Assembly (NCBI RefSeq): GCF_019186805.1
Contig: NZ_CP066783.1
Location: 611,501-675,500 of the forward strand
DNA length: 64,000 nucleotides
Reading direction: 5' to 3'
DNA from: Comamonas fluminis
GTDB lineage: Bacteria; Pseudomonadota; Gammaproteobacteria; Burkholderiales; Burkholderiaceae_C
Shown: piece by piece, positions 1-64,000 of the stretch
Numbering within the stretch: position 1 is the first letter of the stretch
Layout of the letters: every line of letters begins with the position of its first letter
The notes under the pieces: model-generated
Seen by the model: only the letters and a program-made list of their open reading frames with translations
Told to the model about the DNA's origin: nothing
Database searches by the model: none
Program-made: the position numbers and the translations under genes

Positions 1-684
1 TACCCGCTGCTGCAGGGCTATGACTCGGTGGCGCTCAAGGCCGACCTGGAACTGGGCGGCACGGACCAGAAGTTCAACCTGATGATGGGGCGTCACCTTC
101 AGGCTGAATATGGGCAGGAGCAGCAGTGTGTGCTCACAATGCCGCTGCTGGTGGGGCTGGATGGCGTGCACAAGATGTCCAAGTCCAAGAACAACTACAT
201 CGGTATCACCGAAGACGCCAACACCATGTTTGCCAAGGTGCTGTCGATTTCGGACGACCTGATGTGGGACTGGTTCACCCTGCTGTCCTTCATGAGCCTG
301 CCCGAAATCGCAGCGCTCAAGCTGGAGATTGAAGGCGGACGCAACCCCAAGGACGCCAAGGTGCTGCTGGCCAAGGAAATCACGGCGCGCTTTCACAGCG
401 CTGCGGCAGCCGAGGCGGCGGAGCAGGACTTTATCAACCGCTCCAAGGGCGGCATTCCTGATGACATTCCTGAAGTGAGCGTGTCCGGCGCGCCCATCGG
501 CATTGCGGCCCTGGTCAAGCAGGCCAATCTGGCCGCCTCCAACGGCGAAGCCAACCGCCTGATCGACGGCGGTGGTGTGCGCGTGGATGGCGTGGTCATC
601 AGCGACAAGGGCTTGAAGCTGGACGCTGGCACCTTTGTGCTGCAGGTGGGCAAGCGCAAGTTTGCGCGAGTGACCTTGAGCTAA
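1..684 (+). CDS. tyrS: Tyrosyl-tRNA synthetase, 3' part (5' end outside window)
   Basis: Charges tRNA-Tyr with tyrosine in the cytoplasm. The reading frame is open from base 1 and gives the last 227 residues; the N-terminal HIGH-containing half is missing because the window starts inside the gene. Visible: the active-site stretch [13 protein letters not shown], the class I signature [11 protein letters not shown] near base 175, and a C-terminal S4-type RNA-binding domain ([19 protein letters not shown]). The gene ends in TAA that is also the first triplet of the repeat at 682. Family assignment is firm; which tyrS paralogue this is cannot be judged from the fragment. Confidence 0.96.
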
Positions 685-790
685 CCCCCTGAGGCGCTTT
701 GCGCCTTCCCCCTTTCTCTACGCGCTGCGCGCTAGGGAAGGGGGACGACAGCCTCGCTGCGGGGCGGCCCTTGCTTGCTGTCTCTTGGTT
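682..790. repeat. Stop-codon-abutting GC-rich intergenic repeat, copy 1
   Basis: Begins TAACCCCCTGAGGCGC at the tyrS stop codon. Contains a small hairpin (GGCGC/GCGCC) and a larger stem pairing CTTCCCCC with GGGGGAAG-type sequence, then GGGACGAC and TTGCTTG..GTCTCTTTGTT-like motifs. A second copy lies at 46566-46675, again starting at a TAA stop codon. Probably a multicopy genomic repeat that may also act as a 3' end structure. Confidence 0.75.
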
Positions 791-806
791 GCAGTGCCCT
801 GCTTTT

Positions 807-899
807 AAAAAGAGAGCTGTTCGCGCTTGATGCTGCTGTGTTTCAAATCACTTTGTGTTTGAACACTGCATAGATCAAGCGCTGGCAGCTCTCTTTTTA
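807..899. terminator. Long inverted repeat, bidirectional terminator (member of AGC..GCGCTTG palindrome family)
   Basis: Left arm AAAAAGAGAGCTG followed by CGCTTGAT (807-831); right arm ATCAAGCG followed by CAGCTCTCTTTTT (874-898). The arms pair well, are separated by about 45 bases, and have A/T runs on both outer sides, so the structure can stop transcription from tyrS and from the convergent LysR gene, whose stop codon (897-899) is inside it. The core AGC..GCGCTTG recurs elsewhere in the window. Confidence 0.7.
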
Positions 900-1868
900 T
901 GACTCGGCGCTTTGCATGGCGCTGCAGGTTTGTTGCGCCTCAGCCATCAGCCACTGGCAAAAAGCCTGTACTTCGGGGCGTTCCTTGCTGCGCGGGCCTT
1001 GCAGCAGCCAGTACGACAGGGGAGATGCCAGGCGTTGCTGTGGCAGCACTTCTACCAGATGGCCCGCAGCCAGCGCATCGGCCACCAGCGGCAGGCGGGC
1101 AATGGCCAGGCCTTGCCCGGCCAGGGCGGCCTGCACAATCTGGTGCGCGTAGTTGAAGTACAGCCAGCGCGGCGGCTGCAGCTGATCGCAGTGGTTGGCG
1201 GCAAACCAGCGCTGCCAGCTCAGCCATTCCAGCTGGGGCATGCGGTGTACATCGCCGGTTTCGATCAGGGTATAGAGCGCGGCGTCGGCAGGCTTGTGCA
1301 GCGGCGGGCCGTTTTGCAGCAGCGCGGGGCTGGCGACGATGACCAGTTCTTCGCCAAACAGCGACTGGGCAGATGCATCACTCACGCTGGCACTGTAGCG
1401 TATGGCCAGATCTACGTCGGTGGTTTCCAGATCGACCACGGCATCGCCCGTGTCGATGCGGATATCAATATCAGGGTGGGTGCGCTGAAAAGCCTCCAGG
1501 CGCGGAATCAGCCACATGGCGGCAAAGCTGGCCCAGGTGGTGATGGCCACGCTTTTGCGCCCCACGGTCTGGCGAATCTGGCGCACCGTGGCGTCAATGG
1601 ACTCCAGCGCGGGTTGCACGGCATGCAGCAACTGGGCGCCAGCGCCGGTCAGCTCCACAGCGCGGGAATGGCGCAGAAACAGGGGTACGCCCACTTCGTC
1701 TTCCAGTGATTGAATCTGGCGGCTGACGGCAGACTGGGTCAGTGCCAGCTCATCGGCGGCTGCACGAAAGTTCAGATGCCGGGCCACGGCCAGAAAAGCG
1801 CGCAGATGGCCAGCGCCAATGGCGCGGGTGCGAAGCAGCGGGGTGGGGCTGGTGGTGGCGTGGGGCAT
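897..1868 (-). CDS. LysR-family transcriptional regulator (GcvA-like)
   Basis: DNA-binding regulator of 323 residues. The winged HTH lies at about residues 20-80 (LRAFLAVARHLNF, LTQSAVSRQIQSLEDEVG), followed by a GcvA-type effector-binding domain (WLIPRLEAFQRTHPDIDI). I use the ATG at 1868 because the open frame further upstream runs into the glmU start and encodes nothing LysR-like; the short N-terminal tail before the HTH remains somewhat long. It diverges from glmU across 115 bases, but such regulators do not necessarily control the neighbour. Target and effector are unknown. Confidence 0.88.
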   Translation of the reverse strand: MPHATTSPTPLLRTRAIGAGHLRAFLAVARHLNFRAAADELALTQSAVSRQIQSLEDEVGVPLFLRHSRAVELTGAGAQLLHAVQPALESIDATVRQIRQTVGRKSVAITTWASFAAMWLIPRLEAFQRTHPDIDIRIDTGDAVVDLETTDVDLAIRYSASVSDASAQSLFGEELVIVASPALLQNGPPLHKPADAALYTLIETGDVHRMPQLEWLSWQRWFAANHCDQLQPPRWLYFNYAHQIVQAALAGQGLAIARLPLVADALAAGHLVEVLPQQRLASPLSYWLLQGPRSKERPEVQAFCQWLMAEAQQTCSAMQSAES

Positions 1869-1983
1869 GAAGCCACAAGCATACGGCCTTGAATGCCGGT
1901 TTGATGCCTTTGTTGCACGGGCTGACGGGTACGCAGCCGGGTATGGGTCGATAATTGGCTGGTTATTGACCTCACGAACAACT

Positions 1984-3414
1984 ATGACCGCACCTCTGGA
2001 CATCGTCATCATGGCCGCCGGCAAAGGCACCCGCATGAAAAGCCGCCATCCCAAAGTGCTGCAAAAGCTGGCCGGTCGCGCCCTGCTGCAGCATGTGCTG
2101 GATACGGCCGCGCAGCTAAAGGCGCGCTCTGCCGTGGTGATTACGGGTCATGGTGCTGCAGAAGTGGAAGCAGCTCTCACAGGCGCACAAAGCGCTGAAG
2201 CCGGTTTTGACTTGCTGTTTGCGCGTCAGGAGCCCCAGCTGGGAACCGGCCATGCGGTGCAGCAGGCAATTCCCCAGCTGGCCGATGACGGCCTGGTGGT
2301 TGTGCTTTCGGGAGATGTGCCCCTGACGCAGGCCGCCACATTGCAAGGCTTGGTGGATGCAGCGGGCAGCGACAAGCTGGCGCTGCTGACGGTGAGCATG
2401 CCCGACCCTACAGGCTATGGCCGCATTGTGCGCAACGAGGCTGGCACGGTGCAGCGCATCGTGGAGCAAAAAGACGCGAACGATGCTGAGCGCGCCATCA
2501 CCGAGATTTACAGCGGCATCATGGCCGTTCCAGCCAAGCATTTGAAGGTCTGGCTCTCCAAGCTCAATAACAACAATGCCCAGGGCGAGTACTACCTGAC
2601 CGACATTGTCGCCATGGCCGTGCAGGATGCCGTGCCTGTGGTGGGGCATCGCATCAGCGATGTGCTGCAGGTGGCCGGGGTGAACAGCCCGCTGCAACTG
2701 GCTGAGCTGGAGCGTGCGCACCAGTTGCGCCAAGCCCGCCAGTTGATGGAGCAGGGCGTGCGCATGGCCGACCCCAAGCGCTTTGACGTGCGTGACGACA
2801 CGCGCGGCACCAAGGCGCGTCTGTCTTGCGGGCAGGATGTGGAGATTGATGTGAACTGCATCTTCACTGGCAATGTGACGATTGGTGCGGGGGCCCGGAT
2901 TGGTGCCAACTGCCATATCAGCAATGTGAACATTGCCGAAGACGCCGTCATTCACCCCTTCACGCATATCGACGGTGAAAATGCCGGGATTGAAGTGGGT
3001 CAGGGCGCATTGATTGGCCCGTTTGCGCGTCTGCGTCCCGGTGCCAAGCTGGGTCGCGAAGTGCATATCGGCAACTTTGTGGAAGTGAAAAACTCCACCA
3101 TGGCCGATGGCGCCAAGGCCAATCATCTGGCCTATCTGGGCGATGCCACGGTGGGCGAGCGTGTGAACTACGGCGCTGGCAGCATCACAGCCAATTACGA
3201 CGGAGTGAACAAGCATCGCACCGTGATAGAGGCTGATGTGCACATTGGCAGCAACTGCGTGCTGGTGGCTCCGGTGACGATTGGTGCGGGCGGCACTGTG
3301 GGTGGCGGCTCTACCGTGACCAAGAGCACCGAGCCCGGCAGCCTGACGGTGGGCCGTGGCAAGCAGGTCAGCATCAGCAACTGGCAACGCCCTGAAAAGC
3401 TGCCAAAGCCCTGA
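1984..3414 (+). CDS. glmU: Bifunctional UDP-N-acetylglucosamine pyrophosphorylase / glucosamine-1-phosphate N-acetyltransferase
   Basis: Acetylates glucosamine-1-phosphate and couples it to UTP to give UDP-GlcNAc for peptidoglycan and LPS. 476 residues. The N-terminal uridylyltransferase has MAAGKGTRM (residues 10-18) and LSGDVPL; the C-terminal half is a left-handed beta-helix of hexapeptide repeats with the catalytic histidine in KANHLAYLGD and the YGAGSITANYDG stretch. I start at ATG 1984, which gives the canonical N terminus; the frame stays open upstream but without homology. A short stretch around bases 2170-2200 (encoding ALTGAQSAEAG) looks like an insertion relative to family members. 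glmS lies 2.7 kb downstream. Confidence 0.97.
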   Translation: MTAPLDIVIMAAGKGTRMKSRHPKVLQKLAGRALLQHVLDTAAQLKARSAVVITGHGAAEVEAALTGAQSAEAGFDLLFARQEPQLGTGHAVQQAIPQLADDGLVVVLSGDVPLTQAATLQGLVDAAGSDKLALLTVSMPDPTGYGRIVRNEAGTVQRIVEQKDANDAERAITEIYSGIMAVPAKHLKVWLSKLNNNNAQGEYYLTDIVAMAVQDAVPVVGHRISDVLQVAGVNSPLQLAELERAHQLRQARQLMEQGVRMADPKRFDVRDDTRGTKARLSCGQDVEIDVNCIFTGNVTIGAGARIGANCHISNVNIAEDAVIHPFTHIDGENAGIEVGQGALIGPFARLRPGAKLGREVHIGNFVEVKNSTMADGAKANHLAYLGDATVGERVNYGAGSITANYDGVNKHRTVIEADVHIGSNCVLVAPVTIGAGGTVGGGSTVTKSTEPGSLTVGRGKQVSISNWQRPEKLPKP

Positions 3415-4214
3415 TGGATAAAGCGCAGCAAGCTTTAGAAAGCATAGCGCCTCAGACGCTGGAAGAAGCGCTGGCGCTGCTGGCGCGGCGCGATGCTGAG
3501 CTGGCTGCGCTGCGCAGTGCCCAGCAGCAATGGGTGCATGCGGTCTCGCATGATTTGCGGGCGCCGCTGCGCCACTTGCTGGCATTCAACCCCTTGATTG
3601 CCGAGCTGCTGCAGCAGCCCAATCCCGGGGCCGATGACCTGCAGGAGGCTTGCAGCTTCCTGCAGACCATGGATCAATCGGCGCAGCGCATGGGTGCCAT
3701 GTTTGATGGCCTGCTGGTGCTGTCACGCGCAGCACGTCAGCCGCTGCAATGGCAGGCGGTGGACTTGCAAGCCATGCTGCAGCGCATTCAAAGCCAGTTG
3801 CAGCCGCAATGCGCGGGCAGGGCGATTGAGTGGCAACTGCCCTCATGCAGTGTGCAGCTTGAGGCGGATGCGCCGTTGCTGGAGCAGGCTTTGACGGCTG
3901 CGCTGTCCAACGCTGTCAAGTTCAGTCGCCAGCAGGCACTGGCCCGTATTGGCGTGGCGGTGCAAGCGGTCGAAGGCGGCTGGCAGATGGTGGTGAGTGA
4001 TAACGGCTGCGGCTTTGACGGCTCTCGCGCCGATCGCCTGTTTGGTATTTTTCAGCGCATGCACCGTGAAAATGAGTTTGAAGGCGTGGGCACGGGGCTG
4101 GCCTTGATTCAAGGCATTTGCCAGCGCCATGGGGGGCAGGCACACATACAGGCCCAGACCGGGCTGGGCTGCGAACTGCATATGTTCTGGCCGCAGGTAG
4201 CTGCTGCCCAATAG
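3414..4214 (+). CDS. Cytoplasmic sensor histidine kinase, orphan, coupled to glmU
   Basis: 266-residue kinase with no transmembrane segment and almost no input domain: an N-terminal helix (about 1-38, coiled-coil-like), the dimerisation/phosphoacceptor box AVSHDLRAPLRHL with H46, then an HATPase domain with N box LSNAVKFS, DNGCGFD, FQRMH and GVGTGLALI. The ATG overlaps the glmU stop (TGATG), which implies translational coupling. Bacteriophytochrome-type kinases have a similar core, but here the photosensory part is absent. No response regulator is adjacent; the partner is unknown. Confidence 0.88.
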   Translation: MDKAQQALESIAPQTLEEALALLARRDAELAALRSAQQQWVHAVSHDLRAPLRHLLAFNPLIAELLQQPNPGADDLQEACSFLQTMDQSAQRMGAMFDGLLVLSRAARQPLQWQAVDLQAMLQRIQSQLQPQCAGRAIEWQLPSCSVQLEADAPLLEQALTAALSNAVKFSRQQALARIGVAVQAVEGGWQMVVSDNGCGFDGSRADRLFGIFQRMHRENEFEGVGTGLALIQGICQRHGGQAHIQAQTGLGCELHMFWPQVAAAQ

Positions 4215-4231
4215 AGTGCCTCAGGGTTGGC

Positions 4232-5374
4232 TCAAACCACGGCATCCTGCTCTCTGGCTGGCAGAGCGGTTTTGCCCTCGGGCATTGGAATGGTGGCCGG
4301 GCTATTGCTTGGACGATTCGCAGGCGGATGGGTGGCATCTATTACCTGGTCGCGCCCTGCGGTTTTGGCGCTGTAAAGGGCCGAGTCGGCCGCATTGATC
4401 CAGTCGGCCACCGATTCAAAGCTGGAATCTGCTGCTGCCACACCAATACTGGCACTGATGCGCAATTGCGGATGCTCACGCACCCGAATCTGCGCCAGTT
4501 TGTCGCGAATGCGCAGCGCCACAAAATAAGCGTCTTCCGCTTTGGCATGCTTGCACAGCACCGTGAATTCATCACCGCCATAACGGCCAGCAATATCGTT
4601 GCTGCGCAGGCACTGACGAATGCTCAGTCCAATCAGTTTCAGGACTTCATCGCCAACGATATGGCCGTATTCATCGTTGATGCGTTTGAAATGGTCAATA
4701 TCAATGACCAGCAGGCATGTCTGTTCATTACGGGTGTGCTGCAGGCGCAGTGCAGTGCGGGCCTTTTGCCACCAGTAATCGCGGCTGTAAACCGTGGTCA
4801 GCGGGTCTATGCGGCCCAGTAATTTGAGCTGCTGATTCTGCCGTGCCAGTTCCTTGAGTATTCGGCGAGTTGAATGGCTGGTATAGGCTGTATGCAGAAT
4901 AACCAGCGGCAGCAGACTGATCTGCACCCCCAGAGGCGCCAGCCACTGAGGGCTGGGCTGTATCAGCGCAGCCATGATGCCTGCGCCCAGCAGCAAGGCA
5001 ATGACAAAGTGCAGCCAGCGTTCTTTCAAACCCAGAAACGAGCGATCTGACAGGCTGATGGCCATGATGCAAATACTGGGCAGCAGGCTCCAGTGCAATA
5101 GTGCAATCCAGCAGCCCACGATCAGTGAATCAACCAGCGCATTCAGATATTCGGATTGAACCGGGTCGCGCTGGCGACAGGAATGCCAATACGCAATATG
5201 TGGCCAGGCCAGAGCACTGACAGCAGTGAATGCCCACCAGACCATATTCGCCGGTTGATAAGCCAGACTCGCGGCCACTACCAACCCGCCCAGTCCCATA
5301 TGGGAAGCGCGCACGGGATAGGTTCTGCGATGAATCCTTTGATGCAGGGGCATCGGGCGAATGCGTGGGTTCAA
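4232..5374 (-). CDS. Diguanylate cyclase with MASE2-type membrane sensor
   Basis: Makes cyclic di-GMP from GTP at the inner membrane. The first about 165 residues carry several hydrophobic segments resembling the MASE2 domain of AdrA/DgcC; the GGDEF domain follows, with IDIDHFKRINDEYGH and an intact GGDEF signature at 266-270. An RxxD inhibitory site (R257-D260) lies five residues before it, so product inhibition is expected. The coordinates use a TTG start; an ATG seven codons in (5353) is an alternative and neither has a clear ribosome site. It is convergent with the orphan kinase (17-base gap) and downstream of the lrp-type gene on the same strand. Confidence 0.9.
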   Translation of the reverse strand: MNPRIRPMPLHQRIHRRTYPVRASHMGLGGLVVAASLAYQPANMVWWAFTAVSALAWPHIAYWHSCRQRDPVQSEYLNALVDSLIVGCWIALLHWSLLPSICIMAISLSDRSFLGLKERWLHFVIALLLGAGIMAALIQPSPQWLAPLGVQISLLPLVILHTAYTSHSTRRILKELARQNQQLKLLGRIDPLTTVYSRDYWWQKARTALRLQHTRNEQTCLLVIDIDHFKRINDEYGHIVGDEVLKLIGLSIRQCLRSNDIAGRYGGDEFTVLCKHAKAEDAYFVALRIRDKLAQIRVREHPQLRISASIGVAAADSSFESVADWINAADSALYSAKTAGRDQVIDATHPPANRPSNSPATIPMPEGKTALPAREQDAVV

Positions 5375-5495
5375 AAGAATGAAGAATAATTCAAATCAAT
5401 TAACTTGTATCAATTTATAACAATTGCGAGAGGTGTTTATGCCACAGCTGAAATAATCTAATGTGGAGTACGAAGGCAGTGATTGCTTGCGTCGT

Positions 5496-5984
5496 TCAGG
5501 GCATTGGCAGCTCAGTGGTGAATTTCGCGCGCTTTACTGCAAAGAACGCTTTCACATTGCGCACATTGGCATCCTGTGTAAACAGCTTCTGGCTGAGGGC
5601 CAGATAGGACGGCATATCCAAGGTGGCAATGATGAGTACAAAGTCTGGTCCCGGGGAAACACGCCAGCATTGCTGAACACTGCTTTGCGCAATGGCTTTG
5701 TGCTCAAACTGCAGCAGGGAGCTGCTGTCTTGCCTGTCCAGAGACACTTCGACAATGGCCTGCAGGCCATGACCTGTGACTTGTGCCAGTTGTTCCCGGT
5801 TCAGTATGGCGACCTGCTTTTCGATCAGACCCAGTGAATGCAGGCGTTTGACGCGGCGCAGGCAGGTGGGGGGCGACAGGTGCAGCAAAGCGGCCAGCGC
5901 CTGATTGCTGAGGCTGGCATCGCGCTGCAACTGGCGCAGTAGTTGCAGATCGACCGAGTCCAAAGATATGGAATTTTCATTCAT
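5496..5984 (-). CDS. Lrp/AsnC-family transcriptional regulator
   Basis: 162-residue regulator: HTH at about residues 8-60 (LDSVDLQLLRQLQRDASLS, LSPPTCLRRVKRLHSLGLI) followed by an AsnC/RAM ligand-binding domain (VEVSLDRQ, GPDFVLIIATLDMPSYLAL). The start is ATG 5984 (MNENSISLD), where homology begins; the longer open frame upstream covers the AT-rich intergenic region. Transcribed away from glmS. The ligand is probably an amino acid, but nothing in the sequence identifies it. Confidence 0.92.
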   Translation of the reverse strand: MNENSISLDSVDLQLLRQLQRDASLSNQALAALLHLSPPTCLRRVKRLHSLGLIEKQVAILNREQLAQVTGHGLQAIVEVSLDRQDSSSLLQFEHKAIAQSSVQQCWRVSPGPDFVLIIATLDMPSYLALSQKLFTQDANVRNVKAFFAVKRAKFTTELPMP

Positions 5985-6122
5985 TGATCTGAATTTTATT
6001 GAATAAAAATTCAAACAAGGTATTTGTAGAAATTTATAGTCACTTTTGACTAAAAATTGAATGAAAATTTCTTTTTGCTGCGCGTAGCATGCGCTGCAAA
6101 TTAACACTGAAGGTGTGCATCT
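5985..6122. promoter_or_regulatory. AT-rich divergent control region between lrp-type gene and glmS
   Basis: 138 bases, markedly more AT-rich than the genes around it. Contains an inverted repeat GAATTTT (5991-5997) / AAAATTC (6006-6012) next to the regulator start and several A/T tracts, features commonly bound by Lrp-type proteins. Likely holds the regulator's own operator and the glmS promoter; no exact promoter boxes are claimed. Confidence 0.5.
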
Positions 6123-8039
6123 ATGTGCGGCATTGTGGCGGCGGTTTCTCACCGCGATATCGTTCCTGTTCTGGTTCAAGGCCTGCAGCGTCTTGAATAC
6201 CGTGGCTATGACTCCTGCGGCGTGGCGGTGCAGGCAATGGACTCCAATGGTTTGAGTCTGGGTCTGCAGCGTGCTCGTTCAACGGCACGTGTGGCAGAGC
6301 TGATGGAACAGGTCAAGACCGAGCATGTGGATGGCCTGACCGGTATTGCCCACACCCGCTGGGCCACCCATGGCGAGCCTGCTGTGCGCAACGCCCACCC
6401 CCACTTCAGCCATGGCCCCGGCATTTCAGCCGTGGCTGATGCGGATGCCCCTGCCCGTGTGGCGCTGGTGCATAACGGCATCATCGAGAACTACGAAGCT
6501 CTGCGCGCAGAACTGCAGGCCAAGGGCTATGTGTTCGCCAGCCAGACTGATACAGAAGTGATAGCGCACCTCGTAGATAGCCTCTACGCTGGAGACCTTT
6601 TTGAGGCCGTTCAAACCGCGACAGCACGACTGCACGGTGCATACGCTATTGGCGTGATGCACAAGGATGAGCCGCATCGCGTGGTGGGCGCTCGTGCCGG
6701 TTCCCCCCTGATTCTGGGCGTTGGCAAGGATGGCAGCGAGAACTTCCTGGCCAGCGACGCCATGGCTCTGGCCGGTGTGACGGACCAGATCGTCTATCTG
6801 GAAGAAGGCGACCTGGTGGATCTGCAGCCCGGCCGTTACTGGATTGTGAGCAAGAGCGGCGAGCGCCTGACGGACAAGCAACGCCCCGTCAAGACCGTGC
6901 TGGCGCATAGCGGCGCTGCCGAGCTTGGCCCCTATCGCCACTACATGCAAAAGGAAATCTTCGAGCAGCCACGCGCCATTGGCGACACCCTCGAAGGTCT
7001 GCAGAACATCGTGCCCGAACTGTTTGACGGCGTGACCCCGGAAGGCAAGACCGGTGCGGCTGCCTGGCGTGTTTTCAAGGAAATCGACCGTGTGTTGATT
7101 CTGGCCTGTGGCACCAGCTATTACAGCGGCTGCACCGCCAAGTACTGGATCGAATCCATCGCCGGCATCCCCTGCAATGTGGAAGTTGCCAGCGAATATC
7201 GCTACCGCACCAGCGTTCCTGATCCCCGGACGCTGATCGTCACCATCAGCCAGTCAGGCGAAACGGCCGACACGCTGGCGGCGCTGCGCCATGCCCAAAG
7301 CCTGGGCATGAAGCACACCCTGACCATTTGCAACGTGGCCACCAGCGCCATGGTGCGCGAATGCGAGCTGGCCTATATCACCCGCGCAGGTGTGGAAATT
7401 GGCGTGGCTTCGACCAAGGCCTTCACCACCCAGCTGGCAGGACTGTTCCTGCTGACACTGGCGCTGGCCCAGTCCAAGGGGCGTCTGCCTGAAGAAAAAG
7501 AGCAGCAATACCTGACCGCCATGCGCCACCTGCCCGTGGCCCTGCAGTCCGTGCTGGCGCTGGAGCCGCAGATCATCAGCTGGGCTGAAGACTTCGCGAA
7601 GAAGGAAAACGCACTCTTCCTGGGTCGTGGCATTCACTACCCGATTGCACTGGAAGGCGCGCTCAAGCTCAAGGAAATCAGCTACATCCACGCCGAAGCC
7701 TACCCCGCCGGTGAACTCAAGCATGGCCCGCTGGCACTGGTGGATAACGCCATGCCCGTGGTCACAGTTGCTCCCAACGATGAGCTGCTGGAAAAGCTCA
7801 AGAGCAATATGCAGGAAGTGCGTGCGCGCGGCGGTGTGCTGTATGTACTGGCCGATGCCAAGACCAATATCGACAGCGCAGAAGGCATGCATGTGATTCG
7901 CATGCCTGAAAATTACGGCTCGCTCAGCCCCATCTTGCATGTGGTGCCGCTGCAGCTGCTGGCCTATCACACGGCCGTGGCGCGTGGCACTGATGTGGAC
8001 AAGCCCCGTAACCTGGCCAAGAGTGTGACGGTGGAATAA
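6123..8039 (+). CDS. glmS: Glutamine--fructose-6-phosphate aminotransferase (isomerizing)
   Basis: Makes glucosamine-6-phosphate from fructose-6-phosphate and glutamine, the first committed step to UDP-GlcNAc. 638 residues, slightly longer than the E. coli enzyme. The N-terminal nucleophile Cys2 (MCGIVAAV) starts the glutaminase domain, with [10 protein letters not shown]; two SIS sugar-isomerase domains follow ([37 protein letters not shown]) and the conserved C terminus KSVTVE is present. Start and end are unambiguous. A strong terminator follows immediately. Confidence 0.98.
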
Positions 8040-8043
8040 GAAG

Positions 8044-8069
8044 AAAGCGCTCCTTGTGAGCGCTTTTTT
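8044..8069 (+). terminator. Rho-independent terminator after glmS
   Basis: Stem AAAGCGCTC / GAGCGCTTT with a five-base loop, then a T run. Starts five bases after the glmS stop. Confidence 0.9.
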
Positions 8070-8077
8070 GTATGCGT

Positions 8078-8605
8078 TCAGGCCTGTTTCAGCTCATGCA
8101 CCAGCAGCGAAAACCGGTGCAGCGAGATATAGCGACTGCCACGTCTGCTGCATTCTCGCAGCAGGCCTTCATGCGTAAATCCTGAGGCGGTCAGCAGCCG
8201 AATGGAGGCCTGGTTTTCGGGCTCCACATAGGCTACGCAATTGTGCAGTTGCAGTCGCGCAAAGGCAGAGGGGAGCCACTGCGGCAAGGCTGAACGCATC
8301 AGGCCAAGTCCCCAGTGGCTGGGCAGCAGCCAATAGCCTAGCTCTGCGCTGTTGCCATCCTCTTCCAGGTCGTAGATGCCTATTCCTCCAACGACCTGGC
8401 CGGAAATGCAGATGGCCTGCCACCAGCCATCGCCATCTTTGGCAAGCTCCTGATACCAGGCCAGTTGCTCCTTGGCAATGGCGCGGGCGTCGGTCTGTGC
8501 TGTCTCAAGCCCATAGAACTGCGTGACCCTTGTGTCTCCCATTGCACTGGCCAGGGTGGGTAGATCTGTAGCGCTGAAATCGCGAAATTGCAAGGTGGTG
8601 GTCAT
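8078..8605 (-). CDS. GNAT-family N-acetyltransferase (RimJ/RimL-like)
   Basis: 175 residues. Begins MTTTLQFRDFSATDLPTL, then shows the acetyl-CoA fold: GGIGIYDLEE, AELGYWLLPSHWGLGLM and the C-terminal NQASIRLLTASGFTHEGLLRE typical of ribosomal-protein-alanine-acetyltransferase-like enzymes. Convergent with glmS, with which it shares the terminator region, and upstream of nothing on its own strand, so probably a single-gene unit. Acceptor unknown. Confidence 0.88.
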   Translation of the reverse strand: MTTTLQFRDFSATDLPTLASAMGDTRVTQFYGLETAQTDARAIAKEQLAWYQELAKDGDGWWQAICISGQVVGGIGIYDLEEDGNSAELGYWLLPSHWGLGLMRSALPQWLPSAFARLQLHNCVAYVEPENQASIRLLTASGFTHEGLLRECSRRGSRYISLHRFSLLVHELKQA

Positions 8606-8644
8606 GTTCGTAAATGTGCGGGCAGGTCAGCCCCTTGGCCAATG

Positions 8645-8671
8645 AAAAGAGCACGCTGGCGGCGTGCTCTT
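8645..8671 (-). terminator. Terminator after the TRAP transporter operon
   Basis: Perfect ten-base stem AAGAGCACGC / GCGTGCTCTT with a five-base loop; reading on the minus strand it is followed by TTTTC. Lies 18 bases past the dctM stop. Confidence 0.85.
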
Positions 8672-8688
8672 CTGCGGGGCGGCCAGCC

Positions 8689-9984
8689 TTACATATGGTT
8701 GGGCAGCACTGTCACGATCTGCGGAAAGATCCAGAGTATGACGAGTGCAATCACCATCAGCACAAAGTAGGGCAGGCAGACTCGGGCCAGGTAGGTGATC
8801 TGCTTGCCGGTCATGCCTTGCAGCACAAACAGATTGAAGCCCACGGGCGGCGTGATCTGGGCGGTTTCTACCGTAATGACGAGAAAGATGCCGAACCACA
8901 GAGGGTCGATACCCGCCGCCTGGATGATGGGAAGCACCACGGCCGATGTCAGCACGATGGTGGAGATGCCATCCAGAAAGCAGCCCAGCACGATATAGAA
9001 CAGGCCCAGCACCACCATCAGCATGGCGGGCGACAGGTTCAGGCTGCCCACATATTCGGCCAGTTGACGCGGCAGGCCGATATAGCCCATGGACAAGGTC
9101 ATGAAGGCCGCGCCCGCCAGAATCAGCGCGATCATGCAGTACAGGCGTGTGGCGCCAAATAATGCGGCTTTGAAGTTGTCCCAGGTCAGCGCGCCCTGCA
9201 CGGCGGAAAGAATCAGCGAGCCCACCACGCCAATGCCAGCAGCCTCCGTAGCGGTGGCAATGCCGGTGTAGATGCTGGCGATGACCGAGGCAATCAGCAG
9301 CACCACAGGAATCAGATGGCGGGATTCGTAGATCTTTTCCTTGAAGCTCAGGCTTGAATCGGCCTTGGGCACCTTGCCGGGGTTCATCAGTGCCCAGACG
9401 ATGATCCAGCCGCTGAACATGATGGCCAGCATGATGCCGGGGAGCACGCCTGCCATGAACAGTTTGGAGATCGACAGCTCGGCCGATACGCCATACACGA
9501 TCAGGATGATGGACGGCGGAATCAGCAAGCCCAGCGTGGCAGGCCCGCCCAGCGAGCCAATCACCATGTTCTCGGGGTAGCCGCGCTTCATCAGCTCGGG
9601 CACGTTCATCTTGCCCACGGTGGCGCAGGTGGCGGCCGATGAGCCGGACACTGCCGCAAAAATGGTGCAGCCGATCACATTGGTGTGCAGCAGGCGCCCG
9701 GGCAGGGCGTTGACCCAGGGGGCGAGACCCCGGAACATGCTTTCGCTCAGATTGGTGCGGTAGAGGATTTCACCCATCCACACAAACAGCGGCAGGGCTG
9801 TCAGCGTCCAGCTGCTGGCAGAGCCCCAGATGGTCATGGCCATGGCATCACCCGCCGCGCGTGCCGTGAAAAATTCCATGCCAAACCAGGCAACGCCTGC
9901 AAGCGTCAGGCCCACCCAGACGCCGCCGCTGAGCAAGACAAGCAGCACCACAATGAGGAGGATGCTGGCGGTAATTTCATTCAT
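8689..9984 (-). CDS. dctM: TRAP transporter large membrane subunit (DctM)
   Basis: Main permease subunit of a tripartite ATP-independent periplasmic transporter that imports organic acids using an ion gradient. 431 residues, almost entirely hydrophobic, compatible with about 12 membrane segments. Recognisable family stretches are GSSAATCATVGKMNVPELMKRGY, given here only by its start and end (about residues 123-145), GLLIPPSIILIVYGV and QITPPVGFNLFVLQGMTG near the C terminus. Overlaps dctQ by eight bases, so the two are translated together. The substrate cannot be read from the sequence. Confidence 0.95.
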   Translation of the reverse strand: MNEITASILLIVVLLVLLSGGVWVGLTLAGVAWFGMEFFTARAAGDAMAMTIWGSASSWTLTALPLFVWMGEILYRTNLSESMFRGLAPWVNALPGRLLHTNVIGCTIFAAVSGSSAATCATVGKMNVPELMKRGYPENMVIGSLGGPATLGLLIPPSIILIVYGVSAELSISKLFMAGVLPGIMLAIMFSGWIIVWALMNPGKVPKADSSLSFKEKIYESRHLIPVVLLIASVIASIYTGIATATEAAGIGVVGSLILSAVQGALTWDNFKAALFGATRLYCMIALILAGAAFMTLSMGYIGLPRQLAEYVGSLNLSPAMLMVVLGLFYIVLGCFLDGISTIVLTSAVVLPIIQAAGIDPLWFGIFLVITVETAQITPPVGFNLFVLQGMTGKQITYLARVCLPYFVLMVIALVILWIFPQIVTVLPNHM

Positions 9985-10483
9985 GGTGCGCGTCCTCGTT
10001 CACTGCGTTTTGGCGTTTTCCTTGTAGCTCCAGCACCAGATCATCGAGCAGTGCTATGAAAAAGATAACGGTGCCCAGTGCCATGAAGATCTGCGGTATC
10101 CACATGGGGGTGGCGTCGATACCTACCGAGATGTCTTCAATATCCCAGGACTGCCAGGTCAGCCGGACCGAATAGAAAGCCAGAAAGCCGCTCAGAAGCG
10201 TTGCAATGCTCAGTGCTAGGACTTCCATCACCTTGAGTGGAGTTCCCTTGAGCGCACCCAGCAACAGCGTGACGCGGATGTGCTCGCCTTTTTTGAAAGT
10301 GCTGGCCAGTGCCATAAAGCCAGCGCCTGCCATGGCGTAACCGGCATAGGCATCTGTGCCGGGGGCGCTGAAGCCGACCAGGCGGCTCAGAATGGTGAGC
10401 AGCACCATCACCAGAATGCCGATCATGGCCAGCCCCGCCAGCCATGCGGCTGTGCTGTACAGGCCGTCGAGAAGTTTGCGCAT
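9977..10483 (-). CDS. dctQ: TRAP transporter small membrane subunit (DctQ)
   Basis: 168 residues with four predicted membrane helices (WLAGLAMIGILVMVLLTIL, AYAGYAMAGAGFMALAST, LALSIATLLSGFLAFY, IFMALGTVIFFIALLDDL), the usual layout of DctQ, which pairs with DctM. I choose ATG 10483 because GGAG sits at the right distance before it and the upstream extension lacks similarity. Ends in a charged tail. Third in order from dctP. Confidence 0.93.
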   Translation of the reverse strand: MRKLLDGLYSTAAWLAGLAMIGILVMVLLTILSRLVGFSAPGTDAYAGYAMAGAGFMALASTFKKGEHIRVTLLLGALKGTPLKVMEVLALSIATLLSGFLAFYSVRLTWQSWDIEDISVGIDATPMWIPQIFMALGTVIFFIALLDDLVLELQGKRQNAVNEDAHHE

Positions 10484-10499
10484 GTATGAGCTCCAGCGC

Positions 10500-10533
10500 G
10501 CTACGCCCATCTGCGGTGGCGGATGGGCGTAGC
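10500..10533. other. Intercistronic hairpin between dctP and dctQ
   Basis: Perfect 12-base inverted repeat GCTACGCCCATC / GATGGGCGTAGC with a ten-base loop, without a T run. It lies between the dctP stop and the dctQ ribosome site. In TRAP operons such a structure could stabilise the 5' (binding-protein) message or attenuate the membrane genes, giving more DctP than DctQM. Confidence 0.7.
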
Positions 10534-10571
10534 TGTGTAAGGAGGAAAAAGTGTCTCGAATGGCGCGGGCC

Positions 10572-11552
10572 TTATTTGGCTTTGTAGGCATCCAGAATGG
10601 CTTTGCCATCTGCGCCAGCCTTCTCGATCCATTCCTTGATGACGGTGTCGCCCACCTTGGCCAGGTCAGCCTTCAACTGGGCAGAGCCGGGGTCTACCGT
10701 CATGCCACCGGCTTTCAGTGCGGCGATGGATCGGACATCCACCTCCCGGGATTCCTTCCAGCCGCGCTCTTCGGCGGTGGCCGCAGCTTTGAGGAGAGCA
10801 TCCTGCTCGGACTTGCTCAGCGCGGCAAATGCCTTTTTGCTCACGGTGACGGCATTCTTGGGAATCCAGGCCTGCACGTTGTAGTAATACTTCAGGCTTT
10901 CGAACAGCTTGTTGTCCGCACCTGTGGCGCTGGATGTGATCAGGCCATCCACCACGCCAGTAGCCAGTGCCTGGGCCAGTTCGGCTTCCTGCACGGTTAC
11001 CGGCTGGGCTCCAATGAGTTCGCCGATGCGGGCTGTGGTGGGTGAATACACACGCCACTTCATGCCTTTCAGGTCGGCAGCCGAATTGATGGGCTTCTTG
11101 GTATAGATGCCCTGGGGCGGCCAGGCCACGGAATAAAGAAGTACTTGTCCTTGCTTGTCCAGCAGCTTTTGCAGCGCAGGCTTTTGGGCTTGGTAGAGCT
11201 TGAAGGCCTCGTCATAGTTGCTCACCAGAAAGGGCAGGCCGTCCACGCCAAAGATTTGCGATTCGTTCTGGAAGCTGACCAGGAAGAACTCACCCATCTG
11301 CGCATTGCCAGTCTGCACAGCGCGTTTGATTTCGGGCATTTTGAACAGCGATGCACCAAAGTGCGGTGTGATCTTGAGCTTGCCGCCGGTGGCTGCGTCC
11401 ACATCCTTCACAAAAAGCTCGTTGTTCTTGGAGTGAAAGTTGCCGGGGCCATATGCCGTGGCGAAATCCCATTTGGTCTGGGCTGCCGCTGCGCTGGCAA
11501 AGCCGATGCTGGTAATCAAAGTGGCGGTGGCGCAGAAGATGTGACGCTTCAT
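10572..11552 (-). CDS. dctP: TRAP transporter periplasmic substrate-binding protein (DctP)
   Basis: 326 residues. Sec signal peptide MKRHIFCATATLITSIGF..ASAAAA with cleavage before QTKWDFA. The mature protein has the DctP fold: GPGNFHSKNNELFVKDV, GLPFLVSNYDEAFKLYQ, PINSAADLKGMKWRVYS with the conserved substrate-contacting arginine, and GVVDGLITSS. Start ATG 11552 follows an AGGAGTCACC sequence. First gene of the operon dctPQM; an operator-like palindrome lies upstream at 11674-11687. Substrate unknown, though the nearby GntR gene and 5-oxoproline operon make a related carboxylate possible. Confidence 0.94.
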   Translation of the reverse strand: MKRHIFCATATLITSIGFASAAAAQTKWDFATAYGPGNFHSKNNELFVKDVDAATGGKLKITPHFGASLFKMPEIKRAVQTGNAQMGEFFLVSFQNESQIFGVDGLPFLVSNYDEAFKLYQAQKPALQKLLDKQGQVLLYSVAWPPQGIYTKKPINSAADLKGMKWRVYSPTTARIGELIGAQPVTVQEAELAQALATGVVDGLITSSATGADNKLFESLKYYYNVQAWIPKNAVTVSKKAFAALSKSEQDALLKAAATAEERGWKESREVDVRSIAALKAGGMTVDPGSAQLKADLAKVGDTVIKEWIEKAGADGKAILDAYKAK

Positions 11553-11673
11553 GGTGACTCCTGTGTAAGTGAGACATTCAGCCTGCGGTGCAAGCCTCAA
11601 GGTAGTGACGAATGACTAGCAAGTTGCAGGCCAAAACTATCACCGCTGTCTCAGATAAGGCACTAGGGATTTC

Positions 11674-11687
11674 AACAATGAATTGTT
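11674..11687. promoter_or_regulatory. Candidate operator upstream of dctP
   Basis: AACAAT-GA-ATTGTT, a perfect inverted repeat about 120 bases upstream of dctP, preceded by TTC. The ten-base string TTCAACAATG (11671-11680) also occurs at 13121-13130 in front of the DUF969 gene. The shared word hints at a common regulator, most simply the GntR protein encoded between the two sites. Confidence 0.45.
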
Positions 11688-11766
11688 TTTGTTGGAGTTT
11701 TTTGGCGTGTTTGGTGAATTTCGTGGCTGAGATTGTTGAGCGAGTTGCCGTGTGTTGTGGGTGGAG

Positions 11767-12261
11767 CTAAGGCTTTTCTTGCCAGAGGTCCTCGTTCAAG
11801 ATCAGCTGCTGAAGCAAGGCTTCGTCTCTTTGAGTCTGTTCAGTATCTGCATCGTCATGGTCTGCTGGCCAGACATTGAAGCCTTCGCGTGCATTGGCAA
11901 CAGGTGTGGCGCAGTACAGGCAGCGTGGTGTGATGCCAAATTTGAAGTGTCCGGTGCAGGCGCAGGGCCGAAGGCGGGCTTCCACCGCTGGCATGACAAG
12001 GCCCAGATAGTTGCTGTCCATTTCCTGTGCGGTGTGCGTGTCGCTGACCTGTTTTTCAATCTCTTGAAAGACGCTGTCATACACGCTCACATCCACGCGC
12101 CTGGGGCAGGTGTCGCAGTACAGGTAGTAGCCGTTTTCAAACGGCGAATGCTCCAGCATCAACAGCGTTGCCTGGCATTTGTCGCAGTGAACGGGGTAAC
12201 TGGCCAGCCAGTGATTGTCATCACCGTCTTCGGCGGGCAAGGGTGTTGTGCTCTCAGTCAT
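11767..12261 (-). CDS. Hypothetical zinc-ribbon protein
   Basis: 164 residues, soluble, no signal peptide. Four cysteine pairs are visible: CDKC and CDTC in the N-terminal half, CAC and CLYC in the C-terminal half, a pattern that suggests two zinc ribbons. The rest is acidic. Starts at ATG 12261; the longer open frame overlaps the GntR gene. It follows the GntR gene by 31 bases on the same strand and may be co-transcribed. I do not recognise a named family; no function proposed. Confidence 0.75.
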   Translation of the reverse strand: MTESTTPLPAEDGDDNHWLASYPVHCDKCQATLLMLEHSPFENGYYLYCDTCPRRVDVSVYDSVFQEIEKQVSDTHTAQEMDSNYLGLVMPAVEARLRPCACTGHFKFGITPRCLYCATPVANAREGFNVWPADHDDADTEQTQRDEALLQQLILNEDLWQEKP

Positions 12262-12292
12262 AAAGCGTCTCCATACCTGCAAAAGGCATCGC

Positions 12293-12970
12293 TTACACGC
12301 TCTTGATGCCGGCTTCCGCCAGTTGGCGGGCGTAGGCAGCGAGGATGATGCGCTCTGAATGCACCAGGTAATCGTGCAGCTCTGCTGCTGCATCTGCAGG
12401 CTTGCTGTTTTCAAAGGTTTGCAGGATGTGCTGGTTCATTTCTACATAGGGCGCATGCAGAAAGCGCGGGTCGCGCAGCAGGCCAAAGGCCAGGCGCAGC
12501 TCGGCCAGCAGGTGCGAGAACATTTCATTGAGGCGTTCGCTATCGGCCAGGGCCACGATGGCTTTATGAAACGCCATATTGGCCGTACCGACTTCGGCCC
12601 AGTTCTCTTGTTCGCTGAAGCGCAGCCCATCGGCTACTGCCTGATGCATCAGCGCACGGGCCGGGTGCATGGGGTAGGCCTGGGCCAGTGCCTGGCACTC
12701 GATCATGCGGCGCACGCGGTAGATGTCGATGATGGACGCCATGCTGGGGACGGCCACCGACACGCCCTTGTTGGGCTCGTGCACCAGCAGACCTTCCTTG
12801 GTCAGTACGCGAAACACTTCGCGCAAGGTGTTGCGCGAGATGTCCAGCGCTTCGCTGAGAGCGGCTTCGGACAGGCGCTGCCCTGGTGCCAGCTCTGCGT
12901 TGACCAGCTTTTCTCGTATCTCGTCGGCTATCCGCTCGGTCAGATTCTGGGTGTCTGTTGCGGCTTTCAT
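12293..12970 (-). CDS. GntR-family regulator with FCD domain
   Basis: 225 residues. N-terminal winged HTH at about 10-75 (LVNAELAPGQRLSEAALSE, ISRNTLREVFRVLTKEGLL), then a helical FCD ligand-binding domain with the expected histidines/acidic residues (FHKAIVALADSERLNEMF, MNQHILQTFE). ATG 12970 is preferred over 12988 because GGGAGA lies six to eleven bases upstream. It diverges from the 5-oxoproline operon at 13263 and its gene is followed by the TRAP operon; candidate operators lie at 13101-13129 and 11674-11687. FCD regulators usually sense a small carboxylate, so 5-oxoproline or a TRAP substrate is a reasonable guess. Confidence 0.92.
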   Translation of the reverse strand: MKAATDTQNLTERIADEIREKLVNAELAPGQRLSEAALSEALDISRNTLREVFRVLTKEGLLVHEPNKGVSVAVPSMASIIDIYRVRRMIECQALAQAYPMHPARALMHQAVADGLRFSEQENWAEVGTANMAFHKAIVALADSERLNEMFSHLLAELRLAFGLLRDPRFLHAPYVEMNQHILQTFENSKPADAAAELHDYLVHSERIILAAYARQLAEAGIKSV

Positions 12971-13100
12971 AGGTCTCCCATCAGTCATGGCCTGAGTGTA
13001 GCGACTGCTGGATTGGGCCAATTTTTCCCAAAAAAATGCCAAAACCTAGGGTTTGCCCTGTAATTGTTATTTAATTGTTCTTTAGAAAATGAAATTTGTG

Positions 13101-13129
13101 CAATCAATTGATATTGATTGTTCAACAAT
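13101..13129. promoter_or_regulatory. Operator cluster upstream of the 5-oxoproline operon
   Basis: Two inverted repeats in an AT-rich 290-base divergent region: CAATCAAT-TGAT-ATTGATTG (13101-13120) and ATTGTT-C-AACAAT (13117-13129). The second is a perfect odd palindrome of the size bound by FCD-type GntR proteins. Placement between the GntR gene and the DUF969 gene suggests autoregulation plus operon control. Confidence 0.6.
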
Positions 13130-13262
13130 GTGAAAGACCCGGAAGCTGCTGAAAGTTGAGGATGGGTGCTTTCAGTCGAAGTGAAAGGGCAGCGCGGGAC
13201 ATGTTTCTTCGTTGTCCGAGGTTGGCTTTCTTCTATTGAAAAGCTTGTTTCTGGAGGCTCAC

Positions 13263-13982
13263 ATGCCTGTTGACATCAATTTGTGGCCGCTGATTGGCGT
13301 GCTCATCATCATTGCGGGCTTCGCGCTGCGCTTTAACCCCATGCTGGTGGTCATCGTGACCGCCATCGGCACGGCCTTTGCGGCGGGCTTTCCGCTGGAC
13401 AAGGTGCTGGCCGCCATTGGCACCGGTTTTATCAAGACGCGCAATCTGCCGCTCATCATCTTGCTGCCACTGGCCGTGATTGGTCTGCTGGAGCGCCATG
13501 GTCTGCGTCAGCATGCGCAGAACTGGATCAGCTCCATCAAGTCGGCAACGGCCGGTCGCCTGCTCATCGTCTATCTGGCTGCGCGCCAGTTGACGGCTGC
13601 TATTGGCCTGACCAGCCTGGGCGGTCACCCCCAGATGGTGCGCCCGCTGTTGGCCCCCATGGCTGAAGGCGCAACGGAAAGCCGCTACGGCAAGCTGTCT
13701 GCGAAGGTGCGTGAAAAGCTGCGAGCCATGTCTGCCGCGACCGACAACGTGGGTCTGTTCTTTGGTGAAGACATTTTTGTGGCCTTTGGTGCCATCGTGC
13801 TGATGACCACCTTCCTGAAGGAAGCGGGTATCGAGGTTGAGCCGATTCATGTGGCGCTGTGGGGCATTCCGACGGCGACCTGCGCGTTCTTGATTCATGC
13901 GTTCCGCCTGCACCGTCTGGACAAGCAACTGGCGCGTGAAATTGCTGCAGAACAGAAAGCAGCCCAGGGAGAACAGGCATGA
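13263..13982 (+). CDS. 5-oxoproline transporter subunit, DUF969 family
   Basis: 239-residue inner-membrane protein with several hydrophobic segments (LWPLIGVLIIIAGFALRF, MLVVIVTAIGTAFAAGF, LPLIILLPLAVIGLLERHG). DUF969 proteins occur next to DUF979 proteins and pyroglutamate-metabolising enzymes and are annotated as 5-oxoproline transporter subunits on that basis. ATG 13263 is preceded by CTGGAGG. The stop overlaps the DUF979 start (ATGA), so the two subunits are coupled. First gene of the operon. Confidence 0.88.
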   Translation: MPVDINLWPLIGVLIIIAGFALRFNPMLVVIVTAIGTAFAAGFPLDKVLAAIGTGFIKTRNLPLIILLPLAVIGLLERHGLRQHAQNWISSIKSATAGRLLIVYLAARQLTAAIGLTSLGGHPQMVRPLLAPMAEGATESRYGKLSAKVREKLRAMSAATDNVGLFFGEDIFVAFGAIVLMTTFLKEAGIEVEPIHVALWGIPTATCAFLIHAFRLHRLDKQLAREIAAEQKAAQGEQA

Positions 13983-14932
13983 CCATCACCATTCAATACC
14001 TGTACTACCTCGTCGGCGTGGTGCTGGCGGTTACCGCCGTCATGACGCTGCGCGATGCCAGCAACCCGCGCCGTTTCTCGGCGGGCCTGTTCTGGGCGCT
14101 GTATGCGCTGGTGTTTCTGGTGGGCGACTTGCTGCCACCCGCATGGGTGGGCGCGGTGGCCATCGTCATGGCGCTGATCGCCGGCTTTGGTGGCGTGCTG
14201 GGTGGCAAGCACCAGCCACGCACGGATGCGCAATACCTGGAAAGCGCCAAGCGTCTGGGCAACAAGCTGTTTGTGCCCGCGCTGGCCATTCCGCTCATCA
14301 CCATGGTGGGCACGCTGTCGGCCAAGCATCTGGTTTTTGGCGGTGTGCCCTTGATCGACCCCAAGAACAGCACGCTGGTCAGCCTGGGCATTGGCTGCGT
14401 GATTGCGCTGGGGCTGGCCTGCAAGATGACGCGTGAAACCCCGGTGCAAGGCCTGCGTGAATCGCACCGCCTGATTGATGCACTGGGCTGGGCCCTGGTG
14501 CTGCCGCAGATGCTGGGCATGCTGGGCCTGGTGTTCTCCGATGCGGGTGTGGGCAAGGCCGTGGCCTATGTCACCACCACCTACATCAACATGGACGTGC
14601 GCTTTGTGGCCGTTGCCGTGTATGTGATTGGCATGGCGCTGTTCACCGTCATCATGGGCAATGGCTTTGCGGCCTTCCCGGTGATGACCGGCGGTGTGGG
14701 CGTGCCCGTGCTGGTGGGTGTGTATCACGGCGACCCCGCTGTGATGGCGGCGGTGGGCATGTTGTCGGGCTACTGCGGCACGCTGTTGACGCCCATGGCG
14801 GCCAACTTCAACCTGGTGCCAGCGGCGCTGCTGGAAATTGACAAGAATGCGGTGATCAAAGCGCAGGTGCCTACGGCCATCACGCTGCTGATCGTGAACG
14901 TGTTCTTGCTGAACTTCCTGATGTTCCGTTGA
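13979..14932 (+). CDS. 5-oxoproline transporter subunit, DUF979 family
   Basis: 317-residue polytopic inner-membrane protein, partner of the DUF969 protein. Hydrophobic helices alternate with conserved loops ([21 protein letters not shown] in part, [53 protein letters not shown]). Start overlaps the preceding stop by four bases and its own stop overlaps the pcp start. Transport function is family knowledge from gene context; the transported molecule is inferred from the enzymes that follow. Confidence 0.88.
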
Positions 14933-15612
14933 TGGAAAAAACTGCTATGACTGCGCCTGCTGCCCCCCGCATTCTTTTGACCGGCTTTGAGCCTTTTGAC
15001 CAAGACACCGTCAACCCCTCCTGGGAAGTGGCGCGTGCGCTGAATGGCGAGCTGATTGCCGGTGGCCAGGTGCATGCCGTGCAACTGCCATGTGTATTTG
15101 GCGCGGCCATGCAGGTACTGGATGAAGCGTTGGCGCAGCTGCAGCCCACGCTCATCATCAGCCTGGGTCTGGCGGGTGGGCGCACCGACATCACCCCCGA
15201 GCGCGTGGCCATCAATATCGACGACGCACGCATCCCCGACAACGCGGGCAATCAGCCTGTGGATGCATCGGTGGTGGAAAAGGCCCCCGCGGCCTACTTC
15301 TCCACCTTGCCCATCAAGGCCATGGTGCGCCATCTGCGCGATGCAGGCATTCCCGCTTCGGTGTCCAACACTGCGGGCACCTTTGTCTGCAACCACGTGT
15401 TCTACGCGCTCATGCACCGCCTTGCGCGCCGGGCTGCGCCGGGCGTGCGCGGCGGATTTATCCACATACCGGCGCTGCCGCAGCAGGCAGCGCAGCACCC
15501 AGGTATGGCCAGTATGGCGCTGGAGACGCAGGTTACAGGCATACGCGAAGCCATTCGCACAGCGATGACAGTGCAGCAGGACTTGCTGGAAAACGCAGGT
15601 CAGCTGCACTGA
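14932..15612 (+). CDS. pcp: Pyroglutamyl-peptidase I
   Basis: Removes N-terminal pyroglutamate (5-oxoproline) from peptides in the cytoplasm. 226 residues; peptidase C15 signature residues all present: glutamate in [14 protein letters not shown], cysteine in [14 protein letters not shown], histidine in [10 protein letters not shown]. The substrate loop [15 protein letters not shown] is near the N terminus. ATG 14932 overlaps the DUF979 stop (TGATG); an ATG five codons later (14947) is possible. It would feed 5-oxoproline to the downstream oxoprolinase. Confidence 0.95.
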
Positions 15613-15628
15613 TCGCGAGGAGAGAGAA

Positions 15629-16387
15629 ATGAAAATGGATTTGAACAGCGACCTGGGCGAGAGCTTTGGCGCCTGGACCATGGGCGACGATGCCGCCATG
15701 CTGGACATCGTCAGCAGCGCCAACGTGGCTTGCGGTTTTCATGCGGGCGATGCGGCTGGCATTCTGGCCACGCTCAAAGCTGCCAAGGCCCGCAACGTGG
15801 TGGTGGGGGCGCATGTGGCCTACCGCGATCTGGCTGGCTTTGGCCGCCGCAATATGGATGTGGCCAGCAGCGATCTGGTGGCTGATGTGATCTACCAGAT
15901 CGGCGCCTTGCAGGGCCTGGCGCAGGTGGCAGGCACCACCGTGAAGTATGTGAAGCCGCATGGCGCGCTGTACAACACCATTGCCCAGGACAAGCGCCAG
16001 GCCACCGATGTGATCAACGCCATGAAGGCGATTGACCCGTCGCTGGTGCTGATGGCGCTGGCCGGCTCGCCCCTGATTGGCTGGGCACGCGATGCCGGCC
16101 TGACCGTGGTGGCCGAAGCCTTTGCCGACCGTGGCTACACGCCCAGCGGCGCGCTGGTGTCGCGCCGCGAACCCGGTGCGGTGCTGCACGACGAGGCCCT
16201 GATTGCCCGGCGCATGCTGACCTTGGTGCGCGACGGCGTGATCGAGGCTGTGGATGGCAGCATGGTGCGCGTGGAGGCTGACTCCATCTGCGTGCATGGC
16301 GACAGCCCCGGCGCCGTGGCCATTGCTCGCACGATCCGCCAGCGCTTTGAACAAGAAGGCGTGCAGATCGCCTCGTTTGTGGCTTGA
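15629..16387 (+). CDS. pxpA: 5-oxoprolinase subunit A (LamB/YcsF family)
   Basis: Subunit of the bacterial ATP-dependent 5-oxoprolinase that opens 5-oxoproline to glutamate. 252 residues, the full family length, with the diagnostic N terminus [46 protein letters not shown] and [17 protein letters not shown]. Preceded by GAGGAGAG. Ends 14 bases before the ATG of the pxpBC fusion. Confidence 0.96.
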
Positions 16388-16401
16388 ACGGGATAAGCGA
16401 G

Positions 16402-18018
16402 ATGCGTTTTCTTCCCGTCAACCGCCAGGCGATTCTGGTGGAGCTGGCCGATCTGCAGCAGACACTGGTGCTGCTGGCTTCGCTGCAGGCACAGCCCATT
16501 GAAGGCGTGCAGGAACTGGTGCCCGCTGCACGCACCATCCTCGTGTATTTCTCGCCGCAACGTATTACCGCCGCAGCACTGGTGCAGGCCATTGCCGGTC
16601 GCGACCTGCAGGGATCGGTCCAGCGCTCGGATGTGCTGGTGGAAATCCCCGTGCACTACGACGGCGAAGACCTTGCCGAAGTGGCGCAGATCCTGGGTAT
16701 CAGCGCCGATGAAGTGGTGCGCCGCCATACGGGCAGCGAATGGTCGGTGGCCTTCACCGGATTTGCGCCGGGCTTTGCGTACCTGAGCGGAGGCGACGCC
16801 ACCTTCAATGTGCCGCGCCGCGCCACACCGCGCACCAAGGTGCCTGCGGGCGCCGTGGCGCTGGCCGGTACCTTCAGCGCGGTCTACCCGCAGGCCAGCC
16901 CCGGCGGCTGGCAGATCATTGGCGTGACGGATACGGCCATGTGGGACCTGGAGCGTGATCTGCCTGCGCTGCTGCAGCCTGGGTACCGCGTGCGCTTTGT
17001 GGATGCAGAGAAAACCATAGCTGCTTCAGCGCCTGAATTAAACCTTTCCTTGTCAAAAGATATGGAAATCGAGAGCGGGTGCGCTGAACCTGCTCCTGAA
17101 AAAGAGTGCGCTGCATTGCGCGTGCGGGCCACGGGCCTGCTCACCGTGTTCCAGGATCTGGGTCGCCACGGTCAGGCCGGGCAGGGTGTATCCGCCTCCG
17201 GCGCCATGGACCAGGCCGCGCTCAAATCGGCCAATCGTCTGGTGGGCAATGCCAGCAATCTGCCCGCACTCGAAACCGTGGGTGGCGGTCTGGCGCTGCA
17301 AAGCGTGGGCGAGAACGTGGTGGCCGTCACCGGGGCCGATGCACCGCTGACCATTACCACCGCCCAAGGCCAGCGCTGGAGCGCACCGTCTTACGCCGCC
17401 GTGGCACTGGCCGATGGCGATACCTTGACCGTGGGCCAACCGGTGGCTGGCGCCCGCTGCTATGTGGCAGTGCGTGGCGGCTACCAGGTTGCACCGGTGT
17501 TGGGCAGCGCCGCTACCGACACGCTGGCCCATGTTGGCCCACCCGCTTTGCAAGCAGGGCAGTTACTGGCCGTGCAGCCCGCCGCGCATGCGGTGACGGC
17601 TGCGCCGGAGCTGCCGCCTGCGCATCTGCCAGCCGTGGATGCAGAAGTCGTGCTGGATGTGGAATTGGGCCCGCGCACCGACTGGTTCACGCCCGAGGCC
17701 GTGGCCCTGCTGGCCAGCCAGCGCTGGCAAGTCACTCCGCAATCCAACCGCGTGGGCCTGCGCCTGGCGGGAGATGTGGCACTGACCCGCGCTATCACCG
17801 CCGAGCTGCCCAGCGAAGGCACGCCACTGGGCGCGATTCAGGTGCCCGCAAGCGGCCAGCCCGTGCTGTTTCTGGCCGATCACCCATTGACCGGCGGCTA
17901 CCCCGTAATCGGCTGTGTGGCGCCGCACCACCTGGATCTGGCGGGGCAAATTCCCGTTGGCGCCTGGATTCGTTTTAACCCTGTACGTTCTTTTGAAGAA
18001 CTCACTCCCGCCCCGTGA
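16402..18018 (+). CDS. pxpBC: Fused 5-oxoprolinase subunits B and C
   Basis: 538 residues, equal to PxpB plus PxpC in one chain. Residues about 1-210 are PxpB/KipI-like (SDVLVEIPVHYDGEDLAEVA, FTGFAPGFAYLSGGD, PRRATPRTKVPAGAVALAG); residues about 240-535 are PxpC/KipA-like (GLLTVFQDLGRHGQAGQGVS, ANRLVGN, LPSEGTPLGAIQVPASGQP, DHPLTGGYPVIG). The joining linker around residues 205-235 contains a dispersed palindromic element (17011-17070). ATG 16402 gives the proper N terminus; an earlier TTG (16384) is less likely. PxpB/PxpC domains are homologous to the carboxyltransferase part of urea carboxylase, which matters given the next gene. Confidence 0.94.
   Translation: MRFLPVNRQAILVELADLQQTLVLLASLQAQPIEGVQELVPAARTILVYFSPQRITAAALVQAIAGRDLQGSVQRSDVLVEIPVHYDGEDLAEVAQILGISADEVVRRHTGSEWSVAFTGFAPGFAYLSGGDATFNVPRRATPRTKVPAGAVALAGTFSAVYPQASPGGWQIIGVTDTAMWDLERDLPALLQPGYRVRFVDAEKTIAASAPELNLSLSKDMEIESGCAEPAPEKECAALRVRATGLLTVFQDLGRHGQAGQGVSASGAMDQAALKSANRLVGNASNLPALETVGGGLALQSVGENVVAVTGADAPLTITTAQGQRWSAPSYAAVALADGDTLTVGQPVAGARCYVAVRGGYQVAPVLGSAATDTLAHVGPPALQAGQLLAVQPAAHAVTAAPELPPAHLPAVDAEVVLDVELGPRTDWFTPEAVALLASQRWQVTPQSNRVGLRLAGDVALTRAITAELPSEGTPLGAIQVPASGQPVLFLADHPLTGGYPVIGCVAPHHLDLAGQIPVGAWIRFNPVRSFEELTPAP
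17011..17070. repeat. Palindromic element inside the pxpB-pxpC linker
   Basis: Contains CATAGCTGCTTCAGCGCCTGAA, written here as AGC-N7-GCGC-N-TG, and encodes a low-complexity linker between the PxpB and PxpC halves. Matches the AGC..GCGC core of the other dispersed elements; degenerate copy. Confidence 0.5.
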
Positions 18019-18027
18019 GGTCCTTCC

Positions 18028-19758
18028 ATGATTTCTAAAGTTCTGATTGCCAACCGTGGTGAGATCGCCGTCCGTATCGCCCGCGCCTGCGCCGACTATG
18101 GCGTGAAGTCCGTAGCCGTTTACGCCAATGCCGATATCGACGCCCTGCATGCACGCATGGCCGATGAAGCGTTTGGTCTGGATGGCGACAAGCCTGCAGA
18201 CAGCTATCTGAATATCGACAAGCTGATTGCCATTGCCAAAAAATCCGGTGCCGACGCCGTGCACCCCGGCTACGGCTTTCTGTCGGAGAGCGAAGCCTTT
18301 GCGCGCGCCGTGCTGGATGCCGGCCTGATCTGGATTGGCCCGCGCCCCGACACCATTGCCCAGCTGGGCGACAAGGTCGAGGCACGCAAGATTGCGCTCA
18401 AGGTGGGGGCGCCGCTGGTGGCGGGCACGGCCGACCCCGTGAAAAACGCCGACGAGGTGCTGGCGTTTGCGCAACAGCACGGCCTGCCCATCATCATCAA
18501 GGCCGCGTTTGGCGGCGGCGGGCGCGGCATGAAGATCGCGTGGCGCATGGATGAGGTGGCTGAGCTGTACGAGTCGGCCGTGCGCGAAGCCGTGACCGCT
18601 TTTGGCCGTGGCGAATGCTTTGTCGAGCAGTTCCTCGACAAGCCGCGCCATATCGAAGCCCAGGTGATTGCCGATACGCACGGCCATGTGGTGGTAATGG
18701 GCACGCGCGACTGCTCGCTGCAGCGGCGCAACCAGAAACTGGTGGAAGAGGCGCCTGCACCTTTCATCACTGAAGAGCAGCGCGAAAAAATTCATAGCGC
18801 TGCACGCAATATCTGCGCCGAGGCTGGCTATATCAGCGCGGGAACCGTGGAGTTTTTGCTGTCTGCCAATGGCGCTATCTCTTTCCTCGAAGTGAACACC
18901 CGGCTGCAGGTGGAGCACACGGTGACCGAGGAAACCACGGGCGTGGATCTGGTGATTGAGCAGCTGCGTGTGGCCGATGGCCTGCCGCTGTCCATCACTG
19001 CAACGCCAGCGCCGCGTGCGCACTCCATTGAATTCCGCATCAATGCCGAAGATGTGGGGCGCGGCTTTCTGCCCACGCCCGGCCCGGTGGTGAAATTCCT
19101 CCCGCCATCAGGCCCCGGTGTGCGCGTGGATTCGGGGGTGGAATCGGGCTCCATCATTCCTGGCACTTTTGATTCGATGATGGCCAAGCTCATCGTCACC
19201 GGCGCCACGCGCGAGCAGGCCATGGCCCGTGCCCGCCGCGCGCTGCGCGAGTTTCAGATCGAAGGCGTGGCCTCGGTGCTGCCGTTTCACAAGGCGGTCA
19301 TGGATCACCCCGACTTTGTGGGTACTGATGGCTTCAAGGTGCATACGCGCTGGATCGAATCCGACTTTGCCGAACCGCTGGCCGCTGCCGTGCGTGCCGA
19401 GCCACTGGCCGACACCAGCTTGCTGCGCACCGCTATCGAAATCGACGGCCGCCGCGTAACCCTGGGCTTGCCGGCCGTGCTGCTGCAGGGCTTGGCAGCA
19501 GGCGCTAATGGCGGCGTCACTGCAGCTGCAGAAAAAGAAACGATCGACCCGGCCGCAGTGGCCTCGCCCATCGCTGGCAATCTGCATGCGTGGAAAGTCG
19601 CTGATGGCGATGAAGTCAAGGAAGGCGATGTGATCGCCGTGATGGAAGCCATGAAAATGGAGATGCAGGTCTCTGCGCACAAGGCGGGCCGCATTTCGCT
19701 GGCCGCACAGGCGGGCACTGCACAGGCGCTGGGCGCGGTGATTGCGCATATCCGCTGA
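18028..19758 (+). CDS. Biotin carboxylase fused to biotin carboxyl carrier domain
   Basis: 576 residues. Residues about 1-445 form a biotin carboxylase ([34 protein letters not shown], the ATP-grasp loop [29 protein letters not shown]); the C-terminal about 70 residues are a biotinyl domain with the acceptor lysine in EAMKMEM. No carboxyltransferase domain is present, unlike a complete carboxylase, and no carboxyltransferase gene is adjacent except the PxpB/PxpC homologue. Start nine bases after the pxpBC stop, clearly the same operon. Could be an acyl-CoA carboxylase alpha subunit, but the context favours a role with PxpBC. Confidence 0.93.
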
Positions 19759-19777
19759 TCTTTTTTGCTCTCAGCGC

Positions 19778-19813
19778 AACGCGGCCCTGGAAAATTTCTA
19801 GGGCCGCGTTTTT
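19778..19813. terminator. Bidirectional terminator after the 5-oxoproline operon
   Basis: Stem AACGCGGCCCT / AGGGCCGCGTT with an eleven-base loop and T runs on both sides. The convergent TetR gene ends inside it (stop at 19798-19800). Confidence 0.88.
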
Positions 19814-20460
19814 GTTTGCACGCAGCTCATGGCCATGGCGACCAGCATGTCCAGAAAGGCATCACCTCGTGCAAGTTCGGGAACATCCTGCACGGCGCTG
19901 TGAATGATTTCACGCAGACCTTTGCCCAGCAGGTAGGCCGCCAGTTCTGGCGTATCAGTCTGCACTTCGCTGGCATGCATCTGCAAAAGCGGCAGCCAGG
20001 TGGTGTTGATAAATTCCTGTGTGCTGCCACGCGGTGCATGCCACTGACCCAGATGCAAGGCGGTGCTGTAGCGCATGTGAAAGCCCTGGCTCAGGTCACG
20101 CAGGCGCAGCTCCACGCGAATCATATTGGCGAAGACCTGGCGCAATATGGCCTGCAGCTGCAGGCCTTTGAGCTGCTCGCGCATTTCGTAGAGCTGGCTT
20201 GACTCCTGATCGAGGATGCGCTCGTACACCGCCGCAATCATTGATTCCTTGTGCGGGAAGTACTGGTAGATGGAGCCGACGGTGGCGCCCGAAACCTCGG
20301 CAATCCGGTTGACCGTCAGCGCATCTTCACCTTCCTTTTCCAGAATGCGTAAACAGGCTTCGGCGATGGCATCGACCAGCGCCCGCGAGCGTGCCTGCAC
20401 AGGCTGCTTGCGAGGCTGGGGCAACTGGTGCTTGGGGCTTGGGGCGGAGGTGGCGTCCAT
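19798..20460 (-). CDS. TetR-family transcriptional regulator
   Basis: 220 residues. HTH at about 30-75 (AIAEACLRILEKEGEDALTVNRIAE in part, SGATVGSIYQYFPHKESMIA), then a helical ligand domain with no identifiable specificity. ATG 20460 is used instead of an upstream TTG. It diverges from the dioxygenase-aldolase-dehydrogenase cassette across a 212-base region and is the likely regulator of it. The last codons double as half of the shared terminator stem. Confidence 0.9.
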   Translation of the reverse strand: MDATSAPSPKHQLPQPRKQPVQARSRALVDAIAEACLRILEKEGEDALTVNRIAEVSGATVGSIYQYFPHKESMIAAVYERILDQESSQLYEMREQLKGLQLQAILRQVFANMIRVELRLRDLSQGFHMRYSTALHLGQWHAPRGSTQEFINTTWLPLLQMHASEVQTDTPELAAYLLGKGLREIIHSAVQDVPELARGDAFLDMLVAMAMSCVQTKTRP

Positions 20461-20672
20461 GAAATGCAAGTGCTATGAATCTAGTGGCGTGAAAAGTCCA
20501 TAAAAGCAATGTTTATCAACAGCTTGCATTGCATTATTTTGGCTGGCAATGCGAGTGGAAAAACCTCTTTGAGCTCTCTAGACTTTGTCCGTGGCAGCCC
20601 TGAATCCTAGCGGTAAAGAGCGGCCGCCAGTATGGATAAAAAGTACCTGGAATCAAGAGGAGACATTACACC

Positions 20673-21554
20673 GTGCCAACCCCATTCACCCTCAATCCAC
20701 TGGGTCCGCGCATAGGCGCAGAGGCCTTGCAGCTGGATCTGGCGGGCAAGCTTTCCGAGCAGACCTTGCAGGCGCTGGAAGCGGCCCTGATCAAGCATGA
20801 AGCGCTGGTGCTGCATGTGCCGGAAATGACGCCCGATCAGCATCTGGCCATCGCCAGCCATTTTGGTGAGTCAGAAGTTCACACCTTCTACCCGAACCTG
20901 GGTGGTGGCTATGAGCAGATTACGGTCATCGACTCCAAGCTGGGCGACCGCGCCGATATGTGGCACCACGATGAGAGCTTTTTACCCAGCCCGCCCATCG
21001 TCACCATGACCCATGCGCAGATTCTGCCCCCCACAGGTGGCGATACCTGCTGGATCAGCATGACCAGTGCCTACGATGCGCTGTCGCCGCGCATGAAGCA
21101 GTACCTGGATGGGCTGAGTGCCTGGCATGACATGAATGCGCCCATGACCGCAGCGCTGCAGCAGGGCGTTGTCACCCATGAGCGCTATGTGCAGGTGGTG
21201 GCGCAGAACCGCCGCCATCTGCACCCCATGGTGCGTGTGCATCCGATCACCGGGCGCAAGGCGCTGTACATCAGTCCCACCTATGTCACGCACATTGATG
21301 GCGTGCCGCCTGCAGAGAGCCGCGCCATTCTGGAGTATCTGCATCAGCATTGCATGCAGGTTGAATTTCTGTTCAAGCACCGCTGGACACAGGGTGACAT
21401 GGTCATCTGGGACAACCGCAGCGTGATTCACAACGCCATCCTTGATTACAAGCCGCACCAGCGCCGCATGCACCGTGCATCGGTGTTTGCACGCCAGCCT
21501 GAAACCACATCTGCTCCACAAGACAAGGAGGCCGCATGCGCCACGACGGTTTGA
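20673..21554 (+). CDS. TauD/TfdA-family Fe(II)/2-oxoglutarate dioxygenase
   Basis: 293 residues. Iron ligands visible as HxD in WHHDESFLP (H98, D100) and a distal histidine in WDNRSVIHNAI; the 2-oxoglutarate-binding arginine is in RRMHRASVF. The family oxidises taurine, aryloxyacetates and other acids. GTG start, chosen because GAGGAGA lies about ten bases upstream and it is the only in-frame start before the conserved N terminus. The last 19 bases overlap the next gene. Substrate not identifiable. Confidence 0.88.
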   Translation: MPTPFTLNPLGPRIGAEALQLDLAGKLSEQTLQALEAALIKHEALVLHVPEMTPDQHLAIASHFGESEVHTFYPNLGGGYEQITVIDSKLGDRADMWHHDESFLPSPPIVTMTHAQILPPTGGDTCWISMTSAYDALSPRMKQYLDGLSAWHDMNAPMTAALQQGVVTHERYVQVVAQNRRHLHPMVRVHPITGRKALYISPTYVTHIDGVPPAESRAILEYLHQHCMQVEFLFKHRWTQGDMVIWDNRSVIHNAILDYKPHQRRMHRASVFARQPETTSAPQDKEAACATTV

Positions 21555-22306
21555 ACCACGAATTGCTGGCCCGCTATGCACCGCGTCCGGGGCGCAAGCC
21601 TTTGCTGCAGGAGCTGACTGAGCGCCAGCAGGTGGCACTGCTATGCCGTGTGCTCTCGCGTGAAGGCTATAACGACCATATTGCAGGCCATGTCACGCTG
21701 CGACTGGATGACGGAACATATCTGGCCAACCCCTGGGAGCTGACCTGGAGCGAATTGACCGCCTCCGACATCTTGCGGCTCGATGCCAAGGGTAATGTCA
21801 TCGAAGGGGACTGGAATATCACCCCAGCCATTCAGCTGCACATGGACATTCATGACAAGCGTCACGATGTGCGGGTGGTGATTCACAACCACCCGGAGTG
21901 GAGCTCTGTCTGGTCCGCTACAGGCCGCATTCCTCCTGTATATGACCAGACATCGGCCCTGGTCGATACCGATCCCGTGGTCTACGACGAGTACCGCGGC
22001 ACGGTGGAACAGCGCGAACTGGGCAATGCGGCGGCTAATGCATTGGGGCAGGAGAAATGGGCGCTGCTGGCCAACCATGGTGCGGTGGTGGTGGGCTCCA
22101 GTATTCGTCAGCTGCATCTGCGCGCCATCACGCTGGAGTGGCGTTGCCGCCTGGCATGGCGGGTTGAGGCGCTGGGCGGCGGCAAGCCGCTGTCGCCTGC
22201 GGTGGTGCAGGCCACGGGTGGGCGCACCGACCTCAATGGCTTCCCGTTCCTCTGGGAGGCCATGTGCCGCGAAGAAGTCCGGCGCGATCCGTCGGTTCTG
22301 GAGTAA
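21536..22306 (+). CDS. Class II aldolase/adducin-family protein
   Basis: 256 residues of the fuculose-1-phosphate aldolase fold: LTERQQVALLCRVLSREGY, DHIAGHVTLRLDD, the zinc-site histidines in VVIHNHPEWSS and the conserved LLANHGAVVVG. Members include true aldolases, epimerases and decarboxylases, so the reaction is open. Starts within the dioxygenase gene (19-base overlap). Confidence 0.88.
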   Translation: MRHDGLNHELLARYAPRPGRKPLLQELTERQQVALLCRVLSREGYNDHIAGHVTLRLDDGTYLANPWELTWSELTASDILRLDAKGNVIEGDWNITPAIQLHMDIHDKRHDVRVVIHNHPEWSSVWSATGRIPPVYDQTSALVDTDPVVYDEYRGTVEQRELGNAAANALGQEKWALLANHGAVVVGSSIRQLHLRAITLEWRCRLAWRVEALGGGKPLSPAVVQATGGRTDLNGFPFLWEAMCREEVRRDPSVLE

Positions 22307-22374
22307 GCACTGCATTGCCTCCCATCGCATTGCGGATGGGGGGCAAGAAGATCTATTTTTTGAAAGTACAAGCC

Positions 22375-23313
22375 ATGATCTGTCAGGCCGCGACCCCGCA
22401 CCTGCTGTTGTTCACGCCCGTGCCGCCTGCGATGCGAGCCACGCTGGAGCAGCGCTTTGCATTGCATGACGATGCCTTGCTCGATGAGGCAGAGCGGAGG
22501 GCGCTTTCAACCCAAGTCCGTGCGCTGCTGTGCAATGCGCAATCAGTGGTCAGCAAGGTGCAGATGCAGCAATGGCCCGCGCTGGAGTTGATCTCCGTGA
22601 TTGGCGTAGGCATGGATGGCATTGATCTGGAGGCGGCGGCTGAGCGAAACATCACCGTGCGCAACACGCCCGATGTCTCGACCGAAGACATTGCAGACCA
22701 CACCATGGCTTTGCTGCTGGCCGCCACACGGAAAGTGGTGCAAGCCCATCAGTTTGTGCAGCAAGGCGAGTGGGCGTGGGGGCGCTTTGCACCCACCCCC
22801 AGGTTCTGGGGCAGGCGTCTGGGTATCGTGGGGTTGGGGTGCATTGGGCGCGCAGTGGCCAGGCGGGCACAGGCCTTTGATTTGTCGATTGCCTATACCG
22901 GACGCTCGCCCAAGCCTGATGTTGCCTATCACTGGTATGCCGATGTTGAGGCGCTGGCACACCATGTGGACTTTCTGGTGGTTTGCGCCAGTGGCGGGGC
23001 TGAAACACAGGGAATGATCAATGCAGCGGTGTTAGAGGCTTTGGGCCCGGATGGTGTATTGGTCAACATTGGTCGTGGCTCCATCGTCGATGAAGTTGCA
23101 CTGCAGCATGCATTGCAGAGCAGAACAATTGCAGCGGCAGCGCTGGATGTGTTTGCCAATGAACCGCAGGTTTCGCAGTCCTTGTGCAGCCTGAGCAATG
23201 TGGTTGTGACGCCGCATATGGCCAGCTCCACCCAGCAAGGGTTGCAGGCCATGGTTCAGCAGGCGCAGGACCATTTGCTGGAGCACTTCTCCATGCCTGA
23301 AGTCGCAAGCTGA
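22375..23313 (+). CDS. D-2-hydroxyacid dehydrogenase (GhrA/GhrB-like)
   Basis: 312 residues, NAD(P)-dependent reductase of 2-oxo acids such as glyoxylate or hydroxypyruvate. Rossmann motif GLGCIGRAVARRA, catalytic arginine in VNIGRGSIVDE, glutamate in DVFANEP and histidine in TPHMASST. Start chosen at ATG 22375; ATG 22336 would add 13 residues and cannot be excluded since neither has a strong ribosome site. Third gene of the cassette behind the TetR gene. Confidence 0.9.
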   Translation: MICQAATPHLLLFTPVPPAMRATLEQRFALHDDALLDEAERRALSTQVRALLCNAQSVVSKVQMQQWPALELISVIGVGMDGIDLEAAAERNITVRNTPDVSTEDIADHTMALLLAATRKVVQAHQFVQQGEWAWGRFAPTPRFWGRRLGIVGLGCIGRAVARRAQAFDLSIAYTGRSPKPDVAYHWYADVEALAHHVDFLVVCASGGAETQGMINAAVLEALGPDGVLVNIGRGSIVDEVALQHALQSRTIAAAALDVFANEPQVSQSLCSLSNVVVTPHMASSTQQGLQAMVQQAQDHLLEHFSMPEVAS

Positions 23314-23341
23314 GGCTTGAAATGAGGACATCGAAAAGCGC

Positions 23342-23372
23342 TTGACCTTTACATGATGTCAATCTCTACAGT
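23342..23372 (+). promoter_or_regulatory. MerR/CueR-type promoter of copA
   Basis: -35 TTGACC (23342-23347) and -10 TACAGT (23367-23372) separated by 19 bases, the over-long spacer typical of MerR-family activation. The spacer region carries an imperfect dyad GACCTTTACAT-G-ATGTCAATCTC. A CueR-like activator responding to copper is expected, but its gene is not in this window. Confidence 0.65.
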
Positions 23373-23397
23373 GCATGCCATGTGAATGGAGAACGTG

Positions 23398-25884
23398 ATG
23401 AATGCACTGAGCAAGACGAGCGCTTTCGAGCTGTCGGTGGAAGGAATGACCTGCGCATCCTGCGTGGGCCGGGTGGAGCGTGCGCTCAAGAAGGTGCCCG
23501 GTGTGCAGAACGCGGTGGTCAACCTGGCCACCGAGAAAGCCAGCCTGACGGTGGATGACCCCGCACAGGCCGCTGCTGTGCTGCCATTGGCGGTGGCTGC
23601 GATTGAAAAAGCGGGTTACGCCGTTCCAGCGCAAAACGTGGATTTGCAGGTGGATGGCATGACTTGCGCATCCTGCGTAGGCCGTGTGGAACGGGCGCTG
23701 AAAAAAGTGCCGGGCGTGCAAAACGCCGTGGTGAACTTGGCCACCGAACGCGCCAGCGTGCAGATCAGCGACGGCACCGACGTGGGCGCGCTGATTGCCG
23801 CCATTGCCAAGGCCGGTTACGAAGCAGCGCCAGTGCCCAAGGCGGGTGAGGGCCAAGCCGTGGAAGACGCCACGGCCCAGCGCCAGGCGGCAGAGCGCGA
23901 CGCACTCAAAAAATCGCTGATCTTTGCCACCGTGTTTGCGCTGCCCGTGTTTCTGCTGGAAATGGGGGGGCACATGGTGCCCGCGTTTCACCACTGGATT
24001 GCGCACTCCATTGGCACGCAAAACAGCTGGTACATCCAGTTCGTGTTGACGGCGATTGTGCTGTTCGGTCCGGGCCGTCGTTTCTTTGAAAAGGGCGTGC
24101 CTGCCTTGCTGCGTGGCGCGCCGGACATGAATTCGCTGGTGGCAGTAGGCACCACGGCGGCCTTTGCCTTTTCGGTGGTGGCCACTTTTATCCCGAGCTT
24201 GCTGCCCGCAGGCACGGTGAATGTGTATTACGAAGCCGCCGCCGTCATCGTGGCGTTGATCCTGCTGGGCCGCTTTATGGAGGCACGGGCCAAGGGCAAT
24301 ACGTCCGAGGCGATCCGGCGCCTGGTGCAGCTGCAAGCCAAGACAGCCCGCGTGCGCCGCGATGGCGCAGTGCAGGAGCTGGACATCGCCCTGGTGCGCA
24401 GTGGTGATGTGATCGAAGTGCGCCCCGGTGAGCGCATTCCCGTGGATGGCGAGGTCATTGAAGGCCAGAGCTTTGTTGATGAATCCATGATCAGCGGCGA
24501 GCCCGTGCCGGTCGAAAAAGCCGTGGGCGCTGAAGTGGTGGGCGGCACCGTCAACCAGAACGGTGCGCTGGCTTTCAAGGCCACCAAGGTGGGTGCCGAT
24601 ACCTTGCTGGCGCAGATCATCCGCATGGTGGAGCAGGCCCAGGGCAGCAAGCTGCCCATCCAGGCGCTGGTGGACAAGATCACCATGTGGTTTGTGCCTG
24701 CGGTGATGACAGCGGCGCTGATCACCTTTATGGTCTGGCTGATCTGGGGCCCCGACCCCGCGCTGAGTTTTGCGCTGGTCAATGCGGTGGCCGTGCTCAT
24801 CATCGCCTGCCCATGTGCCATGGGGCTGGCCACGCCCACGTCCATCATGGTGGGTACGGGCCGCGCCGCCCAAATGGGTGTGCTGCTGCGCAAGGGTGAG
24901 GCGCTGCAACAGCTCAAAGATGCCAAGGTGGTGGCGGTGGACAAGACCGGCACCTTGACCAAGGGCCGTCCCGAGCTGACCGATCTGGTGTTGGCCGATG
25001 GCTTGCAGCGCAGCACCGTGCTGGTGCAGGTGGCTGCCGTGGAAGACCGCAGCGAGCACCCGATTGCCCGCGCCATTGTGGATGCGGCCAAGGCCGAGGG
25101 CCTGCAGATTCCCGCTATCAGCGACTTTGAATCCGTCACTGGCTTTGGTGTGCGCGCCGTCGTGGACGGCAGCAAGGTGGAGATCGGTGCCGATCGCTTT
25201 ATGCGTGAGTTGGGCCTGAGCGTGGACGGCTTTGCTGCCGAAGCCCAGCGCCTGGGCAGCGAAGGCAAGACGCCGCTGTACGCCGCCATCAACGGCCAGC
25301 TGGCCGCCATGATTGCCGTGGCCGACCCTATCAAGCCCACCACCAAGCCCGCGATTGACGCGCTGCATGCGCTGGGCTTGAAGGTGGCCATGATCACCGG
25401 CGACAACCGCCACACCGCCGAAGCGATTGCCAAGCAGCTGGGTATTGACGAGGTGGTGGCCGAAGTGCTGCCAGGCGGCAAGGTCGATACCGTGCAGCGC
25501 CTCAAGGCCGAGCACGGCACGCTGGCCTATGTGGGCGATGGCATCAACGATGCGCCCGCGCTGGCCGAGGCGGATGTGGGCATCGCCATTGGTACGGGCA
25601 CCGATATCGCGATTGAAGCGGCCGATGTGGTGCTGATGTCGGGCGATCTGTCGGGCGTGCCCAATGCGATTGCGCTGTCCAAGGCCACGATGAAGAACAT
25701 TGGCGAAAACCTGTTCTGGGCCTTTGCCTATAACGTGGCGCTGATTCCGGTGGCCGCCGGCCTGCTGTACCCATTCAACGGCACGCTGCTGTCGCCCGTG
25801 TTTGCAGCGGGGGCCATGGCGCTGTCCAGCGTGTTTGTGCTGAGTAATGCGCTGCGGCTCAAGCGCTTCAAAGCACCGCTGTAA
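23398..25884 (+). CDS. copA: Copper-exporting P1B-type ATPase with two tandem HMA domains
   Basis: Pumps Cu(I) out of the cytoplasm using ATP. 828 residues from ATG 23398, which has GGAG six bases upstream; ATG 23386 would add four residues. Two N-terminal metal-binding domains, each [20 protein letters not shown], then the membrane core with the metal-transporting [12 protein letters not shown], phosphorylation site [18 protein letters not shown] nucleotide-binding loop and [16 protein letters not shown] hinge. The two HMA domains are almost identical in protein but differ at many silent sites. Set apart as a single-gene unit behind a MerR-type promoter. Confidence 0.96.
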
Positions 25885-25900
25885 ACGCAGTCAGGCTGCG

Positions 25901-25950
25901 CCTGTCATAGAGCGCAGAAGGTCTTGATCTACGATGCGGGCTATGACAGG
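25901..25950. other. Inverted repeat spanning the start of the 7TM histidine kinase gene
   Basis: CCTGTCATAG (25901-25910) and CTATGACAGG (25941-25950) are perfect complements separated by 30 bases. The right arm includes the alternative start ATG 25943 and the loop includes ATG 25934. Could be an operator or an mRNA stem that hides the start. Confidence 0.5.
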
Positions 25951-27871
25951 TCGAATTTCTCGGGCATCCGCAGTGCGGATGCCTTGTTTTTGGGGGCTGC
26001 TGCAGCGTGGCCTGTGGGGCATGGCGCTGCTGTGGGCCTTGCTTTGCGGTAGTGTGCAGGCCGCAGCGGCGGCGACAGCACCCGCTTGCGCGCCACAGCT
26101 CCTGGGCAGCTGGGGCGCTCAAGAAACCGTCGATGGTCAGCGGCCTGCGGATGGTTGGCAGGCCTTGAAAATCCCCCATGCAGCCACCCAGACTTGGGTC
26201 GACTGGAGCGGGCCGGTCTGGTACCGCCTGGATTGGCAGCTCCATTGCCAGCCCGGCGCAGCGGCGAGCGATGCACAACTGGCGCTGGCGATTGCGGGCA
26301 TACGGCTGGCAGGCACGGTGTACTGGAACGATGCGCTGCTGTGGAGTGATCGTTCATTGGTGGAGCCGTTTTCGCGCAGCTGGAATATGCCGCGATGGTG
26401 GCCGGTGTCGGTGCACAACGTCAACGCCGTGCAAACCGTGTGGGTGCGCGTGGTGTCCCCGCAGGCGGAGCTGACCGGCATAGGCTATGTGAAGCTGGGG
26501 CCTGTCGCTGCGATCCAGGAAGAATATGACGCCCGCTTCTGGCGCCAGCGCACCAGCTATGTGCTCACGGCCGGGCTGTCGCTGACCATCGCCTGCGTGG
26601 CCTTGGTGGTGTGGCTGTGGCGGCGCAGTGAAAAGCTGTATCTCTGGATGGGACTGATGCAGCTGTGCTGGACACTGTACCTGTCGGTTGTCCTCAGCCT
26701 GAAGGGATGGCCGGGCATCAGCAGTGGCACGCTTTCGCTGCTGAACCTGGTCTTTTTCATGCTCTATGGCCATTGCTTCTTGATCTTTGTGCTGCGCTTT
26801 CACGGGCAACGCAAGCGCTGGCTGGAGCGTGCCGCATGGACGGCGTTGGCGGTCTGGATTGTCTATATCACGGTGGATTCCAGCCGCATGCGATTGATTG
26901 GCGAGCTGTCCTTGGTGTGGGGTGTGGTGGTGTTCAATGCAGGCTGCCTGTATGCCATCTACAGGGCCTTGCGCGTGCGGGCACCTCAGAACCTTCTGCT
27001 GGGCGCTGCCTGCGCCGCAATGGTGGTGGTGGCGGTGCACGATATTGAAGTGGCACTGCGCCGCTGGGACAACGACCTGACCTGGTCGTATTTTATCTGG
27101 CCTTTGAATATGCTGGTTCTGGCTGTGCTGCTGGGCTGGCGGGTGGCCCAGTACATGCGCCGCATGGAGCACTTCAACGAAGAGCTGACCGCGCATGTGG
27201 CCCAGGCCCGTGCCGAACTGGCGCAGTTTCTTGAGCGACAGCACGCCAAGGATTTGCAAAGTGCCAAGCTGCAGGAGCGGGTGCAACTGGCCCATGACCT
27301 GCACGACGGGCTGGGTGGCAGTCTGGTGCGTTCCATGGCGCTGGTAGAGCAGGCGCCGCAGCAACTGAGCAATGAGCGCGTGATGTCGCTGCTCAAGACG
27401 CTGCGCGATGACTTGCGCCAGGTCATTGACTCGGGCTCCAGTGGCGGTGCAGCGGTACCGGAAAGTCCTGTGCAATGGCTGGCACCGCTGCGCCACCGGT
27501 TTACGCAGGTGCTGGATGAAATGAATATCTCCACGCACTGGCAGGTAGAAGCGCAGTGGAAGCAGCCACCCAGCACCTTGCAATGCATGGGGCTGGCCCG
27601 TTTTCTGGAAGAGGCGTTCACCAACATCATCAAGCACAGCCGCGCGACGGAGGTGTGTGTGATTTGCACCATGCCAGATGCCAATCTGCTGGAGCTGAGC
27701 GTGGAGGACAACGGCCTAGGCTTTGATGTGGATGCCGTGCTTGCGGCCAGCATGGGGGTGGGCATGCGCAGCATGCAGCTGCGCGTGCGACGCATTGGGG
27801 GCGAACTGCAGATCAGCTCACGCCCGGGTCAAAGCCTGCTGAAGGCCTGTGTTGCAGTACACAGAATGTAG
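25934..27871 (+). CDS. Membrane sensor histidine kinase with exported beta-sandwich and 7TM region (HisKA_3 type)
   Basis: 645 residues. A signal-like helix (about 20-48), an exported region about 50-205 with a jelly-roll pattern (WSGPVWYRLDWQL, GTVYWNDALLWSD) resembling 7TMR-DISM or galactose-binding domains, about seven membrane helices (210-410), a coiled coil, then the HisKA_3 box LAHDLHDGLGGSLVRSM and an HATPase domain (EEAFTNIIKHS, DNGLGFD). This is the NarX/DesK class, which normally phosphorylates a LuxR-type regulator, but none is adjacent. Start between 25934 and 25943 is uncertain. It follows copA by 49 bases; co-expression is possible. Confidence 0.86.
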   Translation: MRAMTGRISRASAVRMPCFWGLLQRGLWGMALLWALLCGSVQAAAAATAPACAPQLLGSWGAQETVDGQRPADGWQALKIPHAATQTWVDWSGPVWYRLDWQLHCQPGAAASDAQLALAIAGIRLAGTVYWNDALLWSDRSLVEPFSRSWNMPRWWPVSVHNVNAVQTVWVRVVSPQAELTGIGYVKLGPVAAIQEEYDARFWRQRTSYVLTAGLSLTIACVALVVWLWRRSEKLYLWMGLMQLCWTLYLSVVLSLKGWPGISSGTLSLLNLVFFMLYGHCFLIFVLRFHGQRKRWLERAAWTALAVWIVYITVDSSRMRLIGELSLVWGVVVFNAGCLYAIYRALRVRAPQNLLLGAACAAMVVVAVHDIEVALRRWDNDLTWSYFIWPLNMLVLAVLLGWRVAQYMRRMEHFNEELTAHVAQARAELAQFLERQHAKDLQSAKLQERVQLAHDLHDGLGGSLVRSMALVEQAPQQLSNERVMSLLKTLRDDLRQVIDSGSSGGAAVPESPVQWLAPLRHRFTQVLDEMNISTHWQVEAQWKQPPSTLQCMGLARFLEEAFTNIIKHSRATEVCVICTMPDANLLELSVEDNGLGFDVDAVLAASMGVGMRSMQLRVRRIGGELQISSRPGQSLLKACVAVHRM

Positions 27872-27874
27872 TGA

Positions 27875-27930
27875 GTTTGCTATTTAATAGATAGCTTTCT
27901 ACGCTTGAAGTACAAGGTGTTGCGGCAATT
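27875..27930. repeat. Degenerate palindromic element downstream of the kinase gene
   Basis: ATAGCTTTCTACGCTTGAAG (27889-27908) followed by TACAAGG: same AGC-N-CGCTTG core as other elements of the window. Begins right after the kinase stop. Confidence 0.5.
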
Positions 27931-27981
27931 TTTAGTGAAAAAACTGTCAGGCTGGACATTTCTTGTCCGGCCCGCAGTCTT

Positions 27982-28596
27982 TTAACGTGGCCGGTACATC
28001 AGCAGCTTCTGCGTATCGCTGACGGTGAAGTAATCGGCCGGGCCACCGCCACGCAACAAGGGCTGGCCTGCGGCGGTCTGATAGATACCGTCCTTGAGCA
28101 GGCGCTCATCGATATGCACCATCACCACTTCGCCCAGCACCAGCCAGGTTGGCACCTTGCTGCCATCAAGGCCTTGCAACTGCAGAATCTGCGTGCAGCG
28201 GCACTCCATGCTTACAGGGCTGGCTTGCACGCGGGGTGGTTGGATGAGCAGGGATGGCTCGGTCGCAAGGCCTGTGAGTTCAAATTCGTTGACATCAGGT
28301 GCAACGGCGGCGCAGCTCTGGTTCATCTGCTGGGCCAGCGGTTCGCTGGCCAGATTCCAGACAAACTCGCCCGTGGCTTCGATATTGCTCAGCGAATCTT
28401 TGCGCCCGATGCTGGCAAAGCCAATGATGGGCGGCACATAGTTGAAGGCGTTGAAGAAGCTGTAGGGTGCCAGGTTCAGCACGCCGTCAGCACTCTGGCT
28501 GGAGATCCAGCCAATCGGGCGCGGGCCGATGATGGCGTTGAACGGGTCATGCGGCAGGCGGTGACCGTTGCGGGGCTCGTAGCTGTGAATACTCAT
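27982..28596 (-). CDS. Flavin reductase-like FMN-binding protein
   Basis: 204 residues of the flavin reductase like-domain family (split-barrel): RPIGWISSQSADGVLNLAPYSFFNAF region near residues 26-51, PPIIGFASIGRKDSLSNIEA and EFVWNLASE. Such proteins bind FMN and often reduce it for a monooxygenase. Lies 15 bases after riboflavin synthase on the same strand, so probably co-transcribed, linking flavin synthesis and use. The N-terminal sequence and length fit the family; partner enzyme unknown. Confidence 0.88.
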   Translation of the reverse strand: MSIHSYEPRNGHRLPHDPFNAIIGPRPIGWISSQSADGVLNLAPYSFFNAFNYVPPIIGFASIGRKDSLSNIEATGEFVWNLASEPLAQQMNQSCAAVAPDVNEFELTGLATEPSLLIQPPRVQASPVSMECRCTQILQLQGLDGSKVPTWLVLGEVVMVHIDERLLKDGIYQTAAGQPLLRGGGPADYFTVSDTQKLLMYRPR

Positions 28597-28611
28597 GGCT
28601 GCGGCAACGTC

Positions 28612-29316
28612 TCAAGAGGAAATTTTGGGAACGTCCACAAAGTCATCCAGGCTCAACCCCTTTTCGGCCAGCAGCGCTTCCAGTACGGGCTTCAGGCGGC
28701 CCAGGCTGGCCTCTACGGTTTCGCGCACGGTATCGACCACAACTTGGGTGCTGCGCTCGATCTCGATATTGACCTGATCGCCCACCTTCTTGGCGCCAAA
28801 CACTGTCATGCGCAGTGTCTCGGGAATCAGCCAGACCTCGAACCAGCCTTCTTTGCGGTTGACTTCGGCCACCGTCAGGCTGGCACCGTTGACGGCGATA
28901 TAGCCCTTGGCAAATACGTAGGGGCGGAACGCTTCGGGAATGCCAAAGCGAATCTTGTGATTGGTGTCGGTCTTGACGATTTCCAGCAGCGGTGCGGTGA
29001 AGTCCACATGGCCGGACAGTGGGTGGCCGCCAATCTCGGCGCCATCCTTGGCGGCGCGTTCCACGTTGATGGCATCGCCCACCTGGTACTGGCCCAGTGT
29101 GGTGATGTTCAGGCTTTGTAGCATCACATCAAAGGTGGCGCTGGTGGGGGAGAGGTTTTCCGTCACCGTCAGGCATACGCCATCGTGCGAGACGCTGGCG
29201 CCAATGGCCAGGTTTTCGCAAAAGCCTGCGGGAAATTCCATGGTGAAGGTGCGCAGACCATCCTGGTCGCGCAGCGCGGCAATGGTTGCCACGGCCTGAA
29301 TGATGCCGGTAAACAC
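28612..29316 (-). CDS. ribE: Riboflavin synthase alpha chain
   Basis: Converts two 6,7-dimethyl-8-ribityllumazine molecules into riboflavin. 234 residues, two tandem lumazine-binding barrels: MFTGIIQAVATIAAL with SHDGVCLTV in the first and GHVDFTAPLLEIV, VNGASLTVAEVN in the second. Starts with GTG at 29316. I looked upstream for an FMN riboswitch and did not find the conserved core. Gene symbol ribC is used in some species. Confidence 0.96.
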   Translation of the reverse strand: MFTGIIQAVATIAALRDQDGLRTFTMEFPAGFCENLAIGASVSHDGVCLTVTENLSPTSATFDVMLQSLNITTLGQYQVGDAINVERAAKDGAEIGGHPLSGHVDFTAPLLEIVKTDTNHKIRFGIPEAFRPYVFAKGYIAVNGASLTVAEVNRKEGWFEVWLIPETLRMTVFGAKKVGDQVNIEIERSTQVVVDTVRETVEASLGRLKPVLEALLAEKGLSLDDFVDVPKISS

Positions 29317-29383
29317 GGGTGGACTCTCTTCTCAGCAGGTCAAAAAAGCTATTTTGCCTGCTTGCCGGGTAACCTGACTGGGT

Positions 29384-30259
29384 TCAGGCGAAGGAGGCCT
29401 GAGGCTCCCAGAAGCCGCTGATAAGCCCCTTGGGCTTTTTCATCGCCCGCACCCAGGCGCAGTCAGGCCATGCATCCATCTGCACATTCATGCCTGCAAA
29501 TACGCCATAGCCATCGCCTGCGGAAATTTCGCCATCGGATTGCAGCGTCTCGCCCGTGCGGATGCTGCAGGCCGCGCGAATATCGCCCAGCGCCTTGATG
29601 CCCCAGCCCGCCTGAATGTGGTTGCCGCACTCGATGTGGCTATTGCTGGCAATGCCGTGGCCCACTTCCAGCAGGCCTTGCACCTCGACGGCATCGCCTG
29701 CACGAAGGCCCTTGGCGCATTGCATATCGCCTTGCACATCGACTTCCCGGCCAATATGGGCACTGCCTTTGAGCTTGACGTTGCCCTCGCAGCGCAGCTC
29801 CCAGCCGGTGCGCAGGTCTTCGGCGCGAATATCGCCTTGCACTTCCATGCTCCAGGCGGTCTTGATACTGCCGCCAGCCTGCAGCAGTTCATCGGCAAAG
29901 ATGGCGCCGCCGCACTGGATGTCTTCACCCACTTCCAGCTTGCCTGCGCGAATGCCGCCGCCCGCCTGCAGGCTGCGGCCGACCAGCAACTGGCCGGGCA
30001 CGCGCACATCGCCATGCACGATCAGCGTTCCGGCATAGACAAAGTTATCGGCTTCCAGATGCTCAAGCTCCAGCACGCTGTTGGTAGAGCCGAAGTTCTC
30101 CAGCAGCCAGCGAGCGTCTTCAACGCGCCCGGCAGCCACCTGGGTGTCCATGGCGGCCTGATAGTCGCCCCCAGCCAGGTTGTTGCGCACAAACCAGCGG
30201 TAACCCATGGCGCAAGGGTTTTTGCCGCGCAAGAAATTTTGAGTGAGTTCCATGTCCAT
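29384..30259 (-). CDS. Putative beta-solenoid protein (bactofilin/polymer-forming-like), function unknown
   Basis: 291 residues, no signal peptide or membrane segment. After an alpha-helical first third (MDMELTQNFLRGKNPCAM, a second stretch around RVEDARWLLENFG) comes about 180 residues of short repeats alternating hydrophobic residues with glycine: LIVHGDVRVPGQLLVGRS, KLEVGEDIQCGGAI, SMEVQGDIRAEDL, EVDVQGDMQCAKGL, IKALGDIRAACSI. That pattern fits a beta-helix like bactofilins. ATG 30259 has GGAGG seven bases upstream. It precedes ribE by 67 bases. I do not recognise a named family with certainty. Confidence 0.75.
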   Translation of the reverse strand: MDMELTQNFLRGKNPCAMGYRWFVRNNLAGGDYQAAMDTQVAAGRVEDARWLLENFGSTNSVLELEHLEADNFVYAGTLIVHGDVRVPGQLLVGRSLQAGGGIRAGKLEVGEDIQCGGAIFADELLQAGGSIKTAWSMEVQGDIRAEDLRTGWELRCEGNVKLKGSAHIGREVDVQGDMQCAKGLRAGDAVEVQGLLEVGHGIASNSHIECGNHIQAGWGIKALGDIRAACSIRTGETLQSDGEISAGDGYGVFAGMNVQMDAWPDCAWVRAMKKPKGLISGFWEPQASFA

Positions 30260-30647
30260 GGCTGACCTCCGGATCGTCCGTTGAGCAAATGCGGCGCGTG
30301 GCAGGACGTGACCTTGCGGTCGTGGACGTACCTGCCCCTTGCACCTGGGGTTGTGCTGTTCTGGAAGGCCGTGCGGAGGATGTGAGCTGTGGTGCTTCAA
30401 GCCATCCGCACGGCGGCGGAAAGCATGGCCGTGACACCGCTCAGGCTCACGAATGCGGTCGGAATGCCATGGCGGCGGGTGTGCAGAGCACGCAGCACGC
30501 AGCCACATGCGGGCAGCTCTGCCTGAAGGGCAAAGCGGCGCAGGCGGGCAGCGGTGGACAGGTGCTTGATGGCCATGGGGATAAGAAGAAGGAGTGCCCC
30601 CAATTATGCCCGCACTGCTTTTTTGCAGTGCGGCGCTGAGTTATCCA
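30260..30647. other. 388-base stretch with no convincing gene
   Basis: GC-rich region upstream of the beta-solenoid gene. Open frames here are short and lack ribosome sites. Holds the promoter of the solenoid gene somewhere and, at its far end, the hairpin at 30611-30632. The part 30351-30400 is rich in GTGC/GCAC words but I see no clear repeat. Confidence 0.5.
30611..30632 (-). terminator. Hairpin downstream of the TetR gene
   Basis: Perfect eight-base stem CGCACTGC / GCAGTGCG with a TTTTTT loop (AAAAAA on the minus strand), 15 bases past the TetR stop. Likely a weak terminator; there is no long T run outside the stem. Confidence 0.5.
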
Positions 30648-31331
30648 TCAATGGCTGGTCTGGAACATGAGCGCTATCTGCAGCTTGAACATTTCGCTGG
30701 TGGGCAGCTTGTGCCGGGGCTGAATGACTTCGTTGTTCATCATGCCCAGCCACAGGGGCGCCAGCAATTGTTCCGGGTACTGAAGAATGAGCGGGTTTTT
30801 GAGCTCGCCCCTGTCATCCGCCAGTTTTGTCAGGCTGCGTATGCGCTCGACCAGGGGCAGATGCGCGTGGCGGGCATACATCTGGGCAAGCAGGGGAAAT
30901 TCCAGACCTTCTGCAACAACAAATCGCGCCGTGGCTGCGCGCCCGCTTTTTTCCAGTTGCGCCATGACGGGGGCCAGCACGCGCAGCAGAAAGTCGCCCA
31001 CCAGCTCGCCTTCGGAAGGCTCAAGCTGCTGCATGGTGAAGGCCGCAGATGCAATGTGCCGCTGAATCACCGCGTCGAACAGGGCTTCCTTGGTTTCAAA
31101 GTAGCGAAACATGGTTGCCTTGGACAGCTGCGCCCGCTGGGCAACGCCAAGCATGGTGGTGCGAGCGTAGCCGCGCTCCAGAAAGTCAGCGTATGCCGCA
31201 TCAATGATGGAGAGACGTGTGGCATCCGTTTTTTGCGGGCTTGGCCCGCGCGGCGTGCGTGCAGGTTTGGCCGAATCGGTCTTTTCCGGGGTCTTGCGGG
31301 GCTGCTTCTGGCTGTCTTTGTGGTCGCGCAT
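30648..31331 (-). CDS. TetR-family transcriptional regulator
   Basis: 227 residues with a basic, proline-rich tail of about 35 residues before the HTH (IIDAAYADFLERGYARTTM, AQRAQLSKATMFRYFETKEA). The C-terminal domain resembles the AcrR/YbiH-like fold (GRAATARFVVAEGLEFPLLA). Diverges from the PQQ dehydrogenase gene across 231 bases and may control it. The long N-terminal tail could mean the real start is internal, but no better methionine precedes the HTH. Confidence 0.88.
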   Translation of the reverse strand: MRDHKDSQKQPRKTPEKTDSAKPARTPRGPSPQKTDATRLSIIDAAYADFLERGYARTTMLGVAQRAQLSKATMFRYFETKEALFDAVIQRHIASAAFTMQQLEPSEGELVGDFLLRVLAPVMAQLEKSGRAATARFVVAEGLEFPLLAQMYARHAHLPLVERIRSLTKLADDRGELKNPLILQYPEQLLAPLWLGMMNNEVIQPRHKLPTSEMFKLQIALMFQTSH

Positions 31332-31462
31332 GCCATGGATTGTGGCTCAGCGCATAGGGCCGGCATCAGGCAGTGCCGTCAAAGGGTTTCTTTAAAATAA
31401 AACCATGAAGTCTCATTTTGAATAGAATCGGGCTGCAACTCTTGTAGAAGACAGGTGCTGGG

Positions 31463-31479
31463 CGCCGCGAAACGCGGCG
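31463..31479. other. Small GC hairpin in the leader of the PQQ dehydrogenase gene
   Basis: CGCCGCG-AAA-CGCGGCG, a perfect seven-base stem with an AAA loop about 85 bases before the start codon. Could be an operator or leader structure. Confidence 0.4.
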
Positions 31480-31562
31480 TCATTGCCAGCGGAACCCTTG
31501 TCTTGCGTTGCCATGCCATTGCGCAATTGCCGTGGCGTTCCAGATTCCCTTGAAAGCGAGAG

Positions 31563-33998
31563 ATGACAACACTTCGTTCTGAGGCCGGCAAGGCGTCAGG
31601 CCACAAGCCTGCACGCCTGTTTCCGGTCATATTCTTTTTACTGGGCCTGGTGCTCGCCATTGGCGGCGGCCAGCTCGCGGGCCTGGGTGGCTCCTGGTAC
31701 TACCTGATTACCGGCGTGGCGCTGCTTGCCAGCAGCGTGTTGATCTGGCGTGGCAATGCGCTGGGCGGCTGGCTGTATGCCGCAATGCTGGCCTGGACGC
31801 TGGTGTGGTCGCTGGCCGAAGTGGGTCTGGATTTCTGGACGCTGCTGCCACGTCTGGCACTGCTGTTTGTGCTGGGCCTGTGGCTGCTGACGCCGCTGTA
31901 CCGCCGCAGTGTGGTGACCGGCCCTGTCTCTGCACAGGGCGGCAAGGCTGCAGCCGGTGTGCTGACCGTGGCCATGGCTGCTGTAGTCGTGGTTGGTCTG
32001 GCCAAGGGCGACAAGCATGAAACCAAGGCGGCGCAGGCTTTGCCTGAAATTCAGCAGGCTGCTGCGCAGGAAGCCGCGCAGGATGAGTGGCACTACTACG
32101 GCAACAACCAGGGTGGCCAGCGCTTTTCACCGCTGGAGCAACTGACACCCGAGAACGTCAAGGGCCTGGAAGTGGCCTGGACTTATCGCACCGGTGACTA
32201 TCCGCCCAGCGAAGGCCCCAAGCGCCGTTTTGAAGCCACCCCGCTGAAGATTGGCGACAGCCTGTACTTCTGCACACCGCGCAACGACATCGTGGCGCTG
32301 AATGCTGAAACGGGTGAAGAGCGCTGGCGCTTCAACGCCAAGGTCAATCTGCGCGGCGTGACGGGTTCTGCCGCCTGCCGTGGTGTGGCCTATACGAAGC
32401 TGCCTGAGCCGCAGCCCAATGGCGTGTGCCAGGAACGCATTTATGGCCCCACGGTGGATGCCCGCCTGCTGGCAGTGGATGCCAAGACCGGCCAGCCTTG
32501 TGCCGACTTTGGTGTGAATGGCCAGGTTGATCTGAAGAAGGGTATGGGCGACATCATCCCCGGCTATTACTACGTCAGCTCCATGCCCCAGGTCGTGCGC
32601 GGCAAGGTGGTGATGGGCGGCTGGGTGTCCGACGGTCAGATGACGGGCGAGCCCTCGGGCGTGATCCGCGCGTTTGATGCCAAGACCGGTGCCTTCTCCT
32701 GGGCGTTTGACATGGGCAAGCCAGACTTCCACGGCGAGCCTGCCGAGGGCGAGCACTACACCCGTGGCACGCCCAACTCCTGGGCGCCCATCAGTGCTGA
32801 CGACAAGCTGGGCATGGTTTACATCCCCACCGGCAACGCCACGCCTGACTACTACGCCGGCCACCGCACCGAACTGGACAACAAGTTCAGCGGCTCGGTG
32901 CTGGCCATCAATGCCGACAACGGCAACCTAGTGTGGAACTTCCAGACCACGCACTACGACGTGTGGGATTACGACGTGGCTTCGCAGCCCAGCTTGCTGG
33001 ACCTGAAGGTCAAGGGTGAAACCGTGCCCGTGTTGGTGCAACCCACCAAGCGCGGCCAGAACTTTGTGCTGGATCGCCGCACCGGCAAGCCCGTGTTTGA
33101 TGTGCAGGAATTGCCTGTGCCCCAGGGTGGTATTGAAGACCCGGCCCGTCTGTCCAAGACCCAGCCGCATTCCACGGGCATGCCAACTTTTGCCGGTCTG
33201 GACCCCAACGAAACCTATGGTGTGGGCGAAAAGGACATGTGGGGCATGACCATGCTGGACCAGATGTGGTGCCGCATCCAGTTCAAGAAGGCCCGCTGGG
33301 AAGGTCCGATGACACCCGCAGGCAAAGACACCGTGTTCTTCTTCCCAGGCTCGCTGGGCGGATCGAACTGGGGCAGTGTCTCGTTTGACCCCGAGCGCCA
33401 GATCATGGTGGGCAACTGGAACCGCGTGCCCATGCTGCTCAAGCTGATTGACCGCGAAGAAGCCAACAAACGTGGACTCAAGGCTGCCGATGGTTCGCCC
33501 GGAACCTCGGTGGGCGGTGCTGTGCCGCAAGAAGGCGTGCCTTACGCCGCAGACTTGAAGCCCTTTCTGTCGCCCATGGGTGCACCGTGTATTGCTCCTC
33601 CTTTTGCACTGGTAACCGCCATTGACCTGAACACCCAGAAAGTGATCTGGGAACGCCGCAGCGGAACGGCTGAAGACTCTGGCGTGGCCGGTATCCGCAC
33701 GCACCTGCCCATCCCCATGGGCGTGCCGGGCCTGGGTGGCTCCATTACCACCAAGGGTGGTCTGGTGTTTGTGGCTGCTTCGGGCGAGCAATCGCTGCGC
33801 GCCCTAGACTTGAAAACAGGCGATGTAGTCTGGAAGGGGCGCCTGCCAGCCGGTGGTAATGCCACACCGATGACCTATGAGTCCAAGGAAAGCGGCCGAC
33901 AGTTTGTGGTGATCGCCGCTGGCGGCCACAACCTGATGCAGACCCAGCCAGGGGACTACCTGGTGGGTTATGCACTGCCCAAGCAAGCCAAAAAATAA
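31563..33998 (+). CDS. Membrane-bound PQQ-dependent dehydrogenase, glucose/quinate/shikimate family
   Basis: 811 residues. The first about 145 residues contain five hydrophobic segments (PVIFFLLGLVLAIGGGQLAG, YYLITGVALLASSVLIW and so on), the membrane anchor of this family; the rest is an eight-bladed propeller that holds PQQ in the periplasm and passes electrons to ubiquinone (DEWHYYGNNQGGQRFSPLEQ, NATPDYYAGHRTE, LGGSNWGSVSFDPERQ, GDYLVGYALP). The substrate could be glucose, quinate or shikimate. Because many Comamonas do not use glucose, quinate/shikimate deserves consideration. No PQQ synthesis genes are in the window. Confidence 0.93.
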   Translation: MTTLRSEAGKASGHKPARLFPVIFFLLGLVLAIGGGQLAGLGGSWYYLITGVALLASSVLIWRGNALGGWLYAAMLAWTLVWSLAEVGLDFWTLLPRLALLFVLGLWLLTPLYRRSVVTGPVSAQGGKAAAGVLTVAMAAVVVVGLAKGDKHETKAAQALPEIQQAAAQEAAQDEWHYYGNNQGGQRFSPLEQLTPENVKGLEVAWTYRTGDYPPSEGPKRRFEATPLKIGDSLYFCTPRNDIVALNAETGEERWRFNAKVNLRGVTGSAACRGVAYTKLPEPQPNGVCQERIYGPTVDARLLAVDAKTGQPCADFGVNGQVDLKKGMGDIIPGYYYVSSMPQVVRGKVVMGGWVSDGQMTGEPSGVIRAFDAKTGAFSWAFDMGKPDFHGEPAEGEHYTRGTPNSWAPISADDKLGMVYIPTGNATPDYYAGHRTELDNKFSGSVLAINADNGNLVWNFQTTHYDVWDYDVASQPSLLDLKVKGETVPVLVQPTKRGQNFVLDRRTGKPVFDVQELPVPQGGIEDPARLSKTQPHSTGMPTFAGLDPNETYGVGEKDMWGMTMLDQMWCRIQFKKARWEGPMTPAGKDTVFFFPGSLGGSNWGSVSFDPERQIMVGNWNRVPMLLKLIDREEANKRGLKAADGSPGTSVGGAVPQEGVPYAADLKPFLSPMGAPCIAPPFALVTAIDLNTQKVIWERRSGTAEDSGVAGIRTHLPIPMGVPGLGGSITTKGGLVFVAASGEQSLRALDLKTGDVVWKGRLPAGGNATPMTYESKESGRQFVVIAAGGHNLMQTQPGDYLVGYALPKQAKK

Positions 33999-34080
33999 GC
34001 CCCATTTCACCGTGGCCTGTGTCTGCAGGTTGCGGTGACTTTGCAGGTTTCACAAAACACAAGAGCGAAAGTCTCCGTTT

Positions 34081-34111
34081 CGCCCACCTCGAAGGTATTT
34101 CGCGGTGGGCG
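34081..34111 (+). terminator. Hairpin between dehydrogenase and porin genes
   Basis: CGCCCACC (34081-34088) pairs with GGTGGGCG (34104-34111), loop of 15 bases, followed by ATTGTCTTT. A probable terminator for the upstream gene and start of the porin leader. Confidence 0.55.
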
Positions 34112-34148
34112 ATTGTCTTTGCGCTCTCAACTCACCTTGATTGAAAAA

Positions 34149-35225
34149 ATGAAAAAACACTCACAGGCAGCGCATATTGCCGCTGCTTTTCTGGCCGTCT
34201 TCAGCGTGCAGGGCGCGTTTGCCGCAGATTCCAGCTCTGGCTCTTCCGTCACGCTTTACGGTGTGGTGGACACCAATGTGCGCGTGAGTACACACGAAAA
34301 CGCATCGGGTGGCAGCAAGACGCAGATGGATGCGGGCGGCCCCATCACCGGCAGCCGCTGGGGCCTGCGCATGAAGGAAGACCTGGGTGGCGGTCTCTCC
34401 GCATTCAGCATTCTGGAATCTGGCTTTGACACCGGCACCGGCCAGCTGCTGCAGGGCGGCAGAGCCTTTGGGCGCCAGTCGCTGATTGGTTTGCAAGGTG
34501 CATGGGGGCAGGTCACGGCAGGCCGCCAGTACACCGTGGCCCATGAAATGGCTGCAAGCTATGAGGCGCTGGGCATTGCCAACAACTCTTTGCTGGGCTT
34601 CCAGTCCGGATACACCAATCTGCGCCAGGACAATCTGCTGCGCTATGCAGGCAACTTCGGCCCCGTCTCGCTGATTGCGGGCTGGACTTTTGGCGAACAG
34701 GCCGGGTCGGGGCAGAAAGGCGCAACCAAGGCGCTTGCTGCTGCCTACAAAAATGGCCCGCTGCGCATTGGCGGCACACTGCAGCGCAGCAACAACGTCA
34801 GCACCTATCTGGGCACGGCAGTGGCGGAGAGCCGGGAAGACTTCTACTCGCTGGGCGGCACTTACGACATCCAGAAAACCAAGCTCTTCTTCAGCTTCAA
34901 CCGCCATCGTCTGGACAACGCAGGCTATGCCAATAATGCCGTCACCGTCGGCATGAATATGCCGGTTTCAGCGCGTGTGACCTTGATCGGCACGGCCATG
35001 GTCGATCGCATGCAGCATGCACAAGGCAGCGGCAAACGCATGGTGGCGGGCGGCGTGCTGGAATATGCGCTCTCCAAGAGTGCGACGCTGTATGGCGTGA
35101 TTGACTACACCCACCTGAGCGGCGAGTGGATGAATGTGGCCACTCAGCCCGGCTTTGCCACGCCGTTTTACGGCAACGACAACACCCGGCTGGGGCTGGG
35201 TCTGGGAGCCCGGGTACGGTTCTGA
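34149..35225 (+). CDS. Gram-negative porin (Porin_4 family)
   Basis: 358-residue trimeric outer-membrane channel. Signal peptide MKKHSQAAHIAAAFLAVFSV..GAFA, then SVTLYGVVDTNVRV, the usual first strand; GSRWGLRMKEDLGGGLSAF and GQVTAGRQYT are the expected loop-3 region motifs. Ends in LGARVRF with a terminal phenylalanine, required for outer-membrane assembly. ATG 34149 is the first methionine giving a signal peptide. Follows the PQQ dehydrogenase and might supply it with substrate. Confidence 0.93.
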   Translation: MKKHSQAAHIAAAFLAVFSVQGAFAADSSSGSSVTLYGVVDTNVRVSTHENASGGSKTQMDAGGPITGSRWGLRMKEDLGGGLSAFSILESGFDTGTGQLLQGGRAFGRQSLIGLQGAWGQVTAGRQYTVAHEMAASYEALGIANNSLLGFQSGYTNLRQDNLLRYAGNFGPVSLIAGWTFGEQAGSGQKGATKALAAAYKNGPLRIGGTLQRSNNVSTYLGTAVAESREDFYSLGGTYDIQKTKLFFSFNRHRLDNAGYANNAVTVGMNMPVSARVTLIGTAMVDRMQHAQGSGKRMVAGGVLEYALSKSATLYGVIDYTHLSGEWMNVATQPGFATPFYGNDNTRLGLGLGARVRF

Positions 35226-35412
35226 TCTGGACTGAGCGCATGGCACCAGAGCGCCTGTGCTACCCCGTCTGCAGCGGGGCATAGGCCCAACCCTTAAAAT
35301 CAGACGCTTCGACGGGCTGCCACTGTGCGCCCCTCACTGATTTTGAATCGTCCGTGACTGGCTGGCTGTCAATGCCATCTGGGCCAGAGAACGGGCGCCT
35401 GCTGGTGCTTTC

Positions 35413-36087
35413 ATGAACAACACCCCCCCATCTTTTTTGAGCCGCATCGCCATTGCGATCGGCAGCTTTTTTGCCATCCTCGGCAACGGCCGCCTGGCCG
35501 CCGACGTGACCCGCGTTCGCGCGGGTGAAGCCTTTGCCGCCGATGTGGCGCCCAAGGAAGTGCGCGTCGAAGTTCCGGTCGAGAAGATCGTGGAAAAAAT
35601 TGTGGAAACGCGCATCGAGGTGCCTGTTGAGAAGATTGTCGAAAAAGTCGTAGAAAAGCGCGTCGAAGTCCCGGTGGAAAAACTGGTCGAAAAAACCATC
35701 GAGGTCACCAACAACGCCGCCGCCCTGCAGTTGCTGGGCCTGATGCAGCGCGAGGCGCGCTTTGTCGATTTCATCCAGGAAGACGTGGCGCCCTATACCG
35801 ATGCCGAAATTGGCGCCGCTGCCCGCGTGGTGCACGAAGGCTGCCGCAAGGTGCTGCGCGACAACTTCACCATTGCCCCCGTGCGTACCGAAGCCGAAGG
35901 CAGTCGCATCACCTTGCCCGCCGGTTTTGACGCCGCTGCCGTGCGCCTGACCGGCAACGTCGTGGGCCAGGCTCCGTTCACTGGCACCTTGGGCCACCGC
36001 GGTTGGCAGGCCACCGAAGTGAAGCTGCCACAGCTGACCGACAGCAAGGCCGCCAATGTGATCGCCCAGGCGGAAGTGGAGCTGTAA
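35413..36087 (+). CDS. DUF2760 protein with VPVEK repeats
   Basis: 224 residues. N-terminal hydrophobic helix (IAIAIGSFFAILG), then nearly three 16-residue repeats of the form EVPVEKIVEKIVETRI (residues about 51-98), then a globular DUF2760 domain (AALQLLGLMQREARFVDFIQ, DVAPYTDAEIGAAARVVHEG, CRKVLRDNF). DUF2760 genes typically stand directly in front of an Hsp70-like gene, as here: three bases separate the stop from the next start. A role as membrane-anchored partner or adaptor of that Hsp70 is an inference from this arrangement. Confidence 0.88.
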   Translation: MNNTPPSFLSRIAIAIGSFFAILGNGRLAADVTRVRAGEAFAADVAPKEVRVEVPVEKIVEKIVETRIEVPVEKIVEKVVEKRVEVPVEKLVEKTIEVTNNAAALQLLGLMQREARFVDFIQEDVAPYTDAEIGAAARVVHEGCRKVLRDNFTIAPVRTEAEGSRITLPAGFDAAAVRLTGNVVGQAPFTGTLGHRGWQATEVKLPQLTDSKAANVIAQAEVEL

Positions 36088-36090
36088 ACC

Positions 36091-38067
36091 ATGAGCGTTT
36101 TTTCCTCCATCGCCCAGTCGGGCAGCGCCGCCGCATCCCAGGGTGAAACTACCAATTCCGTAGCTGCTCCAGCGCCTGCAGCAAGCGCTACAGGCCAAAA
36201 CGATGTGAAATCGACAGCCGCGCACTACAGCATCGGTATCGACCTGGGCACCACGCACTGCGCGCTGTCCTTCGTCAACAAGACCGCCAGCGATGGCGAG
36301 AAGGTGGTGCAAGGCGTGCTGGACATTCCCCAGCTCACGGCGCCCGCCAGTGTGCAAGCCCTGCCGCTGCTGCCGTCCTTTTTGTACCTGCCGCATGAAA
36401 GCGAGCTGACCGAGGCCGAGCGCCGCTTGCCCGGCGCAGCGGCGCAAAACTTCATCACCGGCGAATTTGCCCGCAGCCGTGGCGCGGCCACGCCCATCCG
36501 CTTGGTGAGCAGCGCCAAGAGCTGGCTTTGCCACCCCGGCGTGGACCGCCGCGCAGGCATCTTGCCGGCCGATGCGCCCGAGGAAGTCAGCCGCATCTCG
36601 CCATTGACGGCCTCCATCCGCTATCTGGAGCACCTGCGCTGGGCCTGGGAGCAAGCCCACCCCGAGGCACCGTTTGCCCAGCAAGACATCACCGTCACCA
36701 TCCCCGCGTCCTTCGACCCCGCCGCGCGCGAGTTGACGGCCGAGGCCTGCAAGGCCGCAGGCTTTGCCAACCTCACGCTGCTGGAAGAGCCGCAGGCCGC
36801 GCTGTACAGCTGGATTCAGGCCAGCGGCGGCAACTGGCGCAAGCAGGTCAAGCATGGCGACATCATCCTGGTGGTGGACGTGGGCGGTGGCACCACCGAC
36901 CTCTCGCTGATCGCCGTGCTGGAGCGCGAAGGCAACCTGGAGCTGCAACGCATTGCCGTGGGCGAGCACATCTTGCTGGGTGGCGACAACATGGATTTGG
37001 CGCTGGCCTACGGCGTGGCGCGCAAGCTGGCCGCCGAGGGCAAGCAGCTGGACGCCTGGCAGACCCGTGCCTTGTCGCACGGCTGCCGCGCTGCGAAGGA
37101 GCAACTGTTGGCCGACGCCACGCTGCAATCCGTGCCCGTGGTCGTGCCCAGCCGGGGCAGCAAGCTCATCGGCGGCAGCATCCGCACCGAAGTCACGCGG
37201 GACGAAGTGCTGGCCATGCTGGTCGAAGGCTTCTTCCCGAAGGTGGCAGTCAGCGACAAGCCCAAAACCCGCGCCCGTGGCGCGCTCACGCAGCTGGGCC
37301 TGCCCTATGCGCAAGACGCCGCCGTCACGCGCCATCTGGCCGCCTTCCTGACCCGTCAGGTCAACGCTCTGGCCGAGATTGATGGGCTGAACGGCGACCA
37401 GGTGGAAGGCTCCACCTTTCTGCACCCCACGGCCATCCTGTTCAACGGCGGCGTGCTCAAGGCTCCGCAGATCGAGCAGCGCATTCTGCAAGTCATCAAC
37501 GGCTGGCTGGACGAAGAGGCCTGCGAGCCCGCCCGTCTGCTGGATGGTGCCAATCTGGATCTGGCCGTGGCACGCGGCGCGGCCTACTACGGCCACATTG
37601 CCACCAGCGGCCGCGGCGTGCGCATCCGCGGCGGCACAGCGCAAAGCTACTACGTGGGCGTGGAATCGAACATGCCCGCCATCCCCGGCATGGAGCCGCC
37701 CATTTCCGCCCTGTGCCTGGCTCCGTTCGGCATGGAAGAAGGCACCGAAGTGGCGCTGCCGGATGAGGAGTTTGGCCTGGTCGTGGGCGAGCCCGTGCGC
37801 CTGCGCTTCTTCGGCTCCAGCGTGCGCCGCGCCGACACCGTTGGCACCATGCTGGACTTCTGGGGCGCGGAAGAGCTGATCGAGCTGCAAGAAATTGAGC
37901 TGAATCTGCCCGCCGAAGGCCGCGCCGCTGGCGAGGTGGTGCCTGTGACATTGGCAGCGCGGGTGACCGATATCGGCACCTTGGAGCTGAACGCCGTGCC
38001 CGTGGGTGGCACGGAGCGCTGGAAGGTGGAGCTGGATGTGCGGGCGGAGACCGCTGCTGACGAGTAA
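36091..38067 (+). CDS. Hsp70-family protein (DnaK-like ATPase, non-canonical)
   Basis: 658 residues. Actin-like ATPase with phosphate loop IGIDLGTTHCALSF, VDVGGGTTDLSLIAV and the adenosine stretch LFNGGVLKAPQIEQ; the C-terminal region about 490-658 is shorter and different from DnaK's peptide-binding domain and lid. The first 45 residues are low-complexity and derive partly from an inserted palindromic element (36151-36202). Pairs with the DUF2760 gene upstream; no dnaJ or grpE homologue is nearby. Client proteins unknown. Confidence 0.92.
   Translation: MSVFSSIAQSGSAAASQGETTNSVAAPAPAASATGQNDVKSTAAHYSIGIDLGTTHCALSFVNKTASDGEKVVQGVLDIPQLTAPASVQALPLLPSFLYLPHESELTEAERRLPGAAAQNFITGEFARSRGAATPIRLVSSAKSWLCHPGVDRRAGILPADAPEEVSRISPLTASIRYLEHLRWAWEQAHPEAPFAQQDITVTIPASFDPAARELTAEACKAAGFANLTLLEEPQAALYSWIQASGGNWRKQVKHGDIILVVDVGGGTTDLSLIAVLEREGNLELQRIAVGEHILLGGDNMDLALAYGVARKLAAEGKQLDAWQTRALSHGCRAAKEQLLADATLQSVPVVVPSRGSKLIGGSIRTEVTRDEVLAMLVEGFFPKVAVSDKPKTRARGALTQLGLPYAQDAAVTRHLAAFLTRQVNALAEIDGLNGDQVEGSTFLHPTAILFNGGVLKAPQIEQRILQVINGWLDEEACEPARLLDGANLDLAVARGAAYYGHIATSGRGVRIRGGTAQSYYVGVESNMPAIPGMEPPISALCLAPFGMEEGTEVALPDEEFGLVVGEPVRLRFFGSSVRRADTVGTMLDFWGAEELIELQEIELNLPAEGRAAGEVVPVTLAARVTDIGTLELNAVPVGGTERWKVELDVRAETAADE
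36151..36202. repeat. Palindromic element inside the Hsp70 N-terminal tail
   Basis: TAGCTGCTCCAGCGCCTGCA then GCAAGCGCTACAGG: both AGC..GCGC and its inverted partner are visible. Encodes an alanine-rich tail between the start and the ATPase domain. Confidence 0.6.
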
Positions 38068-38092
38068 AACCTGCGCTGCCCTTTGGCCTATG

Positions 38093-38126
38093 AAGCCTGC
38101 TGACCGACTGGTTGGCAGGCTTTTTT
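38093..38126 (+). terminator. Rho-independent terminator after the first Hsp70 gene
   Basis: AAGCCTGC / GCAGGCTT stem with a 14-base loop and a six-T run, 25 bases past the stop codon. Confidence 0.88.
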
Positions 38127-38165
38127 GTTGGGATTGCTGCAGCTTCTGTGTTGCAGGGCTTGCAG

Positions 38166-38232
38166 TGAAGCTATCTGCTGGAATATGGCTCTGTCGCTTA
38201 TCTATCAAGCGCAAGCAGCTCATATTTTTGAT
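38166..38232. repeat. Intergenic palindromic element
   Basis: Contains TGTCGCTTATCTATCAAGCG and CAAGCAGCTCATA; the right arm reads TCAAGCGCAAGCAGCT, the inverse of the AGC..GCGCTTGA core. Lies between the first Hsp70 terminator and the second porin. Confidence 0.6.
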
Positions 38233-38301
38233 GTGAAAAAGGCGCGCACCACCCCACCAGAACATGGTGCGCGCCTATCACTGCAACTGGTTTGAAACAG
38301 C

Positions 38302-39333
38302 TTAAAACGCGTGGCGCAGGCCCACGCTGAAGCTGCTGGCATTTTGCCCGTAGCCCACGCCCCCCTTGAAGTTGTAGCCATAGGCTACGCCGCTTCCGTT
38401 GTCGATATGGGTGTAGGCCGCGTACAGCTTGGTGCGTTTGCTCAGGTGGTGGTTGTAGCCAAGAATCCACTGGCGGGCGCTGCTGCCGGGCACATGGCTC
38501 CAGCGGCTGGCCCAGCCATAGCCGAGCGCAACTTCTGAAGCGCCCACCCGGTATGCCGCCGTTACGCGGGCCGCATCGCGGGTGCCGCAGCCTGCCCCTG
38601 CATTGCTGCACATGGAGCCTGAGCCGTTGTCAGAGCGCTGATAGTAGGCACCGATTTGCAGCGCGCTCCAGCTGTAGTGGCCGCGCAGGCCGAACTGTTT
38701 ATCGTTACCCAGCTGGGTGTAACCCGCGCCCAGAGCCAGCGGGCCGCGCTCCCAGTTGGCATAAAGGTCGTAGCCATTTTTCTGCACCGCGCCAGCGGCT
38801 TTTTCGTGCAGCGAGGCCTGGGCCTCCACCGTCAGCCCGCCCATGACGGGGCTGCGGTAGCCAATCTTGTTGGTGTTGCGCATGACATAGTCGTACAGCG
38901 CATCGGCAATGGAGCCGGTGTCGTGATTGGGTTCGTCCAGCGCACCATAGTCGGCAATGCCGAAATAGGTGGCCGCACCAAAGCGGCCCACGCGCAGCTT
39001 GCCCCAGTTTCCGGAGAGATTCACTTCGCTCTGGCGCTGAAAGGCGAGTGCGCCGCTGCTGCCAGTGCCCGCGCCGGTGTCGGAGTCAAAGCCTGACTCC
39101 AGCTGAAAGCCCGCCTTGAGGCCGCCACCCAGATCTTCGCTGCCCACAAATCCAAAGCGTGAGTTGTTGTTGAACAGCCCGGTAAGACTGTTGCCGCCGA
39201 CTTTCTGGTGCTCGGCAGAGGTATTGATGCGGCCATAGATCTGGACGCTGCTTTGGGCCAGTGCGGCCGAGGATGCGGCGGTGGCCAGGGTCGCGATGAG
39301 GATGCGGGACAGAGTTGTTGTTCTTGCGTGCAT
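38302..39333 (-). CDS. Gram-negative porin (Porin_4 family)
   Basis: 343 residues. Signal peptide ending SSAALA before QSSVQIYGRINTSAEH; then SRFGFVGSEDLGGGLKAGF, GKLRVGRFGAATYFGIADYG and a C terminus VGLRHAF with the terminal phenylalanine. ATG 39333 gives a normal signal peptide. Two cysteines (CSNAGAGC) in an external-looking loop may form a disulfide. It is transcribed against, and sits between, the two Hsp70 genes, and reads away from neither porin partner; insertion into an older operon is likely. Confidence 0.92.
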   Translation of the reverse strand: MHARTTTLSRILIATLATAASSAALAQSSVQIYGRINTSAEHQKVGGNSLTGLFNNNSRFGFVGSEDLGGGLKAGFQLESGFDSDTGAGTGSSGALAFQRQSEVNLSGNWGKLRVGRFGAATYFGIADYGALDEPNHDTGSIADALYDYVMRNTNKIGYRSPVMGGLTVEAQASLHEKAAGAVQKNGYDLYANWERGPLALGAGYTQLGNDKQFGLRGHYSWSALQIGAYYQRSDNGSGSMCSNAGAGCGTRDAARVTAAYRVGASEVALGYGWASRWSHVPGSSARQWILGYNHHLSKRTKLYAAYTHIDNGSGVAYGYNFKGGVGYGQNASSFSVGLRHAF

Positions 39334-39528
39334 GGAGCAGATGGCCTTCGGTCGTTGCGATGAAACTTGCGCGGAACTGCGCATTTGTTACAAGGCAAAA
39401 CCCGTGCCAGCACCGATGCACTGATTTGGGGTGGCTTGGAGCCACGCGGTGGCCTGTCCTGTTGTGTGCTGCAGGCATCGGGTCTTGTTACGATCGGCGC
39501 ACCGTTTTCGAGTCCTTCCTGTCGTTCC

Positions 39529-42396
39529 ATGCACCCATCCCGCACTACTTACGCCGTCGGCATTGACCTGGGCACCAGCCATACGGTCGTGGCAAGCGTT
39601 CCACTGGCCGGGGCGGCTGCAGACATTGCGCTGCTGAACATTCCCCAGCGCAGCACGGCAGGCGAGGTGCTGGCTCAGCCCCTGCTGCCTTCGGTGCGCT
39701 ATCAGGCTGCAGCCGGGGAGCTGGGCGATAGCTGGCAGCAGCCCTGGCCACCGCAAGGTGCCGATGCACAAGCGCCCGCCGTCATTGGCCGCTGGGCGCG
39801 TGACCTGGGGGCCGCTGTGCCGGGGCGGCTGGTGGCCAGCGCCAAAAGCTGGCTCTCGCACCAGGGGGTGGACCGCACAGCGCCCATCCTGCCCTGGGGC
39901 GCGGGTGACGATGTGGCCAAGGTATCTCCGCTGGCGGCTTCAAGCTCGTATCTGGCCCATGTCAAAGCAGCGTGGGATCAGGCGCACCCCGCGGCCCTGT
40001 TGCACGATCAATCTGTGGTGCTGACGGTGCCTGCATCGTTTGACGAAGGCGCCCGGGCACTGACGCTGGAGGCCGCAAAACTGGCAGGCCTGCCCGATGT
40101 GCAATTGCTGGAAGAGCCCAAGGCCGCTTTTCACGACTGGCTGCTGCTGCAGGGCGACCAGTTGGCCCAGCAACTGGCCCACAGCCGCCTGGTGCTGGTG
40201 GTGGACGTGGGCGGCGGCACCACCGACCTGACGCTGATTCGCGTGCAGGCCTCGCAGAGCGACGAGCTGCCCACGCTGACCCGCATCGCCGTGGGCGAGC
40301 ACCTGATGCTGGGCGGAGACAACATGGACCTGGCGCTGGCCCATCAGCTTGAACCTGCTTTTGCAGGCGAAGGCCAGCGCCTGCCCGCGCAGCGTTTCGC
40401 GCAACTGGTGCAGCGCTGCCGCATGGCCAAGGAGCAATTGCTGGCGGCCGATGCACCAGAGCAAATCAGCATCACCCTGCTGGGCGCTGGCAGCCGTTTG
40501 CTGGCGCAAACACAGTCGGTTCAGCTCACACGCGCACAGGTGCAAAGCACGGTGGTGGAGGGCTTTTTGCCATCTGTGCCGATGGGGGACATGCCCGCCA
40601 AACGCCAGAGCGCTTTGCGTGGCTTTGGCCTGCCATACCCGGCAGATGCGGCCATCAGCCGCCATCTGGCGCAGTTTCTGAGCGTGCATGCAGATGGCGC
40701 GCTGCCAGACACGGTGCTGCTCAATGGCGGCGTGTTTCATGCCCATGCGCTGGTGCAGCGGCTGACGGATTTGCTCTGCACCTGGCGCGGCAGCCCGGTG
40801 CGCGTGCTGCACAACCCGCATCCCGACTGGGCGGTGGCACGCGGCGCGGCAGCGTATGGGCTGGCGCGTGCGCAGGATGAGCTGGCGGCTCAAACACCGT
40901 CAAATCAGGCTGTGGTCAAGGAAGTACAAGCGCCAGCAGCTATTAAAAAAATAGTACCCCGCATTGGCGGCGGCGCGGCGCGCAGCTACTGGCTGCTGCT
41001 GCCCGGCAAAAAAGGCGATGCCCCGCAAGGCATTTGCCTGCTGCCACGCGGCACGGAAGAGGGTGTGCGCATCGTGCTTTCGGGGCGGCGCTTTGCGCTC
41101 AAGCTCGGCCAGGCCGTGCGCTTTAATCTGCTGGCCAATAGCCAGAGCCATGCGCCCATGCAAGCCGGTCAGATCGCTGCGTTGACGGGTGATGGCTGGG
41201 TAGAGCTGCCGCCGCTATCCACCGTGCTGCCCGCGCCCGAAGGCAAGGCGCAGACCCAAGTTGAAGTGCAGCTGCAAGCCAGCATGACTGAAGTGGGCAC
41301 GCTGGAAGTGCGCTGCGTGGCGGTGCAGGATGCTGCCCAGTCCTGGTTGCTGCCTTTTGCGCTGCGTGGTGCAAGCGTGGCGGATGCTTCAGAAAGCATA
41401 GCTGATAGCGCAGATGCAGAAAGCGCTGAAGGGCAAAAGGGTTTGAAGTCTGGTGCCGCCAAACTGCCTGAAGCCGTGGCGTTGATAGACCGCATCTTTG
41501 GCACGCAAGGGCAGGACGTTGCAGCAAGGGAAGTGCGTCAGCTGCGGCAGTCGCTGGAAAAAATTCTGGGCCCCCGTGAAAGCTGGGACGTGGGCCTGCT
41601 GCGCGCCCTGTTTGATGCGCTGCTGGCCCGCGCCAAGCGCCGTCGCCGCACAGCAGATCACGAGCGGGTGTGGCTCAACCTCGCAGGCTGGTGCCTGCGC
41701 CCCGGCGTAGGGGCCGAGCTGGACGGCTGGCGCATCGCGCAGGTGTGGGCTTTGTACGCGCAAGGCCTGGGCCATGCCAAGGAAACCGCCAACTGGACGG
41801 AGTGGTGGGTCTTCTGGCGCCGCGTGGCAGCGGGCCTGAATGAGGCGCAGCAGATGGAGCTGCTGGAAGACGTGGCGGGCCACATGCAAAAAGCCGTGCA
41901 GCAGAACACGCGTGGCAAAAGCAGCCACGGTAGTTACGACGACATGCTGCGCCTGTTCGCCGCCATGGAAGCTGTGCCCTGGCAGTACCGCCAGGAAATG
42001 GGCCAGTGGATGCTGCAGCGCCTCAAGCGCGCTGATGAAACCGTGCAGACCTGGTGGGCCATTGGCCGCCTGGCCGCCCGCCAGTCGCTGGCCGCCAACG
42101 CCCATCTTGTCATGCCGCCCGATGCAGCGCAGGAATTTTTGAATGCCACCTTGGCCCAGGACTGGCGCAAGAACGAAACCGCCATGTTCGCCGCCGTGCA
42201 AATGGCACGTATGACGGGCGACCGCACGCGCGATCTGTCGGAAGATATGCGTGCCCAGGTGCTGGAAAAAATGCGCACCAGCGGCGCGCCAGAGCGCTGG
42301 CTGGCGATGGTGGAACAGGTGGTGCAGATGGAAGCTGAAGACCAGAAGCGCAGCCTGGGGGATAGTTTGCCGCCGGGCTTGGTGTTGTTGCACTAG
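39529..42396 (+). CDS. Large Hsp70-family protein with C-terminal extension (DUF3731-like)
   Basis: 955 residues. The N-terminal ATPase (VGIDLGTSHTVVASVPL, VDVGGGTTDLTLIRV, LLNGGVFHAHALVQRL) is followed by a shortened substrate region and about 330 extra residues (LPEAVALIDRIFGTQGQ to the end) rich in Trp and helices (WDVGLLRALFDALL, WTEWWVFWRRVAAGLNEAQQ), which fits the DUF3731 type. It contains two palindromic-element insertions (40908-40957, 41391-41448). ATG 39529 gives MHPSRTTYAVGIDLG; the longer upstream frame overlaps the divergent porin. The stop TAG lies inside the MITE-like element at 42393. Confidence 0.9.
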   Translation: MHPSRTTYAVGIDLGTSHTVVASVPLAGAAADIALLNIPQRSTAGEVLAQPLLPSVRYQAAAGELGDSWQQPWPPQGADAQAPAVIGRWARDLGAAVPGRLVASAKSWLSHQGVDRTAPILPWGAGDDVAKVSPLAASSSYLAHVKAAWDQAHPAALLHDQSVVLTVPASFDEGARALTLEAAKLAGLPDVQLLEEPKAAFHDWLLLQGDQLAQQLAHSRLVLVVDVGGGTTDLTLIRVQASQSDELPTLTRIAVGEHLMLGGDNMDLALAHQLEPAFAGEGQRLPAQRFAQLVQRCRMAKEQLLAADAPEQISITLLGAGSRLLAQTQSVQLTRAQVQSTVVEGFLPSVPMGDMPAKRQSALRGFGLPYPADAAISRHLAQFLSVHADGALPDTVLLNGGVFHAHALVQRLTDLLCTWRGSPVRVLHNPHPDWAVARGAAAYGLARAQDELAAQTPSNQAVVKEVQAPAAIKKIVPRIGGGAARSYWLLLPGKKGDAPQGICLLPRGTEEGVRIVLSGRRFALKLGQAVRFNLLANSQSHAPMQAGQIAALTGDGWVELPPLSTVLPAPEGKAQTQVEVQLQASMTEVGTLEVRCVAVQDAAQSWLLPFALRGASVADASESIADSADAESAEGQKGLKSGAAKLPEAVALIDRIFGTQGQDVAAREVRQLRQSLEKILGPRESWDVGLLRALFDALLARAKRRRRTADHERVWLNLAGWCLRPGVGAELDGWRIAQVWALYAQGLGHAKETANWTEWWVFWRRVAAGLNEAQQMELLEDVAGHMQKAVQQNTRGKSSHGSYDDMLRLFAAMEAVPWQYRQEMGQWMLQRLKRADETVQTWWAIGRLAARQSLAANAHLVMPPDAAQEFLNATLAQDWRKNETAMFAAVQMARMTGDRTRDLSEDMRAQVLEKMRTSGAPERWLAMVEQVVQMEAEDQKRSLGDSLPPGLVLLH
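40908..40957. repeat. Palindromic element inside the large Hsp70 (first)
   Basis: On the minus strand AATAGCTGCTGGCGCTTGTA, the AGC-N-GCGCTTG core, encoding an alanine/lysine-rich insertion between the ATPase and the following domain. Confidence 0.55.
41391..41448. repeat. Palindromic element inside the large Hsp70 (second)
   Basis: ATAGCTGATAGCGCAGATGC then AGAAAGCGCTGAAG: AGC..GCGC and inverse half. Encodes an acidic Ser/Ala-rich linker just before the C-terminal extension. Confidence 0.55.
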
Positions 42397-42662
42397 GGTC
42401 TGTTGAGATTTAGGCGGGGATCGCGTTGCAGCGACAGGAGGCTGGATGCTAGGCGCATGACAGAAGCAATGCTCATGCCTTGCGAGGGCATGCAACAACG
42501 CAGACGGCCTCCTGTCGCTGCAACCCGAAGGGAAGGAATCTGGCCGCCCGCCACTCGTTGTTGCGCTTCTTGTGCGGGTGGGCATCCGCACGGCGTCACG
42601 CGCCTGGATTGGCTAGCGGCCAGAATCCTTCGCGACCCCGCTCAATTCTCAACAGACCCTAG
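42393..42662. mobile_element. MITE-like element with terminal inverted repeats and CTAG ends
   Basis: 270 bases bounded by CTAG. Outer inverted repeats of about 30 bases: CTAGGGTCTGTTGAGA on the left and the complement TTCTCAACAGACCCTAG on the right, continuing imperfectly through GCGGGGATCGCG. A second, inner inverted repeat starts GTTGCAGCGACAGGAGG (42425) and returns as CCTCCTGTCGCTGCAAC. No transposase gene is inside. The CTAG ends could be a four-base target duplication as made by some IS5-family transposases. The left end supplies the TAG stop of the large Hsp70 gene. Confidence 0.75.
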
Positions 42663-42705
42663 CTATTTTGCAATGATAATAAAAATATAAAAACGGAAGG
42701 TAGAT

Positions 42706-43212
42706 ATGAAACTGAATCTAAAATCACTCATTACATTATTTGTTGTTTTGTGGGTTGTTTCCGCCATTATGGTTTTGTTTTTTGCCAAGGACTTGCAAGA
42801 GGCAAATAATTTTGGGGGAAGTTTTGGTGCGGTTTCTGCACTTTTTTCGGGACTGGCTCTGGCATTAGCAATATATTCAATGCTTCTTCAGCAGAAGCAG
42901 AGTATGGACTTTGAAAAGGCAACGCTGGCGGCTTTAGAACAGCAAAGCACTACAGCTGAAAATGTCAAAATCAGTTTGCTTCAACAAGCCAATGCGATTA
43001 AATTAATTGAGATGAGTTTGACGTCTCAAGCAGCTGCTGCAAAAGTGAATGCACTTTCAGTTGTTATTTCTCAAGAAGAGCAGAGAATCGAGACGCTCAA
43101 GCAATGGGGTGAAATGGCCGGAGATATGAATAAATATTCGAATGGAATTAAAGCATCACAAAAAAGGCTTGAAGATTATCAAAAGAAGCTTAGAGAATTT
43201 ATTTCTGATTAA
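42706..43212 (+). CDS. AT-rich hypothetical protein with two membrane helices and a coiled coil
   Basis: 168 residues. Two hydrophobic segments near the N terminus (SLITLFVVLWVVSAIMVLFF and GAVSALFSGLALALAIYSML), then LLQQKQS and a long helical, Gln/Glu/Lys-rich cytoplasmic stretch likely to form a coiled coil. Clear ribosome site GGAAGG before ATG 42706. The codons use A and T much more than all neighbours (AAT, AAA, TTT, ATA), a sign of recent transfer. It sits directly after the MITE-like element. Similar small two-helix proteins are often found in accessory and defence regions, but no function can be assigned. Confidence 0.8.
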   Translation: MKLNLKSLITLFVVLWVVSAIMVLFFAKDLQEANNFGGSFGAVSALFSGLALALAIYSMLLQQKQSMDFEKATLAALEQQSTTAENVKISLLQQANAIKLIEMSLTSQAAAAKVNALSVVISQEEQRIETLKQWGEMAGDMNKYSNGIKASQKRLEDYQKKLREFISD

Positions 43213-43235
43213 GGCGTGACGCACGTATATTTGCA

Positions 43236-43643
43236 GTGAAGTCTTGGATTATTTTCCGCTCCCGCCTCGGGCTTGCTCTCCTCTCTTTCGTCATCATCGC
43301 CCTCGGCCTTGCCTCCCGCCGAGGCTATTTCCCATTCCCTGAAGCGCTTGGCAACTACCCCGGTGATGCACTCTGGGCTTGGGTGGTGCTGCTGTGCGTG
43401 GCCTGGGTGCGGCCCGCCATCACGCGAACCAAGTTGATCGGGTGGTCGCTGCTGATCGCCTTTGCCATTGAGTTTCTGCAGCTCTACCAAGCCCCATGGA
43501 TGCAGGCGCTGCGCGCCAACAAGCTGGCGTATCTGGTGCTGGGTAATGGCTTTGATCCGCTGGATTTGCTGGCCTATGTGGTGGGCATTGCACTGGGTGC
43601 AGCAGTAGATTGGGCCTGGCAGCGCGGGCGACAGGGGCGCTGA
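43236..43643 (+). CDS. DUF2809 family small membrane protein
   Basis: 135 residues, four hydrophobic helices (GLALLSFVIIALGLASRRG, DALWAWVVLLCVAWVRP, LIGWSLLIAFAIEFLQLYQ, DLLAYVVGIALGAAVDWAW). The pattern FxIEFxQLY followed by LGNGFDPLDLLAYVVG is typical of DUF2809 (YjgA-type) proteins. GTG start at 43236 has no obvious ribosome site but matches the family N terminus. Normal base composition returns here, so the transferred segment ends before it. Confidence 0.82.
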   Translation: MKSWIIFRSRLGLALLSFVIIALGLASRRGYFPFPEALGNYPGDALWAWVVLLCVAWVRPAITRTKLIGWSLLIAFAIEFLQLYQAPWMQALRANKLAYLVLGNGFDPLDLLAYVVGIALGAAVDWAWQRGRQGR

Positions 43644-43683
43644 GTCGGCGGTTTACCATGCAGTTTTCATGGCGGAGCTTTGC

Positions 43684-44001
43684 ATGATGTTTGATGTCTC
43701 CAGCGTGCCCGCATTTGCCGCATGCCAGACGGGCGAGCCGCGCGATGATGGGCTGATGATCTATGCACCCGAGCAGATTGCCGAGCGCAGCCAGACCTAT
43801 GAGGTGGCGCAGTATCTGCCAGATCATTTGATGATTGGCGACGATAGCGGCGGCCAAGGCATTCTGGTGGACGGCCAGGGTGCCGTCTGGATCTGCGGCA
43901 TGGGCGCCTTCTTTGAAGACTGTCGTGAGCTGCTGTCACCGCATCTGGCGCAGTGGGTAGAGCAGGACTGCCCTTTGCCATCATGGGATGACGATGAATA
44001 G
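43684..44001 (+). CDS. SMI1/KNR4 (SUKH)-like protein
   Basis: 105 residues, soluble. EVAQYLPDHLMIGDDSGGQG followed by VWICGMGAF matches the SUKH fold signature (loading of a short glycine-rich loop). I start at ATG 43684 because GGAG lies five bases upstream; ATG 43669 would add five residues. SUKH proteins often act as immunity proteins to toxins, but no toxin gene is adjacent and many are stand-alone. Overlaps the next gene by 14 bases. Confidence 0.65.
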   Translation: MMFDVSSVPAFAACQTGEPRDDGLMIYAPEQIAERSQTYEVAQYLPDHLMIGDDSGGQGILVDGQGAVWICGMGAFFEDCRELLSPHLAQWVEQDCPLPSWDDDE

Positions 44002-44515
44002 CGGGCCGCACTTTGATTCGGAGTTTGTGCAGTCGTTGCATGCCATTGCCTGGTTCTCGCGCTGTGGACAGAGCTTGCCCGATGCACTGCTTTCAAGTCT
44101 GCCGTTTGAAGCCGTTCCGGTTGCCACTTTGAAGAAAGCCATGCGCCAATGGGGCTCCTCGCAATGGGAGGACGCGACGCTGGAGGCGCGCAATGAGTTG
44201 ACTGGCTTTCTGGCCGTGCAGGCACGCGATGCCTACCAGCAATGGAACATCATCACAAGGCAGGCCAAGGCAGAAGTGGCGCAGCCGCTGGCTGAAAAAT
44301 TCTGGCAACCCTATGCGCAGCAGCATGGGTTGGATGCCAACTTTCTGCACAGCGTGCAGTGGGATGTGCTGGCGCTGTGCATGGAGCATGCTTACCGCCA
44401 GCAGCGCGGCTTGCCGCAGTTTTTTCACGTGTTGCTCAAGGTCTATGCGGCAGGGCATATGCCTTGCGGCTGGGAAGGCGGCAAATACCCCAAAGGGCGG
44501 TTGCTGATCTGGTGA
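43988..44515 (+). CDS. Hypothetical cytoplasmic protein
   Basis: 175 residues, no signal or membrane segment. Helical N-terminal two thirds (AIAWFSRCGQSLPDALLSS, AVQARDAYQQWNIITRQAKA), ending in the conserved-looking tail AAGHMPCGWEGGKYPKGRLL. I have the impression of a small bacterial family with this tail but cannot name it. The ATG overlaps the SUKH-like gene, so the two are translated together and probably work in the same process. Confidence 0.7.
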   Translation: MTMNSGPHFDSEFVQSLHAIAWFSRCGQSLPDALLSSLPFEAVPVATLKKAMRQWGSSQWEDATLEARNELTGFLAVQARDAYQQWNIITRQAKAEVAQPLAEKFWQPYAQQHGLDANFLHSVQWDVLALCMEHAYRQQRGLPQFFHVLLKVYAAGHMPCGWEGGKYPKGRLLIW

Positions 44516-44609
44516 TGCCCGGTGGCTGGATATCTGCACATAGTGATACAGACAGTGAAAGACCTCTGCCGCTAAGCTGGCCCGCATCTCTTTACGGATG
44601 GAGTGATGC

Positions 44610-44957
44610 ATGAAGCATGGTTTGTTGCGTGGTGTGGCTGCTGCGGCGCTGCTGGGGTCGATGGTTGCGGCGCAAGCCCAGAGTCTGGTGTTGCCCAGCA
44701 TTCCCGAGGCGACGGATGCCATTGTCGAAATGTTCTCTGGAACGGGTATGCCCAGACCTTCCAAGGTCAAACTGGGCACCTGCATTGCGGCGGTTGAGGC
44801 TACGCACCCCGGACAAGTGGCTTGCACGGTAGCGGTGACGCTGGGAGCGGGGATCAGCGAGAACCAGATGGATTTCTACAAACAGGGCAAGCGCTGGAAA
44901 GTGCAGCCCAGTGTGTCGCAGGACAAGCTGCCGTTTCCTGATCCCAAGCTGAATTAA
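44610..44957 (+). CDS. Hypothetical small exported protein
   Basis: 115 residues with a Sec signal peptide MKHGLLRGVAAAALLGSMVA..AQA, cleavage before QSLVLP. The mature part of about 90 residues has two cysteines (LGTCIAAVE and QVACTVAV) that could pair, and lacks recognisable motifs. ATG 44610 follows GGAG by about six bases. Function unknown. Confidence 0.7.
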   Translation: MKHGLLRGVAAAALLGSMVAAQAQSLVLPSIPEATDAIVEMFSGTGMPRPSKVKLGTCIAAVEATHPGQVACTVAVTLGAGISENQMDFYKQGKRWKVQPSVSQDKLPFPDPKLN

Positions 44958-44960
44958 AGT

Positions 44961-44976
44961 GGCCAGATATCTGGCC
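44961..44976. other. Perfect 16-base palindrome
   Basis: GGCCAGAT-ATCTGGCC, four bases after the stop of the exported protein gene. May be a weak hairpin terminator or an operator for the aldehyde dehydrogenase. Confidence 0.4.
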
Positions 44977-45113
44977 TTCAAGGGTTAACTCTGCCTTGGA
45001 AGCGTCCCATACTTGTCATAGCAAGTTAGCATGAGTGGCTAGAATTTTTTCAATCCCTGGTCATTCACCACGCCCGGCCTTGCGCATCTGCAGGGGGATG
45101 AGGGTCGGCACAG

Positions 45114-46568
45114 ATGAGACATGCGATGAGCTCTGCATATCCTGATACCCAGCTTTTGATCGACGGTCAGTGGCAGGACGCTGCCAGCGGCAAGAAAATT
45201 GAGGTGCGCAACCCGGCCACGGGCGAGGTGATCGGCCATGTGGCCCACGCCGATATTCCCGATCTGGACCGTGCGCTGGCCGCTGCAGACAAAGGCTTTC
45301 AGGTCTGGCGCAAGATGTCGGCCCACGAGCGCGGTGCCATCATGCGCAAGGCGGCCAGCCTGCTGAAAGAGCGCGCCGATGAAATTGCCGCGCTGCTGAC
45401 GCAGGAGCAGGGCAAGCCGCTGGGTGAAGCCAAGGTCGAGATCGTGGCGGGCGCAGGCATCATCGAATGGTTTGCCGAGGAGGCCTTGCGCGTCTATGGC
45501 CGCATCGTGCCCTCGCGCAAGCCCGAGCAGCAGCAACTGGTCATCAAGGACCCTGTGGGCCCTGTGGCGGCGTTCACCCCCTGGAACTTCCCCGTCAATC
45601 AGATCGTGCGCAAGATTGGCGCGGCGCTGGCTTCGGGCTGCTCTTTCCTGTGCAAGGCTCCTGAGGAAACACCGGCTTCGCCCGCCGCACTGCTCAAGTG
45701 CTTTGTGGACGCAGGCATTCCCGCCGGTGTGGTGGGTCTGGTCTATGGCAACCCCGCGCAGATTTCCGAGTATCTGATTGCCCACCCGGTCATTCGCAAA
45801 GTGACCTTTACGGGTTCGACCGCTGTGGGCAAGCAACTGGCGGCACTGGCCGGTCAGCACATGAAACGCTGCACCATGGAGCTGGGTGGCCACGCCCCCG
45901 TGATCGTGGCTGAAGACGCTGATGTGGCGCTGGCCGTGAAGGCTGCGGGTGCTGCCAAGTTCCGCAATGCGGGGCAGGTCTGCATCTCGCCCACGCGCTT
46001 TCTGGTGCACAACAGCGTGCGTGAGGAATTTACCCGCGCCATGGTGGCGCATGCCGAAGGACTCAACGTCGGCAACGGTCTGGAAAAAGGCGTGCAGATG
46101 GGCCCGCTGGCCAACCCACGCCGCGTGACCGCGCTGACGCAGTTGATTGCCAACGCCGAGCAAAGCGGTGCCCAACTGCTGACCGGCGGCAAGGCCATTG
46201 GCGACGCAGGCAACTTCTTCGCCCCCACCGTGCTGGCCGATGTGCCCCTGACCGCCGACATCTTCAATCAGGAGCCTTTTGGCCCCGTGGCGGCCATTCG
46301 CGGTTTCGACAAGATTGAAGATGCGATTCAGGAGGCCAACCGCCTGTCTTATGGCTTGGCGGCCTATGCGTTCACGCGCTCGCTCAAGACTGCGCACCAG
46401 CTGTCGCAGGATGTGGAAGCCGGCATGCTGTGGATCAACCAGCCCGCATTGCCCTCGGCCGAGCTGCCATTTGGCGGTATCAAGGATTCGGGCTATGGCT
46501 CCGAAGGTGGGCCTGAGGCGCTGGAGGCGTATCTGGTTTCTAAGGCTGTAGCTATAACGTGTGTTTAA
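45114..46568 (+). CDS. NAD(P)-dependent aldehyde dehydrogenase (succinate-semialdehyde dehydrogenase-like)
   Basis: 484 residues. Oxidises an aldehyde to the acid. Cofactor loop [30 protein letters not shown], catalytic glutamate in [11 protein letters not shown] and cysteine in [19 protein letters not shown] and [16 protein letters not shown] near the end. Best resembles the GabD/short-chain semialdehyde group. Start ATG 45114, with ATG 45126 as an alternative. Its TAA stop begins the second copy of the intergenic repeat. Confidence 0.92.
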
Positions 46569-46675
46569 CCCCCTGAGGCGCTTCGCGCCTTCCCCCTTTC
46601 TCGCTTCGCGGAAGGGGGACGACGCCATCGCCGCGAGGCGGCGGGGCCGCCTAGGACTTGCTTGGCGTCTCTTTG
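46566..46675. repeat. Stop-codon-abutting GC-rich intergenic repeat, copy 2
   Basis: Starts TAACCCCCTGAGGCGC at the dehydrogenase stop codon, then CTTCCCCCTTTCTC..GGAAGGGGGACGAC and TTGCTTGGCGTCTC. Same layout as the copy at 682-790, with differences mainly in the loop. Confidence 0.75.
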
Positions 46676-46710
46676 TTGGAGGGCGCCAGTTTTTTGGCGT
46701 GTTGTGAATG

Positions 46711-46740
46711 AAAAAGCCGCTGTTTTGGCAGCGGCTTTTT
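46711..46740. terminator. Bidirectional terminator between dehydrogenase and FUSC genes
   Basis: AAAAAGCCGCTG-TTTTGG-CAGCGGCTTTTT, perfect 12-base arms with A/T runs on both sides. Confidence 0.92.
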
Positions 46741-46762
46741 CTATGGTGATTGCTGTTGGGTG

Positions 46763-48757
46763 TCAGGCAATTTTTGCGGTGGTTGCAAAGAATTTCTTGT
46801 GCTCGGCAATGTCCTGGGCTGCCAGTTGCAGTTGCAGCGCATTTTCTGGCTGGCGCAGTTGGATGCGCTCGGCCACGCCTTGTAGCAGGGGCAGGGCTTT
46901 GGTGGGTGAATTGGGCAGGTGCTGCAATCTTTGTAGCGCGCTGCGCACGCTGCGCAAGGTGCTTTCGCTCATAAGGACATCACCCTCAAGGGTGTGCAAG
47001 ATCAGCACGGCTTTGCCTACGCGCAGGGCAGCCAGGCCGCAGTCGGCCGCTTCCTGGGCGCTGGAGGCACTGACTTTTTCCGAGGCGCGAATCAGGCGCA
47101 GCAGGCGGTGATAAAGACGTGCGCGCCAGACACGCACTTCGCGGGCGTGTTGCGGGGCGGCAGCCATGTCCTGAATTTCATGAACCATCATGGCGCGCAG
47201 GCCGTCAAGGCGGCCCTGAGCCGTCACGGGCAGGATAAAGCGATAGGCCAGCCAGCCGGCCAGCGGCCCGGTGACGATGGCAAACGCCATGGACAGCGAG
47301 TGGCCCACATCCAGCTGGTACGGAAAGTGCGGCCACAGCGCCAGCAAAATGACCATATTGCAGTCATAGCCCGCCAGCATGGTGCGGCGGTGGCTGAAGA
47401 GCAGTGCGCCGATGAAGATAAAGGGCAGCATCATCAGCACCATCTGCAACTGGCTGGTGGCAAACGGCCAGGCAAACCACTGGCAGGCCAGTGCCACGCC
47501 CGCACCCATGGCCTGACCCATGGTGACAAAGCGCATGGTGAAGACCGGGTTCTCGAACGAGGAAAACACCGTAATCATCACCGACAGGCCCAGCAGCATA
47601 TAGGCGCCGCCATGCCAGCCGGTCACCACCCAGATCAGGCCCACCAGAAAGATGGCGCTGAAGGCGCGCAGCATGGCGCGGCGGGCGCCCACCCAGTCGC
47701 TGTGCAGCACCACGGGCAACTGGCGTGCGCGGTGATGCTCGGGCAGGGGCAGGTCGCTGGCAGCCACAAAGTGGGCCTGCAGGGCTAGGCCCAGGTTGGT
47801 CAGAATCTCTTCGGCATGGCCCCAGCCCGCTGCGGCCTGTCTGGCCGTGGCAATGGATTCGATGGCGGCCAGTGGCAGGGGCTGGGTTTCCAGCAGCTTG
47901 GCGGCATGCTCCAGCGCCTTGTTCATGGTTTGCGCATGTTCGGGGGTGAACTCTGCGGTCAGCGTCTTGCCGGTGCTGTCACGCAGCCACAGCAGGGCGG
48001 AAATCTGCGTGTTGATCAGGCGGCGCAGTGCCCGCACGGAGCGGCGCGAGCGCTGCGAGCCTGCGGCGTGCGGGTCCAGCCCTTCTTCAATGGCGGCCAT
48101 GACGGCCAGACGTTCGGCCAGATCCTTGGGGCTGAGCACGCTTTGCCCACGCGCGGCGGCTTGCGATGCGGCGGCAATATCGCGCAGCAGGCGGGCGCAC
48201 AGGCGGCGCACCTTGTCATTGCCGGGAATTTCTGCGCCCACGGGGGTGAACAGCCAGCCCACGATCAAGGCCGCAGCCACGCCGGTCAGCGCGGTAAAGA
48301 GGCGGTCCCAGCCCAGCTCATAGACATGGGCGGGGTTGCCGCTGTCCAGCAGCGCGACCATGGAGGCCGAATAACCGGCCAGCATGGTGCCGTAGCTGGC
48401 AAAGCTGCGCTGCAGATTGCCAAGGCCTGCGCAAATACCCATCCACACGGCCAGACCGGTGACCAGCCAGAGCAGATTGCCATTGGCCACCAGCACCAGC
48501 GCCACACCGGCGGCGGTGCCGATGATGGTGCCCGTGGTGCGGTAAAAACTTTTCTCCAGCAACTGGCCACGCAGCGGCTGGGATGCGGCCCATACCGTCA
48601 TGCCCGCCCATTGCGGGTGCTCCAGCCCCAGCGCCCAGGCCGCAAACACGGCGATACAGGCGGCAAAGGCGGTGCGCAGATGCTGGCGCAGGCGGGCGCT
48701 GTCAAAACCCCATTGGGCCGCGCGTTCCAGAAAGCGATCGTAGGCAGCAATGCTCAT
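46763..48757 (-). CDS. FUSC-family efflux transporter (AaeB-like)
   Basis: 664-residue inner-membrane protein. Two similar halves each begin with a membrane bundle (LRTAFAACIAVFAAWALGL, TTGTIIGTAAGVALVLVAN; later MLRAFSAIFLVGLIWVVTG, MQVLLMMLPFIFIGALLF-type segment) separated and followed by long cytoplasmic helical regions. FUSC proteins export aromatic or hydroxylated acids and often work with a membrane fusion protein, which is not adjacent here. Its start overlaps the MarR gene stop by four bases, so the pair is one operon and MarR is the obvious regulator. Confidence 0.9.
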   Translation of the reverse strand: MSIAAYDRFLERAAQWGFDSARLRQHLRTAFAACIAVFAAWALGLEHPQWAGMTVWAASQPLRGQLLEKSFYRTTGTIIGTAAGVALVLVANGNLLWLVTGLAVWMGICAGLGNLQRSFASYGTMLAGYSASMVALLDSGNPAHVYELGWDRLFTALTGVAAALIVGWLFTPVGAEIPGNDKVRRLCARLLRDIAAASQAAARGQSVLSPKDLAERLAVMAAIEEGLDPHAAGSQRSRRSVRALRRLINTQISALLWLRDSTGKTLTAEFTPEHAQTMNKALEHAAKLLETQPLPLAAIESIATARQAAAGWGHAEEILTNLGLALQAHFVAASDLPLPEHHRARQLPVVLHSDWVGARRAMLRAFSAIFLVGLIWVVTGWHGGAYMLLGLSVMITVFSSFENPVFTMRFVTMGQAMGAGVALACQWFAWPFATSQLQMVLMMLPFIFIGALLFSHRRTMLAGYDCNMVILLALWPHFPYQLDVGHSLSMAFAIVTGPLAGWLAYRFILPVTAQGRLDGLRAMMVHEIQDMAAAPQHAREVRVWRARLYHRLLRLIRASEKVSASSAQEAADCGLAALRVGKAVLILHTLEGDVLMSESTLRSVRSALQRLQHLPNSPTKALPLLQGVAERIQLRQPENALQLQLAAQDIAEHKKFFATTAKIA

Positions 48758-49245
48758 GCGCGTACCTCGGCTTCAGTGTGGGACTGGGTGTAGCGCTGGG
48801 CGTGCATCTGGTCGATGCGGCTGCGAATTTTCTGCACGCCGCCCAGCATGGCTTCAACCTCGGCGTCATCCAGGTCCTGCAGCATGCTCAGCTCAGCCTG
48901 CAGCATGGTGGCGCGGATGCTGTCCACGGCGGTATTGCCTTCCTCGGTCAGAAAGATGCGCTTGCTGCGGCGGTCTGCCGGGTCGGCACAGCGCTCTACC
49001 CAGCCCTTGCCTTCCAGAATGTCCAGCAGGCGCACCAGGCTCGATCCGTCCAGGCCCACGCGCTCGGCCAGTTCCTTCTGCGTGACCCCATCACCCCAGG
49101 CGCGCAGGTGCAAAAGCGGCGTCCAGGTGGCATCGGTCAGGCCGCTGACGGCCAGCTGCTCTTCCACAAAGCGGCGCCATTGGCGGGTGAGGGTGACCAT
49201 GAGAAAACCCAGGCGGTCACGGGAGGGGGCATCGACAAAAGACAT
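48754..49245 (-). CDS. MarR-family transcriptional regulator
   Basis: 163 residues. Winged HTH at about 50-110 (VTQKELAERVGLDGSSLVRL, ERCADPADRRSKRIFLTEEG, the DRR wing being diagnostic) between dimerisation helices. First gene of the MarR-FUSC operon; a palindrome lies upstream at 49282-49298. Probably derepressed by a phenolic or aromatic acid, as usual for this combination. Confidence 0.93.
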   Translation of the reverse strand: MSFVDAPSRDRLGFLMVTLTRQWRRFVEEQLAVSGLTDATWTPLLHLRAWGDGVTQKELAERVGLDGSSLVRLLDILEGKGWVERCADPADRRSKRIFLTEEGNTAVDSIRATMLQAELSMLQDLDDAEVEAMLGGVQKIRSRIDQMHAQRYTQSHTEAEVRA

Positions 49246-49281
49246 AGCCCTCCATTTTGGTTCTTACCTAATTAATTTGCA

Positions 49282-49298
49282 ATTCAAGCTAATTGAAT
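49282..49298. promoter_or_regulatory. Candidate MarR operator
   Basis: ATTCAA-GCTAA-TTGAAT, six-base arms, in the AT-rich 95 bases upstream of the marR-type gene; TAATTAATTTGCAATT lies beside it. Size and position fit autoregulation. Confidence 0.55.
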
Positions 49299-49340
49299 CT
49301 GCATTGATATATAGGGTATTCCCTTGATTGGTCAGGCGCA

Positions 49341-49367
49341 TAAAAAAAGAGAGCGCATTGCGCTCTC
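49341..49367 (-). terminator. Rho-independent terminator downstream of the yeiH-type gene
   Basis: GAGAGCGC-ATT-GCGCTCTC stem, followed on the minus strand by a seven-T run. Confidence 0.88.
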
Positions 49368-49387
49368 CTTCAAAGGCTTTTAGCCTG

Positions 49388-49436
49388 TTTTTATTGAGCT
49401 ATCCAGCTACATCAAGCGCAGGCTGCTATCAAAACA
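49388..49436. repeat. Palindromic element at the 3' end of the yeiH-type gene
   Basis: On the minus strand TTTTGATAGCAGCCTGCGCTTGATGTAGCTGG (given as AGC-N5-GCGCTTGAT-N2-AGCT). Overlaps the last codons of the gene. The first 22 bases match the copy at 51055 closely. Confidence 0.65.
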
Positions 49437-50517
49437 GCGTGGGAATCCACAGATTCAAAGCCAGACCGGCAACCAGCAGCCAGACGAACAGGGCCAGTGC
49501 CAGAATCAGCGGCTTGGTGCCCGCAGCCCGCACGGCGCGGATATGGGTGGTCAGGCCCAGGGCGGCCATGGCCAGTGCAAGTAGCGCGTTGTCCAGCTGA
49601 ATGCCTGCGTTGACGACTTCCTTGGGCAGCAGGTCCAGAGAGTTAAAGCCAGCCATCAGCACAAAGCCCAGTGCAAACCAGGGGATGGTGATCTTGCCGC
49701 CCGCCTGACCGTCGCTCACACCGCTCTTGCGATCGCTGCGCGACAGCCACATGGACAGCACCAGCAGGAAGGGGGCCAGCATCATCACGCGCACCATCTT
49801 GGCGATCACGGCCGTATCGGCAGCCTGGCTGCCAATGGCTTCGCCAGCGGCCACGACCTGGGCCACTTCGTGAATGGTGGAGCCGACAAAGACACCGTAT
49901 TGCTGCGCGCTGACGTTGAGCCAGCCGTACTCGGCATTCCAGTGAAACAGCGCGGGGTAGAGGAAAGTGCCAACAGTGCCAAACACCACCACCGTGGCCA
50001 CGGCCACCGCCACATCTTCGGCGCGGCCCTTGGCCACAGGCTCGGTGGCCAGCACGGCGGCCGCGCCACAGATGGAGGAGCCTGCGCCCACCAGCAGCGT
50101 GGTGCGCTTGTCCATGCCCAGCAGCTTCTGGCCAATCCACTGCGCCAGCAGGAAGGTGCTGGACAGCACCAGTGCATCAATCACCACACCGGCCATGCCG
50201 ACATGGCCAATGTCCTGAAACGTCAGGCGCAGGCCGTAGAGCACGATACCGGCGCGCAGCAGGCGTGCTTTGGTGAAGGCGATGCCACTGCTGCACTGGC
50301 TGGCAATGGAGGGATAGACCGTGTTGCCAATGACCAGGCCTATAAGAATGGCCAGCGTCAGCGCGCTCAGGCCATTGTTTTTGATAGCGGGAAACTGGGC
50401 CAGCCAGGTGGCTGCGGCGGCAATCACGCCAGCCAGCAGCAGGCCGGGCACCATGGCGCCCGCCTTTTGCATCCAGCTCTGGGGCTGGCCTGCGGCAGAG
50501 AGTGTTGTTGTGTTCAT
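49429..50517 (-). CDS. YeiH-family putative sulfate exporter (UPF0324)
   Basis: 362-residue polytopic inner-membrane protein (about ten helices): GLLLAGVIAAAATWLAQF, LRAGIVLYGLRLTFQDIG, LVGAGSSICGAAAVLATEP, VGSTIHEVAQVVAAGEAIG, which are the conserved blocks of the YeiH/YadS-type family. Sulfate or sulfite export is the NCBI-style name, supported only weakly. In E. coli the neighbour is the LysR regulator YeiE; here a LysR gene lies 2.1 kb away. An inverted repeat at 50586-50601 precedes the gene. Confidence 0.9.
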   Translation of the reverse strand: MNTTTLSAAGQPQSWMQKAGAMVPGLLLAGVIAAAATWLAQFPAIKNNGLSALTLAILIGLVIGNTVYPSIASQCSSGIAFTKARLLRAGIVLYGLRLTFQDIGHVGMAGVVIDALVLSSTFLLAQWIGQKLLGMDKRTTLLVGAGSSICGAAAVLATEPVAKGRAEDVAVAVATVVVFGTVGTFLYPALFHWNAEYGWLNVSAQQYGVFVGSTIHEVAQVVAAGEAIGSQAADTAVIAKMVRVMMLAPFLLVLSMWLSRSDRKSGVSDGQAGGKITIPWFALGFVLMAGFNSLDLLPKEVVNAGIQLDNALLALAMAALGLTTHIRAVRAAGTKPLILALALFVWLLVAGLALNLWIPTLF

Positions 50518-50585
50518 GGGACCTCCGGCTGCCAGATGCTCACCAAGCGTGGCTAGCAGCGTTGGAGGTGACTTTAGATGTCTTG

Positions 50586-50601
50586 GTTATATTTGTATAA
50601 C
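50586..50601. promoter_or_regulatory. Candidate LysR-type operator upstream of the yeiH-type gene
   Basis: GTTATA-TTTG-TATAAC, perfect six-base arms with T..A boundaries as in LysR boxes, about 70 bases before the start. Confidence 0.5.
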
Positions 50602-50683
50602 GAATAGTTTGGCTAAGATCAATCGATAAAACAGGTAGATTCTGGCTGAATCTCCTTTGAAACCTGCTAGAAGACTGCCTGCT

Positions 50684-52534
50684 TCACAGCGCAATCAGCG
50701 CCTGTGTAAGTGCAGCGATATCACCTTCCTGCACCAGCGTCAGCCCCGCCTGAGGCATCAGCCCGCAGGCCGGCGTGGTAATCACCGGCAGGCCGCAGGC
50801 CAGCGCACGGCGCAGCGCGTGGGGTGCGTGTTCCACATGGGCGGGCAGCACCACGGCCTGGGCCTGGCTGATCCAGTCGGCACTGTGGCCCATGCGCTGT
50901 AGCTGCACATGGGGCGGCAGATGCTGCGTATCAAACACCGTGCCCAGCACGATCAGCTGCAGGGGCTGGGCGGGCAATTGCGGCAGTTGCGCCAGAGCGG
51001 CGCACAGCTCACGCCAGCCTTTGCGGGCCAGGGTGCTGGCCGGGAACACAATGGTTTTGATAGCTGTCTGCGCTTGTCCATCAAGCGCTGTGGCTGGTTT
51101 GGGTGTCCATTCCAGTTCTGTCACTTCCGCTGAAATCTGGCTGCGTGCCCACTGCGCCACGGCATGGTGGGGCGTGATGATCTGGCGGGCCTGCTGCAAG
51201 GCGTGCGACTCGGCCTGCACCAGCGCGGCATCAGGCCGAAAGTCACGCAGGCTGGGCTCGTTGGGCCAGCGCTGCGCTGCAGCATCCAGCTGGGCAATGA
51301 TGGCCTGCATGGGCAGGGCGGGCATCCAGACGCTGAAAGTGCGCCCCGCCAGCTGGCCGCTGCGCCATAGCTCAGGCAGATAGGCCTGATCGACCAGCAG
51401 CGTGGTGGCAGTGATGGGCAACTGCCGCAGCGCATGGCGGGCCTGCCAGCGCTGGCCGTCCAGCACGCTGGCCTGCCGCCGCCCCTGAGACTTGGCATTC
51501 CAGCGCAGCCACAGTGCGCGGCGCAGGGCGACGATGCGGGCGGGAAAGGTCTCGGCAGACAAGGTCCAGTCGCTGGCAGCCAGATGGCGGGCCACCTGCT
51601 GGCGCTGGCCAGTCGTCACAGCCTGCGGCAAATGCAGGGTGTCGCGCAACTGAGGGTGCTGCTTCAGATATTGCGCCAGCTCGGGCGTCAGCCCATCAAG
51701 CAGGGCGGCGCTGCTGCCCAGCTGGCTGTCCAGTCCCGCCAGATCGGGTTGGTGGCGAAAGCAGCTAGTTTCATCGCAGGTCACGCAGCTGCGCACCACC
51801 GGGGCTTGGCTGGCTAAGCGCTCTCGGGTGTGAATGCGGATGGGGAATTGCGGTATCAGGGTTGGGGCCTGAGCGCGCAGCCGCAGCGTGAGGTGGCTGG
51901 CATCCATCTGCACTTCCAGCCGCAACGGGCGGTCGGTGGCAATGCGCAGGTCTATATGTTTCCAGAGCACGGTGGCATCGACCTGGCTGCTGGGCACGCC
52001 AGCTGCTTCAATGCGGGCAGTGTGGCCGTGGCGCTCCACCAGCGTCAGCCCGGCGCGGGTGGCGGCGGTGGCCAGGGCATTGCTCAGCTGGCAGATGCCG
52101 CCGCCAATGGTGGGCACCACGCAGCCTTCACGAATTTCGCGGCCCAGCACAAAGCCTTTGCGGGCGCTGATGCGGCTCAGTTGCTGCCAGAAACTGAGCA
52201 TGGCGCCTGCAGGCAGCTCTACCCCATCGAAGGCGGCAATGGCCTGGCGCAAGTTGTGCACCTTGCCAGCCACCAGCGCAAATTCATCGCTGCGCCCATC
52301 GCTCCACAACGGGCTGCGCAGCTCGGCAATCACCGATGCCTGCGCCAGCGGGCTTTGCGTGGCGGGCACTGCGGGCCAGCGGCGCACATGGGGCGAGAGG
52401 GCATCTTGCGCCAGGCGCTGGGCCGTCAGCAGCCGTATGCGCAGCCAGAACCACAGGGCCTGCCTGCGCGAGGGCAGGGTGAAGGGGGTGGACGGTTCAG
52501 CGGGAGCAGCGCTATGGGGCGGCAGGGCACTCAT
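50684..52534 (-). CDS. VanW-family protein fused to a glycosyltransferase-like domain
   Basis: 616 residues. Residues about 70-260 carry the VanW signature: LSFWQQLSRISARKGF, then GREIREGCVVPTIGGGICQL, ERHGHT. Residues about 310-616 resemble a GT-B glycosyltransferase (group 1): KTIVFPASTLARKGWRELCA, QLIVLGTVFD and near the end HAPHALRRALACGLPVITTP, where the usual catalytic EX7E pattern reads as A/E-poor. No signal peptide, although ALWFWLRIRLL could associate with the membrane. VanW alone occurs in vancomycin clusters of Gram positives and many other bacteria; function unknown. Two zinc-binding-looking cysteine pairs (SCVTCDETSC) are present in the middle. A palindromic element lies inside (51051-51100). 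Confidence 0.8.
   Translation of the reverse strand: MSALPPHSAAPAEPSTPFTLPSRRQALWFWLRIRLLTAQRLAQDALSPHVRRWPAVPATQSPLAQASVIAELRSPLWSDGRSDEFALVAGKVHNLRQAIAAFDGVELPAGAMLSFWQQLSRISARKGFVLGREIREGCVVPTIGGGICQLSNALATAATRAGLTLVERHGHTARIEAAGVPSSQVDATVLWKHIDLRIATDRPLRLEVQMDASHLTLRLRAQAPTLIPQFPIRIHTRERLASQAPVVRSCVTCDETSCFRHQPDLAGLDSQLGSSAALLDGLTPELAQYLKQHPQLRDTLHLPQAVTTGQRQQVARHLAASDWTLSAETFPARIVALRRALWLRWNAKSQGRRQASVLDGQRWQARHALRQLPITATTLLVDQAYLPELWRSGQLAGRTFSVWMPALPMQAIIAQLDAAAQRWPNEPSLRDFRPDAALVQAESHALQQARQIITPHHAVAQWARSQISAEVTELEWTPKPATALDGQAQTAIKTIVFPASTLARKGWRELCAALAQLPQLPAQPLQLIVLGTVFDTQHLPPHVQLQRMGHSADWISQAQAVVLPAHVEHAPHALRRALACGLPVITTPACGLMPQAGLTLVQEGDIAALTQALIAL
51051..51100. repeat. Palindromic element inside the vanW-type gene
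   Basis: TTTTGATAGCTGTCTGCGCTTG followed by TCCAT and CAAGCGCTGTGGCT: the clearest full copy, arms AGC-N5-GCGCTTG and CAAGCGC-N4-GCT. Encodes the linker ALDGQAQTAIKT before the glycosyltransferase-like region. Confidence 0.75.
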
Positions 52535-52645
52535 GGCCGCAGATCTTAGGAGAGAAGCCGCGCAGCAGCTGTTGGAGTTTTGTTACCGCGTATATTCGCT
52601 CACACGTTCCTTGATTGCTTCTTCTACCTGTCAAACCGATAAGCC

Positions 52646-53560
52646 ATGCTGCACCTGACTTTGCGCCAGTTTGAGATTTTTTGCGCTGTAGCACAGTCAG
52701 GAACTACGGTGGCTGCTGCAGAAGCGATAGCGCTTTCGCAGTCTGCCACCAGTGCTGCGCTGCAGCAGCTGGAGTCGGGCTTGGGCGTGCCGCTGTTTGA
52801 GCGCGTGGGCAAGCGCTTGGTCCTCAACGATGCGGGGCGCGCCCTGCTGCCGCAGGCGCTGGCAATGCTGGAGCAGGCACGGTGCATTGAGCAGGCGTTT
52901 TCCGCCAAGGCCACGAATATGCCGGTGCGCCTGCGCGTGGCGGCCAGCACCACGATTGGCACTTATGCGCTGCCCCAGGTGCTGGCGCGGCTGGCGCAGT
53001 CACATCCACTGGTGCGGGTGGATTTGCAGATTGCCAATACGCAGGAAGTGGGCGAGGCCGTGCAGGCGCTGGAAGTGGACATGGGCCTGATTGAAGGCAG
53101 CAGCCACTGGCAGGGGCTGGAGGTGGAGCCGTGGCTGCGCGATGAGCTGGTGATCGTCGCATCGCCCCAGCATGCGCTGGCGCAGCAGGCACGCAGCAAG
53201 CCGCTGGATGTGAAGGCGCTGCGCAAGGCCCAGTGGCTGCTGCGCGAAGCAGGCTCGGGCACACGAGAGATGGTGGAGCATGCCCTGCTGCCGCATCTGC
53301 ACCAGTTGCCTGCGGCGGCCACGCTGGGCAGTTCAGAGGCGATTGCACGCTGTGTGGAGCAGGGGTTGGGCATCAGCTGCCTGTCGCGGGTGCTGGTGCA
53401 GTCGCTGCTGCAAACGCAGGCGCTGGAGATTCTGCCCACCACGCTGCCGCGCATGTGGCGCAATTTCTCGCTGGTGCAGCGTGCGGGCAAGCGCAGATCG
53501 CCTGCGCTGGAGGCATTTGTATCCGCCTGTCATGCCTGTGCACCGCAAGATTCGGTATAA
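52646..53560 (+). CDS. LysR-family transcriptional regulator (YeiE-like)
   Basis: 304 residues. HTH at about 1-60 (LTLRQFEIFCAVAQSGTTVA, ALSQSATSAALQQLESGLGV) and an effector domain with ASTTIGTYALPQVLARL, GLIEGSSHWQGLEVEPWL, REAGSGTREMVEHALLP; the GxGTREM stretch is typical of CysB/YeiE-type regulators. Diverges from the vanW-type gene; a regulator of the yeiH-type gene is plausible since these are paired in other bacteria. Confidence 0.92.
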   Translation: MLHLTLRQFEIFCAVAQSGTTVAAAEAIALSQSATSAALQQLESGLGVPLFERVGKRLVLNDAGRALLPQALAMLEQARCIEQAFSAKATNMPVRLRVAASTTIGTYALPQVLARLAQSHPLVRVDLQIANTQEVGEAVQALEVDMGLIEGSSHWQGLEVEPWLRDELVIVASPQHALAQQARSKPLDVKALRKAQWLLREAGSGTREMVEHALLPHLHQLPAAATLGSSEAIARCVEQGLGISCLSRVLVQSLLQTQALEILPTTLPRMWRNFSLVQRAGKRRSPALEAFVSACHACAPQDSV

Positions 53561-53582
53561 AAACGCCCGATAGTCCATTGGA

Positions 53583-53612
53583 TATAGGCGCTGTCAGCTA
53601 TGGTTTTTATCA
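53583..53612. repeat. Partial palindromic element
   Basis: ATAGGCGCTGTCAGCTATGG: inverse half of the AGC..GCGC core between the LysR gene and the small ORF. Confidence 0.4.
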
Positions 53613-53712
53613 ATGACGGTTTCGCTTGTGGCAGCAGTTTTTGGCCCTATATTGCATAGACAAGCCCGGCAACCATCGTGCAGCGCCGGGCGATATCTGT
53701 TGGGAGGACACC

Positions 53713-53931
53713 ATGAAAACCATCGATGAAATGCTGCACCTGGACTTGCTGACACAAGAGCAGCATTCGCAGATCAGCCACTGGATTGACAGCGCTGACT
53801 CCCCCGAAACCATTTTGCAGATGCCCGCGCCGCTGTGGCAGGCCGTGGAGCGCGCCAGCCAGACCATGGGCGTGAATGAAGACCTGCAGCGCCCGCCTGC
53901 GCTGGATGCAGGCGGGCTGCTTTTCAGCTAA
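53713..53931 (+). CDS. Small hypothetical protein, 72 residues
   Basis: MKTIDEMLHLDLLTQEQHSQ opens an acidic, helical, soluble protein of 72 residues ending in LDAGGLLFS. It has an excellent ribosome site (GGGAGG seven bases before ATG 53713) and a hairpin immediately after it, which argues for a real gene despite the size. Comparable small proteins exist in Comamonadaceae in my recollection, but I cannot name a family. Confidence 0.7.
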   Translation: MKTIDEMLHLDLLTQEQHSQISHWIDSADSPETILQMPAPLWQAVERASQTMGVNEDLQRPPALDAGGLLFS

Positions 53932-53942
53932 AAAAGCTGCTG

Positions 53943-53966
53943 GCCCCTGTTCGGCAGATCAGGGGC
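53943..53966. terminator. Hairpin after the 72-residue gene
   Basis: GCCCCTG / CAGGGGC stem with a ten-base loop, 11 bases past the stop, no long T run. Shared with the convergent creA gene. Confidence 0.5.
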
Positions 53967-53992
53967 TAAACAGCTAGGGGCTGAGCACGCCC

Positions 53993-54484
53993 TTATTTTT
54001 TGAGCGGAATCGGCGTTGTATGTGGCACAGCCACGGCAGTCACGCTGTTCTGGGGCGAGCCTTCGATGACGCGGTCGGAGTACGTCATATAGACCAGCGC
54101 GTTGCGCTTGGCGTCCACCATGCGCACCACGCGCAGGCGTTTGAAGAGCAGCGAGGTGCGCTCGGTAAACACTTCTTCCTGCTGCTTGAGCGGCTCGGTC
54201 ACCTGAATGGCCGCAGTGGCCTGGCAGACGATGGAGGCTTCGCTGCGATCTTCGGCCAGGCCCAGGCCGCCCTTGATGCCGCCCGTCTTGGCGCGAGAGA
54301 CATAGCAGGTCACACCTTGCACCTTGGGGTCGTCATAGGCATCGACCACGATTTTGTGGTCAGGGCCAATCCACTTGAAGACGGTATCCACTGCGCCGAT
54401 TTGTTCAGCGTGGCTCATGCCAACAAAGGCCAGAGTTCCTGCGGTGGCGGCGGCAACGGCCAAAACGGCGGAGAGCAATTTCAT
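53993..54484 (-). CDS. creA: CreA family protein
   Basis: 163-residue exported protein of the CreA family, whose function is unknown. Signal peptide [23 protein letters not shown], then [52 protein letters not shown] and [20 protein letters not shown], all diagnostic. ATG 54484 gives a standard signal peptide; ATG 54496 adds four residues. In E. coli creA heads creABCD, but here it stands alone. Confidence 0.93.
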
Positions 54485-54790
54485 GGTGGTTCGCATGGGT
54501 GATTAAGGGTTAACCCTTGAGTGTTCGCAGGGCATTGTGCACGATGCGCATCGTAGACCAAGCGCAGTCGCGACAATGTCAGTCTTGCTGCCGAGCAAGC
54601 AGGTGGGCTGGCTTTCACGGCCCCGCACCTGCTTTATGCGCACAGGTGTGCTCATGTTCAGCAGGGCCGGGCTGCTGCGCAGTATCTGGCCTTCCCTCCC
54701 TCTTTTTGAATGCGCTCCCCCGCTCGGGTGGGCGCTTTTCGGCTTTTCCTCTCTGTCAGCGTCACACCGGTCAGGTGGTGGCGGGTTTTT
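54485..54790. other. 306-base creA-MFS divergent intergenic region
   Basis: No gene. Two perfect 14-base palindromes: AAGGGTTAACCCTT (54505-54518) and ACGATGCGCATCGT (54541-54554). A GC-rich hairpin follows (GCGCTCCC..GGGCGC around 54712-54735, then TTTTCGGCTTTT) that looks like a terminator or attenuator in the leader of the MFS gene, and a second weaker one just before its start. Suggests regulated transcription and leader control. Confidence 0.5.
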
Positions 54791-55984
54791 ATGTCGGCTT
54801 CTGTTTCTGCGCCCGGTCTGAGCGCTTCTTCTCTGGTGTTGATGGCGCTGGCCTGCGGCCTGTGCGCGGGCGGCAATTATTTCAATCAGCCGCTGCTGCA
54901 TTCCATCGCACAGCATTTTGAGGTGACCGAGTCCGCAGCCGCCACCAGCGTGACGCTGGCGCAGGTGGCCTATGCCTGCGGCTTGCTGCTGCTGGCGCCG
55001 CTGGGCGACAAGCTGCAGCGCCGGGGGCTGGCCGTCTCGCTGATGCTGCTGGCGGCTGTGGGGCAGGCGCTGTGCGGGCTGGCGGGCAATCTGAACCTGT
55101 TTTTGCTGGGCACGTTGATGGCGGGCCTGTTCTCGGTGGCGGCGCAGGTGCTGGTGCCTATGGCGGCGGCGCTGGCGCAACCGGGGCAGAGCGGGCGTGC
55201 CGTGGGCTGGGTGATGAGCGGGCTGCTGCTGGGCATTTTGCTGGCACGCAGCGTGGCCGGTGTGGTGTCAGACACCTGGGGCTGGCAGGCCGTGTACCAG
55301 GGCGCGGCGCTGGTGATGGCGGTGGTGGCGCTGTGGCTGTGGAAGGCCTTGCCTGCATCGCGCAACCCCAGCCCTGTGAGTTATCCCCAGGTGCTTGCCA
55401 GCATGTGGCAGTTGCTGCGCAGCCAGCCGGGCCTGCGCCAGCGCACGCTGGTGAGCGCTTTGGCGTTTGCATCGGTCAGCGTGCTGTTTTCCACCATGGC
55501 GCTGCAGCTGTCCAGGGGCCCGTTGGGGCTGGATGATGGCCAGATTGGATTGATCGGTCTGGCGGGCGCTGCCGGTGCGCTGGTGGCCACGCAGGCGGGC
55601 CGGCTGGTGGACAAGGGACTGGGCCGTGTCAGCTGCGCAATTGGTGCGCTTGCCCTGCTGCTGTCCTGGCCCATGCTGTGGTGGGGCGGCGCACACTTGG
55701 GCTGGTTTGTGCTGGGCATGGTGGTGATTGATCTGGGCCTGCAATGCCTGAACATCACCAATCAGGCCACCGTGGCGCAACTGCTGCCCGCAGCGCGTGG
55801 GCGCATGAATGCTGTCTATATGACGGGCTACTTTACGGGCGCAGCGGCAGGCTCGGCGCTGGGTACGCTGGCCTGGCGGCTGGATGGCTGGCAAGGCGCG
55901 TGTGCGCTGGGTGTGGTGCTGGCGGTGATGGCAGGTCTTGGCACTTTCAGCATGCGCAAGACCCACCGTTTGCAAGCCGCTTAA
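54791..55984 (+). CDS. MFS transporter (drug/metabolite exporter type)
   Basis: 397 residues, 12 hydrophobic segments in two groups of six. LMALACGLCAGGNYFNQPLL is characteristic of the YnfM/YbjJ-like MFS group, the loop LAPLGDKLQRRGLAVSL carries the conserved D-K-RR motif between helices 2 and 3. ATG 54791 is used; upstream frame belongs to the leader. Substrate unknown. Confidence 0.9.
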   Translation: MSASVSAPGLSASSLVLMALACGLCAGGNYFNQPLLHSIAQHFEVTESAAATSVTLAQVAYACGLLLLAPLGDKLQRRGLAVSLMLLAAVGQALCGLAGNLNLFLLGTLMAGLFSVAAQVLVPMAAALAQPGQSGRAVGWVMSGLLLGILLARSVAGVVSDTWGWQAVYQGAALVMAVVALWLWKALPASRNPSPVSYPQVLASMWQLLRSQPGLRQRTLVSALAFASVSVLFSTMALQLSRGPLGLDDGQIGLIGLAGAAGALVATQAGRLVDKGLGRVSCAIGALALLLSWPMLWWGGAHLGWFVLGMVVIDLGLQCLNITNQATVAQLLPAARGRMNAVYMTGYFTGAAAGSALGTLAWRLDGWQGACALGVVLAVMAGLGTFSMRKTHRLQAA

Positions 55985-56006
55985 GAGCCGGTAACAGCAC
56001 CCAGCA

Positions 56007-56105
56007 AACCGAAGGTTTGCGATTGAGACGAGGCGCCGGGCCGCGTCAGGCAAAGCCGCAGGCAGAAAAGTACGACCAGGCTAGGCGCCCCCGACGAAGC
56101 AACGA
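56007..56105. repeat. Possible intergenic repeat after the MFS gene
   Basis: CAAACCGAAGGTTTG hairpin at 56008, then GAGACGAGGCGCC and GGCTAGGCGCCCCCGACGAAG. The wording recalls extragenic repeats seen at 3' ends in this family, but no second copy is in the window. Confidence 0.35.
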
Positions 56106-56130
56106 CGTATCAAGGGTGGTGTTAGCGGGT

Positions 56131-58437
56131 CTAAAGATCCCAGCGCAGCGAGGCCGTGTAGGTCCGCTGCGGGTAGGGGTGAAAGTTCCAGTACTGGTAG
56201 TTGTTGAGGTTGTCTATGCCAAAGGCCGCCGACAGCTGTTTGTCTATTTGATAGCGTGCACGCAGATCCACAGTGAAGTATTTGCTGGCCCCCATATAGG
56301 TGCTGGCATTGACATCGCTGTTGTCCAGATTAGAGAACTGGCGACCGCTGTAGCGTGCAGCCACCGTCAGTGCCCAGCGGTCTGTGGGCTGATAGGTGGC
56401 CCAGGCCGTGGCACGCCAGCGTGGCACGCGGGGCTGCCATTTGCCCACGCTGGCGGGGTTGGCGGCATTGGCCACGATTTTGGAATCTGCAAAAGTCATG
56501 CTGGCGCCCAGATCCAGCCCGCGAACCCATACCGATTGGGCGGAATACGCCAGCTCAAGCCCCGTGGTGCGCACCTTGTCCACGTTTTGCACGGCAGAGG
56601 TGGTGGTGCCGGGAATAAGCTGGCTGTAAAGCGCATCGCGTGTGCTTTCGTGAAACAGCGTGGCGCGCAGCAATCCATTGCCCAAATCCTGTTCGGCAGA
56701 TAGCTCGCTAGTCCAAGATTTTTCAGGGCGAAGATTCGGGTTGTTGATAAATGACAGCGCACCACCCGAAGTCGCGCCATACAGCTCGCCCACAGTGGGA
56801 AAGCGCACAGATCGGCCCAGCGATGCCTTGAGCGTGGTGTGGCTGGCCACCTGCCAGGCCAGCGCGGCCTTGGGCGAAAAATGCGATTCGCTGCGCTTGT
56901 CGTTGCCCAGCTGGCTGCTGGCTGTGGCGGTGTGGCCGTCGCTGGCCGTCCAGTCTTCCCAGCGCAGGCCCAGCACGGCTTTCCATTGGGGCGATAGCTT
57001 CCAGCTGTCTTGCGCCCAGAGGTAGCGGGTCTCGCTGCGCCCGCCCACCTGGCTGACCAGTGCCTGCGGATTGGCGGCACCGGATTGCCAGTCGCCCAGC
57101 ACACCGTATTTGCTGATGTTCAGCTTGTAGGCATCGCGGCCAGCGCCAAAGTCCACGATATGCGTGCCTTGCAGACCATCGGGGCGCCAGGTGCCTTTGG
57201 CGGCCAGCGTGTTCCAGCCTGTGCCGTCTTGATCTTGCAAGGTGCCTGCGCCGCCCGCGGCAGCGGCAGGCAGGGCAATGGTGGGCACGCGTTGCTGGTC
57301 CTTGCCGTAGTCATACAGGCTGGCGCTGAGCTCCCAGTCAAGGTTGCCCTGTGTATGGCTTTTGAGCGATGCGCCATGCATGGTGTGCGTCTGGCTGTCG
57401 TTGCTCTGGCCAAACGCGGTATCGGCTAGCTTGTAGGTTTTGCCGTCGATATTGATATTGCCGCTGTAAATGGTCTGGCCGTCTGGGCCTTTGAGATAGC
57501 TCTCCGACCGGCCCTTGGCGCTGTTCTGCCACCAGCCCAGTGTGTAGCTGGCGCGTAGCGTGGGCGTGATGTCATAGGCCAGCTTGATTTTGGCGTGATC
57601 CTGCTGTGTGCGGTACTGCGTGCCAGCACCGAGGAGGTACCAGGGCTGGTTCGTAGTGTTCAGGCCAGAGATGGCCCCGCTGACTGGGGTACCTTTTGTG
57701 CCAGAGGCGCCTGCAGACTGCAGCACAAACGGGAAGGTCAGCGGCTGGCTGTTGCTATCCGTATGGTTGAGATTGATCCAGAACGACCAGGGGCCGCTTC
57801 TGCTGCCGATGGAGGCACTGCTGTTCCAGCTGCTGTAGTGGCCGCTGCTGCCCAGAACGCTGCTGGGCTGGGACGAATAGCCCGCTGCCACATGGGCTTC
57901 TAGCTTGTCAGGCATGCGCGTCACATAGTCAACCACCGCACCGGCCGAGTTGCCGGGGTAGGCCGCAGAGAACGGGCCGTACATCACATCCACACGCTCG
58001 ATTTCCTCGGGCGTCACCAGCCCCCAGCGCGGCGCGTAGTTGCTGCCATTGGCAATGCCATTGCCCAGATAGTTGGACAGCAGAATGCCATCCGCATAAA
58101 CGGCAGAGCGTGCGCTATTGCCCGTGCCCGAGGCGCGTGTGGACAAGATGGCGTGGTTGTAGTCGCCGATATAGCGCTTGCGCACCAGCAGACTGGGCAT
58201 GTACTTGAGAGCATCTTCGCTGTCCGTGGCGTTGATGCGGGTCTCGATTTCCTCGCGCGTGATGCCCTCGATGGTGGTTGGAATCTGCGTGGGCAGCGAA
58301 CTGGGCTGGCCACCGTTGACGGTGACTACGCCCAACTCTCGACTGCGTTCGGGAAGGTTGATGGATGCAGCTGTGCTCTGCGCCAGGCACGGCAAGGCGA
58401 TACCACTCACCACGAGTAGCAAAAAATGCTTTTTCAT
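56131..58437 (-). CDS. TonB-dependent outer-membrane receptor
   Basis: 768 residues. Signal peptide MKKHFLLLVVSGIALPCLA, plug domain (LPTQIPTTIEGITREEIETR, EIERVDVMYGPFSAAYPGNS, GAVVDYVTRMP) and a 22-strand beta-barrel ending in SLRWDL. Imports a metal chelate or other scarce substrate with energy from TonB. The DUF2946 gene 81 bases upstream on the same strand usually accompanies copper-related receptors, so a copper or copper-chelate substrate is plausible. No siderophore-synthesis gene nearby. Confidence 0.92.
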   Translation of the reverse strand: MKKHFLLLVVSGIALPCLAQSTAASINLPERSRELGVVTVNGGQPSSLPTQIPTTIEGITREEIETRINATDSEDALKYMPSLLVRKRYIGDYNHAILSTRASGTGNSARSAVYADGILLSNYLGNGIANGSNYAPRWGLVTPEEIERVDVMYGPFSAAYPGNSAGAVVDYVTRMPDKLEAHVAAGYSSQPSSVLGSSGHYSSWNSSASIGSRSGPWSFWINLNHTDSNSQPLTFPFVLQSAGASGTKGTPVSGAISGLNTTNQPWYLLGAGTQYRTQQDHAKIKLAYDITPTLRASYTLGWWQNSAKGRSESYLKGPDGQTIYSGNINIDGKTYKLADTAFGQSNDSQTHTMHGASLKSHTQGNLDWELSASLYDYGKDQQRVPTIALPAAAAGGAGTLQDQDGTGWNTLAAKGTWRPDGLQGTHIVDFGAGRDAYKLNISKYGVLGDWQSGAANPQALVSQVGGRSETRYLWAQDSWKLSPQWKAVLGLRWEDWTASDGHTATASSQLGNDKRSESHFSPKAALAWQVASHTTLKASLGRSVRFPTVGELYGATSGGALSFINNPNLRPEKSWTSELSAEQDLGNGLLRATLFHESTRDALYSQLIPGTTTSAVQNVDKVRTTGLELAYSAQSVWVRGLDLGASMTFADSKIVANAANPASVGKWQPRVPRWRATAWATYQPTDRWALTVAARYSGRQFSNLDNSDVNASTYMGASKYFTVDLRARYQIDKQLSAAFGIDNLNNYQYWNFHPYPQRTYTASLRWDL

Positions 58438-58518
58438 GAATTTACCCCGGAGCGTTTGGCTCCTATGAAACTGATAGCGGCTAGCGCAAGCAATGCTTAG
58501 GCTTAAGCCGGAAATGCT

Positions 58519-58893
58519 TCAAAAAAGGGCAGGTGGCGGCCCGCGTGCGGGCAGAGGTGCGGCAGTGATGGCCGCAATGCGAGCGCGTTCTACCGGCTGC
58601 AGCGCATGCCACAGCGGTGACTCGGTAGGCGGTGGCAATTGCAGCGCGGGCGGTGGTGGAGCGGCCAGTGGCAGGCACATGGGGCAGTCCAGGTGGCCTG
58701 CGCCCAAGGTGTTGTTGCCGTCTTTGCCTTTGACGATCAACTTGACCGAACCTGTGCTGGTGCAGATCAGCTCGAAAGCCTTTCCCTGAATCAGTGGAGA
58801 TGCCGCAGCCACACCTACAGACAGCGTGAACCATGCCAGAACCCAGAGGCCCAGCAAGCGAACAGCAATCTGGCGAAAGCGAAACAAATCCAT
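58519..58893 (-). CDS. DUF2946 family protein
   Basis: 124 residues. Hydrophobic N-terminal segment (LLGLWVLAWFTLSVGVAAAS), a short exported domain, then the family hallmark CPMCLPLAAPPPP in the second half, a Cys-pair and proline stretch. The C-terminal part is rich in Ala/Pro. DUF2946 proteins are found with copper-handling genes and TonB receptors, as here. Probably forms an operon with the receptor. Mechanism unknown. Confidence 0.82.
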   Translation of the reverse strand: MDLFRFRQIAVRLLGLWVLAWFTLSVGVAAASPLIQGKAFELICTSTGSVKLIVKGKDGNNTLGAGHLDCPMCLPLAAPPPPALQLPPPTESPLWHALQPVERARIAAITAAPLPARGPPPALF

Positions 58894-59113
58894 GAAGAGG
58901 AAACAGGTCGGTCAGCAGGTTCGAAGAGCTTGCGCATCATAAGCGAGGCGATGTTCTGCACAGTAGCTGCATGCACCTGAAGCTGGCGCATATCCATATC
59001 TGTTTTCCTTCCTTCGCGGGCGCTGGCCAAACTTCTAGAGTCATTCCATGAGTCGCTGACCTCGATCATTTTCCGAGCGAGGTGGTGTCGACTAATGCTT
59101 CTTGAACGGCTTT

Positions 59114-60118
59114 ATGGAACAGCTTCTACATTCTTCGTTTTTGCCATCCCGGCGCCGCCTGCTGCAAGGGGCAGGTGCTTTGTCTCTGGCATCCGTGCTG
59201 CCCGGGGCTGCCTTTGCCCAGAGTGATCTGCGCGGCATTACCTTGCGTGTAGCTACCTATAAAGGTGGCCACAAGACTTTGCTGGAGACAGCGGGCCTTG
59301 CGCAGACGCCCTATCAGATTGAGTGGAAGGAGTTCAACTCCGGCGTGCTGCATATCGAGGGCATCAATGCTGACGCACTCGATCTGGGTTCCGGAAGCGA
59401 GATACCCGCTGTATTTGCCGCCAAGGCAAAAGCCTCTGTCAAGGTGGTCGGGGTCTATCACGAAGACCTGAACAATCAGGTCACGCTGGCGCAAAAGGAT
59501 GCACCCATCCATAAGGTGGCAGACCTGCGCGGCAAACGTGTGGGTTATGTGCGTGCCACGACTTCGCATCTGTATCTGTATCAGCAGCTCAAGGAAGCAG
59601 GGCTGAGCTTTGATGACATCAAGGCGGTCAATCTCTCGCCTGCCGATGGCCTTTCTGCATTTGCGCGTGGAGATATCGATGCCTGGGCCATCTATGGCTA
59701 CAACGGCCAGCTGGCACGCACAAAGCACGGCGCCCGCACCCTCAAGACGGCGGTGGGCTATTTGTCTGGCAACTTCCTGATTTATGCCAACCCCAAGGCC
59801 GTGGAGGACGCCGGGCGCCAACTGGCCTTGGCCGATTTGCTGCAGCGTCTGCAAAAAGCCTATGTCTGGGGCAATAGCAATTTTTTGGTGTATGCCAAAG
59901 CGCAGTCTGCGCAAACACGTGTACCCGTTGGCGATCTGGTCGAGATCTACAACAACCGCAGCCAGAACAGCAGTCTGGTCGCCATCAGCGACAAGGCCAT
60001 AGAGAGCCACCAGCGTGTGGCGGATGCGTTTCAGGCCATGGGCGTGCTGGAAGCTGGCACGGATGTGAAGCCACTGTGGGACAAGACATTCAACCGTTAT
60101 CTGGGCGTGAAGGCCTGA
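59114..60118 (+). CDS. Tat-exported ABC transporter substrate-binding protein (SsuA/NitT/TauA-like)
   Basis: 334 residues. Twin-arginine signal peptide with SRRRLLQGAGALSLASV and cleavage near AFA-QSD. Mature part is a type II binding protein: LRVATYKGGHKTLLE, EFNSGVLHIEGINADALDLG, HKVADLRGKRVGYVRATTSH, FARGDIDAWAIYGYNGQLA. Similar to sulfonate or nitrate/taurine-type binding proteins. ATG 59114 is preferred over an upstream TTG. No permease or ATPase gene lies in the window, but its neighbour is a flavin monooxygenase, so an organosulfur substrate is likely. Confidence 0.88.
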   Translation: MEQLLHSSFLPSRRRLLQGAGALSLASVLPGAAFAQSDLRGITLRVATYKGGHKTLLETAGLAQTPYQIEWKEFNSGVLHIEGINADALDLGSGSEIPAVFAAKAKASVKVVGVYHEDLNNQVTLAQKDAPIHKVADLRGKRVGYVRATTSHLYLYQQLKEAGLSFDDIKAVNLSPADGLSAFARGDIDAWAIYGYNGQLARTKHGARTLKTAVGYLSGNFLIYANPKAVEDAGRQLALADLLQRLQKAYVWGNSNFLVYAKAQSAQTRVPVGDLVEIYNNRSQNSSLVAISDKAIESHQRVADAFQAMGVLEAGTDVKPLWDKTFNRYLGVKA

Positions 60119-60134
60119 TGCAAGGAGAAGTTAG

Positions 60135-61514
60135 ATGGGAAAACGACAACTGAAGGCAGGCTTTGTTCTGCATGGCGTGGGAGCGGGATGGGGCGATTGG
60201 CGCCATGAGGCCGCGGTCACCGATGGCAGCGTGAATTTCAGCTTTTATCGCGAACAGGCGCAACTGGCCGAAAAAGCGGGCTTTGAATTTCTGTTCGTGG
60301 CGGACAGTGTGCACATCACGGAGCGCTCCAGTCCGCATTACCTCAACCGTTTTGAGCCGCTGACCATTCTGTCTGCATTGGCCGGAGCGACTTCTCATAT
60401 CGGGCTGGTTGCAACCATTACTGCCAGCTATAGCGAGCCATTTACGGTGGCTCGCCAGCTGGCATCGCTGGACCATATCAGCGGCGGTCGTGCGGGCTGG
60501 AATGTGGTGACGTCGTGGCTGGATGGCAGTGCGCGCAATTACAGCCGCCTTGAGCACTATGCCCATGATGTGCGTTACCGCCTGGCGGGTGAGCACCTGG
60601 ATGTGGTGCAGGGCCTGTGGGACTCCTGGGAGGACGATGCTCTGGTGCGTGATAAGGCCAGTGGGCAGTTTTTTGACAAGAAGAAACTGCACAGGCTGGA
60701 CCACAAGGGCGAGTTCTTTGCGGTTGAAGGGCCGCTCAATATCGCGCGTTCACGTCAGGGGCAGCCGGTGATATTTCAGGCCGGAGCATCAGAGGACGGC
60801 AAGAACTTTGCAGCATCCCGCTCGGATGCCATCTTCTTTCATGCCGACACACTGGAGCAGGCGCAGGCCTATTACCGCGATGTGAAGGCGAGAGTCGCAG
60901 GGTTTGGTCGTAACCCCGATCAGGTGTTTCTGCTGCCCGGCATTCGCCCCATTGTGGGTCGTACCGAAGCCGAAGCGCAGGAAAAATACCGCATCGCTGC
61001 CAGCCTTGTACCTATAGAGAATGCACTGGCAGCATTGGCTAGGCCTTTCAATGATCATGACTTTTCCGTGTATGCGCTCGATGCGTCGTTTCCCGACCTC
61101 GGCGATCTGGGGCGCAACAGCCAGCAAGCCGCCAGCGACCGTATCAAGAAGGTGGCGCGCGACAATGGCTGGACCTTGCGTGAAGTGGCGCAGTGGTTTG
61201 CCACACCCAAGACAGCGTTTGTAGGCACGGCAGAGCATGTAGCTAACGAGATTGAGCGCTGGTTCAATCACGAGGGGGCTGATGGTTTTAATTTCTTTGA
61301 AGCCTTGCCCAATACATCGCTCAAGGACTTTGTGGAGCTGGTCGTGCCTCTGCTCAAACAACGCGGCATCTGGCGCGAGGCATATGAGGCAGATACCTTC
61401 CGCGGCAATCTGGGCCTGGGTGTACCCGTGAACCGGAATACCGCAAAGCGCTTGAAGGCTGCCGAGGGAGATTTTCAGCACAGGTCCGAACTGGCCGGAC
61501 TCGCTGTTGCCTGA
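60135..61514 (+). CDS. LLM-class flavin-dependent monooxygenase (NtaA/SnaA/DszA family)
   Basis: 459 residues, FMN-dependent TIM-barrel oxygenase. Conserved parts: [74 protein letters not shown] and [16 protein letters not shown]. The family cleaves C-S, C-N or aryl-thio bonds (dibenzothiophene sulfone, nitrilotriacetate). Follows the binding protein by 16 bases with a GGAG ribosome site, same operon. Partner flavin reductase is not adjacent. A strong terminator follows. Confidence 0.9.
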
Positions 61515-61527
61515 GCATGCAGACATG

Positions 61528-61557
61528 AAAAAAGGCAGCTTTCGAGCTGCCTTTTTC
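61528..61557. terminator. Bidirectional terminator between monooxygenase and rhodanese genes
   Basis: AAAAAGGCAGCT-TTCG-AGCTGCCTTTTT with stable TTCG loop and A/T runs on both sides. Confidence 0.94.
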
Positions 61558-61564
61558 TTGGGGA

Positions 61565-63166
61565 TCAGATGACTCGGAAACCGTGGGTGCCGTCGCGCCC
61601 CAATTGTTCTACCAGCCCGAACTCCCAGTCCAGATAGGCCTGCATGGCTTGTTGCGCATTGTCCGTGCCTTCATAGGGGCGACGGTAGCGGTCCACACGC
61701 GGGCTGGCCAGGCGCTGCTCGCCAGACTCCACTGGCAGGCCAGCTTCGACCCACGCCTGGTTGCCGCCTTCCAGAACTTCCACCGTGGCTCCGGTAGCTT
61801 CGGCAAATTCCTGCACGGCGTACTTGGCCAGCAGGCTGCTGCCGCAGGTCAGCACATAGCGGCTGGCCCTGGGAATATGTGCCAGCGCCTGCGTGAGGTC
61901 GGTGCGCAGCGCAAACCATGCGCCGGGAATGTGGCGGCGCACATGGTTAGCGCTGGTGGTCAGATCAATCACCGCAATGCTATCGATGGGTGACTGGGCA
62001 ATGGCCTGGGCCAGCTCTTGTGGCTTGATCCAGTGAATGGCGGCAGTGGGCTGAGGCAGGTTCTGAGGTGCAGGGCCGGTGGTGGAAAAATCTGCAGCAG
62101 ACAACCCATCCAGCACATGGGTTTCCCAGCCCATCTGGGCCAGCCATGACGCCGTCATATTGGCCCGCACACCATCATCGTCTGCCAGCACAATTCTGGC
62201 GCCCCGCACGGGGGCAGAGAAATCAGTTTCCTGCACCAGCTGGCCGCCTGGTGCGCTGCGAAACCCATCAATATGCCCGGCAGCAAATTCTTCGGGCGTT
62301 CTGACATCCAGAAAATAGGTGGTTCGCTGGCCATCACTGCGCCAGCCAGGAATCTGTTGTGCGGTAGCGCGGCGTACACCCGCCTTGTCTGCAACGCTAC
62401 GGGTCTGAAGACCCGCTGCAAGCAACTGTTCGGGCGCTACAGTTTCAGGTGCGCGGCGGCTGGCGCCATGTTCCAGTGCCTGGCCTGCCAGAGTCCAGCC
62501 AATGGTCCCATTGCGCAAGGCAGATATGGGGTTGGGCAGGCCTGCATTGACGAGAGACTGCGTGCCAATGATGCTGCGGGTGCGCCCTGCGCAGTTGACC
62601 ACGATGCGTGTTGCAGGATTGGGGGCCAGAGTCTGTGCACGCAGCACCAGCTCTGCACCGGGAACGCTGGTACTGCCCGGAATATTCATGGTCTGGTATT
62701 CGTCGAAGCGCCGGGCATCGAGCACCACTACATCGGCGTTCTGATCCAGCAATGCCTTGACCTCTTCGGCTGCCAGCGAAGGTGTATGGCGCTTCGATTC
62801 CACCAGCTCGCCAAACGACTTGCTGGGGACGTTGACGTCGATGAAAATTTCTGCGCCTGCATCGCGCCATCCCTGCAGACCGTTCTCCAGCAGGCTGACT
62901 TGCGTGTATCCCAGAGCCTGCAGACGCTGGAGTGCAATGGCAGCCAGACCTTCGCCATTGTCATAGACCACGATGTTGGTGTTCAGACGTGGAATACGCA
63001 GATAGGCATCCAATTCCAGGCGACCCAGAGGGAGGTTGGCGGCGAACAGAGGGTGCCCCTGCGCAAACAGATCTTCCTCGCGCACATCCAGTAGTGCGAT
63101 TTCATTGCGAGCAAGCAGGGCTTCGCGCACCTGTGCGGTCGTAGTGTGAGTAAAAGCTTGGGTCAT
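61565..63166 (-). CDS. Four-domain rhodanese (sulfurtransferase)
   Basis: 533 residues built of four rhodanese domains at about 1-115, 128-235, 265-365 and 375-500. The active-site loop has cysteine in domain 2 (C192 in VVNCAGRTRS) and domain 4 (C441 in VLTCGSSLLA), but aspartate in domain 1 (VVYDNGEGLA) and domain 3 (VLADDDGVRA), so domains 1 and 3 are probably catalytically dead. Starts at ATG 63166, 10 bases after the thiol dioxygenase gene on the same strand. Most likely handles persulfide or thiosulfate sulfur released from organic sulfur compounds. Confidence 0.9.
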   Translation of the reverse strand: MTQAFTHTTTAQVREALLARNEIALLDVREEDLFAQGHPLFAANLPLGRLELDAYLRIPRLNTNIVVYDNGEGLAAIALQRLQALGYTQVSLLENGLQGWRDAGAEIFIDVNVPSKSFGELVESKRHTPSLAAEEVKALLDQNADVVVLDARRFDEYQTMNIPGSTSVPGAELVLRAQTLAPNPATRIVVNCAGRTRSIIGTQSLVNAGLPNPISALRNGTIGWTLAGQALEHGASRRAPETVAPEQLLAAGLQTRSVADKAGVRRATAQQIPGWRSDGQRTTYFLDVRTPEEFAAGHIDGFRSAPGGQLVQETDFSAPVRGARIVLADDDGVRANMTASWLAQMGWETHVLDGLSAADFSTTGPAPQNLPQPTAAIHWIKPQELAQAIAQSPIDSIAVIDLTTSANHVRRHIPGAWFALRTDLTQALAHIPRASRYVLTCGSSLLAKYAVQEFAEATGATVEVLEGGNQAWVEAGLPVESGEQRLASPRVDRYRRPYEGTDNAQQAMQAYLDWEFGLVEQLGRDGTHGFRVI

Positions 63167-63176
63167 GGGAGGGCGA

Positions 63177-63800
63177 TCAATGAAACGTGGCGGGGTGCGA
63201 TGGAGTTTCGCGAGACAGATCCCAGAGGTTGGGCAATGTGTCGTTGCTGTAGCCGGAGATGAACTGCACTTCGCGGCCATCTTCATTGAAGACGGAGCGC
63301 CGCACAGCGCCGATATTGGCTCCATACACATGGATGCTGATGGAGGTCTGATCTGCCAGCGCATTGCTGACCTGATGCACATCCCCAATAGAGGGTGAGA
63401 CAGCTTCCACATCGCCGGGCTGGAGTACATGAGCTGGGCCGCTGCGTTGCCAGTGTGTGGAGGCATCACGCGTAAAGGCCTGTGATTGCTCAGACCCGCG
63501 CAGCATGCCGATCAGTCCCCATACCGTGTGGTTGTGAACAGGTGTTGTTTGCCCTGGCCCCCAGACGAAGCTCACGACAGAGAAACGATTTTGAGGATCT
63601 GCATAAAGCAGGTATTGCTGGTAGCGCTCTGGCGATGGCTGGGCATAGTTCTCGGGCAGCCAGTCGTCATGGCGCACCAGCTCTTGCAGCAGTGATGTGC
63701 CGCGCTGCAGCAGTGGTGCTTCTTCGGTTTCGTCCTGAACCAGTTGTGTCAGCTGCGCAAGAAAGCGGCGCAGTCTGGCCGGGTTGTGGTGGGTACTCAT
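63177..63800 (-). CDS. Cysteine dioxygenase-family thiol dioxygenase (probably Gln-type, 3-mercaptopropionate-like)
   Basis: 207 residues, a single cupin that oxidises a thiol to a sulfinate with non-heme iron. Metal histidines H89 and H91 in PVHNHTVWG and H142 in VHQVSN. The position that is arginine in mammalian cysteine dioxygenase seems to be glutamine here (YQQYLLYADPQNRFSV, Q61/Q62), which in bacteria marks the 3-mercaptopropionate dioxygenase type. ATG 63800 is used; upstream frame covers the promoter. Upstream of and co-transcribed with the rhodanese gene. Confidence 0.88.
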   Translation of the reverse strand: MSTHHNPARLRRFLAQLTQLVQDETEEAPLLQRGTSLLQELVRHDDWLPENYAQPSPERYQQYLLYADPQNRFSVVSFVWGPGQTTPVHNHTVWGLIGMLRGSEQSQAFTRDASTHWQRSGPAHVLQPGDVEAVSPSIGDVHQVSNALADQTSISIHVYGANIGAVRRSVFNEDGREVQFISGYSNDTLPNLWDLSRETPSHPATFH

Positions 63801-63959
63801 CGGCGTCTTCAATAAAAGTGAATGCTCAGAGGATTGCAGCAGAAGCACGCGCGATACAGACCGAATACTTTTGCATAAGGATTCTTGTTTTTCTTCGTTG
63901 ATGCACCGGTGGTGCCATGGGTTCAATGTGGGCTTGGCAATATCGAGAGGAGCGGGTTT

Positions 63960-64000
63960 ATGGCGGTATTCGAACCGGGGCAGTGGAGCGAAGGAGTGGG
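63960..64000 (+). CDS. Start of an unidentified gene, cut by the window end
   Basis: ATG at 63960 with GAGAGGAG about eight bases upstream, open to base 64000, giving MAVFEPGQWSEGVG. It diverges from the thiol dioxygenase gene across 159 bases. Too short to name; position suggests the next gene of the organosulfur set. Confidence 0.5.
   Translation, partial: MAVFEPGQWSEGV

Follow-up and report, generated by a model that had tools for sequence, protein, structure and literature searches.

PxpABC, known from E. coli, B. subtilis and C. glutamicum, has been described as the commonest prokaryotic 5-oxoprolinase (PMC13274462). The accessible parts of earlier work argued that 5-oxoproline is phosphorylated, and our literature search, which left many journals outside its reach, returned no statement on the biotin dependence of the enzyme. 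Urea carboxylase and urea amidolyase (K. lactis structures 3va7 and 5i8i) combine biotin carboxylase (BC), biotinyl carrier (BCCP) and CT_A_B/CT_C_D modules. That such carboxyltransferases might 'collaborate with other BCs' has already been suggested, in the accessible text of a study that also reports these carboxyltransferase genes in the Thermococcales (PMC3199775).

Other described systems bring related elements together. A six-gene operon of S. aureus includes pxpB, pxpC, pxpA, accB and accC (PMC11315280), and so resembles the Comamonas operon discussed here in placing a biotin carboxylase and carrier with the pxp genes; it differs in that its subunits are separate genes and, in the portion of that source available to us, accB and accC are listed under fatty acid synthesis. 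The caprolactamase CapAB hydrolyses a lactam at the expense of ATP and requires bicarbonate, carboxylation of the lactam being one of three mechanisms proposed; as described in the accessible text, it is unlike PxpABC in sequence and operates without a biotin carboxylase (PMC8453981). PDB entry 9yx5, for which our literature search found no describing paper, is entitled 'long chain acyl-CoA carboxylase complex from Mycobacterium smegmatis with MSMEG_0435-MSMEG_0436 bound', and its chains comprise AccA3 and PxpC/PxpB-like proteins. Judged by this title and chain list, the bound pair may regulate AccA3 instead of taking part in catalysis. The entry joins an AccA3-type BC-BCCP to a PxpC-PxpB pair, as in Comamonas, but in the mycobacterial complex a split pair is bound and AccA3 belongs to an acyl-CoA carboxylase, whereas Comamonas has a fused pair and a dedicated BC-BCCP.

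The Comamonas operon and its 5-oxoproline context

The window analysed here is a 64,000-nucleotide stretch of the Comamonas fluminis genome. Positions 13263-19758 hold six genes on the plus strand, with overlaps or gaps of at most 16 nt, in the order DUF969, DUF979, Pcp, PxpA, PxpB-PxpC fusion (PxpBC) and biotin carboxylase-biotinyl protein (BC-BCCP); module calls are Pfam matches above curated cut-offs. The operon has PxpA, the PxpB/PxpC modules and surrounding 5-oxoproline genes in common with PxpABC systems, and differs from them in that PxpB and PxpC are fused, score under the NCBI cut-offs and are accompanied by a dedicated BC-BCCP. DUF969 (13263-13982; PF06149, 294.8 bits) and DUF979 (13979-14932; PF06166, 392.3 bits) are predicted membrane proteins, which reduces the five soluble proteins counted in the initial annotation to four (Pcp, PxpA, PxpBC and BC-BCCP). 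Pcp, a pyroglutamyl peptidase (14932-15612), matches PF01470 (Peptidase_C15) at 264.8 bits and TIGR00504 at 286.2 bits (cut-off 201.75); its start is ATG 14932 or ATG 14947, the listed frame opening at TTG 14929. PxpA (LamB/YcsF; 15629-16387), the ring-opening subunit, reaches 333.5 bits against PF03746 and 372 bits against NF003814 (cut-off 226). A terminator-like hairpin (19778-19810, plus strand), detected by consensus scan only, closes the operon with a 15-pair stem and a T-rich tail.

The neighbouring genes point to 5-oxoproline as the substrate. On the minus strand lies a TRAP transporter comprising DctM (8689-9984) and DctQ (9977-10609), which match PF06808/PF04290 as a pair, and the binding protein DctP (10572-11600; PF03480). 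The best PDB matches of DctP are 2pfz (368.5 bits) and 2pfy (272 bits), which we take to be the Bordetella pyroglutamate receptors DctP6 and DctP7, and DctP is predicted to be a pyroglutamate receptor likewise. The DUF969-DUF979 pair adjoins both BC-linked and BC-less pxp genes (9/109 of the BC-less loci have the pair, 9/109 have Pcp and seven have all three), and its members are probably the two halves of a transporter belonging to the 5-oxoproline module. The divergent GntR/FCD protein (12293-13042, minus strand; PF00392, PF07729) is a candidate 5-oxoproline sensor; C. glutamicum PxpR is also of GntR type (PMC13274462). Hydantoinase_B had no match in the genome, so no 5-oxoprolinase of the eukaryotic type was seen.

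Modules of PxpBC and BC-BCCP

The fusion gene (16402-18018, plus strand) encodes a urea-carboxylase-type carboxyltransferase, with CT_C_D (residues 7-197) and CT_A_B (residues 268-532) in one 544-aa frame listed from TTG 16384; ATG 16402 is the more likely start because MRFLPVN is conserved. Both Pfam cut-offs are exceeded, whereas scores against the curated NCBI PxpB/PxpC models fall below theirs (TIGR00370, 136.3 against 145.55; NF045499, 165.1 against 500; TIGR00724, 229.8 against 230.2). An AlphaFold2 model (pLDDT 85) matches TTHA0988, MSMEG_0435/0436, YbgJK and K. lactis urea carboxylase, and profile comparison gives a probability of 99.9% that the PxpC half shares the carboxyltransferase scaffold of urea carboxylase, and of 99.7%, in a forced global alignment, for the PxpB half. 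Pfam detects in PxpBC no domain for ATP binding; the biotin carboxylase supplies one.

BC-BCCP (18028-19758, plus strand; 576 aa) comprises Biotin_carb_N, CPSase_L_D2, Biotin_carb_C and Biotin_lipoyl, and PF01039, the carboxyltransferase family, has no Pfam match in it or in any of the eight proteins scanned in or beside the operon. The biotinyl motif EAMKM is intact, with the acceptor Lys543 at 19654-19656, and recurs in 81/82 of the pxp-linked BC-BCCP proteins examined. Residues that we take to be catalytic in E. coli biotin carboxylase (K116, K159, H209, K238, E276, E288, N290, R292, E296 and R338) are found in BC-BCCP, either at the same position or one position earlier. Among solved structures, mycobacterial AccA3 is the closest relative (736 bits, residues 2-576), and in 10/12 actinobacterial genomes the best match is nearly full-length at 60-62% identity; the remaining two genomes give 72% and 48%. 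The initial annotation had described a PxpB-PxpC fusion followed by a biotin carboxylase/biotinyl protein without carboxyltransferase, which is borne out, and had proposed that the two adjacent proteins between them supply every module of a urea-carboxylase-like enzyme, as the Pfam matches (BC, BCCP, CT_A_B, CT_C_D) likewise indicate.

Comamonas thus has these modules and the carboxyltransferase fold in common with urea carboxylase, but distributes them over two polypeptides, orders the carboxyltransferase as C_D then A_B, and has PxpA in place of allophanate hydrolase. Two residues also differ. MAFFT and profile alignments place Arg145 of the fusion (codon 16816-16818, numbering from 16384) at Lys1605, the likely general base of urea carboxylase (PMC5770610); Arg occupies this position in 92/92 BC-linked fused, 134/134 BC-less and 11/14 BC-linked split PxpB sequences. 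Gln486 (codon 17839-17841, same numbering) aligns with K. lactis Asn1330, a position held by Gln in 237/240 PxpC rows (Ser in one, a gap in two), alike in the BC-linked and BC-less classes; the five bacterial urea carboxylases in the comparison carry Asp there. This Gln, together with scores of 147.2 (PxpBC) and 490.3 bits (BC-BCCP) against the 1303.85 cut-off of TIGR02712 for single-chain urea carboxylase, led us to reject membership among the urea or guanidine carboxylases.

Association of biotin carboxylase genes with PxpB/PxpC

The last 143 residues of BC-BCCP, its final quarter, were searched against 299 Pseudomonadota genomes, with at most 13 candidates scored per genome. Among the matches listed, 14 scored 93-290 bits, the window included, and PxpBC lies no more than about 3 kb from each of the 14; the next match listed stands at 46 bits. 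Within this sample, proteins of this BC-BCCP type occur exclusively with PxpBC. Fused PxpBC is accompanied by BC-BCCP at 12/12 loci fetched from the Pseudomonadota sample and at 78/80 named loci, the two others being L189, whose contig ends at the fusion, and L260, which shows none.

With linkage defined as same-strand BC and BCCP no more than 3.5 kb away, 21/130 fetched Pseudomonadota PxpB/PxpC loci are linked, where about 1.6 would be expected if every 4.5 Mb held six BC genes and the span were 9 kb. Chance does not account for this association, although 12 of the 21 are fused loci that form one clade and are not independent. Split pxpB/pxpC genes have same-strand BC and BCCP at 9/118 Pseudomonadota and 5/27 actinobacterial loci, and their linkage appears at separated places in a 187-row tree, with eight changes of state (FastTree only, with long-branch warnings). 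In the main clade fusion and BC linkage have one origin; an independent-pairs test of one against the other yielded too few pairs. Over 82 loci, the distance correlation between BC-BCCP and PxpBC (r 0.906; PxpA and PxpBC, 0.82) shows co-inheritance only.

Same-strand BC within 3.5 kb is absent from 109/130 Pseudomonadota and 23/29 actinobacterial PxpB/PxpC loci; either a housekeeping biotin carboxylase serves these or BC is not universally needed. Several qualifications attach to these counts. The linkage of L132 is doubtful (its BCCP-BC lies 1.9 kb from PxpA, and L129, a close relative, lacks one), L110 was left uncounted with BC-BCCP on the opposite strand, and L297, urea-carboxylase-like by TIGR02712 at 828 bits, under the cut-off, was dropped at the score filter, leaving 29/30 actinobacterial loci. 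Ten of the 30 cover only 4 kb on each side and some loci reach contig ends, so the linkage counts may be a little low. When biotin carboxylases were counted against classical carboxyltransferases in five actinobacterial genomes with split pxp and BC/BCCP genes, each genome gave two BC matches and a single gene containing two PF01039 stretches; the second BC might belong, for example, to a pyruvate carboxylase. The Arg at the Lys1605 position, the BC-less majority of loci, the occurrence of DUF969-DUF979 and Pcp beside BC-less pxp genes and the sub-cut-off NCBI scores count against a biotin-dependent reading.

A putative biotin-dependent 5-oxoprolinase

The N-carboxylation hypothesis of the initial annotation is partly supported. 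We consider it probable that the operon encodes a biotin-dependent 5-oxoprolinase, a urea-carboxylase-like enzyme split over two proteins that would activate its substrate with CO2 rather than phosphate, and BC-BCCP is likely the ATP-using partner of PxpBC and PxpA. Judging from its family and intact motifs, BC-BCCP would form carboxybiotin from ATP and bicarbonate, and its biotinyl domain would swing to PxpBC, the putative carboxyltransferase, for transfer of the carboxyl group to the lactam of 5-oxoproline. PxpA would then hydrolyse the weakened C-N bond, and the resulting N-carboxyglutamate would lose CO2 to give glutamate. The net reaction would be 5-oxoproline + ATP + water -> glutamate + ADP + Pi, CO2 serving as an activating group that is recycled. 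5-Oxoproline would be provided by Pcp and the TRAP importer, probably also by DUF969/DUF979, and the GntR protein probably senses it.

That PxpBC itself phosphorylates 5-oxoproline, BC-BCCP doing other work such as regulation or the provision of carboxybiotin to another enzyme, is in our view unlikely. The accessible literature assumes such phosphorylation and cites ATP hydrolysis by co-purified PxpB/PxpC, and the BC-less Pseudomonadota majority would be accommodated; against this stand the lack of a Pfam ATP-binding domain in PxpBC, the confinement of this BC-BCCP type to the vicinity of PxpBC (299 genomes, among the matches listed) and the deposited complex of PxpC-PxpB with an AccA3-containing carboxylase.

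We think it similarly improbable that the biotin carboxylase complex acts on another lactam or cyclic amide, or on D-5-oxoproline only, while an ordinary PxpABC takes L-5-oxoproline. The fused clade is divergent, as its NCBI scores attest, a D-glutamate cyclase family gene occurs at 36/78 named BC-linked loci, and BC-linked and BC-less copies share genomes such as G198 (L116, L129) and G206 (L163, L047). However, Pcp, which releases 5-oxoproline from peptides, is present at 30/78, the pyroglutamate-type DctP adjoins the operon, and the classes agree at Gln486 and in PxpA, whose H36, D39, H60, H109, D165, H221 and D223 are 93-100% conserved across 210 aligned rows with a single class-specific position. 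Pcp, the cyclase family gene or both accompany 64/78 named BC-linked fused loci; neither was seen at 14/78 named, 6/12 Pseudomonadota fused and 8/9 Pseudomonadota split BC-linked loci, nor was PxpA at 9/78 named loci.

The alternative kept in view by the initial annotation, in which BC-BCCP serves as the alpha subunit of an acyl-CoA carboxylase whose carboxyltransferase is encoded elsewhere, is very improbable given that 14/14 strong matches lie beside PxpBC (299 genomes, among the matches listed) and that the genome has four further biotin carboxylases, although AccA3 is the closest solved relative and one of six PF01039 places elsewhere in the genome (C2:2490908-2492269) adjoins genes for an SDR and an acyl-CoA synthetase, the surrounding 19 kb containing no BC. 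The missing adjacent PF01039 carries little weight here, because AccA3 itself serves several carboxyltransferases.

Extending the biotin-dependent reading to every PxpABC is possible but rather doubtful. PxpB-PxpC would then be a carboxyltransferase everywhere and the cell's own biotin carboxylase and carrier its ATP-using subunit: a dedicated BC here, AccA3 in mycobacteria, and AccB-AccC in E. coli and B. subtilis.

The way in which PxpABC uses ATP has so far only been assumed, and the dedicated BC-BCCP names a likely ATP-using subunit. If the proposal for Comamonas is correct, a lactam would join the substrates of biotin carboxylases, with CO2 as a recyclable activating group, the mycobacterial complex 9yx5 would gain a possible rationale, and annotations of such genes as 'allophanate hydrolase' and 'acetyl-CoA carboxylase' would merit revisiting. 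Were it to hold for every PxpABC, 5-oxoproline, a common product of metabolite damage, would be activated by CO2 in place of phosphate, with its removal linked to biotin and the machinery of fatty-acid synthesis.

The operon and its surroundings

On the plus strand, positions 13263-19758 hold six genes, overlapping or separated by at most 16 nt, in the order DUF969, DUF979, pyroglutamyl peptidase (Pcp), PxpA, fused PxpB-PxpC (PxpBC) and a biotin carboxylase-biotinyl protein (BC-BCCP); a terminator-like hairpin lies 3' of them (19778-19810). The 576 residues of BC-BCCP comprise biotin carboxylase (BC) and biotinyl domains, with no carboxyltransferase domain. Apart from small corrections, the initial annotation had the coordinates and modules of the operon right, and profile matches agree. 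Comamonas is the source of most of its nearest named relatives.

Upstream, in divergent orientation, are genes for a regulator of the GntR/FCD type and for a TRAP transporter (DctM, DctQ and DctP; 8689-11600, minus strand), the latter predicted to import pyroglutamate. TRAP and DUF969/DUF979 may represent two import routes for one pathway. Elsewhere in the genome, an acyl-CoA carboxyltransferase gene (G000:C2:2490908-2492269, locus L173) stands in an apparent operon with acyl-CoA synthetase and SDR genes; no biotin carboxylase was found in the 19 kb fetched around it.

Partnership with biotin carboxylases

A dedicated partnership between BC-BCCP and PxpBC is well supported. The CT_C_D domain was matched in 136 of 299 Pseudomonadota genomes, and 130 places among the matches listed, with long urea carboxylase frames left out, were fetched together with as much as 8 kb of sequence to either side and annotated using profiles grown from the window's proteins. 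Fused PxpBC was adjoined by fused BC-BCCP at 12 of 12 such loci, while split PxpB/PxpC had same-strand genes for BC and BCCP no more than 3.5 kb away at nine of 118, with BCCP only at one further split locus. These 21 linked loci compare with approximately 1.6 expected by chance under a rough assumption. The actinobacterial sample comprised 197 genomes, 48 of them with a match; of 55 places listed, 30 were fetched and 29 kept, and BC linkage was seen at one of two fused and five of 27 split loci. Among named loci from the genome collection, BC was present at 78 of 80 (biotinyl part seen in 76). Of the other two, one ends at a contig end, and L260, from a metagenome bin, shows no BC within the next 2.8 kb.

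BC linkage changes state eight times in a 187-row FastTree phylogeny in which long branches are present. Where full length, the other BC types that adjoin split pxp genes share 44-48% identity with the window's BC-BCCP; pxp genes have thus come together with more than one kind of biotin carboxylase. In Staphylococcus aureus, according to a passage in PMC11315280, pxpB, pxpC, pxpA, accB and accC lie within one six-gene operon. Counting against biotin dependence, however, BC adjacency is missing at most PxpB/PxpC loci.

Dedication was gauged with the last 143 residues of BC-BCCP, past the shared BC domain, searched against 299 Pseudomonadota genomes sampled as before, with the best 13 or fewer candidates per genome scored. 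Fourteen matches scored 93-290 bits and the next 46 bits; every one of the 14, counting the window's own, is about 3 kb or less from PxpBC, so that among these best candidates the BC-BCCP type is found only with PxpBC in this sample. The best PDB match of BC-BCCP is AccA3 (736 bits, whole length), and its sequence places the protein in the actinobacterial AccA3 type. Of 12 actinobacterial genomes, ten have a best match with 60-62% identity to it, and the remaining two give 72% and 48%, each match being aligned over nearly the whole length. In two of the genomes (G299 and G307) one AccA3-type copy adjoins PxpBC and a second lies elsewhere; in the remaining ten the best copy is away from PxpBC, consistent with a shared AccA3-type BC-BCCP.

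PxpBC as a probable carboxyltransferase

In its predicted structure (pLDDT 85, from 24 sequences) the fusion resembles TTHA0988, MSMEG_0435/0436, E. coli YbgJK and K. lactis urea carboxylase. When compared by profile with five bacterial urea carboxylases, the PxpC half reached a probability of 99.9% and PxpB, in a forced global alignment, 99.7%. The position of K. lactis Asn1330, which distinguishes urea from guanidine enzymes, is Asp in those five carboxylases and Gln in 237 of 240 PxpC rows. Lys1605, described in part of PMC5770610 as the likely general base of urea carboxylase, has given way to Arg in 237 of the 240 PxpB rows. The other three, divergent split PxpB proteins with adjoining BC and carrier genes (L163, L168 and L169), keep the Lys and possibly represent a different carboxylase inside the same family. 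The Arg and Gln choices are common to BC-linked and BC-less proteins, a hint at the level of sequence that the two groups share their substrate and chemistry; more speculatively, the Arg might bind the 5-oxoproline carboxylate. Against a biotin-dependent 5-oxoprolinase, the fused clade scores under the NCBI cut-offs for PxpB and PxpC.

The idea is already public in part. PDB entry 9yx5 (2025-11-26 release) bears the title 'Structure of the long chain acyl-CoA carboxylase complex from Mycobacterium smegmatis with MSMEG_0435-MSMEG_0436 bound'; by its title and chain list it includes AccA3 along with chains labelled as subunits 2 and 1 of allophanate hydrolase, these matching the window's PxpC and PxpB. 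Actinobacterial pairs of this kind, exemplified by L276 (504 bits to 9yx5_V), branch close to the fused clade, with supports of 80-92 at the forks between. An excerpt of PMC4617892 reports that MSMEG_0435-0436 transcripts rise approximately twofold under nitrogen limitation, and a remark in PMC3199775 had already allowed that carboxyltransferase domains of this kind may collaborate with other biotin carboxylases.

Substrate and proposed mechanism

The Pcp and D-glutamate cyclase families are named for reactions yielding 5-oxoproline. One or both (Pcp, PF07286) occur at 64 of 78 named BC-linked fused loci, 6/12 Pseudomonadota fused BC-linked loci and 1/9 split ones. A PF07286 gene is present at 36 of the 78 named loci, 34 of which lack Pcp; these genes suggest a D-5-oxoproline branch. 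On the two plasmids examined, from Pseudomonas aeruginosa (L312, its set flanked by two insertion sequences) and Pantoea dispersa (L313), a compact core is formed by PxpA, a D-glutamate cyclase family protein, the fusion and BC-BCCP, with the PF07286 gene between pxpA and the fusion (L312 3185-3991; L313 4211-5008). At BC-less Pseudomonadota split loci, DUF969-DUF979 occur in 9 of 109, Pcp in nine, and all three in seven.

For the window's DctP, the top PDB matches are 2pfz and 2pfy, which are DctP6 and DctP7 of Bordetella pertussis. Both receptors were crystallised with pyroglutamate, and DctP7 binds it at 0.3 uM, according to portions of PMC13274462, PMC11668362 and PMC5812351. Hydantoinase_B had no match in the window's genome. 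One actinobacterial genome (G442, locus L296) carries PxpB/PxpC with no PxpA match in the genome, and in genomes G337, G392 and G370 PxpA lies far from PxpBC.

In the most likely scheme, BC-BCCP would use ATP and bicarbonate to carboxylate biotin, PxpBC would transfer the carboxyl group from carboxybiotin to 5-oxoproline, PxpA would hydrolyse the ring, and the resulting carbamate would release CO2. Such a scheme would keep a one-ATP stoichiometry and place ATP use in an ATP-grasp protein, a domain which PxpBC lacks by Pfam. Sections of PMC8453981 describe a different lactamase, CapAB, with measured bicarbonate dependence and lactam carboxylation as one of three mechanisms proposed, as well as the Pseudomonas putida 5-oxoprolinase, whose component A, a hexamer of dimers (64 + 51 kDa), hydrolyses ATP in an oxoproline-dependent manner while ring opening requires a separate component B.

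The objections are that published accounts, in the passages concerned, assume phosphorylation or cite ATP hydrolysis by PxpB-PxpC, that the title of a 1987 paper argues for a phosphorylated intermediate, and that Lys1605 of urea carboxylase is not kept. Gene linkage is evidence of partnership, not of chemistry; that the operon encodes a biotin-dependent 5-oxoprolinase, as the initial annotation had proposed, is plausible.
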